64,000 nucleotides of DNA, from NCBI RefSeq assembly GCF_015775515.1, contig NZ_CP065383.1, positions 1,302,001 to 1,366,000 on the forward strand, in the 5' to 3' direction. The notes under the pieces are model-generated. The model was not told the origin of the DNA. It saw only the letters and a program-made list of their open reading frames with translations, and made no database searches. The first letter of the stretch is position 1, and each line of letters starts with the position of its first letter. Shown here piece after piece: positions 1 through 64,000 of this stretch. Both the position numbers and the translations under genes were made by a program. This DNA is from Atribacter laminatus. GTDB taxonomy: Bacteria; Atribacterota; Atribacteria; Atribacterales; Atribacteraceae.

Positions 1-1341
1 TTGCCAATACTCGATGAGAAAGATTATCAGTTTAGAATAAAGTCATTACTTCAACTAGCTTCGTCTCAAGATTATACACATTTAATTATATATGGTGATC
101 GTGAGCATTACTCCAATATCCATTTTTTAACTGGATATGATCCTCGCTTCGAAGAAGCCCTTCTCATTCTTTCCCTGGAACAAGAACCAACACTTATAGT
201 GGGAAATGAGGGATTAGATTATTCAGCAATTATTCCCTTTAATCTTCAAAAAGTTCTATTCCAAAGTTTTAGTTTAGTAGGTCAACCCAGGGGTAAGAGT
301 AAATCATTGAGAGAAATTTACCAGAGCGCAGGGATTCAAAAAAACAGTCGTATCGGCATTATAGGATGGAAATATTTTATTCCAATTGAATGTACCAATC
401 CTTCTAAAATCTTTGAAATTCCTTATTATCTCGTACAAGAATTAATAAATTTGGTTAATTGTGAAAATCTTAAGAATGCTTCCGACCTCATGATTCATCC
501 TGATTATGGGGTAAGAGTTTCTCTGGATGTTAAAGAGCTAATTTATCACGAGATTTCTGGTACCAAGGCTTCTCGAAAAGTTTTACAAACCCTTCAAAAC
601 CTCCAAGTTGGTGAAAGTGAAATTGATGCCTCTCGCCATCTTGCCATAGATGGCGATCCTATGAGTACCCATCCTAACATTAATTTCGGTTTAGAAAATG
701 TTTTACCTGGTTTGAAAAGCCCAACCTATCATAAGAGGTTAGAACTTGGTGAAATTATAAATATTTGCATGGGATATCGTCGTGCCTTGGTTGCGAGAAC
801 CGGGCTCTATGTTAGGAAAAAAGAAGAAGTACCGCTGAAAATGAAAGGAATTCTTGAGAATTTTTACGCTCCCTATTTTCAAGCACTCTGTAACTGGTAT
901 GAAGCGCTCCATATTGGAGCCTCTGGAGATCAAGTATTCCAGGCAGTCAAAAAGTCAATCGGTGATTTTAAAGAGTTTGGCATCGGTTTAAATCCAGGCC
1001 ACCTGACTCATACCGAGGAATGGACCAATAGTATTTTCTTTCAGGGATCAAACCACCAGGTGAAATCGGGAATGGCTCTTCAATGCGATATTATCGCTTT
1101 TCCCGGTGAACCCTATGGAGGTGTGCACATAGAAGATGGTTTGTTTGTTGCTGATGAAGCGACCCGGGAGATCATTCGAACCCAATATCCTGATTCATGG
1201 AAGCGAATTGAACATCGACGACAAATAATGAAAGAAATATTGGGTATTGATATTGCCGATGAGGTCATGCCAACCTCAGATATTCAAGCGATGCTATTTC
1301 CCTATATGGGAAATACGAAGATTGTATTATCAAAAATTTAA
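1..1341 (+). CDS. M24 (aminopeptidase P/creatinase fold) protein with degenerate metal site
   Basis: The 446-residue product has the two-domain layout of M24 proteins: an N-terminal creatinase-like domain (about residues 10-160) and a C-terminal pita-bread domain. Known M24 peptidases bind two metals with Asp, Asp, His, Glu, Glu. Here the first Asp position reads C-M-G (near residue 256), the second Asp is absent, the His region reads GHLTH (near 333), the first Glu is Asp, and the last Glu is kept in HIEDG (near 377). This resembles metal-free members such as creatinase, so a C-N hydrolase or lyase is as likely as a peptidase. The reading frame begins with TTG at the first base of the window, so the true start could lie upstream. 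A related protein with the same substitutions is at 43170-44333. Confidence 0.75.
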   Translation: MPILDEKDYQFRIKSLLQLASSQDYTHLIIYGDREHYSNIHFLTGYDPRFEEALLILSLEQEPTLIVGNEGLDYSAIIPFNLQKVLFQSFSLVGQPRGKSKSLREIYQSAGIQKNSRIGIIGWKYFIPIECTNPSKIFEIPYYLVQELINLVNCENLKNASDLMIHPDYGVRVSLDVKELIYHEISGTKASRKVLQTLQNLQVGESEIDASRHLAIDGDPMSTHPNINFGLENVLPGLKSPTYHKRLELGEIINICMGYRRALVARTGLYVRKKEEVPLKMKGILENFYAPYFQALCNWYEALHIGASGDQVFQAVKKSIGDFKEFGIGLNPGHLTHTEEWTNSIFFQGSNHQVKSGMALQCDIIAFPGEPYGGVHIEDGLFVADEATREIIRTQYPDSWKRIEHRRQIMKEILGIDIADEVMPTSDIQAMLFPYMGNTKIVLSKI

Positions 1342-1469
1342 TTTATTAGGGGGTGATAACTAGCTTTTTTATCCAATTGATTGATAAATATAAATTTAAA
1401 AAAGAAGGATAAATAGCCTACCTAGCGCTGTATGAAGCAAAACTAATGAAGAAGGAATGGATTTTATAA

Positions 1470-2095
1470 TAAACTCAACTTTAGCAGTTCAATAATGGTA
1501 CTTTTTCTTTCAACAATCAGGCTGTGTCACAATTATTCTGTAAATTATTTACCCCCACTTGTGCTAATATTTTACAGTAATAATGGGAATAGATAACCAA
1601 AAACTGAAGATAAATGTACTATGTCCTCCACTTTCACGCTATTCTTGGTGTAATAAAGGAATTATGACGCAGCCTGAATGCTGGAGGACTATTTACAAAA
1701 TAGATGAGTAGCTCTTTAATTTTCTCTTCTGAAAGGATGAAAACCTCTCTCATGGTTGATTTGAAAAGCTCAAAAAGTAACGACAACACTTCCATGAGGG
1801 TCATATCCTGAATTTAATCAAAAATAGTATAGAAATGCTCGCCAAAGGTTCGGTGGTCGGCGTTCCTTCGGGCAACGACAGCCAGCATGATGGGGCGGAT
1901 AAAGACGATACTGATATGAGAGAGCAGAGCATCAAGGAAGCGAATCTGGAATTCCAGAGTAAGTTTCAAGACCGATTTTATCATCTTGAAGAAGGCATCT
2001 ATCCCAGCGCTTTCCATAGAGGGTAACAATCTTGTCTTCGACAAGAAACAGATCAGCAGCAAGCAGTGCCAACCATTGAGATTTTTCTTTTAAAA
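1470..2095 (-). pseudogene. Remnant of IS4-like transposase (3' part)
   Basis: This stretch matches the 3' half of the IS4-like element at 12134-13651, from its terminal inverted repeat (ACTCAACTTT near 1473) to about 2095, where similarity stops. The 5' half of the transposase gene is missing. Recognisable residues include DAFFKMIKSVLKL and RRNADHRTFGEHFY. The copy is further broken by a 159-bp insertion at 1518-1676. It is a dead fragment. Confidence 0.85.
1518..1676. mobile_element. 159-bp MITE-like insertion with 3-bp target duplication
   Basis: Aligned with the uninterrupted copy near 12170-12190, the IS4-like remnant contains an extra segment that begins CAGGCTGTGTCA and ends TGACGCAGCCTG. 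These ends are inverted repeats matching at 11 of 12 positions. The trinucleotide AAT stands on both sides of the segment but only once at the equivalent place in the other copy, so it is a target-site duplication. The segment has no coding capacity, as expected for a non-autonomous element moved by a transposase elsewhere in the genome. Confidence 0.8.
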
Positions 2096-2178
2096 CATTC
2101 AAGCTAAAATAACGGTTTTAATGTAGAATGCTCGAGTAAAACCAACCAAATGCCGGATATTTGAGTAACCAAATGCAT

Positions 2179-2207
2179 TAATAATTCAAGAATCAAGACC
2201 TGACCCC
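2179..2207 (+). repeat. Left copy of inverted repeat flanking the defence island
   Basis: The 29 bases that contain TTCAAGAATCAAGACCTGAC recur as their reverse complement at 9533-9562 with one substitution (A/G) and one extra A. The two copies bracket the four-gene defence operon. They may be ends of a mobile unit or two unrelated insertions of one small repeat. Confidence 0.75.
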
Positions 2208-2223
2208 CACATAAGCCTCAGGC

Positions 2224-2266
2224 GTCATCCTGAGCGGTGCTTTTCCGCGTGAGGATATCATCTTTT
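2224..2266 (-). repeat. Dispersed palindromic repeat, type B (reverse orientation)
   Basis: GTCATCCTGAG followed by a short hairpin and GTGAGGATATCATCTTT is the reverse complement of the type-B repeat seen at 9603-9648, 33546-33592, 44713-44759 and 45068-45096. The outer arms (ATCCT and AGGAT) pair around a variable GC-rich stem. Confidence 0.7.
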
Positions 2267-2542
2267 TGTCTTATTAATGTTTTTCCAATTACAAATATTA
2301 TTATTAATACAAGAATAAAGGCCTAGCACTAAAAAATATTTTCAATAGAGATGATCTTGAACTCATATTATCCCAGCAGATATCTAGATGCAATAAAAAA
2401 CCGAAGGTAGCATTTCAAGAGCTCATTTGGACCTAATCCCTTAGATTACAAACCCTATTAAGCCACTCCCCCCGCTTCAAAAAACATAACACATATTGTC
2501 TAAGAAAGCTTCGTTATCCGCTTTAAATAGTATGAAAAACTC
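2267..2542. other. AT-rich intergenic stretch with no recognisable gene
   Basis: This lies downstream of the defence operon. I see no coding frame, convincing terminator hairpin or further repeat here. Confidence 0.5.
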
Positions 2543-3988
2543 CTAGGAATGATTTTTGTTTCCCAAGATAATTTGTCTATTTAGATAGCTTCGATGTTTT
2601 GTCATAATATCTTTTAAGGTATCATCTGCTAAACCAATTTCTCGCAATAGTAAAAATTCAATAAGTAACTTCAATTTTTCTGATGCATTAAACATTTCTT
2701 CATCGTCAAAAACTTTACTCTTAAGCGATTCATCTCGATGAACTAAGTAATTACGAGTATCAACAACACGACGTAAAAAGTTATTGTCATTATTTGTAAT
2801 TAGATAAACAATAGGATCAGGTAAATTTTCCAAAATAAGTTCAAGACGTTTTTGAAGTGAATACACGTTACCATATTTTATTCTGTTTTTTAGAGCATCT
2901 AGATGTGCTGATGATAATGATTCTGGAATAGCTTTTATTAGGATTTCTCTAATTGGTTCATAATCTTCATTTGACATGTATAAGTTATTTCCCTTTATCC
3001 TATGAAAAGATTCAATTGCTTGTATTACAGCAAGGAATTTAAAATCTACAGGAAGATCCCGATTGATCGATAATCCAAAATTCAAAGCCGTTACCGTTTC
3101 AAGACTAGTGGATTTTTCAAACCAATTATTTAATATTATCTCCCAGATGTTTGACAAACTGGGATAAGTGAATGGAATCTGTGGTGGCAATAACTCTCTT
3201 TTTTCTCTTTTTGTTGTTTGATTAAAACAAAGATCCACTAAGGGAGAAAAATTTTTTTCCTGGGATCTAGATTTTATCTCATTATCTATAAAGAGAAGTA
3301 GTTGAATACGTATGATATAAATCGGTCGACCTATAAATAGGCTAAACAATTTTTGAAGGTTAAAAAGTACTTTTAAATTCCACTCAATATTTTGAGAAGA
3401 AAATGGAGTTATTCTTATTATTTCTTTGTTTGTACAAGTATAGCTATTATAGTATCTTGTATGAGTTATGACTGGATTAATTGAAATAGTTGCTTTTATA
3501 AATTCAACATCAACTGAGATCGAAGGAGGCTTACTATACATTATGATTTCTTTTGAATCTTCTTTTAATTGTTGATATGAAAATGGATCTTGATGCATCC
3601 AAGCACCTAAATCCATAAATTCTATTAATGCAGCTTTATAAAGTGTTAAATCAGGATTAACATATCCATCTCCTATATACAGCTGGTTAAAAATTACTCT
3701 GGTAATAATAATACAAGAACCATGCGAGTAATTTAGGCTGGAAAAAACTTCATAAACATCAACCAATGTACAATATTTACCATCATGTGTTTTTCCATAT
3801 AATAATGGTAAATACCCATAATCGTTGTTATTTATTGAAGTCTCTGGCCAAAATGTTCCATCAAGATCTAATTCCATCAATCCTTCTGGATTATATGAAA
3901 GTGTCCCAGGGATTTTATCTTTCTCTTTTAAGGGTAACCACCAAAAACCCCGCAGTTTAAACTTTTCAGAAATTATAGTTTTATCCAT
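2543..3988 (-). CDS. ApeA-like HEPN-domain anti-phage protein
   Basis: The 481-residue product begins with a segment (F-K-L-R-G-F-W-W-L-P near residue 10, then Y-N-P-E-G-L-M-E-L-D-L-D-G) typical of the ApeA N-terminal domain. It ends in a helical HEPN domain with the RNase motif R-N-Y-L-V-H (Rx4H) near residues 412-417. ApeA proteins are known as single-gene phage defence factors that act by HEPN RNA cleavage during abortive infection. It is the last gene of a minus-strand operon after mod, res and another RxxxxH protein, 57 bp downstream of the latter. I chose the ATG at 3988; a GTG lies one codon upstream and the ribosome site is weak. It has no signal peptide or membrane segment, so it should be cytoplasmic. 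Length fits the family. Confidence 0.8.
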   Translation of the reverse strand: MDKTIISEKFKLRGFWWLPLKEKDKIPGTLSYNPEGLMELDLDGTFWPETSINNNDYGYLPLLYGKTHDGKYCTLVDVYEVFSSLNYSHGSCIIITRVIFNQLYIGDGYVNPDLTLYKAALIEFMDLGAWMHQDPFSYQQLKEDSKEIIMYSKPPSISVDVEFIKATISINPVITHTRYYNSYTCTNKEIIRITPFSSQNIEWNLKVLFNLQKLFSLFIGRPIYIIRIQLLLFIDNEIKSRSQEKNFSPLVDLCFNQTTKREKRELLPPQIPFTYPSLSNIWEIILNNWFEKSTSLETVTALNFGLSINRDLPVDFKFLAVIQAIESFHRIKGNNLYMSNEDYEPIREILIKAIPESLSSAHLDALKNRIKYGNVYSLQKRLELILENLPDPIVYLITNNDNNFLRRVVDTRNYLVHRDESLKSKVFDDEEMFNASEKLKLLIEFLLLREIGLADDTLKDIMTKHRSYLNRQIILGNKNHS

Positions 3989-4048
3989 CACTTATATAAT
4001 CTTTCTTATAATATAATCTGTATATAATTATTAATGTCATAGCGAACC

Positions 4049-5206
4049 TCAAAAAATTGAAAAAGCAATTTGATCAAGAATAAGGATAGACTGAAGAGCT
4101 TTTATTTTCGTATAATCTTCAGGCTTAGCAACACCATGGGATGTAGTATGCCTTGATAAGAAACAGTCATTGGCCAATAAATTAAAATCTTTAAAAAATA
4201 CATCTTTTAAGTAACGATAGAATTCGCTGGGAAATCCTAATGATTCAATAGAAACAAATTTATTTTTTGCTCTTTCTTCAACATAGTCCATTAAATCTTT
4301 CATAGAAGGATTTTTGTTTTTCTCATTTATATAGCTCTTTCTAATTATTCCCTCTATTTCCGAATATAAATTTTTTATACAGTTAATGTAACCATCTTGG
4401 TTATTTTGCAGATAGGCATTAATTCCAGCTTTTATAATAGCTTCTTTGTCTTTGATTATTTGCTTTCGCCACCAAGAATTAATAATTGACTTAATTTTAT
4501 TTTCGTTAAAACTGTCAATGAATTTATTGATGGAATTTTCAAAATCAAACCTATTTTTATAAATTTCAGCTAATTTTCTAAAATCTCCCCCTAATAATCT
4601 TATAAACGGAAACCATCCATCTTTAAACATTTCTTCAAATAAAAATTTATTTTGAAGAATAGAATATTCTTTTTGGAAAAGTAAAAACTTATAATAATAA
4701 CCAAATACTTTCCATAATTCTTGAAGATTCAAAGAATAATGTGGGTTCGTAGTATTGTGAAAGTCGAAATAAAGTCCAAATTTCCAGCCAACTTTAAAAC
4801 AAAAAATTAACTTATAATTTTCTTTTAAGTCAACATAATCTGCAAAGCAGAGCTCAGTAATGTCGGCAATATCATTTATTGTTACTGCTTCTCGAGCCAA
4901 AATATCTCTTTTACTGATAATTTTAAGAAATATAGGTACTTCATTAATATATAAATCGGCGGTTAAATCAGGATGAATTATAATTAGAAAGTTATGAATT
5001 CTGTTTACTAAATATCGATTCAAATATATATTCGATAATTCCTCAATATATTCATAAAATATCTTTTGATCTGAGTGAAAAAATCCCTTATAGATAACCC
5101 TAACGTTTTCACCTACCAGAGCATTATTGGCAGCAAAACCGCCAATAACGTTTACTTTGTCTATTTTTATCGGCTTGACAACGGGGGGCATAATTTCCTT
5201 TCCCAC
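4049..5206 (-). CDS. Unrecognised defence-island protein with C-terminal RxxxxH (HEPN-like) motif
   Basis: I do not recognise the family. The product is about 385 residues, rich in Lys, Ile, Asn and aromatic residues, and has no signal peptide or obvious membrane span. Residues 352-357 read R-H-T-T-S-H, which fits the Rx4-6H catalytic motif of HEPN RNases, and the surrounding C-terminal third looks helical. The GTG at 5206 is preferred because AGGAGG stands seven bases upstream. A TTG at 5230, directly next to the res stop, is the alternative start and would put the ribosome site inside the gene. Between res and the ApeA-like gene, it is either an accessory of the type III system or an independent toxin-like effector. 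The HEPN assignment rests on one motif plus context. Confidence 0.6.
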   Translation of the reverse strand: MGKEIMPPVVKPIKIDKVNVIGGFAANNALVGENVRVIYKGFFHSDQKIFYEYIEELSNIYLNRYLVNRIHNFLIIIHPDLTADLYINEVPIFLKIISKRDILAREAVTINDIADITELCFADYVDLKENYKLIFCFKVGWKFGLYFDFHNTTNPHYSLNLQELWKVFGYYYKFLLFQKEYSILQNKFLFEEMFKDGWFPFIRLLGGDFRKLAEIYKNRFDFENSINKFIDSFNENKIKSIINSWWRKQIIKDKEAIIKAGINAYLQNNQDGYINCIKNLYSEIEGIIRKSYINEKNKNPSMKDLMDYVEERAKNKFVSIESLGFPSEFYRYLKDVFFKDFNLLANDCFLSRHTTSHGVAKPEDYTKIKALQSILILDQIAFSIF

Positions 5207-5230
5207 ATTCACCCCTCCTTTTTTCTTCAA

Positions 5231-7756
5231 TTAGATACTAAAAAACCTATTTATTCTGCTTTCCCAGTCTCCCTCGGGTATGAGCTGGAATTCCACGCGT
5301 TTGCTGGAGAATTCTTGTCCCAAATCTTCCCAGCTTTTTGCTTCACCCAATTGATTACAGAGTTCAAAAATATTCTGCTTGTAAACTGTATCCTCACTCC
5401 CTAAAATATGCTCACCTTTAGTTTCGATTACATAAATAGTTTTGTAGTCTTCAGGATTTTGTTCATCCTTTTTTGAGGTGATGAAGTCGGGGTAAATTTT
5501 ATTCTTTTTCCACCCCTGAATGGAATAATAATCCTGGCCAGTGAGGTTACGGAACCACCAGAGCAATTTTTCTTGCTTATCAAGGTAGAGAGCTACGCTT
5601 TTTTCATACTCATTAAAATATTCTTCAGGATTAAACTCGAAGAGACTTCTTTGTAATGGAGTATGATCACGATGAATTAATGCTTTCGATTCTCTTTGAA
5701 TATTAATTTTAGAGGGAAGAGTATAGCGCCCTTCAGGAGAGGAAAGGAGAAAAAAGCAGATCTTCTTCTCTATGATTAAACTCTTAAAAACGATTTCGGC
5801 TAAACGATCTCGTTCACTCTCTAAATATTGCCTTGAAAGCTGAATAATGAATAAAAAGTTGTTATTGATATCTTTTTTAGAATAATGGGAAAGGAATCCT
5901 TGCAATATTTTTTTTGAAAATTCATAAGCAAGCCATGGATTTTTAATGATATCTAATAGTTGACGAGTAAAAAAGATGGGGTCTGCTTCCAAATGACCTT
6001 TTTGAGTTTGCATAATGATTGGTTTAATAAGTTCATCAGGTTGTGAAGAAAGCGTAACTACAATATTTTGATCTTTTACTTCATCTGAAGCTAAGGTTTT
6101 CTCGAATAAAGAGTTAAAGTTAACGTCATCCCAGGATAAATTTTTCTCAATGTCCATTTCATAATTAATCTCTCGCCAATGATTCTCCTCCTGAATAATA
6201 AACCTTGGAAGGTAAATTTTTCCTTCAAATTTACGCAGATGATTCTGGTATTGATAGGAAACCGTACCTGCTGCAACCTCGCTCTCGGTTTCGATCGAAA
6301 CTCTTCCACTTAGATCTCCTAGGCCTTCTTCTTCAAATCCTCGCTTGATTTGTTGCAAAAGATCAGTCGCTCGGGGACGGAAACAAAATACATAACTTTC
6401 ATCGAGATCTTTTATTTTCGTTTTTCTGGCTCGAGGTTGCCGAAGAATTCGTCCAACCAATTGAGTCATGCTTAATTTCGATTCAGGATTGGTAAGAACA
6501 GTAAGAATATAAGCAAAGGAACAATCCCAACCTTCTTGAAGAGCTTGTTTGGTAATGATATAACGAATGGGACATTCTTCTGCAAATAAATCAATCCCTT
6601 CAATATCATCCGTAGAACTACTTTTAATGGCAATTTGATCCTCTGGTATACCGCATTGAACCATGAGGAATTCTTTGACATCTTCAGAATGAATAAAAAT
6701 TCCTTTTCTTTGATCTTTACCGGTCCTTTCCACTTGGATAAGAGAAATAGGACGAATATATTCCCCAGTATTGGCTTGATATTCTTTCGCTTTTTCCTCT
6801 AAGTAGTTTCTTTTTTCCAAAGTAAGAGAGAGGACATTTCGCCAGTCAGTGGTTGCTCTGCTGATGATATGAAGGTCTAGTTTGATCATTTCTTCTTGAT
6901 TGAGTTGCTGGCCAGTGATATTCACCAGAATATTTTCTCCTTTGGGAGGAGTAGCCGAAAGGGCAACAATGATGCTTGGATTGAAGCCACGTAAAGTTTC
7001 CTGGGCAATTTGACTATAGGCTTTGTGGCCTTCGTCGAGGATAATGATCGGTTGGAGCATCTTCAGAGTATTTCCCAGTGAGGTTTTGGGGATATGGCCG
7101 AAAATTCCATTATTTTGATTAAAACAATCGAGATTGGGTATGCTTTCAAGGAGCTTCTTATTCCCTTGGAAGTTATCTTCTGAAGGGAAAAAATCAGCAA
7201 ATCCTCCGTTATCTTTAAATACCTTTAAAACCTCTTGGTTGAGTCGATTAGCTGAAGGGAGCATAAGCAGAAGAACAATAAGGTTATCATTGACATCCTG
7301 GGGAGAGAGTCGATCAGTTTTTTCAAGTATCATAGTCCTTCCGCTACTAGCAATATCTAACACTTGCCGATAGGGATGGTTCCGGTCTTTCAAGTGGTTC
7401 AGTGTTTGACGATAGATCTGATTGGTAGGGACAATCCATAAAACCACACCAGTTTGTCTTTCAAGATAGATCCGGTTAATAATATCTATCACGTGGCAAG
7501 CAAGCAGGGTTTTCCCCCCTCCAGTAGGTATTTTTAAATAGAAATTTGGAAGGTCTTGAGCTATTCCATTTTTCTTCGATCGATAGAGATCTTGGCTGAT
7601 CTTTTTCCAGGCTGCTTGGGGAAAATCAAAGTAATCTTCAAACACCGATTCGGTATTAGTTTTCCTTTTATCGGCTTCAATTTTGGCTTTTTTTAACCAT
7701 TCGATAAATGTTTTTACTTTTGTAAGTGATTCTTTTTGGTATTCTTTTAATTCCAC
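5231..7756 (-). CDS. Type III restriction enzyme Res subunit
   Basis: The 841-residue product is an ATP-dependent translocase-nuclease. Visible superfamily 2 helicase motifs are Walker A P-T-G-G-G-K-T at residues 77-83, the DEGH box near 241, S-A-T-P-P just after it, and motif VI Q-L-V-G-R-I-L-R-Q near 430. The C-terminus carries a PD-(D/E)xK nuclease pattern: Y-P-D-F near residue 750 and E-T-K-G about 25 residues later. Res works with Mod and cuts DNA between two inversely oriented unmethylated sites. The gene starts with GTG, 31 bp after the mod stop. The next gene follows directly, so mod, res and the two following genes look like one transcript. Confidence 0.93.
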   Translation of the reverse strand: MELKEYQKESLTKVKTFIEWLKKAKIEADKRKTNTESVFEDYFDFPQAAWKKISQDLYRSKKNGIAQDLPNFYLKIPTGGGKTLLACHVIDIINRIYLERQTGVVLWIVPTNQIYRQTLNHLKDRNHPYRQVLDIASSGRTMILEKTDRLSPQDVNDNLIVLLLMLPSANRLNQEVLKVFKDNGGFADFFPSEDNFQGNKKLLESIPNLDCFNQNNGIFGHIPKTSLGNTLKMLQPIIILDEGHKAYSQIAQETLRGFNPSIIVALSATPPKGENILVNITGQQLNQEEMIKLDLHIISRATTDWRNVLSLTLEKRNYLEEKAKEYQANTGEYIRPISLIQVERTGKDQRKGIFIHSEDVKEFLMVQCGIPEDQIAIKSSSTDDIEGIDLFAEECPIRYIITKQALQEGWDCSFAYILTVLTNPESKLSMTQLVGRILRQPRARKTKIKDLDESYVFCFRPRATDLLQQIKRGFEEEGLGDLSGRVSIETESEVAAGTVSYQYQNHLRKFEGKIYLPRFIIQEENHWREINYEMDIEKNLSWDDVNFNSLFEKTLASDEVKDQNIVVTLSSQPDELIKPIIMQTQKGHLEADPIFFTRQLLDIIKNPWLAYEFSKKILQGFLSHYSKKDINNNFLFIIQLSRQYLESERDRLAEIVFKSLIIEKKICFFLLSSPEGRYTLPSKINIQRESKALIHRDHTPLQRSLFEFNPEEYFNEYEKSVALYLDKQEKLLWWFRNLTGQDYYSIQGWKKNKIYPDFITSKKDEQNPEDYKTIYVIETKGEHILGSEDTVYKQNIFELCNQLGEAKSWEDLGQEFSSKRVEFQLIPEGDWESRINRFFSI

Positions 7757-7787
7757 GGAATTGCTTTCTCCAAGCTCTAGATGGTTT

Positions 7788-9392
7788 TTAACCTTTTATT
7801 TTAAAAATTTCAAAGGGAAGTTGACAGAATTCTATGCGATAGGATAGAAGATGCTCGGTATCAAGGTATTTGGTGGGAGCAAAAACCAATCGTTTTTTCT
7901 CATTAATTGGACCCAAAGCCTGTGCTCGTTCCAAGGTAAGAGCTGTTGATTTTAAATATTCGATATCGGGTTTATAAAATAAATAGAGTTCATATTCTTC
8001 GTTTTCTCCAATAAAAAAACGTTTCTCTTCGACTACAGAAGGATTAAATTCTTCTCCCGTTGCAGTATAAAAAATATATCGAGCTAGTTCACGATAAGAG
8101 GGAAGCGAATCGCCCTCCAGGATACTTTCTAATTCTATTGGTTTACCCAATTCAAAATAACTAAAAGAACCGCCCAGGCCATTTCTGAGGTTTTCATCTT
8201 TAGCACTAGGCACGCCTTTAATCACACGCCTCACTCGTTCAGCAGTGATCTCATCGGCATAATCTTCACATTCTACTAATATAAAACGACGTTTCCCCCC
8301 ATCTTCTTGGTTGAGAGCAAGGACAGCTTGAGCGGTAGTACCCGAACCAGCGAAGGAATCGAGGATGATAGAGTCTTTATCAGTTGCTACTTGGAGGATT
8401 CGTGAAATAAGACGTTTTGGCTTTGGGCTATCAAATTTTTTATCCTCAAGAATTATTTTTACTTCTCTAACCGCTTCTTGAGTATCACCAGCAAAATCTC
8501 TTAACCATAATGTAATTGGAACTAAACCTTCTTGAACTTCAGATAAAAACCTTTTTATTCTAGGGACATTATCCCCGTTTTTACCAAACCAGATTCGATT
8601 ATCTTCGATTAATTCTTGTAACCTTTCTTTAGAAAATCTCCAACAAAAACCTTGTGGAGGGTTAACTATTCTTCCCGAAGGTGTTGTAATTGGATAATCA
8701 GTATCTGGTGTATAAGTTTTCACCGATAAGTCGCCAGAAGTCCAGACTCCTCTTGGATCATTATCGGGGTTGTTATATCTTTCATTTTGTTTTATTGTTC
8801 GTGGCAACAAGTTAGGAAACCATAAATTTTTGTTTTTTGAGTATACAACAATAAATTCAAATGTATCCGAAAACCACTTTGCATCACTTTGACGAGAGAA
8901 TTTCTTTTGCCAGGCTATAGTTGCTAAAAAATTCTCCTCTCCAAATATCTCATCCATCACCATCCGCAGATGATGCACTTCGTTATCATCTATACTTATA
9001 AAAATCACACCATCTTCTCTCAGAAGTTCTCTTAATAACTTCAACCTGGGCATCATCATGCAGAGCCACTTATCGTGTCGGGTAAGGTCTTCTCGGTCTA
9101 CGACTTTACCCAACCAATCTTTCATCATAGGATTTGATACGTTGTCGTTATAAACCCATTTTTCATTTCCAGTGTTATAGGGAGGATCAATATAAATACA
9201 TTTCACTTTTCCAGCATAAGTTGGAAGAAGGGCTTTTAAGGCAACAAGATTGTCTCCATGGATGATAAGATTGTCATGAAGGCTTAACCTATCTGTGAGA
9301 CTTTTCTCTTTTTGTGGGATTATTTCATGGTATTTCACCATGTGGTGGTAATTCTGAACAAATGTTTTTCCTTTAAATTGGAGTGTTGGCAT
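7788..9392 (-). CDS. Type III DNA modification methyltransferase Mod
   Basis: The 534-residue product is an amino-methyltransferase of the beta class: catalytic motif IV D-P-P-Y-N-T-G at residues 69-75 comes before the S-adenosylmethionine motif F-A-G-S-G-T-T near 345. The stretch between them holds the variable target-recognition domain, which sets the methylated site and cannot be predicted here. It is somewhat shorter than classical EcoPI-type Mod proteins. The start is ATG at 9392 with GGAGGGG about seven bases upstream. As first gene of the defence operon, it protects host DNA and supplies site recognition to Res. I see no simple-sequence repeat in the gene that would suggest phase variation. 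Confidence 0.92.
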   Translation of the reverse strand: MPTLQFKGKTFVQNYHHMVKYHEIIPQKEKSLTDRLSLHDNLIIHGDNLVALKALLPTYAGKVKCIYIDPPYNTGNEKWVYNDNVSNPMMKDWLGKVVDREDLTRHDKWLCMMMPRLKLLRELLREDGVIFISIDDNEVHHLRMVMDEIFGEENFLATIAWQKKFSRQSDAKWFSDTFEFIVVYSKNKNLWFPNLLPRTIKQNERYNNPDNDPRGVWTSGDLSVKTYTPDTDYPITTPSGRIVNPPQGFCWRFSKERLQELIEDNRIWFGKNGDNVPRIKRFLSEVQEGLVPITLWLRDFAGDTQEAVREVKIILEDKKFDSPKPKRLISRILQVATDKDSIILDSFAGSGTTAQAVLALNQEDGGKRRFILVECEDYADEITAERVRRVIKGVPSAKDENLRNGLGGSFSYFELGKPIELESILEGDSLPSYRELARYIFYTATGEEFNPSVVEEKRFFIGENEEYELYLFYKPDIEYLKSTALTLERAQALGPINEKKRLVFAPTKYLDTEHLLSYRIEFCQLPFEIFKIKG

Positions 9393-9532
9393 AAAACCCC
9401 TCCAAAAACTCTCAAATATTTATTTTATTGTATACCAAATGAGCAATTTTTTCTAATTTGCACACCACCCGCCGAACTAAAACCCAACAGATGTTCTCCT
9501 TTGGCGGTATCATCGAAATCACGGTGTATATT

Positions 9533-9562
9533 GGGGTCAGGCCTTGATTCTTGAATTTATTA
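9533..9562 (-). repeat. Right copy of inverted repeat flanking the defence island
   Basis: GGGGTCAGGCCTTGATTCTT and the following bases are the reverse complement of 2179-2207 apart from one substitution and one inserted A. It sits 140 bp upstream of the mod start. Confidence 0.75.
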
Positions 9563-9602
9563 AAACCACGGGATTGTGGATTTGGGAAACTAAGAAAAGC
9601 TT

Positions 9603-9715
9603 AAAGATGAGATCCTCACGCCCTCAAAAAGCGAGGGCTCAGGATGACTAATTAAAGGCACACCCCCCTAACCCCCCTCAATGGGGGAATTCATTCGATG
9701 GTATATTCAGGATAG
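9603..9715 (+). repeat. Type-B palindrome followed by C-rich repeat and start of type-D repeat
   Basis: Bases 9603-9648 form the type-B repeat: AAGATGAGATCCTCACG, a hairpin of CCCTC and GAGGG, then CTCAGGATGAC. It is followed by a C-rich/G-rich hairpin (CCCCC with GGGGG, 9657-9690) and a truncated type-D repeat (TTCAGGATAGA). The same order and nearly the same bases occur at 44713-44830. No gene is present between 9393 and 9786. Confidence 0.75.
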
Positions 9716-9889
9716 AGTATTACTTTAAAAAACCTCATGATCTATTTTTTATTAACCTTTCCTTAAAAAAGAAATGTAGCCTATTATGTCATAGCCGGCA
9801 TATAATTGACCCAGGAAAGCCAGAATAAAAATGACCCACCCCTTAAAGATATAATCCCTCTGATAGGATGAAAGATCGGAGGGAAATAC

Positions 9890-11116
9890 ATGCTAAGGAG
9901 TGAGTCAATTATGATGTTACACCAGATGAGAAAAGAAGGAAAGAGTATAAGAAGAATAAGTCGAGAAACCGGACTTTCTCGGAATACGGTGAAATGTTAT
10001 CTCAAGGCTCAAGGTATTCCAGAAAGGAAGGTGAGAAAAAAGAAGGGTTCAAAACTGGACCCCTTCCAGAAAGAGATTCAAGAGATGATGAAACTGGGGA
10101 TATTCAACTGTGAAGTGATCTACCCTAGGCTAAAAGAGCTCGGTTACCAGGGAGGGAAAACTACGGTCAAAGATTATGTTCAACCTTATCGTCCTCCTCG
10201 AGGAATAGTGGCCACCCAAAGATATGAGACAGAACCAGGTAAACAAGTCCAAGTGGATTGGGGGATTGGTTTTTATCAAGACGAGAAAGATGGAAGGAGT
10301 CATAAAGTCTATGTTCTGGTAATGGTTTTAGGCTATTCCCGAGCAATGTATGCGGAGTTCAGCAATCACTGCGATATCCATCGTTTCCTACGGGGTCTCA
10401 TCCAGGGCTTTTCCTACTTCGGAGGAGTAACCGATATCGTTCTATCCGATCAGATGAAAACCGTTATCTTGGGTTGGGATGAGAAACGAAAGCCGATTTG
10501 GCATCCTTTGTTTTTGGATGTAGCTCTCACTTTGGGTTTTATCCCCCAGGTTTGTCGAGCCAGAAGACCACAAACCAAAGGAAAGGTTGAACGAGGTGTA
10601 GGGTACGTGAAAGCCAACTTCTTACCTGGAAGGACGTTTCAAAATCGAGGAGATTTAAATCGCCAAGCCTATCAGTGGTGTGAGGAAAAAAATCAACGCC
10701 TCCATGGAACGACCGGCCAAAAACCTAAGGACCTTTTGCTTTTAGAAAACTTGAAGCCTCTTCCTTCTTTAGAAAGCTATCAAAAGTATCTCGCTGAAAA
10801 AAGAAAAGTGGGTAAAGATGGGTTTTTAAGTTACCAAGGAGTAAGGTATGGAGTTCCTTGGATTTATAGTGGTCAAGAGCTTTGGGTCAGAGAAGGAAAA
10901 GACGGGATCGAGATTGTTAAAGAGGGAAAAGTGGTCGCAACTCATCATCAATCTTATTCAGTAGGAACTTCTCTTTGGTTAAGGAACCAGTACCAGGGGT
11001 TACAAGAAAAAGAAGGGAAAATATATCCTCTTCCGCATGCCTGGAAGGTCAACCCCGAGGAAGTCGAGATACGTCCTTTAGCAGTTTATGAACGGTGGGG
11101 AGGGAAAGGAATATGA
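9890..11116 (+). CDS. istA: IS21-family transposase IstA
   Basis: The 408-residue DDE transposase starts with a helix-turn-helix (S-I-R-R-I-S-R-E-T-G-L-S-R-N-T-V-K, residues 19-35) and contains an rve-type catalytic core. The core has an Asp in V-D-W-G near residue 119, an Asp in L-S-D-Q-M near 186, and a Glu in K-G-K-V-E-R near 230. The C-terminal Mu-type domain is complete. GGAGGG lies six bases before the ATG at 9890; a second ATG at 9911 is possible. The gene overlaps istB by an ATGA junction, so translation is coupled. It looks intact. Confidence 0.93.
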   Translation: MLRSESIMMLHQMRKEGKSIRRISRETGLSRNTVKCYLKAQGIPERKVRKKKGSKLDPFQKEIQEMMKLGIFNCEVIYPRLKELGYQGGKTTVKDYVQPYRPPRGIVATQRYETEPGKQVQVDWGIGFYQDEKDGRSHKVYVLVMVLGYSRAMYAEFSNHCDIHRFLRGLIQGFSYFGGVTDIVLSDQMKTVILGWDEKRKPIWHPLFLDVALTLGFIPQVCRARRPQTKGKVERGVGYVKANFLPGRTFQNRGDLNRQAYQWCEEKNQRLHGTTGQKPKDLLLLENLKPLPSLESYQKYLAEKRKVGKDGFLSYQGVRYGVPWIYSGQELWVREGKDGIEIVKEGKVVATHHQSYSVGTSLWLRNQYQGLQEKEGKIYPLPHAWKVNPEEVEIRPLAVYERWGGKGI

Positions 11117-11889
11117 TCGAATTAGAAAAAGTTCGCCTGCTCTTAGTGGAATTAGGATTATCCCAGTTCGCTGTCCAATTGGATGCTCTCTTAGAGAAAG
11201 CCCAGAAAGAAAATCAAACCTATCTCTCTTTCTTGGGAAATAGCTTAGAAAGGGAAGCAGCCATCCGGAAAGAGAAAAATATCGAAGTGAAGTTTCGAAT
11301 GGCCCATCTTCCTTATCGCAAGACGATCACTGAGTTTGACTTTTCTTTTCAACCTTCTATTGATGAGAGGTTCATCCGGGAACGAGCTGGTTTGGCTTTC
11401 TTAGAGAGGAAGGAGAACCTCCTTTTCCTGGGGCCTCCAGGAGTAGGAAAAACTCATTGAGCTGTAGCCTTAGGGGTAGAGGCTCTCTTAATGGGACAAT
11501 CGGTCTATTTTACGAGTCTCAGCCGTCTTTTACAGGACTTAAAACGAGCTTATGAAGAAAATCGGTTCGATAAACGTCTAAGTATCCATATTCGTCCTCG
11601 GCTCTTTATCATCGATGAGGTAGGGTATCTTCCTTTAGACCGTTTGGAAGCAACTTTGCTCTTTCAGTTAATCAGTGGTCGCTATGAGAAAGGGAGTATC
11701 ATCATTACCAGTTACAAAAGTTTTGGCGAATGGGGAGAGGTGATGGGAGATCCAATTCTGGCTACTGCTCTCTTGGATAGATTGCTCCATCATGCTCAAG
11801 TCATCAATATCCGGGGAAATAGTTATCGTCTCAAAGATCGAATCAAAGCTGGAATTTATGGAGCACCGAATCTTCATTCATCAGATTAA
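11113..11889 (+). pseudogene. istB: IS21-family ATPase IstB interrupted by in-frame TGA
   Basis: The reading frame is continuous from 11113 to 11889 apart from one TGA at 11458-11460. The stop falls right after the Walker A motif G-P-P-G-V-G-K-T-H, where IstB proteins usually have Leu, so a single base change in a TTG or TTA codon explains it. Downstream the frame continues with I-I-D-E-V-G-Y-L-P (Walker B) and a normal C-terminus. Without readthrough the ATPase is dead, and the element should not move unless IstB is supplied by another copy. IstB is the AAA+ partner that loads and stimulates IstA. Confidence 0.9.
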
Positions 11890-12133
11890 TAATTACCGGG
11901 TGGGTCAAATTTAAACCGGCTAAAGTGGGTCATTTTAAGGTCGGCCTTGACATATTAAAGCAAAAAAATAAAAATAGTGAGGGAATGCTTTAAATCACTC
12001 TTAATGAAAATTTTTTAAATCTAATTTTATTAAGTTACATTTAGTTTCCAATATTTCTTCAATTGCTCTCAAGATCCTCTTTAGTATTGACTGAAACGCT
12101 ATCGAATTATCCTCTCAAACCTAATATGAATAA

Positions 12134-13651
12134 TTAACTCAACTTTCGCAGTTCAATAATAGCACTTTTTCTCTCAACCATGCTGGAAGACTATTTACAA
12201 AATAGAAGAGTAGCTCTTTGACTTTTTCTTCTGAAAGGACTAAAACCTGTTTTATGGTAGACTTCAGGAGCTCAAGAAGGAGAGTCAGTGCTTCCATAAG
12301 AGTGATATCCTGAATTTCATCATAGCAGGCATAGAAAAGCTCTCCAATGGTGCGGGGATCGGTGTTTCTCCGGGCAATAACCGCGAGCATGATATACCGG
12401 ATAAAGACGATACTGGTATGAGAGACCAGTGCATCATAGGATCGAATCTGAAATTCCCGAGTGAGTTTCAAGACTGATTTCACCATCTTGAAGAAGGCAT
12501 CCATCCCAGCGTTTTCCATAGAGGGTAACGATTTCTTCTTCAGAAAGAGACAGATCAGTTGAAAGAAGCGCCAACCATTGAGATTTTTGTTTTTCACTTC
12601 GGACAAAGACAATCCGAGCTAAAAGTGGTTTCCCAGTGAGATTGAGATTCACGACACCCGATCCAATGATATTGCCGTGTGGTCTTTTCTGAATTCTGGT
12701 GAAAAGAGAGGAAAGAGCAAGAGCCTTTCCACCAAAAGAGTAGTAAATCTTTGGGGTGTTTTTGAGCATGCATACCACTGATAATCCTCGAGTAGCACAT
12801 TTCCGGATGAGGGTGGGAAAGCTAAACCAGCTATCAAAGAGGATGGTTTGCACCAAGGGACAGTGCTTCAAAGCTTCATCAAGGAGCTTCAAGAGTACAT
12901 CAGGAGTCTTCTCCTGGGATTCTTTCCGAAGACGAGCTCTTTTGCTTCGTCCATCAACGGAAGCATCCATCGGACAGAGCTGGTTTTCTTTTCGGTGGGA
13001 ACTTAATAACGAAAAGGAAAAAGGAATGAAAGTGGCTCCATCAGTGAGCCCGAGGGTGAGCATCCGAAACCCACGGCTGAAGCGCTTGGTAGAATGGTCA
13101 TAGAAACGAGAGAGACCTTCAACTTTCGAACTCCGAGATCGTTCATAGGGAGAATCATCCACTACCCAGGCGTAGCGCTTCAGATTGCTAAAAGGAAAGA
13201 GGACTTCTGAGACTACTGTGGCACTCAAGAGGAAGAGGAATTTTCGCCAGCTGCCACTCGTCTGGTGGAGGAAACGGTAAAAAGTATCTTTCTTTCCCTC
13301 GAAAATGAGATTTTTAGAGCACAAGATACCAGAGATGTTTTTTCCGGTAAAGACCAGCAGAAAGATCATCTGGAAGATGTCTTTAACAGGGATTCCTTTT
13401 TCTTTACGGATGGAACATTTTCGAAACAGTTGGTTCAATTTGAACTCCTTTACAAAGGAGGAAAACATGGGTAATAGAGTCCTTTCATTTTCCAAATTTT
13501 CTGGTAGGATAGTCATGAAGACACCTCTCTCTTTTTGGTGATTGGTTTTTTTCTCTAAGTCAATTCTACCAAAAAAGAGGGGTGTTTTCATTAAAAATCC
13601 CTTTAAAATCAAGGTTTCTCACCATTTATTTTAGTGCGAAAGTTTAGTTAA
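12134..13651 (-). mobile_element. IS4-like element nested at the end of an IS256-like remnant
   Basis: The ends are inverted repeats: TTAACTCAACTTTCGCAGTT at the left against TTAACTAAACTTTCGCACTA read inward from the right, 17 of 20 identical. A TAA duplication flanks the element (12131-12133 and 13652-13654). The second IS256-like copy at 15926-15937 shows the unoccupied site TGAATAACTATTC. This proves the boundary and shows the IS4-like element landed at the edge of the IS256-like copy. A 3' fragment of the same element lies at 1470-2095. Confidence 0.88.
12139..13516 (-). pseudogene. IS4-like DDE transposase with frame break
   Basis: The N-terminal frame starts at ATG 13516 (GAGGTG six bases upstream) and carries W-V-V-D-D-S-P-Y and I-L-F-D-S-W-F-S, the first two catalytic Asp regions. 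The C-terminal frame (to 12139) continues with D-A-F-F-K-M-V-K-S-V-L-K-L and R-R-N-T-D-P-R-T, matching the tail of the family. The two frames must be joined by a shift near 12508-12515, within the Y-G-K-R-W catalytic region, where seven bases separate Trp from the FFK segment. The same break is in the older copy near 2010. The catalytic Glu of the YREK signature would be Asp. The product is probably inactive, unless the break is a programmed frameshift. Confidence 0.8.
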
Positions 13652-13671
13652 TAACTATTCATGAGTCGTCG

Positions 13672-13720
13672 GGCTGTGGATCTGTGGTCAACCCGCAGGG
13701 TTGTCCATCTATCCACAGCC
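13672..13720. terminator. Nested double hairpin at the IS256-like element end
   Basis: A perfect 10-bp outer stem (GGCTGTGGAT with ATCCACAGCC) encloses a perfect 6-bp inner stem (CAACCC with GGGTTG), and a T-rich run follows on the plus strand. The same structure is at 15950-15998. It lies beyond the 3' end of the transposase and could stop outside transcription from entering the element. Confidence 0.65.
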
Positions 13721-13819
13721 TCTTTTTTCTTTTTGTTTTCTTTTCTTTTTTTTAGGCTATCTTTAGAAGCTCTGCTTGTTGCTCGGTAATCGCCTCAGAG
13801 CTGATATACTTTTTACTCC

Positions 13820-14182
13820 TCATCCAAGTCTTTTCGTATACTCAATGAGATAACTGGTGACCAACCGGAGATAGGAATCGGTGGTAGGAAAGATCCCTAC
13901 CACTCGGGTTCGACGACGAATCTCTTTGTGAATCCGCTCGAGTGAGTTGGTCGAAGAGATCTTTCGTTGGTCAAGGTGAGGAAAAGCCAGGAATTGTAAG
14001 GAATCTTCCAGTCCTTCCTCTAAAAGAGCAATGGCTTGAGGAAAGCGATCTCGGTATTCCTGGATGACCAACAGAGCAACCCGTTTCGCACTCTCTTGGT
14101 CAGGTTGGTACCAGATTTGTTTCAGTTTCGCGGCAAAGGATTCTTTTTCTTTATGGGGGATATGGACAAGGAGGTTGCGCAT
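13820..14182 (-). pseudogene. IS256-like transposase fragment, copy 1
   Basis: This 120-residue frame is the C-terminal part of a Mutator-type transposase. S-S-T-N-S-L-E-R-I-H-K-E-I-R-R-R-T with the catalytic-region Glu and R-V-V-G-I-F-P-T-T-D-S are recognisable. The N-terminal and central catalytic parts are missing, and the last residues are lost to a small frameshift relative to copy 2. Confidence 0.85.
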
Positions 14183-14475
14183 AAAGTGTACTTTACACCG
14201 TTGCCAACTTGATCCTCAGAAACATTTCTAAAATGGCATATAAGTTTTAGAAATGAGATGAAGCACAGCAATGATTAAGAAGAAGTCGAGTTTCTTCCTA
14301 ATACAATAAAAGGCTTTTATCGGCTTGATAGAAAGACATGGATACAAGCACCGAAGAAGATTAGCGAATTAGTTAAGATCAACTTGCTAATAACAAAAAG
14401 CAGAAAATTGTATTATAATAAAGAAAAAAGATTTTAAGTGATTTATTGATATTTATCAATCCATGGAGGGTATCC

Positions 14476-15087
14476 ATGTTTGCTTATAAGAAGGAAAGAC
14501 TTGAAAACGCTATTTGTTTCTTTGCAAAGGAACACAAAAGGCGTAAGAAGAAGGATCCCACTCAAACCTATATATATAAATATTTAGCTCTGTTTGATTT
14601 TGAGATGCTCGTCAAAACTGGTAGGCCAGCTTTAGATCTAGAGTATAAAGCTATGGCAAAAGGACCGGTCCCGATAGAGATATATGAAAAACGGAACAGT
14701 TACGAAACCGAGCTTTTTAAGTTTGTTCCACAAGAAGAAAAGAACACGGTCATTGTTGTGAAAACCAAAGGGAAGAGACCAAATTTAGAATACTTTTCAG
14801 AATCTGAAATTACGGAAATGCAGAGAATAGTCGAGATATATATTAATACCTCTGTCGATACCAATATTCTCAGCGGTGCCTCGCACGAAGTGATTGCTCC
14901 GTGGGAAAAAGCATGGAAAAGAAGAAATAATCACAAAATTGAAATGATCGACGCTTTCCCTGGTATCTCTAACAAAAAAGATGAAGACCTCAGTCCCCAA
15001 GAAGAGAATTTTTTGACCTACTACGGATTGAAGAAAGGCATGGAAATTGAGAGTCGGAGACGTAGTCCGGTGGAGCAACTTTCCTGA
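14476..15087 (+). CDS. Panacea-domain (SocA/DUF4065-like) antitoxin
   Basis: The 203-residue product matches the Panacea antitoxin fold: an N-terminal helical segment (residues 5-40) leads into I-Y-K-Y-L-A-L-F-D-F and then Y-K-A-M-A-K-G-P-V-P-I-E-I-Y, a hallmark of the domain. Panacea proteins neutralise diverse toxins encoded next to them. ATG 14476 has GGAGGG five bases upstream and is preferred over an upstream TTG at 14446. TATAAT at 14414-14419 may be the -10 box, but no good -35 is visible. The stop codon lies 41 bp inside the next gene, so the two are translationally coupled. The pair lies between two IS256-like remnants, suggesting arrival as mobile cargo. Confidence 0.8.
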   Translation: MFAYKKERLENAICFFAKEHKRRKKKDPTQTYIYKYLALFDFEMLVKTGRPALDLEYKAMAKGPVPIEIYEKRNSYETELFKFVPQEEKNTVIVVKTKGKRPNLEYFSESEITEMQRIVEIYINTSVDTNILSGASHEVIAPWEKAWKRRNNHKIEMIDAFPGISNKKDEDLSPQEENFLTYYGLKKGMEIESRRRSPVEQLS

Positions 15088-15499
15088 TCCCCGATATCCA
15101 CAACCCATAGACAAGGCTCGCTGGTTTATCTGCTTAGGAAAATCTTCCTCAATTACACCACCAGTTTTCTTTTACATTCACACCACGACAACACAGATCC
15201 AGAAATTCCAACCGGGTGGTCCACGTGAAAACCATCCTCATTTGATATTCAACGCTGGTGAATTTGGTTTTGAAGAAACTTGCATCATTGATTGCACAGA
15301 AGATTTCTATTCGTACTCCGAATCAGACATCAATAGGAACGCTTCAAATATAGAAATAAAAGGAAAGTTAGACAAAAGTACGTTAATAGCTATTTATAAC
15401 ATGATTAATGAAAGCTCGAATATTCCAAAAGCTACAAAGAGGATCATTCGTGAAAGTTTAGGTTTAATTGGTATAACTGGACTAAAGCAACCAAAATAG
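15047..15499 (+). CDS. Putative toxin partner of the Panacea antitoxin
   Basis: The 150-residue product begins V-G-D-V-V-R-W-S-N-F-P-D-P-R. The opening resembles the first strand of PemK/MazF-type toxins (G-D-V-V), followed by W-F-I-C-L-G-K and F-F-Y-I-H-T-T-T-T. I cannot assign the family beyond that resemblance. Its overlap by 41 bp with the antitoxin gene, its small size and the antitoxin-first order support the toxin role. The start is TTG at 15047 with GAAAGG about nine bases upstream; no better start is available before the conserved region. If PemK-like, it would act as an endoribonuclease. Confidence 0.6.
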   Translation: MRVGDVVRWSNFPDPRYPQPIDKARWFICLGKSSSITPPVFFYIHTTTTQIQKFQPGGPRENHPHLIFNAGEFGFEETCIIDCTEDFYSYSESDINRNASNIEIKGKLDKSTLIAIYNMINESSNIPKATKRIIRESLGLIGITGLKQPK

Positions 15500-15927
15500 C
15501 AATTAACTTTCTTCTAAAAAAATTAACTCTCAAAGATCTTCTATGATCAAGTCCTTTTTTATGTGTAAATTCAACTTCGGTTAGATGGTTTTGATAATAC
15601 AAAGGATTATCTCCTGAATGAATTCCTGGTTTGACCGATTTCAAACCAGGAAAACGTACCTTGAAAAATCAACTCTCAATAATTACTTGAAATCACTAGA
15701 ATTAAACCCAGCTCTACCCAAGTATGTGTCAAATAATGTTCGCAATTTACTCTTAGCAAACACCGGAGACCCTTTTTGAACAAAGAGATGACCTTACATG
15801 AATGAAAAGTGATCTCTCTTTGAGCAATTAATCGATTGATTCACCTCCTTTTTATGAATTTGGAAGGTAAAAATAAAGAGAAGAATAGGACCTTTCTATT
15901 TGGTCAATTTTTTCTGTTGTTTTAGTG
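15500..15927. other. Intergenic stretch without a recognisable gene
   Basis: This lies between the toxin gene and the second IS256-like copy. I see no coding frame, strong promoter or known repeat. It may be DNA carried in with the toxin-antitoxin pair. Confidence 0.5.
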
Positions 15928-15949
15928 AATAACTATTCATGAGTCGTCG

Positions 15950-15998
15950 GGCTGTGGATCTGTGGTCAACCCGCAGGGTTGTCCATCTATCCACAGCC
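15950..15998. terminator. Nested double hairpin, second copy
   Basis: This is identical in its stems to 13672-13720: 10-bp outer and 6-bp inner pairing, followed by a T-rich run on the plus strand. Its conservation in both copies shows it belongs to the element end. Confidence 0.65.
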
Positions 15999-16030
15999 TC
16001 TTTCTTTCTTTTTGTTTTCTTTTCTTTTTT

Positions 16031-17236
16031 TTAGGCTATCTTTAGAAGCTCTGCTTGTTGCTCGGTAATCGCCTCAGAACTGATATATTTTTTACTACTC
16101 ATCCAATCTTCAGTATACTCAATGAGATAACTGGTGACCAGCCGGAGATAGGAATCGGTGGTAGGAAAGATCCCTACCACTCGGGTTCGACGACGGATCT
16201 CTTTGTGAATCCGCTCGAGTGAATTGGTTGAAGAGATCTTTCGTTGGTCAAGATGAGGAAAAGCCAGGAATTGTAACGAGTCTTCCAGTCCTTCCTCTAA
16301 AAGAGCAATGGCTTGAGGAAAGCGATCTCGGTATTCCTGGATGATTAAATGGGCATATTGCTTTGCACACCACTCTTGGTTCGGTTGATTCCAGGTTTGT
16401 TTTGAGTTGAGGACTGTGGATTCTTTTCCTTTATGGGGGATATGAACCACTATATTTTGCATACAGTGTACTTTGAAAGCGTTGCCAACTTGATCCTCAG
16501 AAACATTTCTAAAATGGCATTTTTAAGCCCTGTATGAGCAATGGATGCCCACAGCCAGACGGTTTCCACTTCTCGTCTTTTGAGCTGTTCAAATAAATGA
16601 GTATAAGTGTCTTCTGATTCAAGCTATCAGGGGTTCGACCGCCAGGATCTCTCGATTTCCCTCACTGGTCAGACCCTGAACGAGAGCGACCGCCATGCTG
16701 ATGACGTGTCTTTCACAGCGAACTTTCTCGTAGAGGGCATCAACCAAAATGACTGGATATTCTTTTTCCAAAGGACGAGTACGGAACCATTCCACTTGAT
16801 CACTCAGGTCTTTGGTGATTTCTGATACTTGACTGGCAAAAGAGGGATTTGAATTCCTAAGCTTTGGGCGAGCCGCTCCATTTTTTAAGGTGGAAACGCC
16901 ATTGATAAAGGCTTCTTGAACCACCTTCCAGGAGGGCTTGCTCCGAGCGTTTCCTTTTTAGTCACAAAAAAAGGAATAGAGCTTCCTTTCCTCAGTTTTG
17001 GAACGAGAAGAAAGATGATACCTAATCGGGTATCAAATCGTCTGACTCGGGTTCCGAAAGAATGGGTAATTCGGGTTGAACAATGTTCCCCTTTGTGAGC
17101 TCAAACTTTGTTTTCAGCTTCCAGTTTCATAAGTTCATTGGTTAACCACTCGAGCCTAGCATAGAGAGGATCAGGTTTGAGTCATGAATGAAAGGAGCAT
17201 TTTTAAAAGATATGGTTTATTATTTTTATGAGCCAT
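16031..17236 (-). pseudogene. IS256-like transposase broken by several frameshifts, copy 2
   Basis: The gene starts at ATG 17236 with GAGGAGG upstream. It then shows frameshifts and stops in the first 300 bp, an intact central block (16619-16924) with Y-P-V-I-L-V-D-A-L-Y-E-K-V-R and L-T-S-E-G-N-R-E-I-L, and an intact C-terminal block (16031-16462) with the S-T-N-S-L-E-R-I region. These are the usual landmarks of Mutator-type transposases, but no continuous frame remains. Confidence 0.85.
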
Positions 17237-17498
17237 CGGATATTCCTCCTCGATGAAGTTTTGTATTACATGCAACCTTCATTTTGGAGTCTCCGGTGGT
17301 TTTTTCAAGGTGCGAAATTGCGAACTTTAGTATACGTTATCAAAATGGATAAGAATATATAGGAGGAAAGTTTCTAAATTATTCGACAGGTTGAAACATC
17401 AAACCAATTTACTGTGTATTATTAATAATAATTATATTTAATCTTTACGTAATTTAAGAGCTTAAAGAATCTTAGAATTTTTAAAACGGAGGGAAGCT

Positions 17499-17771
17499 AT
17501 GGAAGATAAGGAAAGGTATGAAAACGCCAAAAAACAAGTGATGGAAATAAAATCATTTTATTCTCATCTCATTGTTTATCTTATTATGTCAGTTTTTTTT
17601 ATTGTTGGTAATTTGTTAACCTCACCTGGATTTTATTGGTTTTATTGGCCAATCATAGGTTGGGGTGTTGGTGTATTATTCCATGGTGTGGAAACATTTA
17701 AAAAAGGAACGTTCGGAAAAAATTGGGAAGAGAAAAAAATCCAGGAAATAATACAAAAAGATCGAAAATAA
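17499..17771 (+). CDS. 2TM-domain small membrane protein
   Basis: The 90-residue product has a short charged N-terminus and two hydrophobic segments (about residues 24-40 and 45-62) joined by a short turn. The tail is W-E-E-K-K-I-Q-E-I-I-like. This is the layout of the 2TM domain found in bacterial histidine kinases and as free small proteins. The A-K-K-Q-V-M-E-I-K-S-F-Y-S-H-L segment before the first helix fits the family. GGAGGG stands five bases before the ATG. It is likely an inner-membrane protein of unknown role, and the neighbours give no functional clue. Confidence 0.75.
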   Translation: MEDKERYENAKKQVMEIKSFYSHLIVYLIMSVFFIVGNLLTSPGFYWFYWPIIGWGVGVLFHGVETFKKGTFGKNWEEKKIQEIIQKDRK

Positions 17772-18059
17772 AAAGAAGAAGAAAATTTTAAGATTTCTTA
17801 ATAAAGAAAATTTAATCCTTAAATGTTATTGTAAAACTGCCTTAAAGAATGAATTTCTGCGAAGGAATAGAGGAAAATCTCCTCATTTTTTAGAAGTTAA
17901 GTGCTTATATATAGTTTTTAGTTTTTTTGCTAAACATCTCGATTTGAGTTTTTTATAGAACATCAGTTTTAATTAGAGTCGGGCTTTTTTCATTCCCTTT
18001 TTAAAAGATGAAAGGGTATAATATTTAACAGATAACAATTATGTTTGGAGGAATATTAA

Positions 18060-18518
18060 ATGAACATTGAATTGAGTCAGGAAGAATATGAATTATTAGT
18101 AGAAATGATTTTTACTGCGGATTATGTTTATAACGCTTATTTAAATGAGCAAGATCAAGAACGGGAAAAATATCATACATTACAACAAAAAATAATGTCA
18201 TTTGCCAAACAATTTAAAAAAGAAAATTTAGTTGAATGGGATGATGAATGTAATCAGCTTATTCCCTCAAAAGATTATTATGAGAATTCTACCTCGGTTC
18301 ATTTTATCGAAGATTTTGAAATCAATACCTTTTGGGAACAATTAATTGATCGATTAGCCATTCGAGACCTCTTTAATCAACATGGCGAGGATACTGTCAA
18401 GCAAATGGATGAAAAAGAATTTTTCCTTAAAAGAAGTCAATTTAGGGAAAAATATGAAGAAGAATTTGAAAAAAATGGACTACAAAATATATTTTTCTCG
18501 GGTATCCTCAAAAAATAA
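18060..18518 (+). CDS. Hypothetical cytoplasmic protein
   Basis: I do not recognise this 152-residue acidic, helix-rich protein. It starts M-N-I-E-L-S-Q-E-E-Y-E-L-L and has no signal peptide, membrane span or cysteine cluster. GGAGG lies about ten bases before the ATG, and a TATAAT at 18017-18022 may be its -10 box. It ends 33 bp before the phosphoglucose isomerase start, so the two may be cotranscribed. Confidence 0.7.
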   Translation: MNIELSQEEYELLVEMIFTADYVYNAYLNEQDQEREKYHTLQQKIMSFAKQFKKENLVEWDDECNQLIPSKDYYENSTSVHFIEDFEINTFWEQLIDRLAIRDLFNQHGEDTVKQMDEKEFFLKRSQFREKYEEEFEKNGLQNIFFSGILKK

Positions 18519-18551
18519 AACGTATGGTGATTTTATGGTATGGAGGTTTTT

Positions 18552-20252
18552 ATGAAGAAATTAATGAAAAATATTCATTTACAAAATTATCAGGGTCTTA
18601 TAGATAATGCCCTATTAGAAATGGAAAATGCCCAGATAATGGAGCGAATTTGGGAAAAGGATTTTACGGTATGGAAAAATAACCCAGAAGAAATTTCAAA
18701 TCGTTTAGCCTGGCTTGAGATTGCTCAAGTAATAACTGATGAAACAAAAGAAATAAATAATTTTGTAAATGAATTGTTGATGGAAGGATATAAGCAGGTT
18801 CTCCTTATGGGGATGGGAGGATCAAGCTTGGCTCCAGAAGTATATCGAAAAACCTTTGGAGTAAAAGACGGATACCTTGATCTCTGGATTTTAGATAGTA
18901 CCGACCCCGGGATGATTCAATCCTATACAAGACGTCTTGATCCCCAAAATACATTGTTTATTGTTTCTACCAAATCAGGAGGTACGATTGAGACTCTTTC
19001 TTTTTTTAAATATTTTTATACTTTTTTAGTTGATAAGCTTGGGGAGGCAGAAGCAGGTAAGCATTTTATTCTTATAACTGATCCAGAAAGCAGCTTGATC
19101 GAAATAGCACAAACTTATCATTTTCGTAAAACCTTCCTTAATAACCCGGATTTGGGTGGTCGTTATTCCGCTCTCTCGCACTTTGGTTTGGTTCCAGCTG
19201 CTATGATTGGAGTAGATATTTCACTGCTATTAGAAAGAGCACAAGTTATGATGAAAAAATGTCAACCAAATATTCCCTATAAAGACAATCCTGCAGCATT
19301 TTTGGGGGCATTATTAGCGGAAATGGCAAAAAACTGGAGAGATAAAGCGACCTACATACTCACTCCGGATATTCAAAGCTTTGGTGACTGGGTTGAGCAA
19401 CTCATAGCCGAGAGTACTGGCAAAGAAAAAAAAGGGATCTTGCCGGTTGTCAAAGAATCTCTGGGTGATCCCATGTTTTACTTTAAAGACCGACTCTTTA
19501 TTGTTATGTCTTTACCTCTTACCGAATTGTCCTGGATAGGAAAGATCAATAATTTAGTTTTATCTGGACAACCGGTGATTCATTTGGAACTCAAGGACTA
19601 TTACGATATTGCTGGTCAGTTTTTTCTCTGGGAACTTGCTACTGCTGTAGCCGGTTATCGTCTTGAGATCAACCCATTTAACCAACCAAATGTCGAAATT
19701 TCCAAAAAAATAACTCGACAGATTATTAAGAAGTATTCCGAAGGATCCCCGATTGACGAACCTGAACCATTAATAAAAAAGGACGAGATGATCGTGTATG
19801 GTGATATTGAAGCTGATGATCCTTATGAAGCTCTGAGGGTTTTTTTAAGCCCGTGTCACCCTGGAGATTATATTGCTATTCAAGCTTATGTTAATCCTAA
19901 TCGTGAAACAGAATGTTTATTACTCAGATTGTGTTCGGTGCTTCGTGATTCCTTCCAAGTAGCTACAACAGTTGGATATGGGCCTCGTTTTCTACACTCA
20001 ACTGGACAGCTTCATAAGGGCGATGCGGGAAATGGGTATTTTATCCAGTTAACGTCAGAACCCAAAGTTGATATTCCAATACCTGATGAAGCTGGTTCTT
20101 GGCAATCACAGGTAAGTTTTGGTGCACTTATCAAATTTCAGGCATTAGGAGATTATTATGCCCTCCAAAACGGAAAGAGAACAATAATTCGCTTCCATTT
20201 TGAAAACGAAGTCAGCGTTGGAGTAGATCGGCTGATTAGATCGCTCCAGTAA
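18552..20252 (+). CDS. Glucose-6-phosphate isomerase, long form resembling the PGI half of Tal-PGI fusions
   Basis: The enzyme interconverts glucose 6-phosphate and fructose 6-phosphate in the cytoplasm. The 566-residue product contains the sugar isomerase fold with G-M-G-G-S-S-L-A-P-E-V near residue 93 and V-S-T-K-S-G-G-T-I-E-T near 138, both phosphate-binding loops. It resembles the isomerase portion of bifunctional transaldolase/phosphoglucose isomerases more than the classical Pgi, and no transaldolase domain precedes it. I moved the start to ATG 18552 because GGAGG lies five bases upstream; an earlier ATG at 18540 overlaps that site. The exporter gene follows after 13 bp. Confidence 0.85.
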   Translation: MKKLMKNIHLQNYQGLIDNALLEMENAQIMERIWEKDFTVWKNNPEEISNRLAWLEIAQVITDETKEINNFVNELLMEGYKQVLLMGMGGSSLAPEVYRKTFGVKDGYLDLWILDSTDPGMIQSYTRRLDPQNTLFIVSTKSGGTIETLSFFKYFYTFLVDKLGEAEAGKHFILITDPESSLIEIAQTYHFRKTFLNNPDLGGRYSALSHFGLVPAAMIGVDISLLLERAQVMMKKCQPNIPYKDNPAAFLGALLAEMAKNWRDKATYILTPDIQSFGDWVEQLIAESTGKEKKGILPVVKESLGDPMFYFKDRLFIVMSLPLTELSWIGKINNLVLSGQPVIHLELKDYYDIAGQFFLWELATAVAGYRLEINPFNQPNVEISKKITRQIIKKYSEGSPIDEPEPLIKKDEMIVYGDIEADDPYEALRVFLSPCHPGDYIAIQAYVNPNRETECLLLRLCSVLRDSFQVATTVGYGPRFLHSTGQLHKGDAGNGYFIQLTSEPKVDIPIPDEAGSWQSQVSFGALIKFQALGDYYALQNGKRTIIRFHFENEVSVGVDRLIRSLQ

Positions 20253-20265
20253 TACCTACCCAACC

Positions 20266-21126
20266 ATGGATAGAAAAGCAATTTTCGCAGTTTCAATCAG
20301 TGTCCTTTTTTGGTCATCAGCTTTTGCTGGCATACGAGATGGATTGAAGTCTTATCAACCTGGGCATCTTGCATTATTAAGGTTTCTAGTTGCGTCAGGG
20401 TTTCTTCTTATTTATGCTTTAATTACTAGAAAGGTTCGCTTTCCCAAACTTAAAGACATACCAGCAGTTGCTGTCCAAGGAATTTTGGGTATTACAATTT
20501 ATCACATTGCTTTAGTCTATGGGGAAAAAACGGTCACCGCGGGAACTGCCAGCCTTATTATTGCCTTGAGTTCGATATTTTCATCTCTTTTAGCTTTTCT
20601 TTTTTTAAATGAAACCCTCAAAAAAATTGGATGGTTGGGTATTCTGGTTAGTTTTTTTGGAGGTATTCTCATTGTTTTAGGTGAAAACCAAGGTTTTAAT
20701 TTAAACATTGGTGTATTCCTTATTCTTATTGCAGCTTTTTCTTCCAGTGTGTATATTGTTTGCCAAAAACCGTACTTTAAAAAATATACTCCTTTAGAAC
20801 TCACTTGTTATACTATTTGGGGAGGTACAATTTTTCTGCTTTATTTTGTTCCGGGTTTCGTTTCAGCCGTAAACGGGGCAGCATTTTCGCATACCCTATC
20901 AGTTATTTATTTGGGCTTATTTCCAGCAGCCATTGGTTATTTAACCTGGACCTATGCTCTTTCTAAAACTCCGGTTGCTGTGGTGTCGAGCTTTATTTAC
21001 TTACAACCTGCTTTGGCAATATTCATAGCTTGGTTATGGTTAAAAGAAATCCCTTCATTCGTATCGTTAGTAGGCGGTGCAATTTCGTTGATAGGAGTTA
21101 TTATGGTAACGAAATGGGGAAGATGA
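20266..21126 (+). CDS. EamA-family (drug/metabolite superfamily) transporter
   Basis: The 286-residue product is almost entirely hydrophobic with about ten membrane helices in two EamA repeats. The first starts S-I-S-V-L-F-W-S-S-A-F-A-G and the second near I-G-V-F-L-I-L-I-A-A-F-S-S-S-V-Y. Such proteins export amino acids, nucleosides or other metabolites at the inner membrane; substrate is not predictable. It sits 13 bp after the isomerase gene with no clear ribosome site, suggesting coupled translation. Confidence 0.85.
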   Translation: MDRKAIFAVSISVLFWSSAFAGIRDGLKSYQPGHLALLRFLVASGFLLIYALITRKVRFPKLKDIPAVAVQGILGITIYHIALVYGEKTVTAGTASLIIALSSIFSSLLAFLFLNETLKKIGWLGILVSFFGGILIVLGENQGFNLNIGVFLILIAAFSSSVYIVCQKPYFKKYTPLELTCYTIWGGTIFLLYFVPGFVSAVNGAAFSHTLSVIYLGLFPAAIGYLTWTYALSKTPVAVVSSFIYLQPALAIFIAWLWLKEIPSFVSLVGGAISLIGVIMVTKWGR

Positions 21127-21154
21127 TCGACCATAAATAGGAGGCATGCTGAAT

Positions 21155-21859
21155 ATGAATATAAAAAATATTGTTCTAACCGGGGCCAGCCGAGGAATTG
21201 GAGAATCAATTGCAATAAAATTAGCTGAAAATGGCTTTAATGTATTCGGTTTTGCGCGTAATAGTGATCGGCTAAATTCGTTAGTTAAAAAAGGGCAGGG
21301 TCGAATATTTGCCTATCAGGTTGATGTTACCAAACCGGATCAAATACGAAAAGCCTATGAGGAGATTGAAACCAATCACGGACCCATTGATGTTTTGATC
21401 AATAACGCCGGTATTTATCAAGGCATCGAATTTTATAAACAGGATATCAATCGCATTAGCAATATCATTGACACCAATTTAAAAGGAGCTCTTTTTTGTA
21501 CTCGATTAATACTCCCCTATATGATCGAAAGAAAAAAAGGAAGAATTATTAACATATCCTCGGTATCTGGAACTCGGGGTATTCCTTTAGAAGTAGCCTA
21601 TGGGGCATCGAAGCATGGTATGATTGGTATGGCTGATGCTTTAGCCCAAGAGGTTAAGCCCTATGGAGTTCTTATTACCACCATCTGTCCCGGAGCAGTT
21701 GATACTCCCCTTTGGCAGGGTGATTCTCCCTATCATGGAGATATCAATGAGGTTACCAAACCAGAAGAGATAGCCGAATGTGTATTTTACCTATTGAATC
21801 AGTCAGACCGAACTATATTCAAAAGAATAATTTTATTTCCACGAAATGAATGGCATTAG
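21155..21859 (+). CDS. Short-chain dehydrogenase/reductase
   Basis: The product of about 234 residues has the classical SDR pattern: cofactor motif T-G-A-S-R-G-I-G near residue 9, N-N-A-G near 84, catalytic Ser in N-I-S-S-V-S near 135, and Y-G-A-S-K near 148. It is an NAD(P)-dependent oxidoreductase of unknown substrate. ATG 21155 is preferred because AGGAGG ends ten bases upstream, while an ATG at 21146 is only one base from it. A zinc alcohol dehydrogenase follows, so both may act on sugar alcohols or keto-sugars. Confidence 0.88.
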   Translation: MNIKNIVLTGASRGIGESIAIKLAENGFNVFGFARNSDRLNSLVKKGQGRIFAYQVDVTKPDQIRKAYEEIETNHGPIDVLINNAGIYQGIEFYKQDINRISNIIDTNLKGALFCTRLILPYMIERKKGRIINISSVSGTRGIPLEVAYGASKHGMIGMADALAQEVKPYGVLITTICPGAVDTPLWQGDSPYHGDINEVTKPEEIAECVFYLLNQSDRTIFKRIILFPRNEWH

Positions 21860-21920
21860 CTATAATAGAAATATAGAGTATTTATAGTTTCATTACTAAC
21901 AAATGAATGGAGGGTCTCTC

Positions 21921-22949
21921 ATGAGGTATGTAGAATTAGTTGATCTTAGAAAGTTTGAGCAAAAAGAAGGACCTATACCAAAAGTAGGACCGGATGAAAT
22001 TAGAATTAAAGTACAAAGAGTGGGAGTGTGTGGTTCTGATATGCATGCTTTTCAGGGAACACATCCTTTTGTTCATCCTCCAATGGTTTTAGGGCATGAA
22101 GTAGCCGGTTTGGTTGATGAAATTGGGACGCAGGTGAAAAACTTGGCTATAGGTGATTTAGTGACCATTGAGCCTAACTTAGTTTGTGGTGAATGTTATA
22201 ACTGCCGGATAGGAAGATACAATATTTGTGAAAAGCTTCAAGTAATAGGATGTGTTGGGTATTATGGAGGTCAGTCAGAGTATTTAGTTGTCAAAGCTGA
22301 TGAAGTCTTTAAACTTCCCAAAGATTGGGATGCCGATAAGGCAGTATTAGTTGAACCTTTAGCCGTGGGAGTTCATGCCATTCGCCAAGCAAAAATGCTC
22401 ACTGGAGCGAATATAATTATTATCGGTGCTGGCATGATTGGGCAAGCTACCCTGCAAGCTGCTTTTGCTGCTGGGGCAAACCAAATTCTTGTTTCAGATC
22501 CAGTTGATACCAGGTTAGAATTAGCCAAGAAATCTGGCGCAAGCGTCATTGTGAATCCGAAGAAAGAAGATATTTTTCAAGTTGCAAAGGAATTTTTTGG
22601 TTCCGATGGTCCGGATATAGTATTTGATTGTGTTGGGAATGAAATTACTTTGGATACCGCCATTAATTTAGCTCGTAAAGGGAGTAAAATTATTATGGTT
22701 GGTGTGCCCGAGGGAAAAATTCCTGTTAACATGGCCTTTGTCCAGGATAGGGAATTAGAAATTATTGGAACTATTATGTACACTGCCGTCGATTATGAGG
22801 CAACTATACAATACTTAAACGATGGTCGAATGAAAACCGATGGTTTAGTGACCCATCATTTTAGCTTAGATCAGGTTTATAATGCTTTTGAAACCGCCCT
22901 CAATCCATCTCAAGGTTCATTGAAAGTCCTAATTGATATAAGTGAGTAA
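21921..22949 (+). CDS. Zinc-dependent alcohol (polyol-type) dehydrogenase
   Basis: The 342-residue medium-chain dehydrogenase has the catalytic zinc Cys in G-V-C-G-S-D-M-H, then G-H-E-V-A-G, and the structural zinc loop C-G-E-C-Y-N-C-R-I-G-R-Y-N-I-C near residues 90-104. The Rossmann motif is G-A-G-M-I-G. The sequence style is that of sorbitol/xylitol/threonine dehydrogenases. GGAGGG lies six bases before ATG 21921, which is therefore chosen over the ATG at 21903. Together with the preceding SDR it probably oxidises a sugar-derived alcohol. Confidence 0.9.
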   Translation: MRYVELVDLRKFEQKEGPIPKVGPDEIRIKVQRVGVCGSDMHAFQGTHPFVHPPMVLGHEVAGLVDEIGTQVKNLAIGDLVTIEPNLVCGECYNCRIGRYNICEKLQVIGCVGYYGGQSEYLVVKADEVFKLPKDWDADKAVLVEPLAVGVHAIRQAKMLTGANIIIIGAGMIGQATLQAAFAAGANQILVSDPVDTRLELAKKSGASVIVNPKKEDIFQVAKEFFGSDGPDIVFDCVGNEITLDTAINLARKGSKIIMVGVPEGKIPVNMAFVQDRELEIIGTIMYTAVDYEATIQYLNDGRMKTDGLVTHHFSLDQVYNAFETALNPSQGSLKVLIDISE

Positions 22950-22962
22950 ATTGTTTTGAAAG

Positions 22963-23004
22963 GGCTGGGTTGGTAATAAGATGTTTCAGTCTTAAAACCC
23001 AGCC
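22963..23004 (+). terminator. Hairpin after the alcohol dehydrogenase gene
   Basis: GGCTGGGTT pairs perfectly with AACCCAGCC across a 24-base loop. The T-run that would make a strong intrinsic terminator is poor, so efficiency is uncertain. Confidence 0.5.
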
Positions 23005-23107
23005 ACCATTTCCTTCAATTCAATCATTTTTTGATATATCTCTTCTTTTTTGATCTATCGTTTATTGAATCGTTTTTAAATTAATTTAGGATATATTAGC
23101 AAAGAGC

Positions 23108-23160
23108 TTGACAGCAAAGTATTTATTTAATTAAAATAAAAATGTCAAAACGGTTCGACA
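23108..23160 (+). promoter_or_regulatory. Sigma70-type promoter with LacI-type operator
   Basis: TTGACA at 23108-23113 and TAAAAT at 23132-23137 are 18 bp apart. The expected transcription start falls within TGTCAAAACGGTTCGACA (23143-23160), an imperfect palindrome with 7 of 9 matching positions per arm, typical of LacI-family operators. It stands just before the regulator gene, so autorepression is likely. Confidence 0.7.
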
Positions 23161-23170
23161 GAGGTGAAGG

Positions 23171-24187
23171 ATGACAACTATTCGAGATGTTGCTCGGTTA
23201 GCTGGTGTTGCTCCCTCTACAGCTTCCTTGGCGCTAAACAGTCGAAAACGAGTAAGTTCCGATACCCGTCAGAAAGTCTTAGAAGCTGCTCAAGTTTTGG
23301 GTTATATACCGAATAGTTTAGCTAAAAATTTAACTGCCCAAAGGACGGGAATTATAGGTTTGCTGATGGCGGAAATCATCAATCCCTACCATGCCTCACT
23401 TACCCACTTTATTCAAAAGGAGCTTCGAAAAAGGAGTTATCGGATGAATCTTGGGATTACTGAGGGCGAGGCACTCATTGAGGAGGAAGTTCTCAAGGAC
23501 TTTATTTCTCAAAAGGTTGACGGTGTTCTTATCCACACTGCTGATATTATTAACTTCAATCTGTCAACTTTTTATGAACTCATTAAAAGGAAGATCCCTT
23601 CGGTATTGATCGGAGGAGGCATTGAAGGAGTAAATCTGCCGATAGTTGATGTTGAGTTAGAAAAGGGAAGTTACTTGCTTACACGATATTTAATCCAGAG
23701 GGGTTACAAAAGATTTCTTTTCCTTTCCGGAATGAAAGCAGCGATGACTTTTAAAAGACGAATTGATGGGTTTCAAAAAGCTATGCTCGAAAATGGCTAT
23801 CCAGTTTGGGAAACTGACATCGTAGAAACTCATCCAGATATCGAAGGTGGATATACAAGTTCTTTAGAAATATTTAACAAAAATCATCCTGATTATGATG
23901 TTATTCTTTGTGTAAATGATTATATGGCTTTTGGTGTCTTAAGAGCTCTAAGAGAATTAAAGATAAAAGTTCCGGAAAATATTGGTTTAGCCGGTTTTGA
24001 TGATATTAGTTTTGCTTCAGTAGCCGGCGTTCCTTTGACGACTGTTCATATACCAATTGAAGGATTAGCAATAAAAAGTGTTGACTTGCTTTATCAAAGG
24101 ATTCTGTATAAAGAGAGCTCTGAAGAAAAAAGTTTATGGAAAGAAACTGTAGATACTCAAGTAGTAGTTCGACAGTCAACCATCTAA
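23171..24187 (+). CDS. LacI-family transcriptional repressor
   Basis: The 338-residue regulator begins with the LacI helix-turn-helix T-I-R-D-V-A-R-L-A-G-V-A-P-S-T-A-S and hinge, followed by a periplasmic-binding-protein-like sensor domain. The sensor includes G-L-L-M-A-E-I-I-N-P-Y and G-L-A-G-F-D-D-I near the end. GAGGTGAAGG precedes the ATG. It probably controls its own promoter and the following sugar operon (24223-29913) in response to an imported sugar or its phosphate. Confidence 0.92.
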   Translation: MTTIRDVARLAGVAPSTASLALNSRKRVSSDTRQKVLEAAQVLGYIPNSLAKNLTAQRTGIIGLLMAEIINPYHASLTHFIQKELRKRSYRMNLGITEGEALIEEEVLKDFISQKVDGVLIHTADIINFNLSTFYELIKRKIPSVLIGGGIEGVNLPIVDVELEKGSYLLTRYLIQRGYKRFLFLSGMKAAMTFKRRIDGFQKAMLENGYPVWETDIVETHPDIEGGYTSSLEIFNKNHPDYDVILCVNDYMAFGVLRALRELKIKVPENIGLAGFDDISFASVAGVPLTTVHIPIEGLAIKSVDLLYQRILYKESSEEKSLWKETVDTQVVVRQSTI

Positions 24188-24222
24188 GTTAATTATATAT
24201 AATAGGAGGAGGGAATAATAAT

Positions 24223-25314
24223 ATGAACCACAAAGAGAGAATGTTAGCCGCCCTCAAATGCCAACCAGTTGACCGCATCCCTCATGGAGAACAAATGCTC
24301 CACGATATTTTAATTCAAAAAATATTAAAGGTAAAAATGCCAAAAGCTGAGGAAAATGCTTTAGTAAGATGGATGACTGAGGAACTGAGTGATTTTCAGT
24401 TTGATTGTCATAAAAAAGCTCGAGAATTTTTAGGCTTTGATTTTATTCATGTTTTTCCTCGTGAACCCTGGATCAAAATTGATGAATCGAAAGAAGGCTA
24501 TCCGATTTACCGTGATATTTGGGGCATGGAGGCTATCTCTACTCCATTCACCTATGAAATACTTAAAAAACCGGTTGAGAAACCAGGAGATTTAAAAACT
24601 CATCAGTTTCCAACGATTGACGAGTTTAAATATGATAATCTCCATAAATGGGTCCAAAAATCTGATTTTTTTGTAGTCGTTCAAATTGAAACCGGTTTTT
24701 TTAAAATAAACCAATTTATGGGTTTTAATAATTATATGTTTTATCTCTATGAACATCGAAAAGAACTTCTCGATTTTACAGCTCGTTTTTTTGATCACGT
24801 TTTTAACTTGGCTAAAAAGGTGATTCAGGAAGGAGCCGATTGTATCTGGCTTTCGAACGATTTTGCTTATAATACTGGTCCTTTTATGTCCCCCAAAGAC
24901 CTTTGGGAAATGGACTTCTCTTTTATGAAGGATGTAGTCAGGAAAATTCATGATTTAGGAAAACCAGTCGTGCTTCATGGTTGCGGAAATCAGAATTATA
25001 CTCTTGATATGCTTTTGGATTGTGAAATTGATGGTCTTCATTCTCTCCAACCTACGGCTGGTAACGATATTTGCCAAATCAAAGAAAAGTGTGGCGACCG
25101 ACTTTGTCTGATCGGCAATATCGATATTAGTGAGCTTCTTCCCTTTGGGTCTCCCTATGATGTTGATCAAGCCATTCAGGATTTGGTAGAAAAAGTTGGT
25201 AAGAAAAATGGTTTGGTTATAGCAACCTGTAATTTGCTGGATATGGATATTCCAATAGAAAATGCCATAACCATGCATTTTGCCGTTGATAAATATAGCG
25301 CTAGGTATTTATAA
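24223..25314 (+). CDS. UroD-superfamily protein with methyltransferase-type zinc ligands
   Basis: The 363-residue TIM-barrel protein begins M-N-H-K-E-R-M-L-A-A-L and continues with P-V-D-R-I-P, as in uroporphyrinogen decarboxylase and corrinoid methyltransferases (MtaA/MtbA). It carries L-H-G-C-G-N near residue 252, an H-x-C motif, and a Cys in A-T-C-N-L-L-D followed by I-P-I-E-N near the C-terminus. This His-x-Cys...Cys set matches the zinc site that activates thiols in MtaA-type methyltransferases, not a decarboxylase. No corrinoid-binding protein is encoded nearby. Being first in a LacI-controlled sugar-transport operon, it may demethylate or otherwise process the imported sugar; the function is unproven. 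Confidence 0.8.
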   Translation: MNHKERMLAALKCQPVDRIPHGEQMLHDILIQKILKVKMPKAEENALVRWMTEELSDFQFDCHKKAREFLGFDFIHVFPREPWIKIDESKEGYPIYRDIWGMEAISTPFTYEILKKPVEKPGDLKTHQFPTIDEFKYDNLHKWVQKSDFFVVVQIETGFFKINQFMGFNNYMFYLYEHRKELLDFTARFFDHVFNLAKKVIQEGADCIWLSNDFAYNTGPFMSPKDLWEMDFSFMKDVVRKIHDLGKPVVLHGCGNQNYTLDMLLDCEIDGLHSLQPTAGNDICQIKEKCGDRLCLIGNIDISELLPFGSPYDVDQAIQDLVEKVGKKNGLVIATCNLLDMDIPIENAITMHFAVDKYSARYL

Positions 25315-25357
25315 AGTTTTTTATTTTTTTTGATAAATATTATTCCTAAAGAAAAAG

Positions 25358-25367
25358 GAGGTGATAC
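25358..25367 (+). promoter_or_regulatory. Orphan strong ribosome-binding sequence upstream of the binding-protein gene
   Basis: AAAGGAGGTG stands about 70 bases before the real start of the sugar-binding protein gene, which has its own GGAGGAGG. A reading frame from its GTG would stop after seven codons. Similar orphan sites precede the other two binding-protein genes near 36486 and 50513. Confidence 0.5.
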
Positions 25368-25435
25368 TCAGTAGGAATGAGTAATTTTGTTCCATAGAGT
25401 TTTAGTGGGTTTTTATTACAGGAGGAGGAATGTTC

Positions 25436-26791
25436 ATGAAATCAAACCGATACGTTTTATTGATTATGCTTTTTGTTATCTTATGCATGAGTGCTGTAGC
25501 TTTAGGAAAAACTCAAATCACTATCTGGTGTTTATCTTTTGACCCCCATATAAATGGTTATACTGCTGTAAACAAGGCATTTATGGAATTAAACCCTGAT
25601 ATTGAAGTTATTCTTGAGCCACAACCGGGCCAAGCAGAATTAGGCGCCAAGATGAGAGCAGCACTGGCAGCGGGAGGCGGAGCGGAATTATTTTCAGGTA
25701 CTGGAACGCAAATCCTAGAATGGGCAGTTCCTGGATCAATTCAGCCTCTTACTCCGGATGTATTCCCATCAATGGAATGGGTAAAAGAAAATCTATCACC
25801 AGAATACTATTTACAATGTAACCTGAATGATCAAATCTGGGCGGTAGGCATACCTGATCCTCCCGGGGATACTGGTATTCTGGTTAACGTTGATCACTTA
25901 AACGAGGCTGGTTTAGCTGTTGAAAAAGCTTTTGTTGATACTGATCAGTTAATTGATTACGCTAAAAAACTGGCTCAATACGATTCTAGCGGTGACTTAA
26001 TCCGTTCCGGCCTTAGCTTTCAAGAGAGTAACGATCCTACCTACTTATTAAGTTACATTGCTGATCAGGGAGGAAAATTCTGGGATAACGATAAACAAGT
26101 ATTTACCTTCCAAACTCCCGAAGCTAAAAATGCTCTCCAATTTTTCTATGACCTTTTCTTTGTGCACAAAGTTGACAGCGTCAACATGCCGACCACTGGT
26201 GATGCCTTGGTACAAAATTTGGCTTCTATGGCATTCATGTGGCCGGAATATCTGCCCTTTACCGAAATAACTTATCCAGATATGAAATTTGACTTCATCA
26301 TGAAACCAGCTTTTGTCAAGGGACAGAAACCATTATTCAGCCATAGTGATACCTGGGATTTACTTATGCCCACTTATGTATCTGGCGAGAAAAAGGAAGC
26401 AGCGGTTAAATATCTGCAATATTTGGCCAGTGCTGAAGGACAATTGGTTTTCCTTGAGGAAAATCCTGGACTTCCAACTCCTCGTTCTCTCTGGGATAAC
26501 GAATACTTTAAAACTGGAAAAGGTGCTTATCTTGAACCAGTTATTGAGGCTATGAAGGAAGGATATTTCCGCTATTGGGGACCATTTCCAGAACAAGATA
26601 CTTTGCTCTACAACATCTGGTGGCCAAGTATCGATGCAATGATTCATGGAGAATTAACAGTTGATCAAGTCTTAGAACAAATGGAAGCCAATTCTAATCA
26701 ACAGGTTGCCACAATGAAAGAAAAATACCCGAACGTGCCGGCTACCTTTATTTATTGGGACGGACTTCCTGAAGATTTAGCCATTAAGTAA
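25436..26791 (+). CDS. CUT1 sugar ABC transporter, extracellular binding protein
   Basis: The 451-residue product has a signal peptide (hydrophobic residues 6-22, likely cleaved after A-V-A-L-G) and the family 1 solute-binding fold, starting T-Q-I-T-I-W-C and ending in W-W-P-S-I-D-A-M. It captures an oligosaccharide or sugar derivative outside the membrane and passes it to the two permeases downstream. ATG 25436 lies at good distance from GGAGGAGG; the ATG at 25430 is too close. A perfect 19-bp hairpin follows the stop codon and probably protects this part of the mRNA, giving more binding protein than permease. Confidence 0.92.
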   Translation: MKSNRYVLLIMLFVILCMSAVALGKTQITIWCLSFDPHINGYTAVNKAFMELNPDIEVILEPQPGQAELGAKMRAALAAGGGAELFSGTGTQILEWAVPGSIQPLTPDVFPSMEWVKENLSPEYYLQCNLNDQIWAVGIPDPPGDTGILVNVDHLNEAGLAVEKAFVDTDQLIDYAKKLAQYDSSGDLIRSGLSFQESNDPTYLLSYIADQGGKFWDNDKQVFTFQTPEAKNALQFFYDLFFVHKVDSVNMPTTGDALVQNLASMAFMWPEYLPFTEITYPDMKFDFIMKPAFVKGQKPLFSHSDTWDLLMPTYVSGEKKEAAVKYLQYLASAEGQLVFLEENPGLPTPRSLWDNEYFKTGKGAYLEPVIEAMKEGYFRYWGPFPEQDTLLYNIWWPSIDAMIHGELTVDQVLEQMEANSNQQVATMKEKYPNVPATFIYWDGLPEDLAIK

Positions 26792-26798
26792 GATTGTA

Positions 26799-26849
26799 TT
26801 TCTATTACTGGAAGGAAAATTTTTTATGAGTTCCTTCCAGTAATAGAAA
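26799..26849 (+). terminator. Perfect 19-bp intercistronic hairpin
   Basis: Bases 26799-26817 pair with 26831-26849 without mismatch around a 13-base loop. An A-rich sequence follows, not a T-run. Its position between binding-protein and permease genes suggests mRNA 3'-end stabilisation or partial termination. Confidence 0.75.
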
Positions 26850-26947
26850 ATAAAAAAGCTTTTTATTTTAGGTTTTTATTATTTTGTTGATGGTTTTGTT
26901 TGAATGATTAAGAATCAAGCCTTTCAGTCAAAAGGAGGTTTTTGCGA

Positions 26948-27853
26948 ATGCAACGTGGCTTCGCCACACGATATTTTCCCTGGCTGGTTTTGATTCCTGC
27001 CTTAGTCTGGTTTATTTTATTCGTGGCTTATCCTTTTGGTTATTCGATAGTGAGTAGCTTTTTTCTTTGGTTTGTTCAAAACCCAGCCTCAAGTAAATTT
27101 GTCGGTTTAAAAAATTACTTTGATATTTTTAAAGACCCCCGCTTTATTACTGCTCTCAGGAATACGATGCTATATGCCTTACTAAAAACTGGTTTAGTCG
27201 TTTTTATCGGTGTGCTCTTAGCTAAAACTTTGTTTGCTATTAAATTTGGGAGCAGAGGGTATATGTTTTCAATTTTTTTACCATCATTATGTTCTATGGT
27301 AGCCATAGGTCTTTTTTTTACCTACCTCTATCAACCTCAATTTGGATTATTTAATGTATTACTCAGTAAAATTGGTATTTCAAGGCAAGGCTTTCTGAAC
27401 AGTCCTCAGCAAGCAATTTATTGTGTTATTATTACTGAAGCTTGGCAGGCTCTTGGATTCTCAACCTTAATATTTTTAACCGGATTAAATACCATACCCG
27501 ATGTCTTTTACGAGGCAGCACAAATTGATGGAGCCAGCTCCTTTGTTACCTTTTGGAAAATAATCTTTCCTTTAGCAAGAAGAGTGTTTCTATTTATAAC
27601 TGCAATTACAGCTATTTCTGCATTCCAAGCTTTCGATTTAGTTTTTGTGATGACCTTATCCGGTGGTGGAACCGGGGGTTCATCAGGTGGCCCTGGTTAC
27701 AGCAGCTATACCATGGCTCTTCAAGTTTATAACGATGGAATACTGCGATCTCAGACTGGAATAGCTTCGGCTATTGCAATAATGCTATTTGTCATTATTG
27801 GGGTATTAACCCTTTTGCAGCTTAAAATTCTTAAACCAGAATGGGAATATTAA
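26948..27853 (+). CDS. CUT1 sugar ABC transporter permease, MalF type
   Basis: The product of about 301 residues has six membrane helices, beginning W-L-V-L-I-P-A-L-V-W-F. The EAA loop that contacts the ATPase reads Y-E-A-A-Q-I-D-G-A near residue 190. ATG 26948 is nine bases from AGGAGG; a TTG at 26942 is too close. It pairs with the next gene to form the channel. No ATPase gene is in this operon, so a shared MsiK/MalK-type ATPase encoded elsewhere is expected. Confidence 0.9.
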   Translation: MQRGFATRYFPWLVLIPALVWFILFVAYPFGYSIVSSFFLWFVQNPASSKFVGLKNYFDIFKDPRFITALRNTMLYALLKTGLVVFIGVLLAKTLFAIKFGSRGYMFSIFLPSLCSMVAIGLFFTYLYQPQFGLFNVLLSKIGISRQGFLNSPQQAIYCVIITEAWQALGFSTLIFLTGLNTIPDVFYEAAQIDGASSFVTFWKIIFPLARRVFLFITAITAISAFQAFDLVFVMTLSGGGTGGSSGGPGYSSYTMALQVYNDGILRSQTGIASAIAIMLFVIIGVLTLLQLKILKPEWEY

Positions 27854-27870
27854 AGGATGGGAGGATCATA

Positions 27871-28710
27871 ATGTCTTCAAAAAGAAAAAATGAGATAACT
27901 GAGCAAACCAAATCCCATACGATCGCTATCATTGTTTCTCTTATTATGATAATCCCTTTTTTTTGGATGATTCTGTCATCTTTTAAGCCTGGAACCGAAA
28001 TTGTAAAAATGCCTCCCACTTTTTTCCCCCAAACTTTTACTTTAAAAAATTACCAAACTTTATTCGAAAGGCTTCCCTTTGGTAGGTATTTCCTGAACAG
28101 CATAATTGTATCAGGTGGGATAACCATAATATCGATGTTCTCCAGTTCGATGCTGGGGTATGTGTTTGCAAAATTTAACTTTAAATTTAAAAACTTTTTC
28201 TTTTTCCTCCTGATGAGTGGTTTTATGATTCCATTTGCAACCTTGGTTATTCCTATGTATCTGCTTACCGCCAAAATTGGATTAACTAATAATTATTTAG
28301 GACTCATTTTGCCATTTTGTCTCAGCCCCTTCGGAATGTTTCTCATGAAACAGTTTATGGAGGATATTCCCAACGATTATATAGAAGCAGCCCGCTTAGA
28401 CGGTGCATCCGAGCTTTGGATTTATAGTCGCATTATTTTGCCTTTAACCAGCGCCGCCTTAGGGGGAGTTGCTATTTATAATTTCCTAATGACTTGGAAT
28501 CAGCTTTGGTGGCCTTTAATGGTTACTTCGCAACCAGCGATGCGGACCTTGCCTTTAGGAGTTGCTGCTTTAGCCCAACAGCAAGGGAAAAGGTATGATT
28601 TATTAATTACCGGGGCTTCGGTTTCAGTTTTACCCATCATTGTTTTGTTTGCTATTGCTCAAAAACAAATTGTGAAAGGATTATCGGTTTCAAGTGGTTT
28701 GAAGATGTAA
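27871..28710 (+). CDS. CUT1 sugar ABC transporter permease, MalG type
   Basis: The 279-residue product has six membrane helices and the EAA loop Y-I-E-A-A-R-L-D-G-A near residue 170. The C-terminus (Q-I-V-K-G-L-S-V-S-S-G) is typical of MalG-like subunits. ATG 27871 follows GGGAGG at a good distance and is preferred over an upstream ATG at 27841 that would overlap the preceding gene. Confidence 0.9.
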   Translation: MSSKRKNEITEQTKSHTIAIIVSLIMIIPFFWMILSSFKPGTEIVKMPPTFFPQTFTLKNYQTLFERLPFGRYFLNSIIVSGGITIISMFSSSMLGYVFAKFNFKFKNFFFFLLMSGFMIPFATLVIPMYLLTAKIGLTNNYLGLILPFCLSPFGMFLMKQFMEDIPNDYIEAARLDGASELWIYSRIILPLTSAALGGVAIYNFLMTWNQLWWPLMVTSQPAMRTLPLGVAALAQQQGKRYDLLITGASVSVLPIIVLFAIAQKQIVKGLSVSSGLKM

Positions 28711-28737
28711 TTGGCATTGACAAGTAGGAGGAATTTT

Positions 28738-29913
28738 ATGAAAAAGATAATTATTCGCTTCCCTTATACTGAAATACTGAAAAGAAAAGCTCGCTGGGAA
28801 AAAGTTTGGAATTTCCAACAACCCGACCGAGTTCCGGTTTTGCATTATATTGGTTCAAGGTATTGGTTGCCTTTAATTGGGTATGAGAACCGATTCCATG
28901 ATTATCTCAATGACCCGGGCGTGATGTTGGAAGCCCAGCTTTTAGGAGCCAAATGGATTTTAGAGAATATTAGGTCTGATTATCACCAAATCGTATTTTA
29001 TCCAGATTTTATGTGGGTAGAAGATGTTGAACCTTTTGGAGCAGAAATTGTTTATCAAGAAGATGATTCTCCCTGGGTAGCCCGCCCTCATTTTTTGCAA
29101 AAAAACGATAATTTAGATCAACTTCGTTCAGTTGATTATATAAATAACGGACTTCATGGGAAAATGATTTCTTACTATCAGGAAATGAAAAAGAAAGCCG
29201 AGGATTATGAAATTCAATTTTCCGACGGAAAAATTATACCCGCTGTTGATTGTGTGATGATGGGTGGCGGAGGAATTATTGGTCCAACGGTTATAGCAGG
29301 AGATCTAAGAAGTGCTGATAATTTTGCAATGGATTTATACGATCGTCCTGATTGGGTGAAAGATTTGTTGTCAATTATTTCAGAGAAAGCAATCGATTGG
29401 CTCAATGTTGCCAGAGAAATTGGAGGTGGTAAGGTCGCTTTTTGTAGTTCTTATTTGGAAGGAACTACTTTTATTGGAGATGATGGTACTGCTCAACTAT
29501 CACCAAAACAATTTAAAGAATTTGCTCTTCCTGCTTTAAAAAAATTAGCAGAGAATATTCATGGTCGGGGTTTGAAAGTAATAGCCCATAATTGTGGGCA
29601 AGCCGATCACCTTATTGATTTATGGACCAATGAGGTGGGAATCGATATCTATTATGGGTTTAGCTATCTTACAAATAAGAACCTTATTAAGGAAATAATG
29701 GGTGGGAAAGTTATCCTTATTGGTGGAATAGATACTGTAAAACTCCATGGCGGAAAACCAGAAGATATTCGAGAAGACGTTCGGCAAAGCCTTGAGGTTC
29801 TTAAGGATTGTCCGGGATATATAATTATGGATGGGCATAATGTAGCTCCCGGTACACCGGTTGAGAATTTGAATGCCGTTACTGATGCTGCTGAAGAATT
29901 TGGAAGGTTTTAA
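28738..29913 (+). CDS. Second UroD-superfamily protein of the sugar operon
   Basis: The 391-residue product is a longer relative of 24223-25314: Q-Q-P-D-R-V-P-V near residue 28, A-H-N-C-G near 290, and D-G-H-N-V-A-P-G-T-P-V-E-N-L at the C-terminus. The H-x-C pair is kept, but the third ligand position, Cys in MtaA-type methyltransferases, is His within G-H-N. ATG 28738 has AGGAGG six bases upstream; a TTG at 28711 is unlikely. As last gene of the CUT1 operon before a strong terminator, it is probably part of the same pathway. It may transfer a methyl group or act on a sugar; the substrate is unknown. Confidence 0.78.
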   Translation: MKKIIIRFPYTEILKRKARWEKVWNFQQPDRVPVLHYIGSRYWLPLIGYENRFHDYLNDPGVMLEAQLLGAKWILENIRSDYHQIVFYPDFMWVEDVEPFGAEIVYQEDDSPWVARPHFLQKNDNLDQLRSVDYINNGLHGKMISYYQEMKKKAEDYEIQFSDGKIIPAVDCVMMGGGGIIGPTVIAGDLRSADNFAMDLYDRPDWVKDLLSIISEKAIDWLNVAREIGGGKVAFCSSYLEGTTFIGDDGTAQLSPKQFKEFALPALKKLAENIHGRGLKVIAHNCGQADHLIDLWTNEVGIDIYYGFSYLTNKNLIKEIMGGKVILIGGIDTVKLHGGKPEDIREDVRQSLEVLKDCPGYIIMDGHNVAPGTPVENLNAVTDAAEEFGRF

Positions 29914-29956
29914 CGGTTTAGACCGGGAAGGGATTTGGAATGTGTGCTATTTTTAC

Positions 29957-29999
29957 CTCGCTCTCTTTCACCCCAGTCGCTCAGGAGAGCGAGTTTTTT
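29957..29999 (+). terminator. Intrinsic terminator of the CUT1 operon
   Basis: CTCGCTCTC pairs perfectly with GAGAGCGAG and is followed by six T residues, 44 bp after the last operon gene. Confidence 0.88.
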
Positions 30000-30048
30000 G
30001 TTAAAATTTCTTAAGGAAAATCTGGGATTCTTGGTTCAGCGTAAATTT

Positions 30049-30924
30049 CTAATATTTTTCTGATAACACGCTCTCATCTTGAAGCATATAGGCTTTTCGC
30101 CACAGGAGAGGGCTTAAGCCAATGGTTTTTCGAAAAGCCTTAGAAAATTGCTGAGGTGAACTAAACCCCAAGTGGTACGCCACATCAGTAACGGAGTATT
30201 CTTTATGGAGGAGAAGACATTTACTTCTTTGTATCTTCAGGGTCGTAAGGTATTTCTTAGGACTGATTCCTACATATCGTTTAAAAAGTTCACGAAAGTG
30301 CTGAGAGGAAAAACCCACTTCGGCAGCAATTTCTCGGATTAGTAAATTATCTAGGTTACGAATGTGAATAATTTGCAAGGCTTTTTCTATGGCTTGTTGT
30401 TGTTGTGGAATCAAATAGGGAAGGTCACCACGGGATGATGTTCTAAAAAGAAGGACGATAATCTGCTGCAACAAAGCTTGGCATTGCATTTCAGAAAATG
30501 GAAGAGAACCGGCAATTTCTCTCTGCAGTCGGTAACAGAGATCGAGAAAAATGCTCATCTCAAGGTCAGTGAGCTTAAAAAAACCGATTGGTGGTAAATT
30601 TATCAATTTTTTGGTTAAGGATTCTTCTAATTTTGGGAATTGCACTACAACTATTTCAACCCCTTGTGTGGAACCGGTTGCAAAACCATGAGCTAATCTT
30701 GTTGGAAAGAAAAAAACATCACCTCTCTCGAAGTAGTGCCTTTCAGAGCCTACTTGGATTGTGCAACATTCCGATTTCACCAGACCAATTTCCAATTGAG
30801 AGTGACGATGAGGCGAAACTTGCCAATTAGCAGGGAAGGGAGGACCATTAATAATAGCGTAATCTTGTGCTCCCCGACTTTTTAGAATATCAATATTCTT
30901 TAATTCAAGAGCTATTTGAACCAC
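30049..30924 (-). CDS. AraC-family regulator with cupin sensor domain
   Basis: The 291-residue protein has an N-terminal cupin-like sugar-sensing domain (H-R-H-S-Q-L-E-I-G near residue 40, then F-F-P-T-R-L-A-H-G) and two C-terminal AraC helix-turn-helix motifs: I-A-A-E-V-G-F-S-S-Q-H-F near 200 and V-A-Y-H-L-G-F-S-S-P-Q-Q-F near 250. It is transcribed away from the epimerase and dehydrogenase genes at 31136-33193 and probably activates them in response to a sugar. The start is GTG at 30924; the ribosome site is poorly placed, so the exact start is uncertain. Confidence 0.88.
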   Translation of the reverse strand: MVQIALELKNIDILKSRGAQDYAIINGPPFPANWQVSPHRHSQLEIGLVKSECCTIQVGSERHYFERGDVFFFPTRLAHGFATGSTQGVEIVVVQFPKLEESLTKKLINLPPIGFFKLTDLEMSIFLDLCYRLQREIAGSLPFSEMQCQALLQQIIVLLFRTSSRGDLPYLIPQQQQAIEKALQIIHIRNLDNLLIREIAAEVGFSSQHFRELFKRYVGISPKKYLTTLKIQRSKCLLLHKEYSVTDVAYHLGFSSPQQFSKAFRKTIGLSPLLWRKAYMLQDESVLSEKY

Positions 30925-31135
30925 TCCATATCTTCAGAACTATCTATTCATTGTATCGACCATCTTCCTTTTTGACAAGAATTTCAGCGAAAAATGGTTG
31001 TAAAAAAAATGAGAATGATTAAAAATAGATAAGGAAGAAGCGTTAGTTGAATGGAGTTATACCCTAAACTTTTAGTTGTGAAAAGTATCTGTTCAAAGAA
31101 CTGAAAATTTATATTCCATCATTAAGGAGAGGGCT

Positions 31136-31984
31136 ATGAAAATTGGGATCGATAGTTATTGTTATCATCGGTATTTTGGCGAAGTATATGATTTCCAACA
31201 AAATCCTGGAAAAAGAATAACCTTTGACCAATTTTTAAAGCGGTCGAGTGAACTTGGGGTTGATGTTGTTTCCCTTGAAACTTGTTTTTTCCCTGAAAAC
31301 GAAAAAGATTTTTTGAAAAAGTTGAAAGATCAATTAATTGAGTTAAAGTTGGATCCAGTGGTGGCTTGGGGTCATCCTGATGGTTTTGAAGGTGGGAAAA
31401 AACCCGAAGCAGTCAAGGACCTTAAAAAGCATTTAAAAACTTGTCAAGAATTAAATGCACAAGTTATGAGAATTGTTGTCTCCAGCCTGGCTTTCCGACA
31501 TGAACCTCATGGCCCTCAAATCGAAAAAGTATCAAAAATTCTTCAAGATGTTATGCCCCTATTTGAAGATTATGGCGTAAAATTAGGCATAGAAAACCAT
31601 TTTGATTTTACTTCTGATGAATTGCTTGAGATTATTGAGAAAGTTGGTTCTTCTAAACTCGGGGTAACCTTCGATTCCGGTAATGCTCTTCGTATTGGAG
31701 AGGACCCAATTGAGGCTGCCCGTAAACTATTCGATAAAATATTTGCTACTCACATCAAAGATGTTGCTCCTCTATATGGTGGGAATCCATCCGACTGGTA
31801 TTTCTTTGCCAGTGTACCGGCAGGAAGGGGCATTATCGACTTTCCCGGTTTGGTTCAGGTTTTTAAAGATAATCATTATCAAGAGAGTTTGACCTTAGAA
31901 ATTGATTATTTAGATCCAAAGTATGGGGATGAAGATCAAGCTGTTACTGAGAGTATAAAATATTTACAGAAAATTACTGTGTGA
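31136..31984 (+). CDS. Sugar phosphate isomerase/epimerase (xylose isomerase-like TIM barrel)
   Basis: The 282-residue product starts M-K-I-G-I-D-S-Y-C-Y-H and has the AP-endonuclease-2-like barrel with metal-binding residues in G-I-E-N-H-F-D near 143, T-F-D-S-G-N near 178, T-H-I-K-D near 204 and L-E-I-D-Y near the end. Such enzymes isomerise or epimerise keto-sugars or dehydrate inositol derivatives. AAGGAGAGG precedes the ATG. The next gene, a Gfo/Idh dehydrogenase, follows after 12 bp, a common pairing in inositol and rare-sugar pathways. Confidence 0.88.
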   Translation: MKIGIDSYCYHRYFGEVYDFQQNPGKRITFDQFLKRSSELGVDVVSLETCFFPENEKDFLKKLKDQLIELKLDPVVAWGHPDGFEGGKKPEAVKDLKKHLKTCQELNAQVMRIVVSSLAFRHEPHGPQIEKVSKILQDVMPLFEDYGVKLGIENHFDFTSDELLEIIEKVGSSKLGVTFDSGNALRIGEDPIEAARKLFDKIFATHIKDVAPLYGGNPSDWYFFASVPAGRGIIDFPGLVQVFKDNHYQESLTLEIDYLDPKYGDEDQAVTESIKYLQKITV

Positions 31985-31996
31985 TAGGTGAATTCC

Positions 31997-33193
31997 ATGG
32001 ATCAAAAGGGTTTTTTCCAGGTAGATTACTCAAAATCGGACTTTATTGAAGTGAAGATTGGTATGTTGGGATATGGTTTTATGGGACAAGTTCATTCTAA
32101 TGCATTTATAAAAGTTCCTTTCAGTTTTTCCGATCCGGTTGCCCGACCTGTCCTATTGGCAATATGTGGTCGTAATCAAAAAAAAGTTGAAGATACTGCG
32201 CGCAGGTTTGGTTACAAAGAGTATTGTCTTGATTGGCAACTACTGGCTAAAGATCCCCGGATTGACATTTTTGATAACTGTACACCAGACGATTGGCATT
32301 ATCTTCCTTCCATAGTAGCCATGGAGAACGGAAAACATGTTATATGTGAAAAGCCTTTATCTTTAAAGCTTGAAGAAGCTTTCCAAATGGCTCAGAAAGC
32401 TCGGGAAACTAAAATTAAGACGATGTGTTGTTATAATTATCGTTTTCTTCCTGCGGTTCGATTTGCACACCAGCTTATTAAACAGGGAATATTGGGAAAA
32501 ATTTACCAGTTCCGAGCCAAATACTTACAACAACAAGGACACAATCCTTTTGAGCACATTGAAAAGGTGTGGTACGCTCATGGTACCAAATCTGGAATTC
32601 TTATGGGAATCGGAAGCCATATTATTGATATGGCACACTTTTTAATTGGCGAAATAACAGCGGTCAGCGGATTAAGAAAAACATATAATCAGATGCGGAA
32701 AGATTGTTCGGGTAAGTCTAACCCAGTTTCTGCAGATGAATGTACCATTGCAATTTTGGAATTTAAAAATGGCGCAATTGGGACAATTGAATCATCAGGA
32801 GTAAGTACCGGGAGAAAGAACTATCAAGGTTGGGAAATTAATGGTTCCAAAGGGAGTATAGTTTTTGATCTTGAAGATTTAAACCACTTGCAAGTCTATT
32901 CTACCGATGCTAACCCACCTGAAATCCAAGGTTTTAGTAATGTTTTAGTAACTGATTCCGAGCATCCGTTACAAATAAATTATTTGCCTTCTGGTCATAA
33001 TCAAGGTTGGGAATATGGACATGTTCATGCTCTTCATCATTTTTTAGATTGTGTAGTTAATGACAAGCCCGTGGAACCATTGGGAGCTTCCTTTCAAGAT
33101 GGATATCGGGTCCAAGTAGTGATTGAAGCCATCAACCAATCTTCAGCAAGAGGCAAACGAGTTGAAATTAAAGAGTTTGGACGGGATATTTGA
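31997..33193 (+). CDS. Gfo/Idh/MocA-family oxidoreductase
   Basis: The 398-residue product has the NAD(P)-binding motif G-Y-G-F-M-G-Q-V-H near residue 25, the catalytic E-K-P at C-E-K-P-L near 117, and G-S-H-I-I-D-M-A-H (catalytic Asp/His) near 208. It oxidises or reduces a sugar or cyclitol. ATG 31997 follows AGGTGA at six bases and is chosen over a TTG at 31988. With the preceding epimerase-like gene it forms a two-gene unit divergent from the AraC regulator. Confidence 0.9.
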   Translation: MDQKGFFQVDYSKSDFIEVKIGMLGYGFMGQVHSNAFIKVPFSFSDPVARPVLLAICGRNQKKVEDTARRFGYKEYCLDWQLLAKDPRIDIFDNCTPDDWHYLPSIVAMENGKHVICEKPLSLKLEEAFQMAQKARETKIKTMCCYNYRFLPAVRFAHQLIKQGILGKIYQFRAKYLQQQGHNPFEHIEKVWYAHGTKSGILMGIGSHIIDMAHFLIGEITAVSGLRKTYNQMRKDCSGKSNPVSADECTIAILEFKNGAIGTIESSGVSTGRKNYQGWEINGSKGSIVFDLEDLNHLQVYSTDANPPEIQGFSNVLVTDSEHPLQINYLPSGHNQGWEYGHVHALHHFLDCVVNDKPVEPLGASFQDGYRVQVVIEAINQSSARGKRVEIKEFGRDI

Positions 33194-33250
33194 ATTTATT
33201 TCTTAAGAGAAAAGGTTACCTGGAGGCAAGTCGAAAACATTTATTTGAAG

Positions 33251-33946
33251 ATGGACATCCATGCTGCATAGCAGCGCCAGATGAGGATGAAAATACCTAC
33301 CCAGGAATCGTTTCCCCCTTTAGAAAAGGGGGTTAGGGGGATTTGATTTTTTACTGTTCCGTCATTGCGAGAAGCGTCTTAGGCGACGTGGCAGTCTCAT
33401 TTTTAAAAACAGTGAGCCGTGAGAAGTGAGCCGTGAGTCGAATAAAAGAAACAGCGATTGATGATCATAACGACTATCTGGTGATCCTTTTTAGAAAGAC
33501 TTGAAGATTTTATTCTTAATCATATTTTTGAATTAAAAAAGAAAAAGATGAGATCCTCACGGCTTCTTAATACGAAGCCTCAGGATGACGGTATTTTTAA
33601 GCATTAGTGTATTTTCAGGATAAACCCTCACGCTGCATAGCAGCACTAGATGAGGATGAAAATAACTCATTTAGAAATGAATCTCCCCCTTTAGAAAAGG
33701 GGGTTAGGGGGGGATTTGATTTTTTACTGTTCCGTCATTGCGAGGAACGAAGTGACGTGGCAATCTCATTTAGCTATTTTTTTAAAAAATAATTAAAGGA
33801 TGACCGATTTAAGAATTTATTTGATGATATTTTCAGGATAAACCCTCATGCCACTTTGTGGCACCAGATGAAGGTGAAAACAAGGATTCGACATGCCATG
33901 GCATGTCGCTACATTATATGAAGATCGGGCGCAATAAATTGCGCCC
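33251..33946. repeat. Mosaic of palindromic intergenic repeats
   Basis: This gap contains three copies of a repeat with the core CCTCATGCTGC, hairpin, GCAGCACCAGATGAGG (33251-33294, 33611-33663, 33829-33880). It also has two copies of GTCATTGCGAG ... GACGTGGCAATCTCAT (33361-33400, 33734-33769), two CCCCCTTTAGAAAAGGGGG hairpins (near 33318 and 33690) and one type-B repeat (33546-33592). Two perfect palindromes also occur: CGACATGCCATGGCATGTCG at 33889-33908, and GGGCGCAAT with ATTGCGCCC at 33927-33946. No gene is supported. Confidence 0.85.
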
Positions 33947-34065
33947 CTCCATTTTATATTCTTTTGTAGGGGCTTAATTTATCTCGCCCGTAGGTTTTCA
34001 AGATAGATATTTACTAATAATGGTGGTAATCGATTTGGAGTTCAATCAATCAGGAGGTTTTTCTT

Positions 34066-35559
34066 TTGAATGAAAATCAGCCCCTCTTAAAGATTATAGA
34101 TGTTTCGAAGAGTTTTCCAGGGGTTCGAGCCTTAGATAAAGTGAATATGACTTTAATAGCTGGGGAAGTTCATGCTCTGGTTGGAGAAAATGGAGCTGGT
34201 AAATCCACTTTGGTGAAAATCATATCCGGAGCCTATACACCCGACGAAGGATCAATCGATATAGAGGACAGGTCTTTTCGCTCTTTGAATCCTTATCAAG
34301 CAAGATTAAGCGGAATCGCTACCGTTTATCAGGAACAACAATTAGTTCCCTGGTTATCAGTAGCGGAGAATATTTTTTTAGGAATGGAACCTCGCACCCG
34401 TTGGGGAAGTATTGACTTTACTGCCATGAAAGAAGAAGCTGAGGAAAGAATCCGTTCCTATGGCTTAAGTATTCAATCTACTGATATAGTTGCTGCCTTA
34501 TCCGTAGCAGCTCGCCAGGAGGTTGCCATTTTAAAAGTATTAGCACGTCAAGCTAAAGTTCTTCTTCTCGATGAACCAACCGCATCTTTAACCGGATCTC
34601 AAGTGGATTTTTTGTTTCATTTAATTCATCAACTTCAACAACAAGGAATAGGCATACTCTATATATCCCACTATTTAGATGAAGTTTTAGAAATTTCCCA
34701 AAGAATAACCGTGTTAAGAAATGGACAATGCGTTGGGACTTTCCAAAAAGGAGATCTTACCAAAGAAACCTTAATTGAAAAAATGGCGGGTCATAAGCTT
34801 GATTTCTCTGCAGTTATTAAAAAACCAGTTGGGGGGAAAGTTTTAGAGCTTAAAGAAATTTCCTGCAATAATGTCCTTCAGAATGTAAATCTCTCATTAC
34901 ACGAAGAGGAAATACTCGGAATTCTTGGAGGAAACGATTCTGGCTGTCATGAACTTATTCGGTTACTTGCTGGACTATTGCCTTTTTCTCAGGGAAAAAT
35001 GTTTTTAAAAGGAGAACCTTATTCGCCTTCTTGTATTTATGATGCCTTAGAAAAGGGATTATTTTTTATTCCGGAAAATATGCGCAAAGAAGGTTTGATT
35101 CTCCCCCTTTCTTTGGCCAAAAACATCACTCTTTCTAATCTTAAAGAAATACTCACCCAAGGTATGATCCACCTGAAAAAAGAGGGAGACCAAGCTCAAA
35201 GTTTAGTGAAAGCGCTAAAAATTGTTACTCCATCAGTGAAAACTGAAGTACAGTATTTGAGTGGGGGAAACCAGAGAAAGGTTCTTTTTGCCAAGGCGCT
35301 TTTTGCCAATGCTCAAATCTGGCTCTTGGAAGAACCTACCCAAGGTGTGGACGTAGAAGCCCGCCAGGAAATCCATCGTTTACTTTTCGATATCAAATCA
35401 AAACAAAAAAGTATTCTTCTCGTTTCTTCAGATCTTGAGGAACTTATTACCATAGCTGATCGAATTATCATTCTACGTCGTGGGCAAATAGTAGAAGAAA
35501 TTGCCGATTCTTCTACTACCAGTCCCAAAGAATTACTGCAAGCTATGTTAGGAGGGTAA
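34066..35559 (+). CDS. CUT2 sugar ABC transporter, tandem ATPase (RbsA type)
   Basis: The 497-residue protein carries two ABC domains. The first has an intact Walker A (G-E-N-G-A-G-K-S-T near residue 40), Walker B L-L-L-D-E-P-T, and a degenerate signature L-S-V-A-A-R-Q. The second has a degraded Walker A (G-G-N-D-S-G-C-H) but a good signature L-S-G-G-N-Q-R-K near 400. This asymmetry is usual for RbsA/MglA. It energises uptake through the next gene's permease. The start is TTG at 34066, seven bases after AGGAGG. The permease follows after 2 bp. Confidence 0.93.
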   Translation: MNENQPLLKIIDVSKSFPGVRALDKVNMTLIAGEVHALVGENGAGKSTLVKIISGAYTPDEGSIDIEDRSFRSLNPYQARLSGIATVYQEQQLVPWLSVAENIFLGMEPRTRWGSIDFTAMKEEAEERIRSYGLSIQSTDIVAALSVAARQEVAILKVLARQAKVLLLDEPTASLTGSQVDFLFHLIHQLQQQGIGILYISHYLDEVLEISQRITVLRNGQCVGTFQKGDLTKETLIEKMAGHKLDFSAVIKKPVGGKVLELKEISCNNVLQNVNLSLHEEEILGILGGNDSGCHELIRLLAGLLPFSQGKMFLKGEPYSPSCIYDALEKGLFFIPENMRKEGLILPLSLAKNITLSNLKEILTQGMIHLKKEGDQAQSLVKALKIVTPSVKTEVQYLSGGNQRKVLFAKALFANAQIWLLEEPTQGVDVEARQEIHRLLFDIKSKQKSILLVSSDLEELITIADRIIILRRGQIVEEIADSSTTSPKELLQAMLGG

Positions 35560-35561
35560 TC

Positions 35562-36482
35562 ATGTTTTCTTTTGCTACCATTGGAAGAAATATATTAGTA
35601 TTAGTTCTTTTAGTCATTATAATTTTTACCGGAATAATCAATCCTCGTTTTTTAAGCCTACAAAATATATTAAATATTCTCCAACAAATCTCGGTTTTGG
35701 GTATTGTCAGTATTGGAGTGACCATTCTTCTCATTTCTGGTGGGCTGGACCTTTCGGTCGGAAGTCTTATTTCACTTAGTGCTTATGTCGGTGGTCTCAC
35801 TATTGTTCGAACTCAGTCTTTAAGTCTTGGTATTCTTGCCCTCTTTGCCTGTGCAGTTTTTTTTGGTTTTTTAAATGGTGTTTTGGCGGCAACCGAAAGG
35901 GCTCACCCTTTTATAATCACTCTGGGAACAATGACCTTTCTTCAAGGTATTGCAGTAGTGATAAGCCGGGGAAGTCCAATTAATGGGATGGGTGGACTTT
36001 ATGAATTGATTGGAATTCGAGATATTTTTGGATTACCTGCCCCAGCAATTATATTTATTGGGCTACTAATTCTTAGTCATTTCTTTCTAAGAAATATTCC
36101 TTTAGGAAGGTATGCTTTTGCCATTGGTGGCAATCAAGAAGCCTCTCGACTCTCGGGTATCAGAATAAGCCGAATGAAAATTGCTCTTTACGCCTTAAAT
36201 GGATTATTTGTTGGTGTTGCAGCTTTGGTTTTAAGCTCTATACTCGATTCAGCTTTGCCAACCATGGGAACTGGATACGAATTACGCTCAGTTGCGGCAG
36301 CGGTAATTGGAGGAACTCCTCTTTTTGGTGGAAGAGGGAATGTCTTTGGTACCTTGGGAGGAGTTTTTTTATTAGGTTTAGTTTCTAACAGTATTAACCT
36401 ACTCGGAATAAGCGCCAATTTTCAAGGAGTAGTTTTAGGGGCAATCATGGTTGCTGCAGTAATGTTTCAAAAATCCCAATAA
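35562..36482 (+). CDS. CUT2 sugar ABC transporter permease (RbsC type)
   Basis: The 306-residue membrane protein has about eight to ten helices and the BPD_transp_2 landmarks: L-L-I-S-G-G-L-D-L-S-V-G-S near residue 60, A-I-G-G-N-Q-E-A-S-R-L-S-G near 190, and A-V-I-G-G-T-P-L-F-G-G-R-G near 250. It forms the homodimeric channel for a pentose, hexose or cyclitol. GGAGG precedes the ATG. Confidence 0.93.
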   Translation: MFSFATIGRNILVLVLLVIIIFTGIINPRFLSLQNILNILQQISVLGIVSIGVTILLISGGLDLSVGSLISLSAYVGGLTIVRTQSLSLGILALFACAVFFGFLNGVLAATERAHPFIITLGTMTFLQGIAVVISRGSPINGMGGLYELIGIRDIFGLPAPAIIFIGLLILSHFFLRNIPLGRYAFAIGGNQEASRLSGIRISRMKIALYALNGLFVGVAALVLSSILDSALPTMGTGYELRSVAAAVIGGTPLFGGRGNVFGTLGGVFLLGLVSNSINLLGISANFQGVVLGAIMVAAVMFQKSQ

Positions 36483-36485
36483 AAA

Positions 36486-36500
36486 AGGGAGGTGAAAGTG
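36486..36500 (+). promoter_or_regulatory. Orphan GGGAGGTG with possible tiny leader ORF
   Basis: A strong ribosome-binding sequence lies between the permease stop and the binding-protein gene. A GTG within the following bases opens a 14-codon frame ending near 36542. It parallels the sites near 25358 and 50513. Confidence 0.45.
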
Positions 36501-36564
36501 ACTTATTTTTCAATAAAAGAAAGATTAAAGAAATTAAAATAAAAGTTTTAAAGGGAGGTAAAAA

Positions 36565-37572
36565 ATGTTTCGAAGATTATTTCTTACCCTGTTGATTTTG
36601 GTAATTATCATTGCAGGATCAGGAAGTGTTGTCTTGGCAGAAGAAAATGAGATTGAAATAGCCTTTATTCGAGCAACCGGTGAACCTTATTATCAGTTTG
36701 GTTCCCAGGCTGCTGAAGCGGCTGCAAAAAAATTAGGAGTCAAAATGGTAGTATATACTTCCAACTTTGATTCCGCGCAAGAATTGGCCAACGTGCAAGA
36801 TGCCATCGCTCGAGGTTGTGATGGGATTTTAATTTATGCTGTTTCTCTATCATCAGAAAGAGCAGCGGTTGATACAGCCAGTAAGGCAAAAGTGCCAATA
36901 TTTATTCAGGGTGGTTATCACAGTGACATTCTCCCCCTTTCAGCAGGATTTATGGATAACTCTTTGAAAGAATTTTCAAAACCCTTGGGGATATGGATGG
37001 CTGAAAACCTGGAAAAAGGAAAAGTGGCTGTTATCGAAGGAGCTTTGGGACGTGGCGATGCCGAGGCTTACACTGAAGGATTTAAGGAAGGCTTAAGTCA
37101 AAATCCCAATTTAGAAATAGTAACAACAATTACAGCAGAATGGAATAGACAAAAAGCCTATGAAGCAGCTACCAATATTATCACCGCTCATCCTGACATC
37201 GTAGGATTATTTGTTCAAAATGAGGATATGACAGTTGGTGTGGCAAGCGCTTTGGAACGTCTTGGCAAGCTTGAACAAGTTACAATTGTTTCCCAAAACG
37301 GAGCACCTTACGGTTTGGATCTCATAAGAGAAGGTAAACTGCAATACACCAATGCCAATCCGCCATCTATCGCCTCGGTCATGGCTTTACGCATACTCTT
37401 AGGTGTTGTAAAAGGAGAGATTGAGCCAGGTCATTTTTACTGGGCACCAACTCAACTAATAAGTAAGGAAAACTTGGATGTAACTTACCGTTGGGATGCT
37501 TCCGAGGAAGAAATTGAACAGTGGCTCGATCTACCGTTGCCCGAACCGGTTATTCCTCCACCAATACTATAA
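36565..37572 (+). CDS. CUT2 sugar ABC transporter binding protein (RbsB type)
   Basis: The 335-residue product has a signal peptide (residues 1-26, ending V-V-L-A) and a ribose-binding-protein fold: I-A-F-I-R-A-T-G-E-P-Y-Y near 32, G-C-D-G-I-L-I near 90 and Q-N-E-D-M near 217. AGGGAGG lies before the ATG. An orphan GGAGGTG about 75 bases upstream would start a 14-codon frame (about 36492-36539). The gene is last in the rbs-like operon and ends at a bidirectional terminator. Confidence 0.92.
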   Translation: MFRRLFLTLLILVIIIAGSGSVVLAEENEIEIAFIRATGEPYYQFGSQAAEAAAKKLGVKMVVYTSNFDSAQELANVQDAIARGCDGILIYAVSLSSERAAVDTASKAKVPIFIQGGYHSDILPLSAGFMDNSLKEFSKPLGIWMAENLEKGKVAVIEGALGRGDAEAYTEGFKEGLSQNPNLEIVTTITAEWNRQKAYEAATNIITAHPDIVGLFVQNEDMTVGVASALERLGKLEQVTIVSQNGAPYGLDLIREGKLQYTNANPPSIASVMALRILLGVVKGEIEPGHFYWAPTQLISKENLDVTYRWDASEEEIEQWLDLPLPEPVIPPPIL

Positions 37573-37637
37573 AAACCTGACTCTAAGAAGTAATTCCATT
37601 AGTAAAAAACTATCTTTTGAGTCGCAAAGCTTTAGGA

Positions 37638-37670
37638 AATTGGGGCGCAAAAGTGCATTGCGCCCCAATT
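37638..37670. terminator. Bidirectional terminator hairpin between convergent genes
   Basis: AATTGGGGCGCAA pairs perfectly with TTGCGCCCCAATT over a 7-base loop, between the binding-protein gene (plus) and gpmA (minus). The core GGGCGCAA stem is also one of the dispersed repeats (33927-33946, 44447-44466). Confidence 0.75.
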
Positions 37671-37695
37671 AAACTCATAGCAATCCTTCATTGTT

Positions 37696-38445
37696 TTACT
37701 TCTTCGCTTTTCCCTGATTAGCGACGGCTTCCATGGCTTTTTTAACCGTTTCTTCATCCCCAATGTAATAATGTTGAAGAGGCTTTAGAGATTGGTCTAG
37801 CTCATATACCAAAGGTATTCCAGTGGGAATATTGAGGCCGACAATTTCCTCATCTGAAACATTGTCCAGATATTTGACCAAAGCTCTTAAGCTGTTTCCA
37901 TGAGCGGCGATGAGTACTTTTTTACCCGATTGGATTGTAGGAGCAATAGTTTGATGCCAGTATGGGAGAAAGCGGGCAACTGTATCCTTCAGGCACTCAG
38001 TCAAGGGCAGGTCTTTATCAACGAGATCTTGGTAACGTGGGTCTTTGCCTGGGAATCGGGGATCAGATTTTTCTAAGGCTGGCGGTTGAATATCATAGCT
38101 TCTCCTCCAAATTTTTACTTGTTCTTCTCCAAATTTTACTGCGGTTTCGGCTTTATTCAAACCTTGCAAAGCGCCATAATGACGTTCGTTCAAGCGCCAG
38201 GATTTTTCTACAGGGATCCACATTAAATCCATTTTATCAAGTACAATCCAGAGAGTGCGAATTGCTCGTTTTAGAACTGAAGTAAAGGCTATATCAAAGG
38301 TAAAGCCCTGTTCTTTTAACGCTCTTCCGCCCGTGTGAGCTTCTTCTATTCCTTTATCGGACAAATCAACATCTGTCCATCCGGTAAAGCGATTTTCCTT
38401 ATTCCAGGTACTTTCTCCGTGACGAACGAGCACTAACTTTATCAT
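37696..38445 (-). CDS. gpmA: 2,3-bisphosphoglycerate-dependent phosphoglycerate mutase
   Basis: The 249-residue glycolytic enzyme interconverts 3- and 2-phosphoglycerate. The catalytic phospho-His lies in [10 protein letters not shown] (residue 9), followed by [22 protein letters not shown] near 88, and the second His in A-A-H-G-N-S-L-R near 183. Length is that of GpmA. AGGAGG lies upstream of the ATG. It is transcribed alone, convergent with the sugar transporter operon. Confidence 0.96.
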
Positions 38446-38589
38446 ATTAAAAAACCTCCTTTTAGGTTTGTGGATTATTCATTGTAAGGAAATTAAAAAC
38501 TTAAAATCGAAAACATTATTATACTGTATCTCTTTAATTTTATCCTGAAAATACCAATATTGGTGAAAAAAGAATAAACAAAAAAAGAA

Positions 38590-38963
38590 AAAGGCACACC
38601 CCCTTGAATCCCCCCTCAATGGGGGAATATATTGAACAATTCCCCTCCTTGGAGGGGTGCCGTTTACGGCGGGGAGGGCGCTTTTCATTCGTCATCCAGA
38701 GCTTTCATCCTCACCCTCACCTTCTCCCATCAAGGGAGAAGGAACTTTTAGTCGTCATTGCGAGACCTGGTTTTTTGAGGTCGTGGCAATCTCATATTCA
38801 TTTTTTATTATTCTCCCATTGGATAAAGGGGGAAGTATTGGGATTCGATTGGTTTACAAAAACTCAAATCCCCCTTACCTCCTTTGCTAAAAGGGGAAAT
38901 TCATTTCTAAATAGGTATTTTCATTGTCATCTGGTGCCAACGTTTGGCATGAGAGTCTATCCT
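38590..38963. repeat. Second mosaic of palindromic intergenic repeats
   Basis: It contains the CCCCC/GGGGG hairpin following AAAGGCACACCCCC (38590-38630), a GTCATTGCGAG ... GTGGCAATCTCAT repeat (38754-38795), an inverted copy of the CCCCCTTT/AAAGGGGG hairpin (about 38869-38897) and an inverted type-D repeat (38917-38963). Open frames across this segment are repeat artefacts. Confidence 0.8.
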
Positions 38964-39103
38964 AACCTTCCAGATATTCATCTTGTCAAAAAGATACCGC
39001 ACTTTCAATTGTTGGTTATTTTAACCTTTTTTTAATTAAGAAATAAAGAATTTAAACAAATTGCCGATTAATTATTGTATCCAAAGGATTGAGGTAAATT
39101 GAT

Positions 39104-39547
39104 ATGGATCTTAAAGAAGCTGTCCGCCAAATATTAGAACAATTTCAAGCGATTGCTCATCAGCTCCCTCAGTTAGTGATACAAATTGATGGGAAGCAAA
39201 TTGGAGCTTTCTTGGATAAAGGAAATGAGTATAAAATTGATGATGAGAAACTCCAGATCATCGTTAAGGAGATAAAAAATCGATATCATGGTCCGATTAA
39301 TAGCCAAATAGTCCGGAATATTATTGAAGACTTAGAAAAGGATTATTATTTTAATCGTATGGAAATGGTTTTTCAAAAAAGTTCCTTTAGCAAGCCGGTC
39401 AATGTGTTTTTTGTTTGGAAGGGAGATCTAAATGAAGAACAGCAAAAAAGAGTATTTTTAGCGACTGACCTATGGCTTCGATTGGAATTAAAAGTTGATT
39501 TTGTGAATTTAGACGATGGTTTGTATCGTCAATTTTATGATGAGTAG
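39104..39547 (+). CDS. Hypothetical protein
   Basis: I do not recognise this 147-residue soluble protein. It begins M-D-L-K-E-A-V-R-Q-I-L and has an amphipathic N-terminal helix, then a mixed region ending V-D-F-V-N-L-D-D-G-L-Y-R-Q-F-Y. GAGGT stands before the ATG. There are no cysteines and no membrane segment. It is convergent with the nitrilase-like gene. Confidence 0.65.
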   Translation: MDLKEAVRQILEQFQAIAHQLPQLVIQIDGKQIGAFLDKGNEYKIDDEKLQIIVKEIKNRYHGPINSQIVRNIIEDLEKDYYFNRMEMVFQKSSFSKPVNVFFVWKGDLNEEQQKRVFLATDLWLRLELKVDFVNLDDGLYRQFYDE

Positions 39548-39622
39548 TAAGAAAAGATTAAACTTCCTCTGATAAATCGCTCCAAACACTCTCATTTAAC
39601 TCATAATCATAAAGAACCAGTT

Positions 39623-40429
39623 TCACTCTTTTTTAAAAAGATCATTTTTTAGAAATTTTGGGTAATAACTTTGGAAAAGTGAATTATTATTGGGATTTCG
39701 TATCTTTTCAATAATCGAGGAATCGAGATTGACTATAATCATGCTTTCCTTTCCTTGATAATCTTCAACAACGATTTGTCCTTCAGGATCACATACCATT
39801 AAGCCTCCGCCAAAATCCTGTCCAAGTGCGTTACAACTGGCGATGAAAATACGATTATCATATGCTCTGGCTGGAAGGAAAATATGCCAGGATTGTTGTC
39901 GATCTTTTGGAGTTCGTGCCGATGCATAAGGACAAAAGACCAGTTCGGCTCCCTGAAGAGAAAGAAAGGTTGTTATTTGGGGAAAGTGAAGTTCCCAGCA
40001 AATTTCAATACCGAAACGAACTTGAGGAATATCAAAAACCGGAAATTCATGACCAGAAGAAAAAAATGCAACTTCATGTGGAGCTAAGTGGGTTTTACGA
40101 TATTTAAAAATTTTTCCATTGGCCGTGCAAATAACTTGAGCGATATAGGGATTCAGGTTATGGTTTTTTTCACAAACACCAGCCAGGATAGTGATTTGTT
40201 TATCTTGAGCCCATTGGGATAAAATCCTTGAGCTGTAACCAGGTATCGTTTCGGCATATTCAGGGCTACATTCTGGAGAATAACCGGTTACTGAGAGCTC
40301 AGGAAAACAAATGATGTCAACCTGATTTAAAACTGCATCATTGATATATTTTTTGATTTTGGATAGATTATTGTCAATGTTGCCAACTTCTGATTTCATT
40401 TGGATTAACGCTATAACTAAATTTTTCAT
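39623..40429 (-). CDS. Carbon-nitrogen hydrolase (nitrilase superfamily)
   Basis: The product of about 268 residues carries the catalytic triad of the family: Glu in F-P-E-L-S-V-T-G near 45, Lys in Y-R-K-T-H-L near 115, and Cys in G-I-E-I-C-W-E near 149. Such enzymes hydrolyse amides, omega-amides or carbamoyl compounds. I chose ATG 40429 because A-L-I-Q-M-K is the usual family start and GAAAGG lies eight bases upstream; an ATG 24 codons earlier has no support. It is divergent from the structured RNA gene. Confidence 0.88.
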   Translation of the reverse strand: MKNLVIALIQMKSEVGNIDNNLSKIKKYINDAVLNQVDIICFPELSVTGYSPECSPEYAETIPGYSSRILSQWAQDKQITILAGVCEKNHNLNPYIAQVICTANGKIFKYRKTHLAPHEVAFFSSGHEFPVFDIPQVRFGIEICWELHFPQITTFLSLQGAELVFCPYASARTPKDRQQSWHIFLPARAYDNRIFIASCNALGQDFGGGLMVCDPEGQIVVEDYQGKESMIIVNLDSSIIEKIRNPNNNSLFQSYYPKFLKNDLFKKE

Positions 40430-40511
40430 TCTATTACCTTTCTGAAAAGACTCAAGAGAAGTGAAATTTTGTTCAATATTATTATAGTTATAAATAACCA
40501 TATTTGTTAGC

Positions 40512-40539
40512 TTGACAGGTTAAATATTGGGTGTATAAT
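40512..40539 (+). promoter_or_regulatory. Strong sigma70-type promoter of the structured RNA
   Basis: It has consensus TTGACA at 40512-40517 and consensus TATAAT at 40534-40539 with a 16-bp spacer. No ribosome site or coding frame follows. Confidence 0.8.
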
Positions 40540-40546
40540 AAGTTAT

Positions 40547-40741
40547 AGCCACAGGTTCTGAGGAATAAAAAACCGAAGGATTGGAAGAAAGAAGTTCCCG
40601 ATCGAGAGATAGGAATTTCGAAGTTTTCCCGAGAGGGAGAGTGGAAGGCCAATCCTGAAGCGCTTCGCTATATTAGAAAGTGATTTCTTTTTTCGAGGCG
40701 AGATTTAGGTTCAAGAGTTTGTCAGAGCCTGTGGTTTTTTT
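40547..40741 (+). ncRNA. Structured non-coding RNA of about 195 nt, 6S-RNA-like candidate
   Basis: Transcription from the consensus promoter would begin near 40547. The ends pair: CCACAGGTTCTGA (40549-40561) with TCAGAGCCTGTGG (40722-40734), twelve Watson-Crick pairs and one G-U, followed directly by seven T residues. Inside, AGGATTGG pairs perfectly with CCAATCCT to close an upper stem, and TCCC/GGGA and GAAGC/GCTTC form small hairpins. A closing terminal stem, large internal bubble, upper stem, length near 190 and stand-alone transcription are the features of 6S RNA, which binds RNA polymerase. It lacks the conserved GAGGAAAGTCC-type core of RNase P RNA. The existence of an RNA gene is well supported; the 6S identity is an inference. 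Confidence 0.7.
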
Positions 40742-40789
40742 GTTCCTCGATTCATTATCTTCTTTTAACTGCTATATGAGTAATCATAA

Positions 40790-40816
40790 CCCTAAAAAGG
40801 TATAATATTTTTAGGG
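40790..40816 (+). promoter_or_regulatory. Perfect 9-bp inverted repeat enclosing a -10 box
   Basis: CCCTAAAAA and TTTTTAGGG flank GGTATAATA, which contains the consensus TATAAT (40801-40806) for the PAC2 gene. A dimeric regulator binding here would cover the promoter; a role in RNA structure is the alternative. Confidence 0.6.
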
Positions 40817-40873
40817 AAAAACCATTTATCCATTTCCAATAGATTAAAAACCAAAGGAGGACTCATCCCAAAC

Positions 40874-41734
40874 ATGGAAAATCTTAAATTTTTAGAAAAG
40901 CCAGTTTTATTTTCTCCCAGATTGATCATTGGATTATCGGGGTGGATGGATGGAGGATATGTGTCAACCGGAACTATTGTTTATTTAAATAATAAGCTGA
41001 ATACTGTTAAGTTTGCAGAAATAAATCCTCACCCTTTTTATATATATAATTTACCGGGATCTATGGAGGAAATCGCTCAATTTCGTCCTTATACAAAAAT
41101 TACCGACGGATTAGTAAATGAAGTCCAGTTTCCAACCAATGAATTTTTTGCTGACACCAATAATAATCTCATTCTATTCTCTGGTAAAGAACCAAATATT
41201 CATTGGGATCAATACTGTCAAATTTTATTTTTTATGTGTGAAGAGTACCATATTCAAGAAATATATTTTATTGGAAGTGTCAACGGTTTAACTCCTCACA
41301 CTCGAGATCCGCGAGTCTATAGTTCGGTCAGTGATGAAAAGTTAAAAAAAATTCTTGAGGAAGAAAATATTCGTTTTACCACTTATGAAGGTTCCGCCAG
41401 TTTAATTACCTATCTCACCTTTTTGGCGAAAGAGAAAGATATAAGCATAATTAACCTTATTACTGATGTACCAATGTATATCCATGCAACCAATCCAAGA
41501 GGGATTATCTCCATCGTAAAAAAAATCACAGCTTTACTTCAATTAAATCTCGATTTTTCAGATTTAATTCCACTGGTTGAGCAGTTTGATAGTAATATGG
41601 CTGTTGCCATGCGTGAGCAACCGGAGTTGGCCAAACAAGTGAAAAAACTTGAGGAAAATTATGATAATGAGATAGTTACTGATAATCAGAATTTCGAGGA
41701 ATGGTTGAAAAAGCACGGCCTTGATAACCTTTAG
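40874..41734 (+). CDS. PAC2-family protein
   Basis: The 286-residue product matches the PAC2 (proteasome assembly chaperone 2-like) family: P-R-L-I-I-G-L-S-G-W-M-D-G-G near residue 17, then a segment Y-F-I-G-S-V-N-G-L-T-P-H-T-R near 135, and a C-terminal helical tail. Bacterial members are widespread but of unknown function and do not require a proteasome. AGGAGG precedes the ATG. It is transcribed alone from a promoter with a palindromic -10 region. Confidence 0.82.
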   Translation: MENLKFLEKPVLFSPRLIIGLSGWMDGGYVSTGTIVYLNNKLNTVKFAEINPHPFYIYNLPGSMEEIAQFRPYTKITDGLVNEVQFPTNEFFADTNNNLILFSGKEPNIHWDQYCQILFFMCEEYHIQEIYFIGSVNGLTPHTRDPRVYSSVSDEKLKKILEEENIRFTTYEGSASLITYLTFLAKEKDISIINLITDVPMYIHATNPRGIISIVKKITALLQLNLDFSDLIPLVEQFDSNMAVAMREQPELAKQVKKLEENYDNEIVTDNQNFEEWLKKHGLDNL

Positions 41735-41775
41735 AAAATATTGACAATCTAGAGACGAATTAAGTTATATTTATT

Positions 41776-41807
41776 GAGTGGGAGTTGCCTCTCGCATCAA
41801 CTAAACT
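41776..41807 (+). terminator. Possible weak terminator after the PAC2 gene
   Basis: AGTTG pairs with CAACT within a longer imperfect stem (GAGT with ACTC), followed by seven T residues. Confidence 0.4.
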
Positions 41808-41995
41808 CTCTTTTTTTATCATTGCTTTTCTTTGAATGTGGTCATTAAATTCTTAAAAAGCATTAAGTCTTATTAATAAAATAGCATCAAGAAAGACTAC
41901 AAAAAAAACTCAGAAATACGCATAAAATTCTGCTGGATATATTTTGAATGTAGTTAACTCAAAAAACTTAATGAAATAAATAATTGGAGGTAACT

Positions 41996-43024
41996 ATGAA
42001 AGCTCTTTTTGGAAAATCTCCATTTCAACTCCAATGGCGAGATGCACTTGTTCCCCAACCTCAATTAGGACAGGTATTAGTACGGGTTGAAGCAGGAGGT
42101 ATTTGTGGAACCGATCTCCATTTTCTTCGAAATAATGAAGATTGGACGCCTTTAGGTCATGAGGTGGTTGGAACCATTGAGCAGATCGGTGAGAATGTTG
42201 ATGACAGTCTGATTGGAAAAAGTGTAATTGTGGAAAACCATGCAGCTTGTGGGGTTTGTAAACAATGTAAAAATGGCCGTTCATTGTACTGCGAAAACTT
42301 AACAACCTACATGACCGACCAAGCTGGTTTTTCTGAATACCTTGTGGTGAGGCAAGATATGGTGCATGTTTATGATAAGAAATTGCTTGATTCGCTTCAT
42401 GCCAGTTTAGCTGAACCACTCACCGTGGCATTAGATATTACTTTACGGGCTGAGCTTGAGCTCAATGATGAGGTTGTTGTCTTTGGGCCAGGACCTATTG
42501 GATTGATGGTAGTTGGATTAGCTAAACTTCAGGGGGCTCGACGGGTTTTCCTAGTTGGTTCCAATCAATCCACTCCCCGGGCATCTTATCGTTTGAATTT
42601 GGGAAAGCAAATCGGTGCCGATGTAACTCTGAGTTATGAAGCGAACGATGTGGTAAATGAGATTATGAGTGTTGTTCCCAAGGGTGTCGATCGAGTCATT
42701 GTAACAGCGCCTCCTAAAACCATTGCCGATGCTATTCAGATATCCCGTTTTGGAGGTATTATTGCATTTAATGGAATTGAATATGGAGAAGGAAGCCAAA
42801 TAACTTTTGATGCCAATGAATTTCATTTTAAAAAGTTACAGCTCAGAGCCTCTCATGCAATTCCGAACCATAATTTTCCTATAGCCATTGACCTTCTGAA
42901 TCGACATAGTTTTCCTTTAGAGGCTTTGTTGTCTCATGTTTTTCCATTTAATGAGGCAGAAAAGGCTTTTCAAATAGCATCAAGCCAAAAAGAAAAGGTT
43001 GTAAAAGTCGTTTTGAAATCTTAG
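41996..43024 (+). CDS. Zinc-dependent alcohol dehydrogenase
   Basis: The 342-residue medium-chain dehydrogenase has the catalytic zinc Cys in G-I-C-G-T-D-L-H, G-H-E-V-V-G, structural zinc Cys in C-G-V-C-K-Q-C-K-N-G-R-S-L-Y-C near residue 85, and G-P-G-P-I-G in the Rossmann fold. It belongs to the sorbitol/threonine dehydrogenase branch; substrate is unknown. ATG 41996 has GGAGG six bases upstream; a TTG at 41984 overlaps that site. It stands before an M24-fold protein, 145 bp apart. Confidence 0.9.
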   Translation: MKALFGKSPFQLQWRDALVPQPQLGQVLVRVEAGGICGTDLHFLRNNEDWTPLGHEVVGTIEQIGENVDDSLIGKSVIVENHAACGVCKQCKNGRSLYCENLTTYMTDQAGFSEYLVVRQDMVHVYDKKLLDSLHASLAEPLTVALDITLRAELELNDEVVVFGPGPIGLMVVGLAKLQGARRVFLVGSNQSTPRASYRLNLGKQIGADVTLSYEANDVVNEIMSVVPKGVDRVIVTAPPKTIADAIQISRFGGIIAFNGIEYGEGSQITFDANEFHFKKLQLRASHAIPNHNFPIAIDLLNRHSFPLEALLSHVFPFNEAEKAFQIASSQKEKVVKVVLKS

Positions 43025-43169
43025 CAGTTTTTTCTTTATAATAACTATTAGAACCTTTAATGCATATAAATTTTTTCTTGTTCTTTTAAAAGTTTTAAAC
43101 TAAATATCACTTCGGTTAAAAACTGAATAATTTTCAGTGTAAATTAATAGTTCGAGGAGGAAAAATACC

Positions 43170-44333
43170 ATGATAAGAGAAATACCAGAAACCGAATTTC
43201 ATCAAAGGATCAAACGAATTCAGAAAAAATTAGTTGAAAAAGATTTTGACGCTTATTTAGTTCATTCCAATGAAGCAGATCATGCGAGTGTTCGATACCT
43301 AAGTGATCATTGGCCAATTTTTGAAACGGCTGGAGTGATCGTTCCCAAAGAAGGAGACCCAATCTTATTGATTGGACCAGAAGCTGAGCCTTTTGCCGTT
43401 CAAAGGAGTAAGGTTAAGAAAATTCGAAAATTGCTTGCTTATCGTGAATCGGCTGAACCTGATTATCCAGATATCCAAGTATCAACTTTTAAGGACGTAT
43501 TTGATGAAATATCAGGAGGGAAAGAAATTAAACGTTTGGCATTAGGAGATTACGCCATTCTTCCTATGCCAGTATTTGAAGGAGTAAAAGAGGCATTAGG
43601 GCCAAAAGGAGAGATAATACGAGCTGAATGGATCATTTCCGATATGCGAGCGGTTAAATCAGAAAATGAGGTTGCCATGATGAAAGAGGCGCACCGAATT
43701 AGTGAATTAGCTCTCGAGGACCTTTTGAAAGAAATGAAAATTGGAATGACCGAGAAAGAAGCGATGGGTATTCTTTATCATGCCATGTATAAGCATGGCG
43801 CTGAATGTGAAGCCTTTCCTAATTATATTTTTGGGGGCAAACAGACACAAAATGCTATTGCTCGGGCAACTTATAAAAAACTTGAGTCAGGTCAGATGAT
43901 TCAGCTTTGTGTTGGAGCTCGATACGGTGGATATGCTTCTTCCGTTGGTCGCCCAGTTGTTTTTGGAAAAATGTCTTCAGAAATGAAAAAACAAGTGCAA
44001 TTTGGACTGGATGCTCATTTAATTACCTATGAATGGATTAAAGAAGGCGTCATCGCGAAGGATGTTGCTGAGAAATATTATCAGTATTTTGAGAAACATG
44101 GCTATGCTCAGTACTATCTATATGGACCATGCCATGGTGCTGGTATTATAGAAGTTGAAAAACCCTGGATGGAAAAAACCTCAAATTATCCTTTGAAAGA
44201 GAATATGACTTTTATGGCAGATACCTTCTTCACCACCCCAGATTATGGCTTTCGTTGGGAAGATGGTTTTCGAGTAACCAAAGATGGATGTGAGGCGTTT
44301 TCTTCTGCTCGGAGCGAGATAATTGAGTTATAA
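43170..44333 (+). CDS. M24-family (Xaa-Pro peptidase/creatinase fold) protein with degenerate metal site
   Basis: The 387-residue product has the N-terminal creatinase-type domain (S-N-E-A-D-H-A-S-V-R-Y-L near 30) and the pita-bread domain. At the metal positions it shows C-V-G instead of D-x-G near residue 247, S instead of the second Asp in G-Y-A-S-S-V-G-R, the expected His in G-P-C-H-G-A-G near 322, Asp for Glu in M-A-D-T-F-F, and the last Glu in W-E-D-G-F near 364. This is the same pattern as 1-1341. Family members without metal, such as creatinase, hydrolyse C-N bonds of small molecules. AGGAGG precedes the ATG. Confidence 0.82.
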   Translation: MIREIPETEFHQRIKRIQKKLVEKDFDAYLVHSNEADHASVRYLSDHWPIFETAGVIVPKEGDPILLIGPEAEPFAVQRSKVKKIRKLLAYRESAEPDYPDIQVSTFKDVFDEISGGKEIKRLALGDYAILPMPVFEGVKEALGPKGEIIRAEWIISDMRAVKSENEVAMMKEAHRISELALEDLLKEMKIGMTEKEAMGILYHAMYKHGAECEAFPNYIFGGKQTQNAIARATYKKLESGQMIQLCVGARYGGYASSVGRPVVFGKMSSEMKKQVQFGLDAHLITYEWIKEGVIAKDVAEKYYQYFEKHGYAQYYLYGPCHGAGIIEVEKPWMEKTSNYPLKENMTFMADTFFTTPDYGFRWEDGFRVTKDGCEAFSSARSEIIEL

Positions 44334-44409
44334 CCTTATGGGATGGAAGGGTATGACAAGGCTGCCATATTACAATTTAACGCCAGATGGTAATGAAAAC
44401 TCAAAATTC

Positions 44410-45096
44410 GGCATCCCTTGGCATGTCGCTACTTTAAACGAAGGACGGGCACAATGTATTGTGCCCCAACAAATTTTTATTCTTTTATAGGGGGCTCGAT
44501 TTATCATGCCCGTAGGTTTTCAGGATAGACCCTCATGCTGCTTTGCAGCACCAGATGAGGATGAAAATACCTATCTAAATCCGTCATTGCGAGGAGCGTC
44601 TTATGCGACGTGGCAATCTCTACCATCCACTTAGTCATTCTGAGGAGTCCGGTGTTTTTGCCGGACGACGTAAGAATCTCATCATTTAAAGTATTTATGA
44701 AGAAAAAACTTAAAAGATGAGATCCTCACGCCCTCAAAAAGCGAGGGCTCAGGATGACCGATTAAAGGCACACCCCCCTTTATCCCCCCTCAATGGGGGA
44801 ATTTATAAGATGGTATTTTCAGGATAGACCCTCATGCCAATTGTGTGGCACCAGATGACAATGAAAATATGTATCCAGGAATCGTTCCCCTCTTTAGAAA
44901 AGGGGGTTATGGGGATTTGAGTTTTTTTCCTGCTCGGTCATTGCGAGGAGCATCCTATGCGACGTGGCAATCTCATCGCCCCGCTTTGTCATTCTGAGGA
45001 GTCCGGTGTCTTCTGCCGGACGACGTGAGAATCTCATTCTTTAAAGTATTTATGAAGAAAAAACTTAAAAGATGAGATCCTCACGCCTTCAAAAAG
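44410..45096. repeat. Third and largest mosaic of palindromic intergenic repeats
   Basis: In order it holds a TCGGCAT/ATGTCG palindrome remnant and GGGCACAAT/ATTGTGCCC hairpin (44410-44466); type D (44516-44568); GTCATTGCGAGG type A (44583-44620); a GTCATTCTGAGGAGTCCGG hairpin (44634-44680); type B with C-rich hairpin (44713-44805); type D (44815-44868); CCCCTCTTT/AAAGGGGG (about 44887-44915); type A (44937-44976); and a second GTCATTCTGAGG plus truncated type B (44988-45096). The two GTCATTCTGAGG blocks form a 108-bp direct duplication. Confidence 0.85.
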
Positions 45097-45556
45097 AGAA
45101 AATTCGTGATGATATCAAAACGATTCTTTTTCTCTTGATGGGAGAAGATTGGAGTGCGGGTGAAAACCCAGACTTAGATCAGATTTAGTAGCTCTAAACC
45201 CATTACCTATAACCAATTATATATTTTTCAGAATAAATAATTCTTTCGGGGAAGATGGTTATATAGCCTCAGAGAAATTGTTTTTTCTCATTCATTTTTT
45301 GCTTAAAATATGAACCCTTATTCCTGCCCATGTTCACTTTGTTTATTCCATTTATAGCAAAATATTTCCAATAATATATGCCAATTATTCAAAATAAGCA
45401 TATTAACGGGATTGACTTATGATTGCGATAAATCTATTATTTTATTAAAGTAGTTTTATTACGGGTTATTAATACTGAGATAATAATAAAAATATATATA
45501 AGTATTTTCTCCTTCAATAAAAAATTGATGTAAATCGTTTTTGGAGGGGTTATAAA
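45097..45556. other. AT-rich leader region before glutamate dehydrogenase
   Basis: Apart from the promoter-like sequence at 45412-45440 I see no gene or repeat. The stretch becomes strongly AT-rich from 45200 onward. Confidence 0.5.
45412..45440 (+). promoter_or_regulatory. Promoter-like sequence upstream of glutamate dehydrogenase
   Basis: TTGACT at 45412-45417 and TATTAT at 45435-45440 are 17 bp apart. It would give a leader of about 110 bases before the ATG at 45557. Confidence 0.45.
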
Positions 45557-46822
45557 ATGCCAAAGGAAATTTATGATTCTTATGAAAACATGCTTTTTAA
45601 TCTCGATAGTGCAGCGAAAAAACTGGGTTTGGATTATGATGACTATCTTTCACTTCGATATCCAGAAAGGGAGTTAGTCGTTTCTATACCAGTTGTGATG
45701 GATAATAATCACGTTGAAGTATTTACTGGATATCGAGTTCAATATTCGAGTAGCCGAGGACCATGTAAGGGTGGGCTGAGATATTCAAATGATGTGGATA
45801 TTAATATTGTAAAAACCTTAGCAGCTTTAATGACCTGGAAAAGCGCCGTAGTAAACATCCCATTCGGAGGCGCGAAAGGTGCTATTCGTTGTGACCCATC
45901 ACATTTGTCAAGAGAAGAGTTAAAACGTATTACACGTCGTTACACAGCGATGATCCTTCCGCTTATTGGTCCAGAAAAAGATATTCCGGCTCCTGACATT
46001 AATACCAACGATGAAGTTATGGGATGGATTATGGATACCTATAGTATGTTTAAAGGGTATTCAGTCCCTGGGGTTGTTACCGGAAAACCTTTGGAAATTG
46101 GAGGTACCTTAGGAAGGCAAGGAGCGACTGGACGAGGAGTAGTTTATATAATTAATGATATAGCGCCTTTGATAGGATTTTCGCTGGTTGGTGCCAAAGT
46201 GGCCATACAAGGTTTTGGGAAAGTTGGAAGTATTTTAGCCCAGCTTCTCGCCCATCAAGGATCTAAGATTATAGCTGTATGTGATATAAGTGGTGGCATA
46301 TATCGAGAATCTGGTTTGGATATTGATGACCTTATTAAATATGTAAACAACAACCCCAGTAAAACAATCAAGGGGTATAAATCTCCAGGTGTAACAGAGT
46401 TTCCCAAAGAGGAAATTTTCTACTTCCCGGTTGACCTTTTTATACCAGCTGCTAAAGAAAACCAAATCACTGCTTCTATAGCAAAAAAGTTAAATACTAA
46501 AATAATCGCTGAAGCTGCTAACGGGCCAACTTTGGTTGAAGCTGATGAAATATTAGAATCCCGAAAAATTATTGTTATTCCGGATATTCTGGTAAGCGCT
46601 GGTGGCTTGGTGGTTTCTTACTTTGAGTGGGTACAAAATATACAATCACTGATGTGGGATGAGAGCGAAGTCAACGAATTGCTAATGAGAATAATGAAAA
46701 GAGCTTTTAACGAGGTGTGGGCAGTTCACCAGCAAAGAGAGGTGAATTTGAGGATGGCAGCGTATATGTTGGCAATTGACCGCGTAGTAAAAGCTAAAAA
46801 AATTAGGGGTGTATTTCCATAG
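45557..46822 (+). CDS. gdhA: Glutamate dehydrogenase (Glu/Leu/Phe/Val dehydrogenase family)
   Basis: The 421-residue enzyme carries out reversible oxidative deamination of glutamate to 2-oxoglutarate and ammonia. It shows G-P-C-K-G-G-L-R-Y near residue 72, the catalytic Lys in P-F-G-G-A-K-G near 105, P-A-P-D-I-N-T near 145, and the Rossmann motif Q-G-F-G-K-V-G near 215. Length is typical of bacterial and archaeal hexameric forms. GGAGGGG precedes the ATG. A ROK regulator follows after 16 bp, and the rest of the operon includes an aminotransferase, so this enzyme could recycle the glutamate formed there. Leu or Phe specificity is less likely but not excluded. Confidence 0.92.
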   Translation: MPKEIYDSYENMLFNLDSAAKKLGLDYDDYLSLRYPERELVVSIPVVMDNNHVEVFTGYRVQYSSSRGPCKGGLRYSNDVDINIVKTLAALMTWKSAVVNIPFGGAKGAIRCDPSHLSREELKRITRRYTAMILPLIGPEKDIPAPDINTNDEVMGWIMDTYSMFKGYSVPGVVTGKPLEIGGTLGRQGATGRGVVYIINDIAPLIGFSLVGAKVAIQGFGKVGSILAQLLAHQGSKIIAVCDISGGIYRESGLDIDDLIKYVNNNPSKTIKGYKSPGVTEFPKEEIFYFPVDLFIPAAKENQITASIAKKLNTKIIAEAANGPTLVEADEILESRKIIVIPDILVSAGGLVVSYFEWVQNIQSLMWDESEVNELLMRIMKRAFNEVWAVHQQREVNLRMAAYMLAIDRVVKAKKIRGVFP

Positions 46823-46838
46823 ACTGGAAAAATAAAAA

Positions 46839-47978
46839 ATGAAAAATCCTCCAAAATTAGAGTTGATTTATCGAATAATAAAAGAAAATGGGCCTCTTTC
46901 CAGGAATGATTTATCGAAAGCAACCAGTATTGGAATCCTCACCGTTGCAAAGTTTATTGAAAGGTTAATTTTAGAAGGTAAAGTGGTTGAAAGTGGCTGG
47001 GATAAGAAGACCGGTGGGAGACCGGCACGATTAATCAGTATTAATCCCGATTTTGGCAAGGCATTAGGAATCGAACTGGGAGGTTCCTATATTAACTGGG
47101 TTATTTCCAATTGTGTTGGGGATATATTTCAAAGAGGAACGATAAAAGTTCAAAAAAACGAACCAATTAAGAAAAATCTGGAAGATCAAATAAAAAAGAT
47201 TCTAAATGATGACGAGAATATAAAATCAATTGGTATTGCCAGTACTGGTATAGTGGAAACCGTAACTGGCACATCACTTTGTTCTCCCCAACGGGATGAT
47301 TTAAATGATTTTCCAGTAAAAAAGCATCTTGAAGAAAAATTCAATCTTCCAGTTTATTTAGATGATGTGTGTAGAACTGTTGCTTATGTTGAGCAAAATC
47401 AAGGAGTAGCAAGAAGTATTAAGAATTTTTTATATTTTTATCTTGATGTTGGAATTGGTCTATCAATAGTTTTAGATGGCAAAATATATCGAGGCCCTTT
47501 TGGCATTTCCGGAGAAATTGGACACTTTATCATAGATGAAAATGGCCCATCTTGTGGTTGTGGAAATCGCGGATGTTTAGAAGTGTTTACATCGACAGCA
47601 GCAATTGTCCGTAATGCCAGAAAATTTATTGAAAATGGTGTGCAATCGAGCTTGCATAATCAAGAAATAAACATCGAGAATATCATTAATGAAGCCAGAA
47701 GAGGAGATAAATTGAGTTATCGTTTGATAACTGAATCGGGGGAACGTATCGGAGCAGTGGCTGCGCAGGTAATCAATTTTACTGGAATCCCTTTGATTAT
47801 TTTTGGAGGTCGTTTAAAACACGCCAACCAATTATTAACTGAACCAATCCAACATATAATTAAAAAGAATTCTTTGTCAGTATTAAGTCAAAAATTAGAA
47901 ATGAAAATTTCTTCTTTGGACGAGTGGGCAGGGGCGCTTGGCGCCTCAATGCTATCCTTATTGGAAATTATTCAATAG
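46839..47978 (+). CDS. ROK-family transcriptional regulator (NagC/XylR type)
   Basis: The 379-residue regulator begins with a winged helix-turn-helix (G-P-L-S-R-N-D-L-S-K-A-T near 18) followed by a ROK sugar-kinase-like domain with D-V-G-I-G-L-S-I-V near 204 and the zinc-binding C-G-C-G-N-R-G-C-L-E near 238. ROK repressors sense sugars or amino-sugar phosphates. The position immediately after glutamate dehydrogenase and before the transporter genes suggests it controls this operon. Confidence 0.92.
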   Translation: MKNPPKLELIYRIIKENGPLSRNDLSKATSIGILTVAKFIERLILEGKVVESGWDKKTGGRPARLISINPDFGKALGIELGGSYINWVISNCVGDIFQRGTIKVQKNEPIKKNLEDQIKKILNDDENIKSIGIASTGIVETVTGTSLCSPQRDDLNDFPVKKHLEEKFNLPVYLDDVCRTVAYVEQNQGVARSIKNFLYFYLDVGIGLSIVLDGKIYRGPFGISGEIGHFIIDENGPSCGCGNRGCLEVFTSTAAIVRNARKFIENGVQSSLHNQEINIENIINEARRGDKLSYRLITESGERIGAVAAQVINFTGIPLIIFGGRLKHANQLLTEPIQHIIKKNSLSVLSQKLEMKISSLDEWAGALGASMLSLLEIIQ

Positions 47979-48017
47979 AAAAATATTAATAAAAAATTAT
48001 AGGAGAAGGAGGGTTTT

Positions 48018-49172
48018 ATGAAAAGAATAAAAACTGGGATTATTGGTACTGGTTTTGTTGGAACAGTACACATTGATGCTTTAAGGCGCTTGGGTTTTGT
48101 CGATGTAGTTGCGGTTGCCGAAGCGAATGAGGAATTAGCTCAAAAAAAAGCTAGTGATTTTTTTATCCCTCGCGCCTATGGGAATTACCAGGACCTCATC
48201 AATGATCCGGATGTTCAAGTTGTTCATAACTGCACACCTAATCATCTTCATCTGGAAATCAATACTGCTATTATTCAGGCTGGAAAACACATCTTCTCCG
48301 AAAAACCTTTAGGTATGAATCGTTTTGAATCAAGTAAAATGTTGGAATTAGCTGAAAAGCGCCAACTCGTGCACGGGGTTAATTTTAACTATAGAATGTA
48401 TCCTTTGGTGCAAGACATGAAACACCGGATTCAGAAGGGAGAGTTGGGAAAAGTCAATTTAATTCATGGATCTTATCTACAAGATTGGCTTTTTTATGAA
48501 ACCGATTACAACTGGCGCATAGAACCAAAGTATGGTGGAGCAACTCGAGCAATTGGAGATATCGGTTCCCATTGGTGTGATCTTGCTCAAACGCTTACCG
48601 GGCTCAAAATTACCGAGGTATTTGCCAACTTATCAACTGTGATACCGGTAAGGAAAAAATCAAAAATTGTTGAGACTTTTAGCGAAAATCGTGAACCTAC
48701 CGATTACGAAGAAATACCGATACATTCAGAGGATTGGGGAGCGGTTTTAATTCGGTTAGAGAACGGAGCCAGCGGGGTTTTCTATGTTTCACAAATAAGC
48801 GCAGGAAGAAAATGTTATTTGAATATCGAAATTGATGGATCAAACCAATCCTTTTATTGGAATCAGGAAGAAGGGGATCGAATGTGGATTGGGTATCGCA
48901 ACCAACCGAATACCTATTTCATGAGAGATCCGAATCAGCTTGATCCAAAGTGTCGGGGTTATGTACTTGCACCAGGTGGGCATCCCGAGGGTTGGTTGGA
49001 TAGCCTTAAAAACAGCTTGCTGGCTTATTATCGTGCAGTGCTTGATGCAAAAAACTCGATAAACAAAAAGCCTGATTATGCGACTTTTCAAGACGGTTAT
49101 GATATTAGTTGTATCGTCGACGCAATTGTGGAAAGCCATCAAAAAGGAAAATGGGTAAAAATTGCCCGATAA
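48018..49172 (+). CDS. Gfo/Idh/MocA-family dehydrogenase
   Basis: The 384-residue protein has G-T-G-F-V-G-T-V-H near residue 10 (NAD(P) binding), F-S-E-K-P-L-G near 97 (catalytic Lys), and G-D-I-G-S-H-W-C-D near 180 (catalytic Asp/His region). GGAGAAGGAGGG precedes the ATG. It ends 14 bp before the aminotransferase start. Pairs of such a dehydrogenase with a DegT aminotransferase convert a hydroxyl to an amine through a ketone, or the reverse. Confidence 0.92.
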   Translation: MKRIKTGIIGTGFVGTVHIDALRRLGFVDVVAVAEANEELAQKKASDFFIPRAYGNYQDLINDPDVQVVHNCTPNHLHLEINTAIIQAGKHIFSEKPLGMNRFESSKMLELAEKRQLVHGVNFNYRMYPLVQDMKHRIQKGELGKVNLIHGSYLQDWLFYETDYNWRIEPKYGGATRAIGDIGSHWCDLAQTLTGLKITEVFANLSTVIPVRKKSKIVETFSENREPTDYEEIPIHSEDWGAVLIRLENGASGVFYVSQISAGRKCYLNIEIDGSNQSFYWNQEEGDRMWIGYRNQPNTYFMRDPNQLDPKCRGYVLAPGGHPEGWLDSLKNSLLAYYRAVLDAKNSINKKPDYATFQDGYDISCIVDAIVESHQKGKWVKIAR

Positions 49173-49185
49173 AGGAGGAAGATCA

Positions 49186-50436
49186 ATGACTGTCAAACCG
49201 ACTTTTGGAGGACCGGGTTCATATGTAATCGGTGAAGAAGAGAAGAAAGAAGTGATGGATGTTCTAGAGTCGGGGTATCTTTTTCGTTATGGCTCAGAGG
49301 ACGACCCCAATTTTAAAAAGAAAGTATTTACTCTAGAGCAAGAATTTTCTCAGTTGATCGGAGTCAAGCATGCAGTTGCGGTGAATAGTGGAACCAGTGC
49401 ATTGCTTACCTGTTTGGCTGCTCTTGGCATTGGACCTGGTGATGAGGTTATCGTTCCCGGATATACCTTCATTGCTTCTATCTCAAGTATTATTGTATCC
49501 CGAGCTATTCCAATTCTCGCCGAAATCGACGAATCACTGACTCTTGATCCTGGTGATGTAGAAAAAAAGATTACCAACAAGACGAAAGCCATCATGCCAG
49601 TGCATATGCTGGGAAATCCTTGCCAGATGGATGCTATCATGGATATCGCCCAACGGCATGGGTTATTGGTCATTGAAGACTGTGCTCAAGCTGCCGGGGC
49701 ATCCTTCCAAGGGAAGAGAGTTGGGAGCATTGGAGAAATTGCTGCTTTCTCGTTGAATGTGTTTAAAACTATCACTGCCGGTGATGGTGGTATTGTAGTG
49801 ACGGATAACGATGACTATTACGAACGGGCTTTTGGTTTTCACGACCAGGGTCACAAACCCATGCGGGCTGGTGTCGAGGTTGGAAAAAGAAGCATTGTTG
49901 GTTTGGATCTTCGCATGAATGAATTGACCGGAGCATTTGCTTTAGCCCAGGTGCGAAAAGTAGATACAATTCTTAACACACTTCGTGAAAAGAAAAGTAA
50001 GCTCAAAACAGCATTAGCCAAGATTCCGAATATCAACTTTAGAACCATCAACGACCAAAATGGAGAATGTGCCACTTTGCTTACTTTACTTTTTAAAGGT
50101 AAAGCCACAGCTGACGCCTTTGGTGAAAGAGCTGGAACTAAGACAATAGCTCATTCTGGATGGCATGTTTATAACAATATGGAACAAATTTTACAAAAGA
50201 AAACTTCAACCCTCTATCCCTGTCCTTATGAATGCCCGGCTTACGGAAAAGATATTCAATATTATGCTCATATGCTTCCTCAGACCGATGATATCCTTGA
50301 TCGAGCAATCAATATCAGTGTCGGTGTTGTTGATAAAGGTTTAGGTTCAGGCTTTGGAATCAACATTAATTCCAGTGACGAAGAAATTCATGCAGTAGTG
50401 GAGAAAGTTGAAAAAATTATGAAAAACATTACCTAG
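49186..50436 (+). CDS. DegT/DnrJ/EryC1/StrS-family PLP aminotransferase
   Basis: The 416-residue enzyme has A-V-N-S-G-T-S-A-L near 65, V-I-E-D-C-A-Q-A-A-G near 162, and the PLP-binding Lys in N-V-F-K-T-I near 194 followed by G-D-G-G. These aminotransferases act on keto-sugars or cyclitols using glutamate or glutamine as amino partner. ATG 49186 follows AAAGGAGG; an in-frame TTG at 49162 overlaps the previous gene. Because the operon also has a transporter and glutamate dehydrogenase, I infer it runs in the catabolic direction here, making glutamate from an imported amino-sugar, but biosynthesis is possible. Confidence 0.92.
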   Translation: MTVKPTFGGPGSYVIGEEEKKEVMDVLESGYLFRYGSEDDPNFKKKVFTLEQEFSQLIGVKHAVAVNSGTSALLTCLAALGIGPGDEVIVPGYTFIASISSIIVSRAIPILAEIDESLTLDPGDVEKKITNKTKAIMPVHMLGNPCQMDAIMDIAQRHGLLVIEDCAQAAGASFQGKRVGSIGEIAAFSLNVFKTITAGDGGIVVTDNDDYYERAFGFHDQGHKPMRAGVEVGKRSIVGLDLRMNELTGAFALAQVRKVDTILNTLREKKSKLKTALAKIPNINFRTINDQNGECATLLTLLFKGKATADAFGERAGTKTIAHSGWHVYNNMEQILQKKTSTLYPCPYECPAYGKDIQYYAHMLPQTDDILDRAINISVGVVDKGLGSGFGININSSDEEIHAVVEKVEKIMKNIT

Positions 50437-50512
50437 AATAAATAGCTTATTTACTGATAGAGAAAATTGTATTCATGGTTTTTAAAAAATGATTTAATAG
50501 AGGGTCTGAAAA

Positions 50513-50522
50513 GGAGGTGGTT
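50513..50522 (+). promoter_or_regulatory. Orphan strong ribosome-binding sequence upstream of the third binding-protein gene
   Basis: AAAAGGAGGTGG lies about 90 bases before ATG 50608, which has its own GAGGAGG. It opens no frame longer than a few codons. It matches the arrangement near 25358 and 36486. Confidence 0.45.
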
Positions 50523-50607
50523 GGTTGTATTGAGAATAAGTGTTCAATTAAGGATTAAGGTTAGGTAATTAACAAACAAATTATTTATTGCGAATGAGGA
50601 GGAGACC

Positions 50608-51567
50608 ATGAAGCACAAACTTTCAACATTAATATTTGTTTTGGTTGTAATGAGTTTGGTTTTAAGTTTAACTTTTAGCGCAGTTTCGCAGGAGAAACAA
50701 ATCGTTCTTGGAACATCAATCATTACTTATGAACACCCCTTCTACATTGATGTTGTAAACGGCATGAAGAAAGCTGCGGAAGAAGCTGGTGTCGAAATGT
50801 TGTTGGATGATCCCAAAACCAAACTCGATGCCCAAGTAAAGGCTTTGGAAACCTATATTACCCGAGGAGTAGATGCAATTGTTCTTTTTGGAGTTGACCC
50901 GGAAGGCGTAGTCCCGGTTGTTGAAGAAGCAGTTGCCAAGGGAATACCGGTTATCACTGCTGATATGGAGTTAGTGACTGATAAAGTTGTTACTTTTATA
51001 GGTTCCGATAATTATCAAATTGGGACTGAAGTAGGCGAATGGACAAAAAATTATATTGAAAAAGAAATGGACGGAAAAGCCAAGATTGGTGTGCTTTGGT
51101 GGGCAGTATCGGTTGCTCAACAACAACGTACCCAAGGTTTTCTTGATCAAGTCACTCAGTTGCCGGGTGTTGAAATCGTTGCTCAACAAAACGTTGAAGA
51201 AGGACTTCGCGAAAACGCCATGACAGTTGCAGAAAATATCATGACAGCGAATAAAGATATTGATTTTCTTTTTGGCGGAAATCAGACCTGTACTATGGGA
51301 GCCGTCTCGGCGGTGGAAGCGGCTGGTGCGAATATAAAAGTAGTTGGTGTAGACATCGATACCGAAATGGTTCAGGCAATTAGAGATGGGAAATTATTTG
51401 CTACTGTTGCCCAACAACCAATTGTTTTAGGATCGACTGCCATTGAAACAGCTTTAAATAAATTAAAAGGCGAAGAAATCCCAAAAAGAATAACAATTCC
51501 AGTTCTTTTAGTTTCTCAGGAAAATTTGGAAGAAGCTACTCAAGCATTAGAAATTCTTGACTATTAG
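50608..51567 (+). CDS. CUT2 sugar ABC transporter binding protein
   Basis: The 319-residue product has a signal peptide (residues 1-28, ending F-S-A-V-S-Q) and the ribose-binding fold: I-V-L-G-T-S-I-I-T-Y-E-H-P-F near 33, G-V-D-A-I-V-L-F-G near 90 and G-V-D-I-D-T-E near 247. It should bind a monosaccharide, amino-sugar or cyclitol outside the membrane. A perfect hairpin follows the stop codon. Confidence 0.93.
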   Translation: MKHKLSTLIFVLVVMSLVLSLTFSAVSQEKQIVLGTSIITYEHPFYIDVVNGMKKAAEEAGVEMLLDDPKTKLDAQVKALETYITRGVDAIVLFGVDPEGVVPVVEEAVAKGIPVITADMELVTDKVVTFIGSDNYQIGTEVGEWTKNYIEKEMDGKAKIGVLWWAVSVAQQQRTQGFLDQVTQLPGVEIVAQQNVEEGLRENAMTVAENIMTANKDIDFLFGGNQTCTMGAVSAVEAAGANIKVVGVDIDTEMVQAIRDGKLFATVAQQPIVLGSTAIETALNKLKGEEIPKRITIPVLLVSQENLEEATQALEILDY

Positions 51568-51598
51568 CTTGTTTAAGGATGTTATAACGGAATAAACC

Positions 51599-51631
51599 AT
51601 GAGGGAGAGGAGTGAGTTTTCTCTCCCTCAT
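51599..51631 (+). terminator. Perfect 11-bp intercistronic hairpin
   Basis: ATGAGGGAGAG pairs with CTCTCCCTCAT around an 11-base loop between binding-protein and ATPase genes. No strong T-run follows, so mRNA stabilisation or partial termination is likely. Confidence 0.7.
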
Positions 51632-51706
51632 TTAAATTAAGGGAATAAGAATATCTCTTTCATAGCTATTTATGAAAGAGGATCAACGGAAAACGAGGGA
51701 TTTAGT

Positions 51707-52498
51707 ATGCATGAAGAACCCATTTTAAAAATGAAGAGTATTTCTAAAAAATTTGGATCAGTCCAAGCTTTATACCAGGTGGATTTTGAGCTCTATCCTA
51801 ATGAAATACTTGGTTTATTGGGAGACAATGGTGCTGGTAAGTCAACCCTAATTAAAATTATTTCTGGAGTTTTTACCCAAGACGAAGGTGAAATATTTAT
51901 TCATGGAAAATCAGTTACTATTTCTGACCCAGCTGGTGCAAAGGAGTTAGGTATTGAAACGGTTTATCAAGATCTAGCTCTGGCCACTAAGCTCAACATA
52001 GCTGAAAATATTTTCCTTGGTCGAGAGAAAATGAAGAAGTTTCTTAAAACGCCAATTCAGGTATTAGATAAAAAGAAAATGGAAACGGAAACGAGACCGC
52101 TATTAGAAAGATTACGAATTGCTTTGGATCCAAAGTTAAAAGTTGGAACCTTATCTGGAGGGCAACGCCAAGCGACTGCTATAGCAAAAAGTGTTTTTTG
52201 GGAAGCGAAAATTATCATCATGGATGAACCAACCGCTGCCTTAGGGGTTGCAGAAACTGCTAAGGTCCGTCAGATCATTTTAGATTTAAAAAAGCACGGT
52301 GCTTCTGTAATTCTCATAAGCCATAATCTTGAAGATGTATTTTCAGTTGCTGATCGTGCTATCGTTTTAAGAGGGGGGATGAGGGTTGGAGATCGAATCA
52401 TTAAGAACACAACTCGCGATGAAATTGTTAAACTTATGGTTTCAGGTGAACAAAAGCAAGAAAATAATAATGTACAACTGAATAATGTGACGAGTTAA
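51707..52498 (+). CDS. CUT2 sugar ABC transporter, single-domain ATPase
   Basis: The 263-residue ATPase has Walker A G-D-N-G-A-G-K-S-T near residue 40, signature L-S-G-G-Q-R-Q near 148 and Walker B I-I-I-M-D-E-P-T near 167. Unlike the 497-residue tandem ATPase at 34066, it has one ABC domain, as in FrcA-type transporters, and presumably dimerises. The ribosome site (GAGGGA) is weak. The permease follows after 99 bp. Confidence 0.92.
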   Translation: MHEEPILKMKSISKKFGSVQALYQVDFELYPNEILGLLGDNGAGKSTLIKIISGVFTQDEGEIFIHGKSVTISDPAGAKELGIETVYQDLALATKLNIAENIFLGREKMKKFLKTPIQVLDKKKMETETRPLLERLRIALDPKLKVGTLSGGQRQATAIAKSVFWEAKIIIMDEPTAALGVAETAKVRQIILDLKKHGASVILISHNLEDVFSVADRAIVLRGGMRVGDRIIKNTTRDEIVKLMVSGEQKQENNNVQLNNVTS

Positions 52499-52597
52499 TG
52501 ATTTAATGAAAAACTATCTTTTTTGGAACATTACAATTTAAACAATTAAGTCTGGATATTTGATTTTGACTAATATCTTCTGAGGGAGAAATACACC

Positions 52598-53563
52598 ATG
52601 AGTCAGGAAAAAAAATCAACTTTGGGCTGGTTTATGTTTCTTTTTGAAAACTATGGTTTATTGCTTGGATTTATTTTTTTATGCTTGTTTTTATCGATTG
52701 CCTCTCCTTATTTTCTTACTGTGGAAAACGTATTAAATGTTGGGAGACAGATATCTATAACTGCCATAGTAGCTTTTGGCATGACATTTGTAATAACGGC
52801 TGCTCAAATTGATTTGAGTGTAGGCTCAGTGATAGCTTTAACCGGAGTAACTGCTGCTGCTTTTCTCCGTCAAGAAAATTATCCACTAGGTTTATGGGTG
52901 ATTGCCATTTTTGCTATAGGGCTAATAATTGGGCTTATGCATGGTTTTTTCGTTGCCAAGCAAAAAATACCAGCTTTTCTGCTTACTTTAGCAACAATGG
53001 GCATCCTTCGCGGAATTGGTTTTATTTATACTCAAGGAAGACCGATTTATATAAAATCTGAAGGCTTTCGTGCTTTAGGCCGAGGATTTATTGGTCCTAT
53101 TCCTACGCCTATCATTTTGATGCTGGTTATTTGGATAATATGTTATTTTATTTTTACACAAACGAAATTTGGCAAATATGTATCAGTTGTTGGTGAAAAC
53201 CAAGAAGTAGCCCGAATATCAGGGATTAATGTCGATAAAATATTAATCTATGTTTTTATCCTTCAGGGAATTCTCGCGGCAATAGGTGGAGCCATTATGG
53301 CTTCTCGCCTTGGTACCGGATCTCCTCAGGTTGGCCAGGGTGAAGAATTAGATGTCGTTTCGGCAGTTATCCTTGGTGGTACCAATTTATACGGTGGAGA
53401 AGGTAGGATGTTTGGAACTTTATTAGGAGCTATGATTATAGGCACACTCCTTAATGGAATGACTTTACTGAATGTATCTCCTTATGTTCAGATGGTTATC
53501 CGTGGTTTGGTTATTTTAGGAGCAGTTTGGATGAATATGTACCGTTATCGGGTAAAGCGTTAA
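52598..53563 (+). CDS. CUT2 sugar ABC transporter permease
   Basis: The 321-residue membrane protein has T-A-A-Q-I-D-L-S-V-G-S near residue 66, V-G-E-N-Q-E-V-A-R-I-S-G near 200 and V-I-L-G-G-T-N-L-Y-G-G-E-G near 260, the landmarks of RbsC-type permeases. GAGGGAGA precedes the ATG. It completes the second CUT2 transporter. Confidence 0.93.
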   Translation: MSQEKKSTLGWFMFLFENYGLLLGFIFLCLFLSIASPYFLTVENVLNVGRQISITAIVAFGMTFVITAAQIDLSVGSVIALTGVTAAAFLRQENYPLGLWVIAIFAIGLIIGLMHGFFVAKQKIPAFLLTLATMGILRGIGFIYTQGRPIYIKSEGFRALGRGFIGPIPTPIILMLVIWIICYFIFTQTKFGKYVSVVGENQEVARISGINVDKILIYVFILQGILAAIGGAIMASRLGTGSPQVGQGEELDVVSAVILGGTNLYGGEGRMFGTLLGAMIIGTLLNGMTLLNVSPYVQMVIRGLVILGAVWMNMYRYRVKR

Positions 53564-53630
53564 ATTTAGTCATATTTTTATTTTATTAAGTGCTGATTGA
53601 AAAAGGCTCATATTAAAAGGAGATTGAAAA

Positions 53631-54914
53631 ATGAGGTATTACAAAAAGATACTCCATTCAATAGAAGAGTTACCAGTTTTTGACGTTCATTCTCATATTT
53701 CAATAGATCAACCGCAGTGCCGTGATTTATCCGATATCCTCTTTTATCATTTTATGAGACGGGAACTTTACTCAGCTGGGCTAACCGATGACAATTTTTT
53801 AGTTTCTGATGCTCCATTTGAAAAAAGAATCGAGGAGTTTTTTAAATATAAACCTTTGGTTGAGAACACAACTACCTACTGGTGTATTAAAAAAATATTA
53901 AATGATATGTATCAAATAAGCGATGGTGATATTCACCCTGGCAATTGGAAAGATTTACAGCAACAAATTATTCAAAAAGGCAGAGATTTTTCCTACCCCA
54001 AATCGATATTGAATCGGATGAATGTTCAATGCTCACTCATTTGTGAAAATCATTGGAGCCAAGAAGGATTAACAAGAAATCCGTTTTTAATTCCCTTATA
54101 TGAAGATTTAGATCTTTTTCATTTTGATCCAACTCGAAATTTGAGTCTTCTTGATTTAATTGCGAACGAGCTTGGTGGTTTACCGGAGAATAGTGACCAA
54201 GCTCAACAGTCTATTTACGATTTCTTTAAAAAGAAATTTCAATCGGGGATTCGTTATTTTACCGCTTTTGTCAGCTCGGCATTTCATTTAATAAAACCGG
54301 TATCGAGTCAAATCAATGAAATTTATAATAAGAAAAAAACCGGGATTCAACTTAATGCCGAAGAAAACCATATCTTATTTACCTGGTTATTTTATAGTTA
54401 TTTGGAAGCACACAAGAGTATTGGAACGCCAGCACAATTTGTTATAGGAGCATATTGGGCTCGGCCTGGGATGAGATACGGTGAGTCCTATGTCTGGAAT
54501 AATCATCAATTAAGTCTTGACCTCGTAGAGGTATTTAAAGATTTCCCTAAGGTTTCAATGAGTTTAATGTTTGCATCGCTTTCGATGGCACAAGAATTTA
54601 CCATAATTGCCAGAATGCTACCCAATGTGAGTTTGCTCGGTTTTTGGTGGCATACTCTAATACCGAATATTATTGAACAACTAATTTCTCAAAGAATAGA
54701 ATCCCTTCCTTCCAACAAGTGGATTGCCATCGCTACCGATGCCTATTCGGTAGAATGGGCTTATGGAAAAGTGAGCTTGGTTCTTCATTGTTTAGCCCGA
54801 GTTTTGAGCCAAAAAGTTGAAGAAGGATATTTTACCGAAAAAACCGCAATTGAATATGCTCGTCGGATTCTCTATGAAAATCCAAAAGAAATATATAGAT
54901 TGGAGATGGGATAA
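53631..54914 (+). CDS. Amidohydrolase-superfamily protein, uronate isomerase-like
   Basis: The 427-residue product starts V-F-D-V-H-S-H-I-S near residue 17, giving the H-x-H metal ligands of the superfamily, and contains A-T-D-A-Y near 366 with an Asp at the position of the last metal/catalytic ligand. The N-terminal layout (F-D-V-H-S-H, then a long insertion) and the C-terminal A-R-R-I-L-Y-E-N-P-K-E pattern resemble glucuronate isomerase UxaC and relatives. It is last in the transporter operon, so it likely acts on the imported compound. The stop lies 3 bp from the convergent shikimate dehydrogenase-like gene. Isomerase versus hydrolase cannot be decided. Confidence 0.75.
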   Translation: MRYYKKILHSIEELPVFDVHSHISIDQPQCRDLSDILFYHFMRRELYSAGLTDDNFLVSDAPFEKRIEEFFKYKPLVENTTTYWCIKKILNDMYQISDGDIHPGNWKDLQQQIIQKGRDFSYPKSILNRMNVQCSLICENHWSQEGLTRNPFLIPLYEDLDLFHFDPTRNLSLLDLIANELGGLPENSDQAQQSIYDFFKKKFQSGIRYFTAFVSSAFHLIKPVSSQINEIYNKKKTGIQLNAEENHILFTWLFYSYLEAHKSIGTPAQFVIGAYWARPGMRYGESYVWNNHQLSLDLVEVFKDFPKVSMSLMFASLSMAQEFTIIARMLPNVSLLGFWWHTLIPNIIEQLISQRIESLPSNKWIAIATDAYSVEWAYGKVSLVLHCLARVLSQKVEEGYFTEKTAIEYARRILYENPKEIYRLEMG

Positions 54915-54917
54915 GGA

Positions 54918-55787
54918 TTATTCGACTCCGAATTCTTTTTTAAGGGCTTGTTTCATAATGCTAATCGGTGCATCTTTGCCCGTCCAAAGTTTGAAACCAA
55001 TGGCTCCTTGATACACAAGCATTCCTAAACCATCAAGAGTTTTTGCTCCCTGCGACTGAGCTTCTTTTAGAAATTGGGTTTGAGGAGGGTTGGGGATGAC
55101 ATCACAAACAATTGAGCCTTTAAGAATAGAATCATAGGAAATATCTGGTTTTTGTTCGGTATAGGGGAAAAGGCCGATTGAAGTTGTATTGACTAAGATA
55201 TCAGTTTCGGGTGGGATCCGGTAGGTACCATTCCATGGTACATAGTAGGATTCCACTTTTGTTTTTGCGCGAAGAAGGTTTGCTAATTCTTCTCCTCTTG
55301 ATGGGGAACGGTTTATTATTGTTATTTTGTTTGTACCAGCTAGAGCGAGCTCAACACTGATTGCTCGAGCTGCTCCACCAGCGCCCAAGATCACTACATT
55401 TTTCCCTCTGGGATCGACTTTGGCATCATGAATGAGCGAAGTTAGGAATCCCTTCCCATCAGTATTGGTTCCAATCAATCGCTTTCCTTCTCGATAAACG
55501 GTATTTACTGCACCCATCAATTGGGCGTCGGGAGTGACTTCATCTAAATATTTTAATACTTCAACTTTATGAGGTATGGTAAGGTTAATTCCCTGCATAT
55601 TGAATGCTCGTAAGCCTTGGATGGCATCCTTTAAATCATCGGGATAAACTTCAATGGTAAGATATCTCCAGTTGAGATTTAAAGTACGAAACGCCGCTTC
55701 TTGCATGATGATAGTTGGATTTTCTTCAACCGGATGACCGAATACTCCCACTAATTCAGCTTTGTAATTTGGTTTTGATAAGTTCAT
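54918..55787 (-). CDS. Shikimate dehydrogenase-like protein with altered substrate motif
   Basis: The product of about 289 residues has the AroE fold: N-L-T-I-P-H-K with the catalytic Lys near 70, N-T-D-G-K-G-F with the catalytic Asp near 108, and the NADP motif G-A-G-G-A-A-R near 140. In AroE the N-terminal motif is usually H-S-x-S-P, whose two Ser bind the shikimate carboxylate. Here it reads P-V-E-E-N-P-T-I-I-M-Q, so both Ser are replaced by Asn and Thr. It may use shikimate, quinate or another cyclic hydroxy acid or cyclitol. ATG 55787 is chosen for M-N-L-S-K-P after GAGGTGATG; an ATG six codons upstream is possible. Confidence 0.82.
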   Translation of the reverse strand: MNLSKPNYKAELVGVFGHPVEENPTIIMQEAAFRTLNLNWRYLTIEVYPDDLKDAIQGLRAFNMQGINLTIPHKVEVLKYLDEVTPDAQLMGAVNTVYREGKRLIGTNTDGKGFLTSLIHDAKVDPRGKNVVILGAGGAARAISVELALAGTNKITIINRSPSRGEELANLLRAKTKVESYYVPWNGTYRIPPETDILVNTTSIGLFPYTEQKPDISYDSILKGSIVCDVIPNPPQTQFLKEAQSQGAKTLDGLGMLVYQGAIGFKLWTGKDAPISIMKQALKKEFGVE

Positions 55788-55997
55788 TAACATCACCTCT
55801 TTCATTCATATTTTACTCTAAGATGATCTCAATGGAATGAAGTAAATGGTTAAATGGCGGTTTAATGAAGTATTTATACAGTTACTAATAATAACTATCC
55901 TAAGAAATAATCCAGCAAGACATTTCATAATAAATGGTTTTAGAGTTTTCGTTATAAAATTTAATTAAAAAAACTTCTGTCATAGATAAAATTATAT

Positions 55998-56027
55998 ATT
56001 GACATCTGTCAATTATATTGATAGGAT
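55998..56027 (+). promoter_or_regulatory. Promoter with palindromic operator over the -35 box
   Basis: ATTGACA-TC-TGTCAAT (55998-56013) is a perfect 7-bp inverted repeat containing TTGACA. TAGGAT at 56022-56027 is 17 bp further and could be the -10 box. A repressor bound here would block the P-loop gene at 56085. Confidence 0.55.
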
Positions 56028-56084
56028 TGGAAATGAAAGAAAAAAAGGATTAAAAACCAAAAAATTAAAGGAAGTGGGATTAAA

Positions 56085-56750
56085 ATGGCCATTGTTTTAC
56101 GTCCTCGCCAGCAAAATAACCAAACAATTTCAATTGGGTTCAGTGGGGCAGCGGGAGTAGGAAAAACAACATTAGTGAAAGGACTTTTTAATTATTACAA
56201 AAAACAAGGCTTGATAGTCGATGTAATCAATGAAGTTGCACGCGATATATTCTCTATTTATAGTCAAACCCATGGCGTGAGAACTCTTGAAGAAATGCGA
56301 TTGATTCCAGAACTATATCTCATGTTTCAAAATGATGTTTTGGAAATTCAGATTACTCGAGAAATGAGAATTAGAGAAAAATCACCTGAGCTTATGTTAT
56401 TAGATCGAACCGTTTATGATAATTATCTTTATACTCTTTTGTATTGTCGAAGAAGTGACCATTCAGAGTTGTTTGATAGAGTGACGAAAAGGGTTTATGA
56501 GTATCTCATTTCACAGCCTTATCAACATATTGTTTATCTTTTACCACATGGAACCAAGAGTTATGATGAATTTCGTGCCAGTGAAGATTTGAACAACCAA
56601 GAGGTTCAGGATATAGTTTTAAGGTTGTTAACCAGTTTTTCATTTGATTGTATTAAATGGGTTACGACGAATTCTCTTGAAGAAAGATTTGGTTATTTGG
56701 TTTTCCTTATTGATAGCTGGTTGAAAAAGAAAAATTTATTACCGGTGTAA
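56085..56750 (+). CDS. P-loop NTPase, AAA_28/NadR-kinase-like
   Basis: The 221-residue product has Walker A G-A-A-G-V-G-K-T-T near residue 22, V-I-N-E-V-A-R-D-I near 47, and L-L-D-R-T-V-Y-D-N near 106 as the Walker B/substrate region. This layout matches small AAA_28 ATPases related to the ribosylnicotinamide kinase part of NadR and to deoxynucleoside kinases. The substrate is unknown. GGAAGTGGG precedes the ATG. It is a single-gene unit with a possible regulated promoter. Confidence 0.8.
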   Translation: MAIVLRPRQQNNQTISIGFSGAAGVGKTTLVKGLFNYYKKQGLIVDVINEVARDIFSIYSQTHGVRTLEEMRLIPELYLMFQNDVLEIQITREMRIREKSPELMLLDRTVYDNYLYTLLYCRRSDHSELFDRVTKRVYEYLISQPYQHIVYLLPHGTKSYDEFRASEDLNNQEVQDIVLRLLTSFSFDCIKWVTTNSLEERFGYLVFLIDSWLKKKNLLPV

Positions 56751-56967
56751 ATCCATTTATAGGGTTAACAGCAACTTTTATCTCTCATTAGAAAGAACAA
56801 TGCATCGATTTATTGTTCCTGCTCATCATATGATAGAAAAGATTATGTTATACTATGAATCATGACTCAATTCTTATAAAATGATTTTTATTTGTTGAGA
56901 ATATGCTTAAAAGATGAGGCAGATTATACTCAAAGCCAATTCCGAATCATTATAGGGAGGATATTAA

Positions 56968-57240
56968 ATGGATGCATTAAAACTTGCTGGATTGTGGAAA
57001 ACCAGGGATAGAAATGGGAATGTTTTTTTAAGTGGTCGATTAAACACCATGAATAAAATTCTAATATTACCGAATACTGGTAAACAGAAGGACGAGGATC
57101 CTGATTATTTTTTTTATATTGCTCCTCTTAAATCAAGGCGATCTGATGGATCTGGAAAGAAAGAAGGCAATCCTCGTGATATTCATCGAAATGTAGTTCA
57201 GGATAATAATCAAAAAGACTCTGAATCAGATAAATCTTAA
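56968..57240 (+). CDS. Small hypothetical protein
   Basis: The 90-residue product has a compact N-terminal part (L-A-G-L-W-K-T-R-D-R-N-G-N-V-F-L-S-G, then a strand N-K-I-L-I-L-P-N-T) and a disordered, charged C-terminus. The pattern of a Trp strand, short turn and F-L-S-G strand recalls small beta proteins in phages and plasmids, but I cannot name the family. AGGGAGG stands before the ATG. Confidence 0.65.
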   Translation: MDALKLAGLWKTRDRNGNVFLSGRLNTMNKILILPNTGKQKDEDPDYFFYIAPLKSRRSDGSGKKEGNPRDIHRNVVQDNNQKDSESDKS

Positions 57241-57493
57241 ATTGATGGATTATATAATTATTTCTGGGTCAAGCCTAATTAATTAAAATACGTTTCTATA
57301 ATAAGATCTTTTGGATTAGTGAGGAAATGTCTGGAAATTTTGCTTTTTCCAAGAGCAAGTCATCTTGGTGAATTAAAAAAGCATATCTTCGGAGTAACGA
57401 ATACCAATAAATATTTCGGGATAAATTAAAAAATTTATACAAATTTGCGTTACAATTAAGATAGAAAATAAATTTATTAGGAGGAGGGGTATT

Positions 57494-57670
57494 ATGGCTT
57501 GGCAAATAGAAAAAAATTCAGAAAAGAAAATCTGCTTCATATGTGGTTTTGCAATACAACCTTATGTACCCTGTGTATGCCGTGAGGAAGACGAAAAAGT
57601 TGTCGAATGTGCTCACCTTTCCTGTTTCAAAAAACAACACCCAGAAGAATTTGAGAAACTTCAAAAATAA
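57494..57670 (+). CDS. 58-residue cysteine-rich (zinc-ribbon-like) small protein
   Basis: The frame starts at ATG 57494 after GAGGAGGGG and ends with TAA at 57670. The product is short and charged with C-F-I-C-G near residue 14, C-V-C-R near 27 and C-A-H-L-S-C near 39. Six Cys and a nearby His are arranged as in a small zinc-binding treble-clef or ribbon domain. The strong ribosome site and Cys pattern argue that it is real. Function is unknown. Confidence 0.7.
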   Translation: MAWQIEKNSEKKICFICGFAIQPYVPCVCREEDEKVVECAHLSCFKKQHPEEFEKLQK

Positions 57671-57858
57671 TGTGGTAGTCATTAATAGAGTGAATATAAT
57701 TTTAATTTTTTAATTATTTTTCTGTGAATGAGAAGGAATAGAATAAACAAATCTTTTGATTCCTGGATATTGCAACAAAAAAGAAATTACTCCGTTAAAC
57801 CTGGTTAGGTGAATTGTTTTTATATGGTATTGGTTTTTTTAAGCTATTCTTTTTTAAG

Positions 57859-58377
57859 TCAAGGATTGGGTAATAACTGACCCCTTAACTCTCCAATTTG
57901 GTGAAGTAAAGTATCAACCTGTACAAAAACTCTTCCGTTTTCAATTTCTTGGACTAATGAAAAAAGAGGAAATCCTTTTAATCTACCCGCTAGTCGATCT
58001 TCGGTAATAATTCCTTCAGCAAGAACCCCCTCAAACAGTCCTTTATATTTTAATGGAGTTGGTGGAGGATTTTCTGGAAAAAGCCACACGATCAGAGAAC
58101 CTTCTTTTCCTGGAGAACCCAAACGTAAAGTTACCATTAACACATCATAAATATTATAAACTTCAACTTGATAAGTGATCTGATCCATATCTTGGCTTAT
58201 ACTAAAATAAGCTTTTCCAAAAGCTCCGGTATTTTGTGGTGGTATAGCCTCATCTCCAGATAGAATTGCCATATATTGATAATTTTGGCTTATTGGAATA
58301 GGTTCAATCGCCAGGGTTGTTAATGTTCCCAAAAAAATTAGACTCAAAACCAACAAGAGGAAAGTGTAGGTTTTCAT
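57859..58377 (-). CDS. Secreted CHRD-domain protein
   Basis: The 172-residue product has a signal peptide (residues 1-23, cleavage near T-L-A-I-E) and one CHRD domain: L-S-G-D-E-A-I-P-P-Q-N-T-G-A-F-G near 40 and G-E-L-R-G-Q-L at the C-terminus, both typical. CHRD domains occur in chordin and many bacterial secreted proteins of unknown function. AAGGTGG precedes the ATG. Confidence 0.85.
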   Translation of the reverse strand: MKTYTFLLLVLSLIFLGTLTTLAIEPIPISQNYQYMAILSGDEAIPPQNTGAFGKAYFSISQDMDQITYQVEVYNIYDVLMVTLRLGSPGKEGSLIVWLFPENPPPTPLKYKGLFEGVLAEGIITEDRLAGRLKGFPLFSLVQEIENGRVFVQVDTLLHQIGELRGQLLPNP

Positions 58378-58606
58378 TTTTAACCACCTTTTTTCTTGTG
58401 ATTATTCAAGACAATAAAATGTTTCTGGCAAATTTAAAGCAAGCTGTAAGTAAATTGCTGCGGAGAAAAATAATGTCTTTTTTAAAAAATGAATTTCTTT
58501 TTCTATTTCTTATTATACAATATCAGAAGAATTATTTAATGCAGGTAAAAATGTAGTACTTGATGTCAGTGGAGGAAATAATTTATAAGAGAGTGAGGAG
58601 TGTTGG

Positions 58607-59341
58607 ATGCAGTATTTTTTAATTGCCTGTGATATTTTTGTAAGAGAAGTTTCTTATATCATTGCTACTTCTCCGAGTACAATTAACGTTAAGTTTTTGG
58701 AAAAAGGGCTTCACGAAAGACCTGATTATCTGAGAGAAGTTTTACAAAGCGAAATCGACCAAGCCAACCAGAGTGAATACAATTATGATGCAGTATTGCT
58801 TGCCTATGCCTTATGCGGTAATTCCTCCAAGGGAATCATTGCCAGAGACCTACCAATTGTTATCCCAAAGGCTCATGATTGCATTACTCTTTTTTTGGGT
58901 TCGAGATTGAAATATCTTGAGGAATTTAATAATCATCCTGGAACCTATTATTACACACCGAGTGCAGTAGAAAGAGGGTTTGCAGTTGGGTCGGAAACCA
59001 ATGAAAATTTAGAAAGGAAATACCAAGAATACCTTGCAAAATATGGAGAGGAAAATGCTAAATATTTAATGGAAATTGAAGAAGGCTGGATGAAGCACTA
59101 TAGTTATGCTGCCAGTGTTGATTACGAACTTTTTCGTTTTTTAAATTATCATGACAAAGTAAAAGAGATTGCTCAAAAGAAATCTCTTCAATACCGAGAA
59201 ATTGCGGGGGACCTCAATTTAATAGAGAAACTTCTTAACGGAGATTGGAATCATCATGAATTTCTTGTTCTTCAACCCGGACAACAAGTGGAAGTAACCA
59301 ACGATGATTCAGTTATTGCTGGAGTTGATATTCAGGAATAA
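58607..59341 (+). CDS. DUF1638-family protein
   Basis: The 244-residue product begins with F-L-I-A-C-D-I-F, continues with Y-D-A-V-L-L-A-Y-A-L-C-G-N-S near 63 and I-P-K-A-H-D-C-I-T-L-F-L-G-S near 85, the core of DUF1638. Conserved Cys and His residues suggest metal binding. Members are known near corrinoid-dependent methyltransferase genes in anaerobes, but here no such gene is adjacent. GAGGAG precedes the ATG. Confidence 0.8.
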   Translation: MQYFLIACDIFVREVSYIIATSPSTINVKFLEKGLHERPDYLREVLQSEIDQANQSEYNYDAVLLAYALCGNSSKGIIARDLPIVIPKAHDCITLFLGSRLKYLEEFNNHPGTYYYTPSAVERGFAVGSETNENLERKYQEYLAKYGEENAKYLMEIEEGWMKHYSYAASVDYELFRFLNYHDKVKEIAQKKSLQYREIAGDLNLIEKLLNGDWNHHEFLVLQPGQQVEVTNDDSVIAGVDIQE

Positions 59342-59420
59342 ACTTGTTTTGTTTTTAATCAATATTTTAATTTTTTAGTCATTAAACACATTTAAGAAAT
59401 TTTAGAAGGAGGGTTATTCA

Positions 59421-60068
59421 ATGCTCTATTTAAAAAATTCTCGGTATTGGTTGACTGGATTTACAACTTTACTCTTTTTTCTAATTGTTATACCAGCAAA
59501 TGCGGATGATGCAACAGTAAGCTTGCCGCCATTGAACCCGTCACCTTTGATTGAGTCTGCTCCTGGTGGGCTGCCTCAAATGGAAGCCGGTGAACAACTT
59601 CCATCATTTGATCAACCCAATATAAATGTATTTAAGGACCCTCAAGGGAAATACACTATTACCTTTCCACAGGGAACAACACAACAACAAGGCCCCGATG
59701 ATAATATCGTTGCTTTTTCACTTCCCGATCAGGCCAAAGCCTATATACCCATGGTAACTAATCCGGAAGCAAACCAAGAGGCATTTTTAGATATTGAGGA
59801 TGATATATTAGGTCAAGGTGGTAGCAAGGTTGGTCAAAGTGTCATTCAAGTTGGGAATCGAACTGCTCAGGTTAATCTTTATGGAATGGAGGGAAGCGCC
59901 CTATCTGATATGACCGGTGAAGAGTTTTCCCAGAACCTTAAGTATGCAATTGTTATGGTGCTATATCCGAATACTAATTTAATGACCTTAATAATTCTTC
60001 CCAAGGATGCTTATAATAATGCCCAACCTTGGATTTTAGAAACGATTAAAGGTGTCATTTTTCAATAG
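59421..60068 (+). CDS. Secreted protein with PsbP/DcrB-like domain
   Basis: The 215-residue product has a signal peptide (residues 10-29, ending P-A-N-A-D), a Pro-rich linker, then a domain beginning F-K-D-P-Q-G-K-Y-T-I-T-F-P near 73 and ending I-I-L-P-K-D-A-Y-N-N-A-Q-P-W-I. The start resembles PsbP/DcrB-type lipoprotein domains. The end is matched by the C-terminus of the protein at 61222 (I-I-S-L-P-Q-D-E-Y-L-L-A-Q-S-W-L), so the two share a domain. Role unknown. GGAGGG precedes the ATG. Confidence 0.75.
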   Translation: MLYLKNSRYWLTGFTTLLFFLIVIPANADDATVSLPPLNPSPLIESAPGGLPQMEAGEQLPSFDQPNINVFKDPQGKYTITFPQGTTQQQGPDDNIVAFSLPDQAKAYIPMVTNPEANQEAFLDIEDDILGQGGSKVGQSVIQVGNRTAQVNLYGMEGSALSDMTGEEFSQNLKYAIVMVLYPNTNLMTLIILPKDAYNNAQPWILETIKGVIFQ

Positions 60069-60264
60069 TAAAATTAAAATTGCTTGATTTTATTTGGCGA
60101 ATCGGAAGCTAACTACCTTCTCATTGCTTTTCCTTAAAGGGTAGGGGAATATTTAGCGTTTAAAATGAGTATAGTGTTCTTTCTCTTTATAGGATAAGGT
60201 ATAGAGATGGAAAAAACAATTAACTTTTTTTCATTTTCTGAAAAGAAAATTTCTAAAAGGGGAG

Positions 60265-61191
60265 TTGGGGAAAACGTCGAGAGGACCTATTAATTTTACT
60301 CCAATTATTGCCAGTATTAGCGCCACCATTGCTGTTATCAGCTTTTTTTTAGGATTACCTAATAATTTCACACTTAGTCTCAGTTTTCAAGAAGGAACGA
60401 TTTTACAGGGAGAAAAAATAACTACTGAAGTTCAAATAGATGCTACTTGGAGGAATCGGCAGCGAGTGAGTTTAAGCGCCTCAGGAGGACCCGAAGGAAC
60501 GATTTATACTTTTTCTCCAGTTTCTGGTCCATCCCGACCGGGTTTCACGTCGAATCTAACCATTATGGTTGATAAAAATTCCTTACCCGGACGTTATGAA
60601 GTGATTATAACCGGCATTGGGAGCAATGGTGAAGAAAGAAATAATAAATATTTTTTAAATGTTAAACCCTCCCCAGTTCAGCAGGTAGATTCTCAATCTC
60701 AGATGGCAAGCGGGGTTGGTCAAGTGGTTTTTCCTGCCCATGTCGGAGATCTATTTTCTCTGACTGGGCGATTAGGTGATGCAGATGACATATCTCTCGA
60801 TCTAAACTCAACAGAAGATCCTCGTTCGGTCCCCTCAAACCTTAAGGTGATTTATTCAACCTCTCGAACCCCTATCAAAGGATGGGCGGGTTTATACTGG
60901 CAATATCCTGATCCAGCGACGGGATATGAACCTAACGGAAAAAACCTGACTGGTTCTAATCAGCTTACTTTTTGGGCGAGAGGAGAGAAGGGAACAGAAA
61001 AGGTAAAATTCATGGTAGCTGGTGCAACAACCGGTTTTATTACACTGACCAACAAGTGGAAACAATACACTCTTGATTTATCCGGTAAGGATCTGAGTAA
61101 CATTAAAGGTGGATTTTCTTTTATTGTAAATCGGACCTTAAATCCTGATGGTTGTACTTTTTTTCTTGACGATATTCGTTATGAAAGGTGA
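60265..61191 (+). CDS. Membrane-anchored protein with C-terminal carbohydrate-binding-like domain
   Basis: The 308-residue product has an N-terminal hydrophobic anchor (about residues 11-30), an Ig-like beta domain (residues 35-130), a short linker, and a C-terminal jelly-roll module. The module shows N-Q-L-T-F-W-A-R-G near 232, W-K-Q-Y-T-L-D-L-S-G near 266 and F-F-L-D-D-I-R-Y at the end, as in carbohydrate-binding modules. It would face the outside and bind polysaccharide. The start is TTG at 60265, only two to three bases after AGGGGAG, so it is uncertain. An ATG at 60207 opens a different 24-codon frame that overlaps. Confidence 0.75.
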   Translation: MGKTSRGPINFTPIIASISATIAVISFFLGLPNNFTLSLSFQEGTILQGEKITTEVQIDATWRNRQRVSLSASGGPEGTIYTFSPVSGPSRPGFTSNLTIMVDKNSLPGRYEVIITGIGSNGEERNNKYFLNVKPSPVQQVDSQSQMASGVGQVVFPAHVGDLFSLTGRLGDADDISLDLNSTEDPRSVPSNLKVIYSTSRTPIKGWAGLYWQYPDPATGYEPNGKNLTGSNQLTFWARGEKGTEKVKFMVAGATTGFITLTNKWKQYTLDLSGKDLSNIKGGFSFIVNRTLNPDGCTFFLDDIRYER

Positions 61192-61221
61192 GACTGAATA
61201 AGAATCAGCCTTACCAGAAAT

Positions 61222-62565
61222 TTATGGACTAGTAAAGTTTACCGATTGGATGAGACGGATTAACCAGGATTGAGCAAGCAAATATTCATCCTGAGGAAGA
61301 GAAATAATTATCAGAAGAGGTTTCCCAACGTAAAAAGCTGTGAGCAGGGCATAATTGCGATTATTTTCAACATATTGATAAAGCTTTATCTCAATGATTT
61401 GAGAACCAATAGATAGATTAGACTGTTTTTGGAAAAGTTTTCCCGATACAGCATTCGCCTCAGCTGGTTTCAATTGATCAATTAATTCTGGCGTTATTAT
61501 TTCAATTAAACTTTGATTGGGACCATTATAGACAGTTCTAATTGAAGAAGTTTCCTTGAGAATCGTTTCCTTTGGAAGTGGTACACGAATACCAACTGGA
61601 CCTGCCTGACCGACAAAGCTTAATTCAACAGAAGGTTGGCTTTGGTTTTTTTCTTCGGTTGAAACTAATTCCAAAACTTGGTTAAAATTTGTTTCTAATT
61701 GATTAAAATCGGCTATGCTGGAGTAAAAAAGAAAAGAATAAGCCATTTTATTGGAAATAACTAAAACAACCCGCGCTTTTAGCTGCAGAGTACCATTGCT
61801 AAATAAAAAATTATGTTGAATAGCAGGAAGGCCTGCCAGAGTAGTTGACACGCTTTCGAGTGGAACATAAAGTTCAAATTCAGGTGGTTTTAGCCGATTT
61901 TTTTGAATATATTCTAAGTACTCTTCTGGGGTTTTGTCACTTTCAAGAGATTCTTGGTAGACAACCAATTCAGCGATTACAATTCGTTGTTGATTAGGAA
62001 GCTGAAAATATGCAATTTGGGAGGGATCGTTGATTGGTTGTTTTACCCATCCGGGAGGATCGGTAATGAATATTTGCTGCTTCTTCGCAGGGCTTACTGC
62101 TGGAATGATTTGAGTTGTATTTTGTGAATCGGTATTTGTATCGATTGATTGGGGGGTTAGAGAAGGCTGGAGTAAAATATTTGGCGTTGCTAAATTTTCG
62201 GGAAATGAGGTGGCTGTAATGCTTGGTTTAGGGGTTAATTGAGGTGTAAAATTTGGAGCTGAATCGGTTAGGGCGTGATCGTCAGGGAGAGAAGTTGTTC
62301 CAACCGATGGTAACCCTCCAAGATTAGTTTCACATTGAAATTTATAGTTAAGAGCCTGAGTATTATTAGGATCGATCCTTAAAGCTGCTTCCAGCTCAAT
62401 GTAAGCATCAAGGTAGCTTCCTTCTTGAAATAGTTGAATTGCTTTTCCCAAGATAGCATCAATTGGAGTTTGACTTTGGGCATTGGTTGATAAGGGAATA
62501 AAAAAGGTCAAAATAAGAAAAATGAAGAAAGAAATTTGTAAAGACTTTTTTAGAAAAACCAACAC
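61222..62565 (-). CDS. Secreted protein with TPR-like segment and two DcrB/PsbP-like regions
   Basis: The product of about 447 residues has a signal peptide (ending S-T-N-A-Q), a TPR-like helical repeat (A-Y-I-E-L-E-A-A-L-R-I-D-P-N-N near 55) and a long Thr/Pro/Ser-rich linker. A domain starting P-P-G-W-V-K-Q-P near 175 and a second C-terminal domain ending A-Q-S-W-L-I-R-L-I-Q-S-V follow. I chose GTG 62565 because AGGAGG lies nine bases upstream; an ATG at 62583 overlaps that site. It is probably an envelope protein, convergent with the CBM-like gene. Confidence 0.75.
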   Translation of the reverse strand: MLVFLKKSLQISFFIFLILTFFIPLSTNAQSQTPIDAILGKAIQLFQEGSYLDAYIELEAALRIDPNNTQALNYKFQCETNLGGLPSVGTTSLPDDHALTDSAPNFTPQLTPKPSITATSFPENLATPNILLQPSLTPQSIDTNTDSQNTTQIIPAVSPAKKQQIFITDPPGWVKQPINDPSQIAYFQLPNQQRIVIAELVVYQESLESDKTPEEYLEYIQKNRLKPPEFELYVPLESVSTTLAGLPAIQHNFLFSNGTLQLKARVVLVISNKMAYSFLFYSSIADFNQLETNFNQVLELVSTEEKNQSQPSVELSFVGQAGPVGIRVPLPKETILKETSSIRTVYNGPNQSLIEIITPELIDQLKPAEANAVSGKLFQKQSNLSIGSQIIEIKLYQYVENNRNYALLTAFYVGKPLLIIISLPQDEYLLAQSWLIRLIQSVNFTSP

Positions 62566-62616
62566 TAAAATTTTCCTCCTCATTCTTGAAAATAAACCAT
62601 TGTTATAGTATATCTT

Positions 62617-63732
62617 TTAATCGCTGGTTTCGTCACTCACCTGTCCAAGAATTTGTTTTTTTCTAATAACTATCCAATTATAAAGCAGGAAAGAAGTATA
62701 TTTGCTTTTGATTTGAACTAAGGTATCTTCATAACGGAATTCAAGAATATCTCGAAAATGGGTATTCATTCCCTTAATTTTCTTAATATCCATAGGTATT
62801 GTTCCAATTTGAATGGCATCATCATCAATGGTTAATCTTTGGTGTAGGGTTTTTATAAGACGAGTAGTCCGATCATTTCTAAAGGATGCCGTCACCGAAG
62901 GGAAAGATACTTTGGGTGAATCGTTAACCCATTCAGAAAAAACCTCGATTTGACGATGAAACAAGTCGAGTAAGGTTTTACCTCCAATAAAGCCAGAATC
63001 ATTGATTGACCAGCGATTATGGCAGGACGAACAAATGACCTCGTCCTTTTTACCCAAAAGGGTGCGAAAACTTGAACAATAGGGACAGATCCAGAGTACT
63101 CGCTCTATCCCTTGGGCTTTTCTTTTCCCAGGGTAAGGAATACGGTGTTTTTTTTGCCATTCCCATTCTGAATGATGGATAAATTCCATTGCTAAATAAT
63201 CTGAGTAGGTATTAAAATTAACAAAAATTTTAGGTTTTCTCCCGTGATCTGCCCAAACTGGGTGCGATAACCAGGCTCCCTGAATGCAGGCAGCAACAAC
63301 AGGAACATCAAGAGAGAGGATAAGCTTATTCATACTTTTTGGAGAGATTAAATGATCTTGAAAATCACCGGTCCAGGTAATGGTCCCTTCAGGAAAAAGA
63401 CCAACAACTCCGCCTTTATTTAAAATGTCATAAATAGAATAAAGCATGGCAGGGTCAGGTCGTGATTTAAACTTTTGGATAGCTCCTATTTTATTGAGAA
63501 AAAAACGTTCAATCGGATTTTGGAAGGAAATTTGGGCAATAACCCAGGAAATAGGTAAATCAATATAGGGTGCAATAAAGAATGGATCGAACGGGCTTAC
63601 ATGATTACTGATAAGGAGGAAAGGTGGCTTAGGGATTCTTCCAGAAAATTCAATATGATAAATTTTACTTACAAATGGGGAAATCCACTTTTTCCCTATC
63701 TTCCACAAAAGAGTATCAGCTGGTAAACTCAT
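62617..63732 (-). CDS. PlsC-type acyltransferase with internal zinc ribbon
   Basis: The 371-residue product has the lysophosphatidic acid acyltransferase motifs N-H-V-S-P-F-D near residue 43 and F-P-E-G-T near 114, so it should transfer acyl groups to a phospholipid precursor or related lipid at the inner membrane. After the transferase domain comes C-P-Y-C-S-S-F near 217 and C-S-S-C-H-N-R-W near 235, a four-Cys zinc ribbon not present in PlsC proper, then a C-terminal domain of about 120 residues. The ribbon may bind metal or a partner. It lies just upstream of the TPR-containing gene (33 bp), likely the same transcript. Confidence 0.82.
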   Translation of the reverse strand: MSLPADTLLWKIGKKWISPFVSKIYHIEFSGRIPKPPFLLISNHVSPFDPFFIAPYIDLPISWVIAQISFQNPIERFFLNKIGAIQKFKSRPDPAMLYSIYDILNKGGVVGLFPEGTITWTGDFQDHLISPKSMNKLILSLDVPVVAACIQGAWLSHPVWADHGRKPKIFVNFNTYSDYLAMEFIHHSEWEWQKKHRIPYPGKRKAQGIERVLWICPYCSSFRTLLGKKDEVICSSCHNRWSINDSGFIGGKTLLDLFHRQIEVFSEWVNDSPKVSFPSVTASFRNDRTTRLIKTLHQRLTIDDDAIQIGTIPMDIKKIKGMNTHFRDILEFRYEDTLVQIKSKYTSFLLYNWIVIRKKQILGQVSDETSD

Positions 63733-63930
63733 GCTATATCACCAGTTTAAACCTTTAATTTCTTGCTTGTGCTTGGTTTCGAAATGCAATGGTAATGAAC
63801 AAGCTATAATTTCGTTAGATTATATCAAGTTATTGAACATAAATGATAAAAAATTGATTAAAAATTATTGAAAACTACAAAAAGGTTCGTTGATAAATGA
63901 AGAAATTAACTTGTTCCTAAAGGAATCAAA

Positions 63931-63946
63931 GGTATAATAATATACC
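63931..63946 (+). promoter_or_regulatory. Promoter-like palindrome near the window end
   Basis: GGTATA-ATAA-TATACC is a 6-bp inverted repeat that includes TATAAT (63933-63938), about 45 bp before the last ATG. No clear -35 is seen. Confidence 0.4.
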
Positions 63947-63982
63947 AAGACTAAGAAATACAGTGAAGGAGGAACTAACCCA

Positions 63983-64000
63983 ATGACAGAAGAAATGCCA
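63983..64000 (+). CDS. Start of a gene cut by the window end
   Basis: ATG at 63983 follows AAGGAGG by about ten bases. Only M-T-E-E-M-P is visible, so the product cannot be named. Confidence 0.55.

Follow-up and report, generated by a model that had tools for sequence, protein, structure and literature searches.

What do two proteins of the uroporphyrinogen decarboxylase (UroD) superfamily do on either side of a sugar ABC transporter in the deep-subsurface bacterium Atribacter laminatus? An earlier note on this DNA proposed that they process, and perhaps demethylate, an imported methylated sugar or glycoside, either with a corrinoid protein (CP) supplied from elsewhere or by new chemistry. 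The window analyzed here is a 64-kb stretch of the genome of this bacterium, probably a cultured isolate. ORF calls and Pfam matches confirm the arrangement: a LacI-family gene, the first UroD gene (UroD1), a CUT1 binding protein, two permeases and the second UroD gene (UroD2) form a single collinear unit (Table 1).

Table 1. Features of the UroD–transporter unit and its surroundings (window coordinates).
Feature	Position	Strand	Basis
Promoter-like site TTGACA-18-TAAAAT, 5' of lacI	23108..23137	+	consensus scan, sigma-70-like, 11/12 matches
Whole collinear unit, lacI to UroD2	23171-29913	+	ORF calls, Pfam
LacI-family regulator	23171..24187	+	LacI HTH + Peripla_BP_3 (Pfam)
UroD1, putative corrinoid-dependent methyltransferase, 363 aa	24223..25314	+	PF01208 (URO-D) E 2.1e-24
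CUT1-type solute-binding protein (SBP)	25430..26791	+	SBP_bac_1
CUT1 permease PermF, UgpA/MalF type	26942..27853	+	BPD_transp_1; nearest models UgpA, GlcT
CUT1 permease PermG, UgpE/MalG type	27841..28710	+	BPD_transp_1; nearest models GlcU, UgpE
UroD2, putative corrinoid-dependent methyltransferase, 400 aa	28711..29913	+	PF01208 (URO-D) E 2.4e-30
Terminator-like hairpin, then T tract, 3' of UroD2	29977..29992	+	
Xylose-isomerase-like TIM-barrel protein; may act on the sugar downstream (link by association only)	31136..31984	+	AP_endonuc_2
Gfo/Idh/MocA oxidoreductase; may act on the sugar downstream (link by association only)	31988..33193	+	GFO_IDH_MocA

With a promoter-like site before lacI and a terminator-like hairpin after UroD2, it is plausible that the genes are expressed as one transcript. 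The promoter-like site carries little weight, because shuffled sequence gave more sites in the overall scan than the real sequence did. LacI may control the operon, judging from its position in the gene order; a search for a LacI operator gave no convincing palindrome. The unit has the binding protein and the two MalF/MalG-type permeases of a CUT1 importer and contains no ATPase gene; CUT1 importers commonly use a shared ATPase. The Gfo/Idh/MocA protein further downstream scores under the cut-off for levoglucosan dehydrogenase.

Pfam and fold matches assign both proteins to the UroD fold, a feature of corrinoid-dependent methyltransferase systems. AlphaFold2 models of UroD1 (pLDDT 94.7) and UroD2 (pLDDT 89.7) both have MtaA as their best PDB match. 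MtaA is also the best profile match of the UroD1 alignment, and CdmB is among the best PDB sequence matches of UroD2. By score, however, the pair are not MtaA/MtbA. Against the curated MtaA and MtbA families, the two proteins score 38–77 bits, far under the cut-offs of 235–600, and placement of UroD1 inside the MtaA clade is rejected (AU p 2e-5). For UroD2 the tree does not decide for or against a grouping with MtaA (AU p 0.23). A sister relationship between UroD1 and UroD2 is rejected (AU p 1.3e-4). A genuine uroporphyrinogen decarboxylase activity or some other tetrapyrrole function, as the name of their Pfam family would have it, is hardly credible: in an alignment with E. coli HemE, the substrate-binding Arg motif MRQAGR and the FSDIL motif with the catalytic Asp are missing and HxC is present, UroD2 reaches 41 bits on the hemE equivalog against a cut-off of 303 (UroD1 is not listed), and in several phyla the neighbors are sugar genes. 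On family scores, both proteins fall outside MtaA and HemE, and no true HemE was found in the genome.

Both proteins do have the HxC motif that had drawn attention to them, as H252-G-C254-G-N in UroD1 and H293-N-C295-G in UroD2. The candidate metal ligands are H252, C254 and C336 in UroD1 and H293, C295 and H376 in UroD2. The His previously read at the third site of UroD2 is thus H376, a position at which HemE also has His. The third Cys of UroD1 is present and conserved, but in the multiple alignment the zinc-Cys column of MtaA holds N337, and C336 lies one residue earlier; in the phmmer alignment, a one-residue gap brings C336 opposite the MtaA Cys. Because of this offset, the match to the third ligand of MtaA was rejected as proof of zinc. 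C336 is kept in orthologues from Actinomycetota, a Spirochaete and another Atribacterota family. In other phyla, UroD1 orthologues lie in loci of the sugar-transport kind and keep all three candidate ligands, and the UroD2 motif is retained among its orthologues; the loss of ligands among relatives that the earlier note named as grounds for abandoning its reading is therefore not seen in these orthologues. In the HxD sister proteins of UroD1, HxC and C336 are missing together.

The genome has 31 UroD-family matches, most of which share HxC, which is accordingly not special to UroD1 and UroD2. The second and third ligand positions vary among the paralogues (C/D/H/N), and some sugar-linked relatives, including CP-adjacent ones, have HxD instead, so that a zinc-thiolate site is not universal. 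Such variation is what might be expected if the H/C/D/H residues bound a catalytic metal in corrinoid-free TIM-barrel sugar enzymes: isomerases, epimerases, lyases, decarboxylases or hydrolases. This is the main rival explanation, although rather unlikely. The retention of HxC...C in UroD1 orthologues speaks against it, as does the fact that, to our knowledge, all functionally characterized UroD-superfamily members other than HemE are methyl or alkyl transferases.

Any corrinoid partner would have to come from elsewhere. As the earlier note had observed, no CP is encoded in the window, and the only two PF02607 matches are about 1.0–1.2 Mb away. Its suggestion of a distant supply is borne out by a genome search, which found one soluble CP with a DLHDIG motif (genome 2388689-2389363) in a folate-C1 cluster with SHMT, FTHFS, MetV and MetF, one methyl-THF methyltransferase of AcsE/MtgA type about 16 kb from that cluster, and one RACo activase. 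The genome thereby encodes a CP, an MT2 and an activase, although no CP gene lies beside the methyltransferase genes of the window. The idea that the CP serves only a PF01717-type methionine synthase is ruled out by the absence of any PF01717 protein from the genome; PF00809 is represented by one protein, a short MeTr, and MetH is therefore absent too. UroD-poor Atribacterota also retain the CP, and often RACo, so the presence of the machinery alone proves nothing. Since UroD-free relatives keep the same CP, it must have another role. The persistence of CP and RACo in sister classes without UroDs also favors a corrinoid-free enzyme, as does the imbalance of about 30 UroDs to one CP.

The reading preferred here, to which we assign a probability of roughly 0.58, is that the pair demethylate a methylated sugar, polyol or glycoside after its import, in a corrinoid-dependent reaction whose CP is supplied in trans. 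The CUT1 transporter would import the compound, which would then be demethylated in the cytoplasm. UroD1 and UroD2 would act as substrate-specific methyltransferases of MT1 type that each take a methyl group off the imported compound and pass it to Co(I) of the one soluble CP, which RACo would hold reduced. The AcsE/MtgA-type methyltransferase would pass the methyl group on to tetrahydrofolate, for use by MetF and FTHFS. The freed sugar would enter ordinary catabolism, perhaps via the adjacent isomerase-like and Gfo/Idh proteins, with LacI responding to the sugar. The presence of two enzymes might reflect two methyl positions, or one of them might work on the acceptor side. The proposal draws on the partner proteins in the genome, the conserved ligands and the CP-adjacent relatives in sugar loci; the methylated sugar itself is read from context only.

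The connection to sugar transport extends beyond this operon. Eighteen of the 31 UroD genes adjoin ABC transporter genes, 17 of these of sugar type, and 10 of 28 UroD gene clusters are within 2.5 kb of BPD (CUT1-type) permeases, compared with 3.9 expected (10 of 3000 random placements reached the observed value). Among 50 Atribacterota genomes, RACo is found in 26 of 30 that are UroD-rich and 8 of 20 that are UroD-poor, a difference (Fisher p 0.0014) that is confounded by ancestry; within sister classes alone, p is 0.16. Soluble CPs are present in all five tested genomes with UroD1 homologues. In several sugar loci, relatives directly adjoin CP genes, in the order sugar symporter-UroD-CP in Dehalococcoidia and as CUT2-FGGY-isomerase-UroD-CP and CUT1-UroD-UroD-CP in Actinomycetota. 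These CP-adjacent UroDs fall on the UroD1 side of the tree, the deep nodes of which are moderately supported, and are only 22–26% identical to UroD1; the UroD2 clade has no CP-adjacent member. Their position next to CP genes speaks against a corrinoid-free enzyme. Sets of transporter, kinase and UroD do resemble transporter-isomerase-kinase operons, but the same cluster often already has a downstream isomerase, as in locus L121 and in the window.

Few relatives were found in the plasmid collection, mainly from anaerobes or Cmu methyltransferases. On a Subdoligranulum plasmid, UroD, ROK, glycosidase and RACo genes are near one another. A Chloroflexota plasmid has a UroD with Gfo/Idh, ROK and CUT2 genes and no CP nearby, as a corrinoid-free enzyme would predict. 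The UroD2-like match on a Gemmatirosa plasmid (H11) had no UroD gene called in the scan. In Vescimonas, a cobalamin-binding protein underlies a weak match, and the locus is not of sugar type.

In loci L120 and L114, the CP also adjoins an MttB gene and may serve MttB instead. This is the pattern expected if MttB worked on the donor side and UroD on the acceptor side, and it leads to another, improbable alternative: corrinoid methyltransferases for other methylated solutes (methylthio compounds, betaine or others), or MtaA-like enzymes that use methyl-CP to methylate a thiol or another acceptor. The zinc site of MtaA/MtbA activates a thiol acceptor, and CUT1-like importers are able to carry other solutes. 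However, MttB is missing from the window operon, L121 and L081, and kinases, isomerases, glycosidases and LacI and ROK regulators recur next to these UroDs.

Among known systems, the MtaA/MtbA methylcobamide:coenzyme M methyltransferases (PDB 4ay7, 4ay8) share the UroD fold, HxC and, in UroD1, a third Cys, but differ in the one-residue offset of that ligand, the His of UroD2 and the sugar-transport context found here. We know of no role for coenzyme M in bacteria of this kind. The aromatic O-demethylases MtvB, OdmB and VdmB and the chloromethane dehalogenase CdmB are UroD-superfamily MT1 enzymes that send methyl via a CP to tetrahydrofolate; unlike the present case, the CP and MT2 genes adjoin those enzymes, the substrates differ, and CdmB lacks both HxC and zinc (PMC13222342). 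Type 1 mlp clusters likewise combine several bacterial UroD-family methyltransferases, Mlp2 and Mlp3, with a CP and RACo in one cluster, but have proposed methyl-selenium or methyl-sulfur substrates and no sugar transporters (PMC10418091); tested as such a cluster, the window has neither CP nor RACo.

Methyl-ether sugars occur commonly in the polysaccharides of plants, algae and microbes. In the searched literature, the route described for removing their methyl groups is oxidative: marine bacteria are reported to use a P450 to demethylate 6-O-methyl-D-galactose, an algal sugar, ahead of normal catabolism, an oxygen-dependent reaction by unrelated enzymes that releases formaldehyde (PMC10033563). 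The operon would be the anaerobic corrinoid counterpart of this route. A search confined to the open-access literature, with subscription papers outside it, found no account of corrinoid enzymes that O-demethylate sugars.

Judged by the gene neighborhoods here and in other anaerobes, sugar demethylation without oxygen may follow a widespread route that is so far undescribed. A broader proposal, offered tentatively and at somewhat short of even odds, is that anaerobic bacteria have a large family of UroD-fold methyltransferases, as yet undescribed, that demethylates imported methyl-ether sugars or polyols via corrinoid proteins, with up to about 30 enzymes per shared CP in Atribacterota in a hub-and-spoke form of carbohydrate methylotrophy. 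If true, a corrinoid route tied to sugar transport would explain methyl-sugar use by sediment and gut anaerobes, give functions to many genes that at present carry the annotation uroporphyrinogen decarboxylase, and add a source of methyl groups to the fermentation of sugars in a phylum abundant in the deep subsurface.

The operon lies in the single-contig, 3,101,225-base genome of A. laminatus, with the window at C1:1302001-1366000. Strain RT761 has the largest published genome of the Atribacterota, a phylum ranging up to 3.1 Mb (PMC11227167), and ferments many sugars, rhamnose and pectin among them (PMC7736352). An ORF scan found LacI, UroD1, the CUT1 binding protein, two permeases and UroD2 to be collinear with short gaps, and all gave unambiguous Pfam family matches. 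A promoter-like site 5' of lacI and a terminator-like hairpin 3' of UroD2 are consistent with a single transcript, the promoter being weak evidence because the whole promoter scan gave fewer matches than shuffled sequence. UroD1 and UroD2 are each conserved within the genus (88-97% for complete or almost complete matches); their counterparts in a second family of the order retain 77% and 71% identity, and the gene order is also kept there. Another Atribacterota MAG has an in-frame TAG in UroD1 and a split binding-protein gene, reflecting either assembly error or decay. In two Actinomycetota MAGs, UroD1 is followed directly by a gene for a conserved protein, about 400 aa long and lacking any Pfam match, which by eye appears cupin/phosphomannose-isomerase-like.

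Coordinates of the operon and of features in the window, the genome and the compared loci
Location	Strand	Feature
Window 23171-29913		lacI to UroD2 operon
Window 31136-33193		Isomerase-like and Gfo/Idh proteins
Genome 415590-415988		PF01208 match with a stop inside
L043:2854-4185		443-aa protein, possible divergent UroD
L052:7323-8486	-	387-aa protein, possible B12-binding regulator
L076:1217-2281		UroD1 frame with in-frame TAG
L076:2460-3630		Split binding-protein gene
L078:1842-3035		Conserved ~400 aa protein
L080:11139-12335		Conserved ~400 aa protein
L053:10978-12180		Conserved ~400 aa protein

Both AlphaFold2 models are confident (pLDDT 94.7 for UroD1 and 89.7 for UroD2). MtaA was the top hit of each in a PDB fold search (E 1.4e-15 and 8.5e-15), with HemE behind, and also came first when the UroD1 alignment was searched as a profile (E 1.6e-30). 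The scores of both proteins are far under the MtaA, MtbA and HemE family cut-offs. A tetrapyrrole enzyme is highly improbable: the HemE motifs are missing from both proteins. In a tree of 56 rows, UroD1 falls apart from MtaA, in a large group whose UroDs are mostly sugar-linked. Grouping with MtaA is rejected for UroD1 (AU p 2e-5) and is tolerated for UroD2 (p 0.23), an isolated deep lineage that could belong with MtaA or with a methyltransferase group linked to corrinoid proteins and their activase, RACo (p 0.42). UroD1 and UroD2 as sisters were rejected (p 1.3e-4).

The candidate metal ligands are H252-G-C254-G-N plus C336 in UroD1 and H293-N-C295-G plus H376 in UroD2. Among the aligned paralogues of the genome, the first site is almost universally His, the second is Cys in most and Asp in some, and the third is Cys, His, Asn or another residue. 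In the multiple alignment, the third Cys ascribed to UroD1 misses the MtaA column by one residue, but phmmer pairs both Cys through a one-residue gap. The expected conservation holds: orthologues of UroD1 in Actinomycetota, in a Spirochaete and in a further family of Atribacterota have HxC together with C336. The HxD-bearing sisters of UroD1 lack both Cys jointly, which supports C254 and C336 functioning together as candidate ligands.

Profile searching gave 31 PF01208 matches in the genome (loci L034-L056), none of them a true HemE; 18 adjoin ABC transporters. Twelve UroD genes are within 2.5 kb of BPD permeases, and 10 of 28 UroD clusters are near such permeases against 3.9 expected, a value reached in 10 of 3000 random placements. 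Six further UroDs adjoin CUT2-type genes or, once (L049), a Peripla_BP_6-type transporter. Among the neighbours of several UroDs are a GH77 enzyme and kinases of the FGGY, ROK or PfkB type. UroDs 1098574 and 925856 have the complete HxC...C set and group near MtaA, and 850533 groups with corrinoid protein/RACo-linked methyltransferases from other genomes. Every genome of the order has 4-28 UroDs; the sister classes are not UroD-rich. A protein with a YGCCEPL motif and no Pfam match (L043), weakly similar to UroD2 and adjoining sugar transporters, is possibly a divergent branch undetected by PF01208.

The suggestion that a corrinoid protein is supplied elsewhere is supported by the genome, in which a single soluble corrinoid protein (224 aa, DLHDIG motif) and one RACo were found. 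The former adjoins FTHFS in a region that also holds SHMT, a MetV-type domain, MetF and FAD/Fe-S proteins. About 16 kb downstream, next to folC, is the sole PF00809 protein, with a CGLSNISFG motif, a hallmark of AcsE/MtgA-type methyltransferases. The same corrinoid protein occurs at 78-95% identity in nearly all genomes of the order. In sister classes that have few UroDs or none, it is mostly retained, and RACo less often, so the machinery must have a further function. No PF01717 (MetE-type) protein was found in the genome, nor, judged from PF00809 and PF02607 matches, was MetH; the MtaA-like UroD 925856, which occurs across the order, could be a candidate methionine synthase. At L052, a protein with B12-binding domains adjoins a GGDEF gene, and a CUT1-UroD cluster lies a few kb away.

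UroD1-side relatives are found beside corrinoid proteins. A contig from Dehalococcoidia (L081) encodes, in succession on one strand, an MFS_2 sugar symporter, a UroD with HSCGN and a corrinoid protein, with a melibiase-like gene close by on the opposite strand. An Actinomycetota genome (G063) that also has a UroD1 orthologue contains two such loci. L121 is an unbroken series of CUT2 transporter genes followed by those for an FGGY kinase, a xylose-isomerase-like protein, a UroD with HSDGK and a corrinoid protein. L120 is a run made up of a CUT1 binding protein with two permeases, a pair of UroDs, a corrinoid protein, MttB, a ROK protein and one more UroD. UroD-corrinoid protein-MttB recurs in a second Actinomycetota genome (L114), and all five tested genomes with UroD1 homologues have soluble corrinoid proteins. 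The adjacent relatives share only 22-26% identity with UroD1 and the deep tree nodes are moderately supported, making this evidence for the group rather than proof for the window operon. A corrinoid-free metal enzyme working on the sugar skeleton would fit the ligands and the transporters, and these neighbours leave it somewhat unlikely. A corrinoid enzyme with a non-sugar substrate or an acceptor-side step is less likely still, given the sugar genes around these UroDs. MttB-family genes adjoin soluble corrinoid proteins in Actinomycetota MAGs (L114, L116, L120), in L120 also beside a CUT1 transporter, and the mixing of UroD and MttB superfamilies in L120 and L114 is an unusual combination.

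In the favoured corrinoid-dependent demethylation, the substrate would enter through the CUT1 transporter, and UroD1 and/or UroD2 would move its methyl group onto the shared corrinoid protein, at Co(I); RACo would activate that protein, in line with the known role of its family. The AcsE/MtgA-type methyltransferase would hand the methyl on to tetrahydrofolate for use via MetF and FTHFS, and the freed sugar would be catabolized, possibly via the adjacent isomerase-like and Gfo/Idh proteins.

The components are all of known kinds. No description of sugar-linked corrinoid demethylation was found in the open literature searched, and we know of none. Related systems demethylate aromatic ethers or act on chloromethane (PMC13222342), or serve methyl-sulfur and methyl-selenium compounds (PMC10418091); for sugars, a P450 route of demethylation is known (PMC10033563). 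On a Subdoligranulum variabile gut plasmid (OY725838.1; L130, L131), GH2, ROK and an alpha-L-rhamnosidase accompany three UroDs, and RACo lies some 10 kb away; taken as a whole, the plasmid has GH2, GH38, GH78, several UroDs, RACo and a CUT1 transporter, making it a possible glycan demethylation locus of the human gut.
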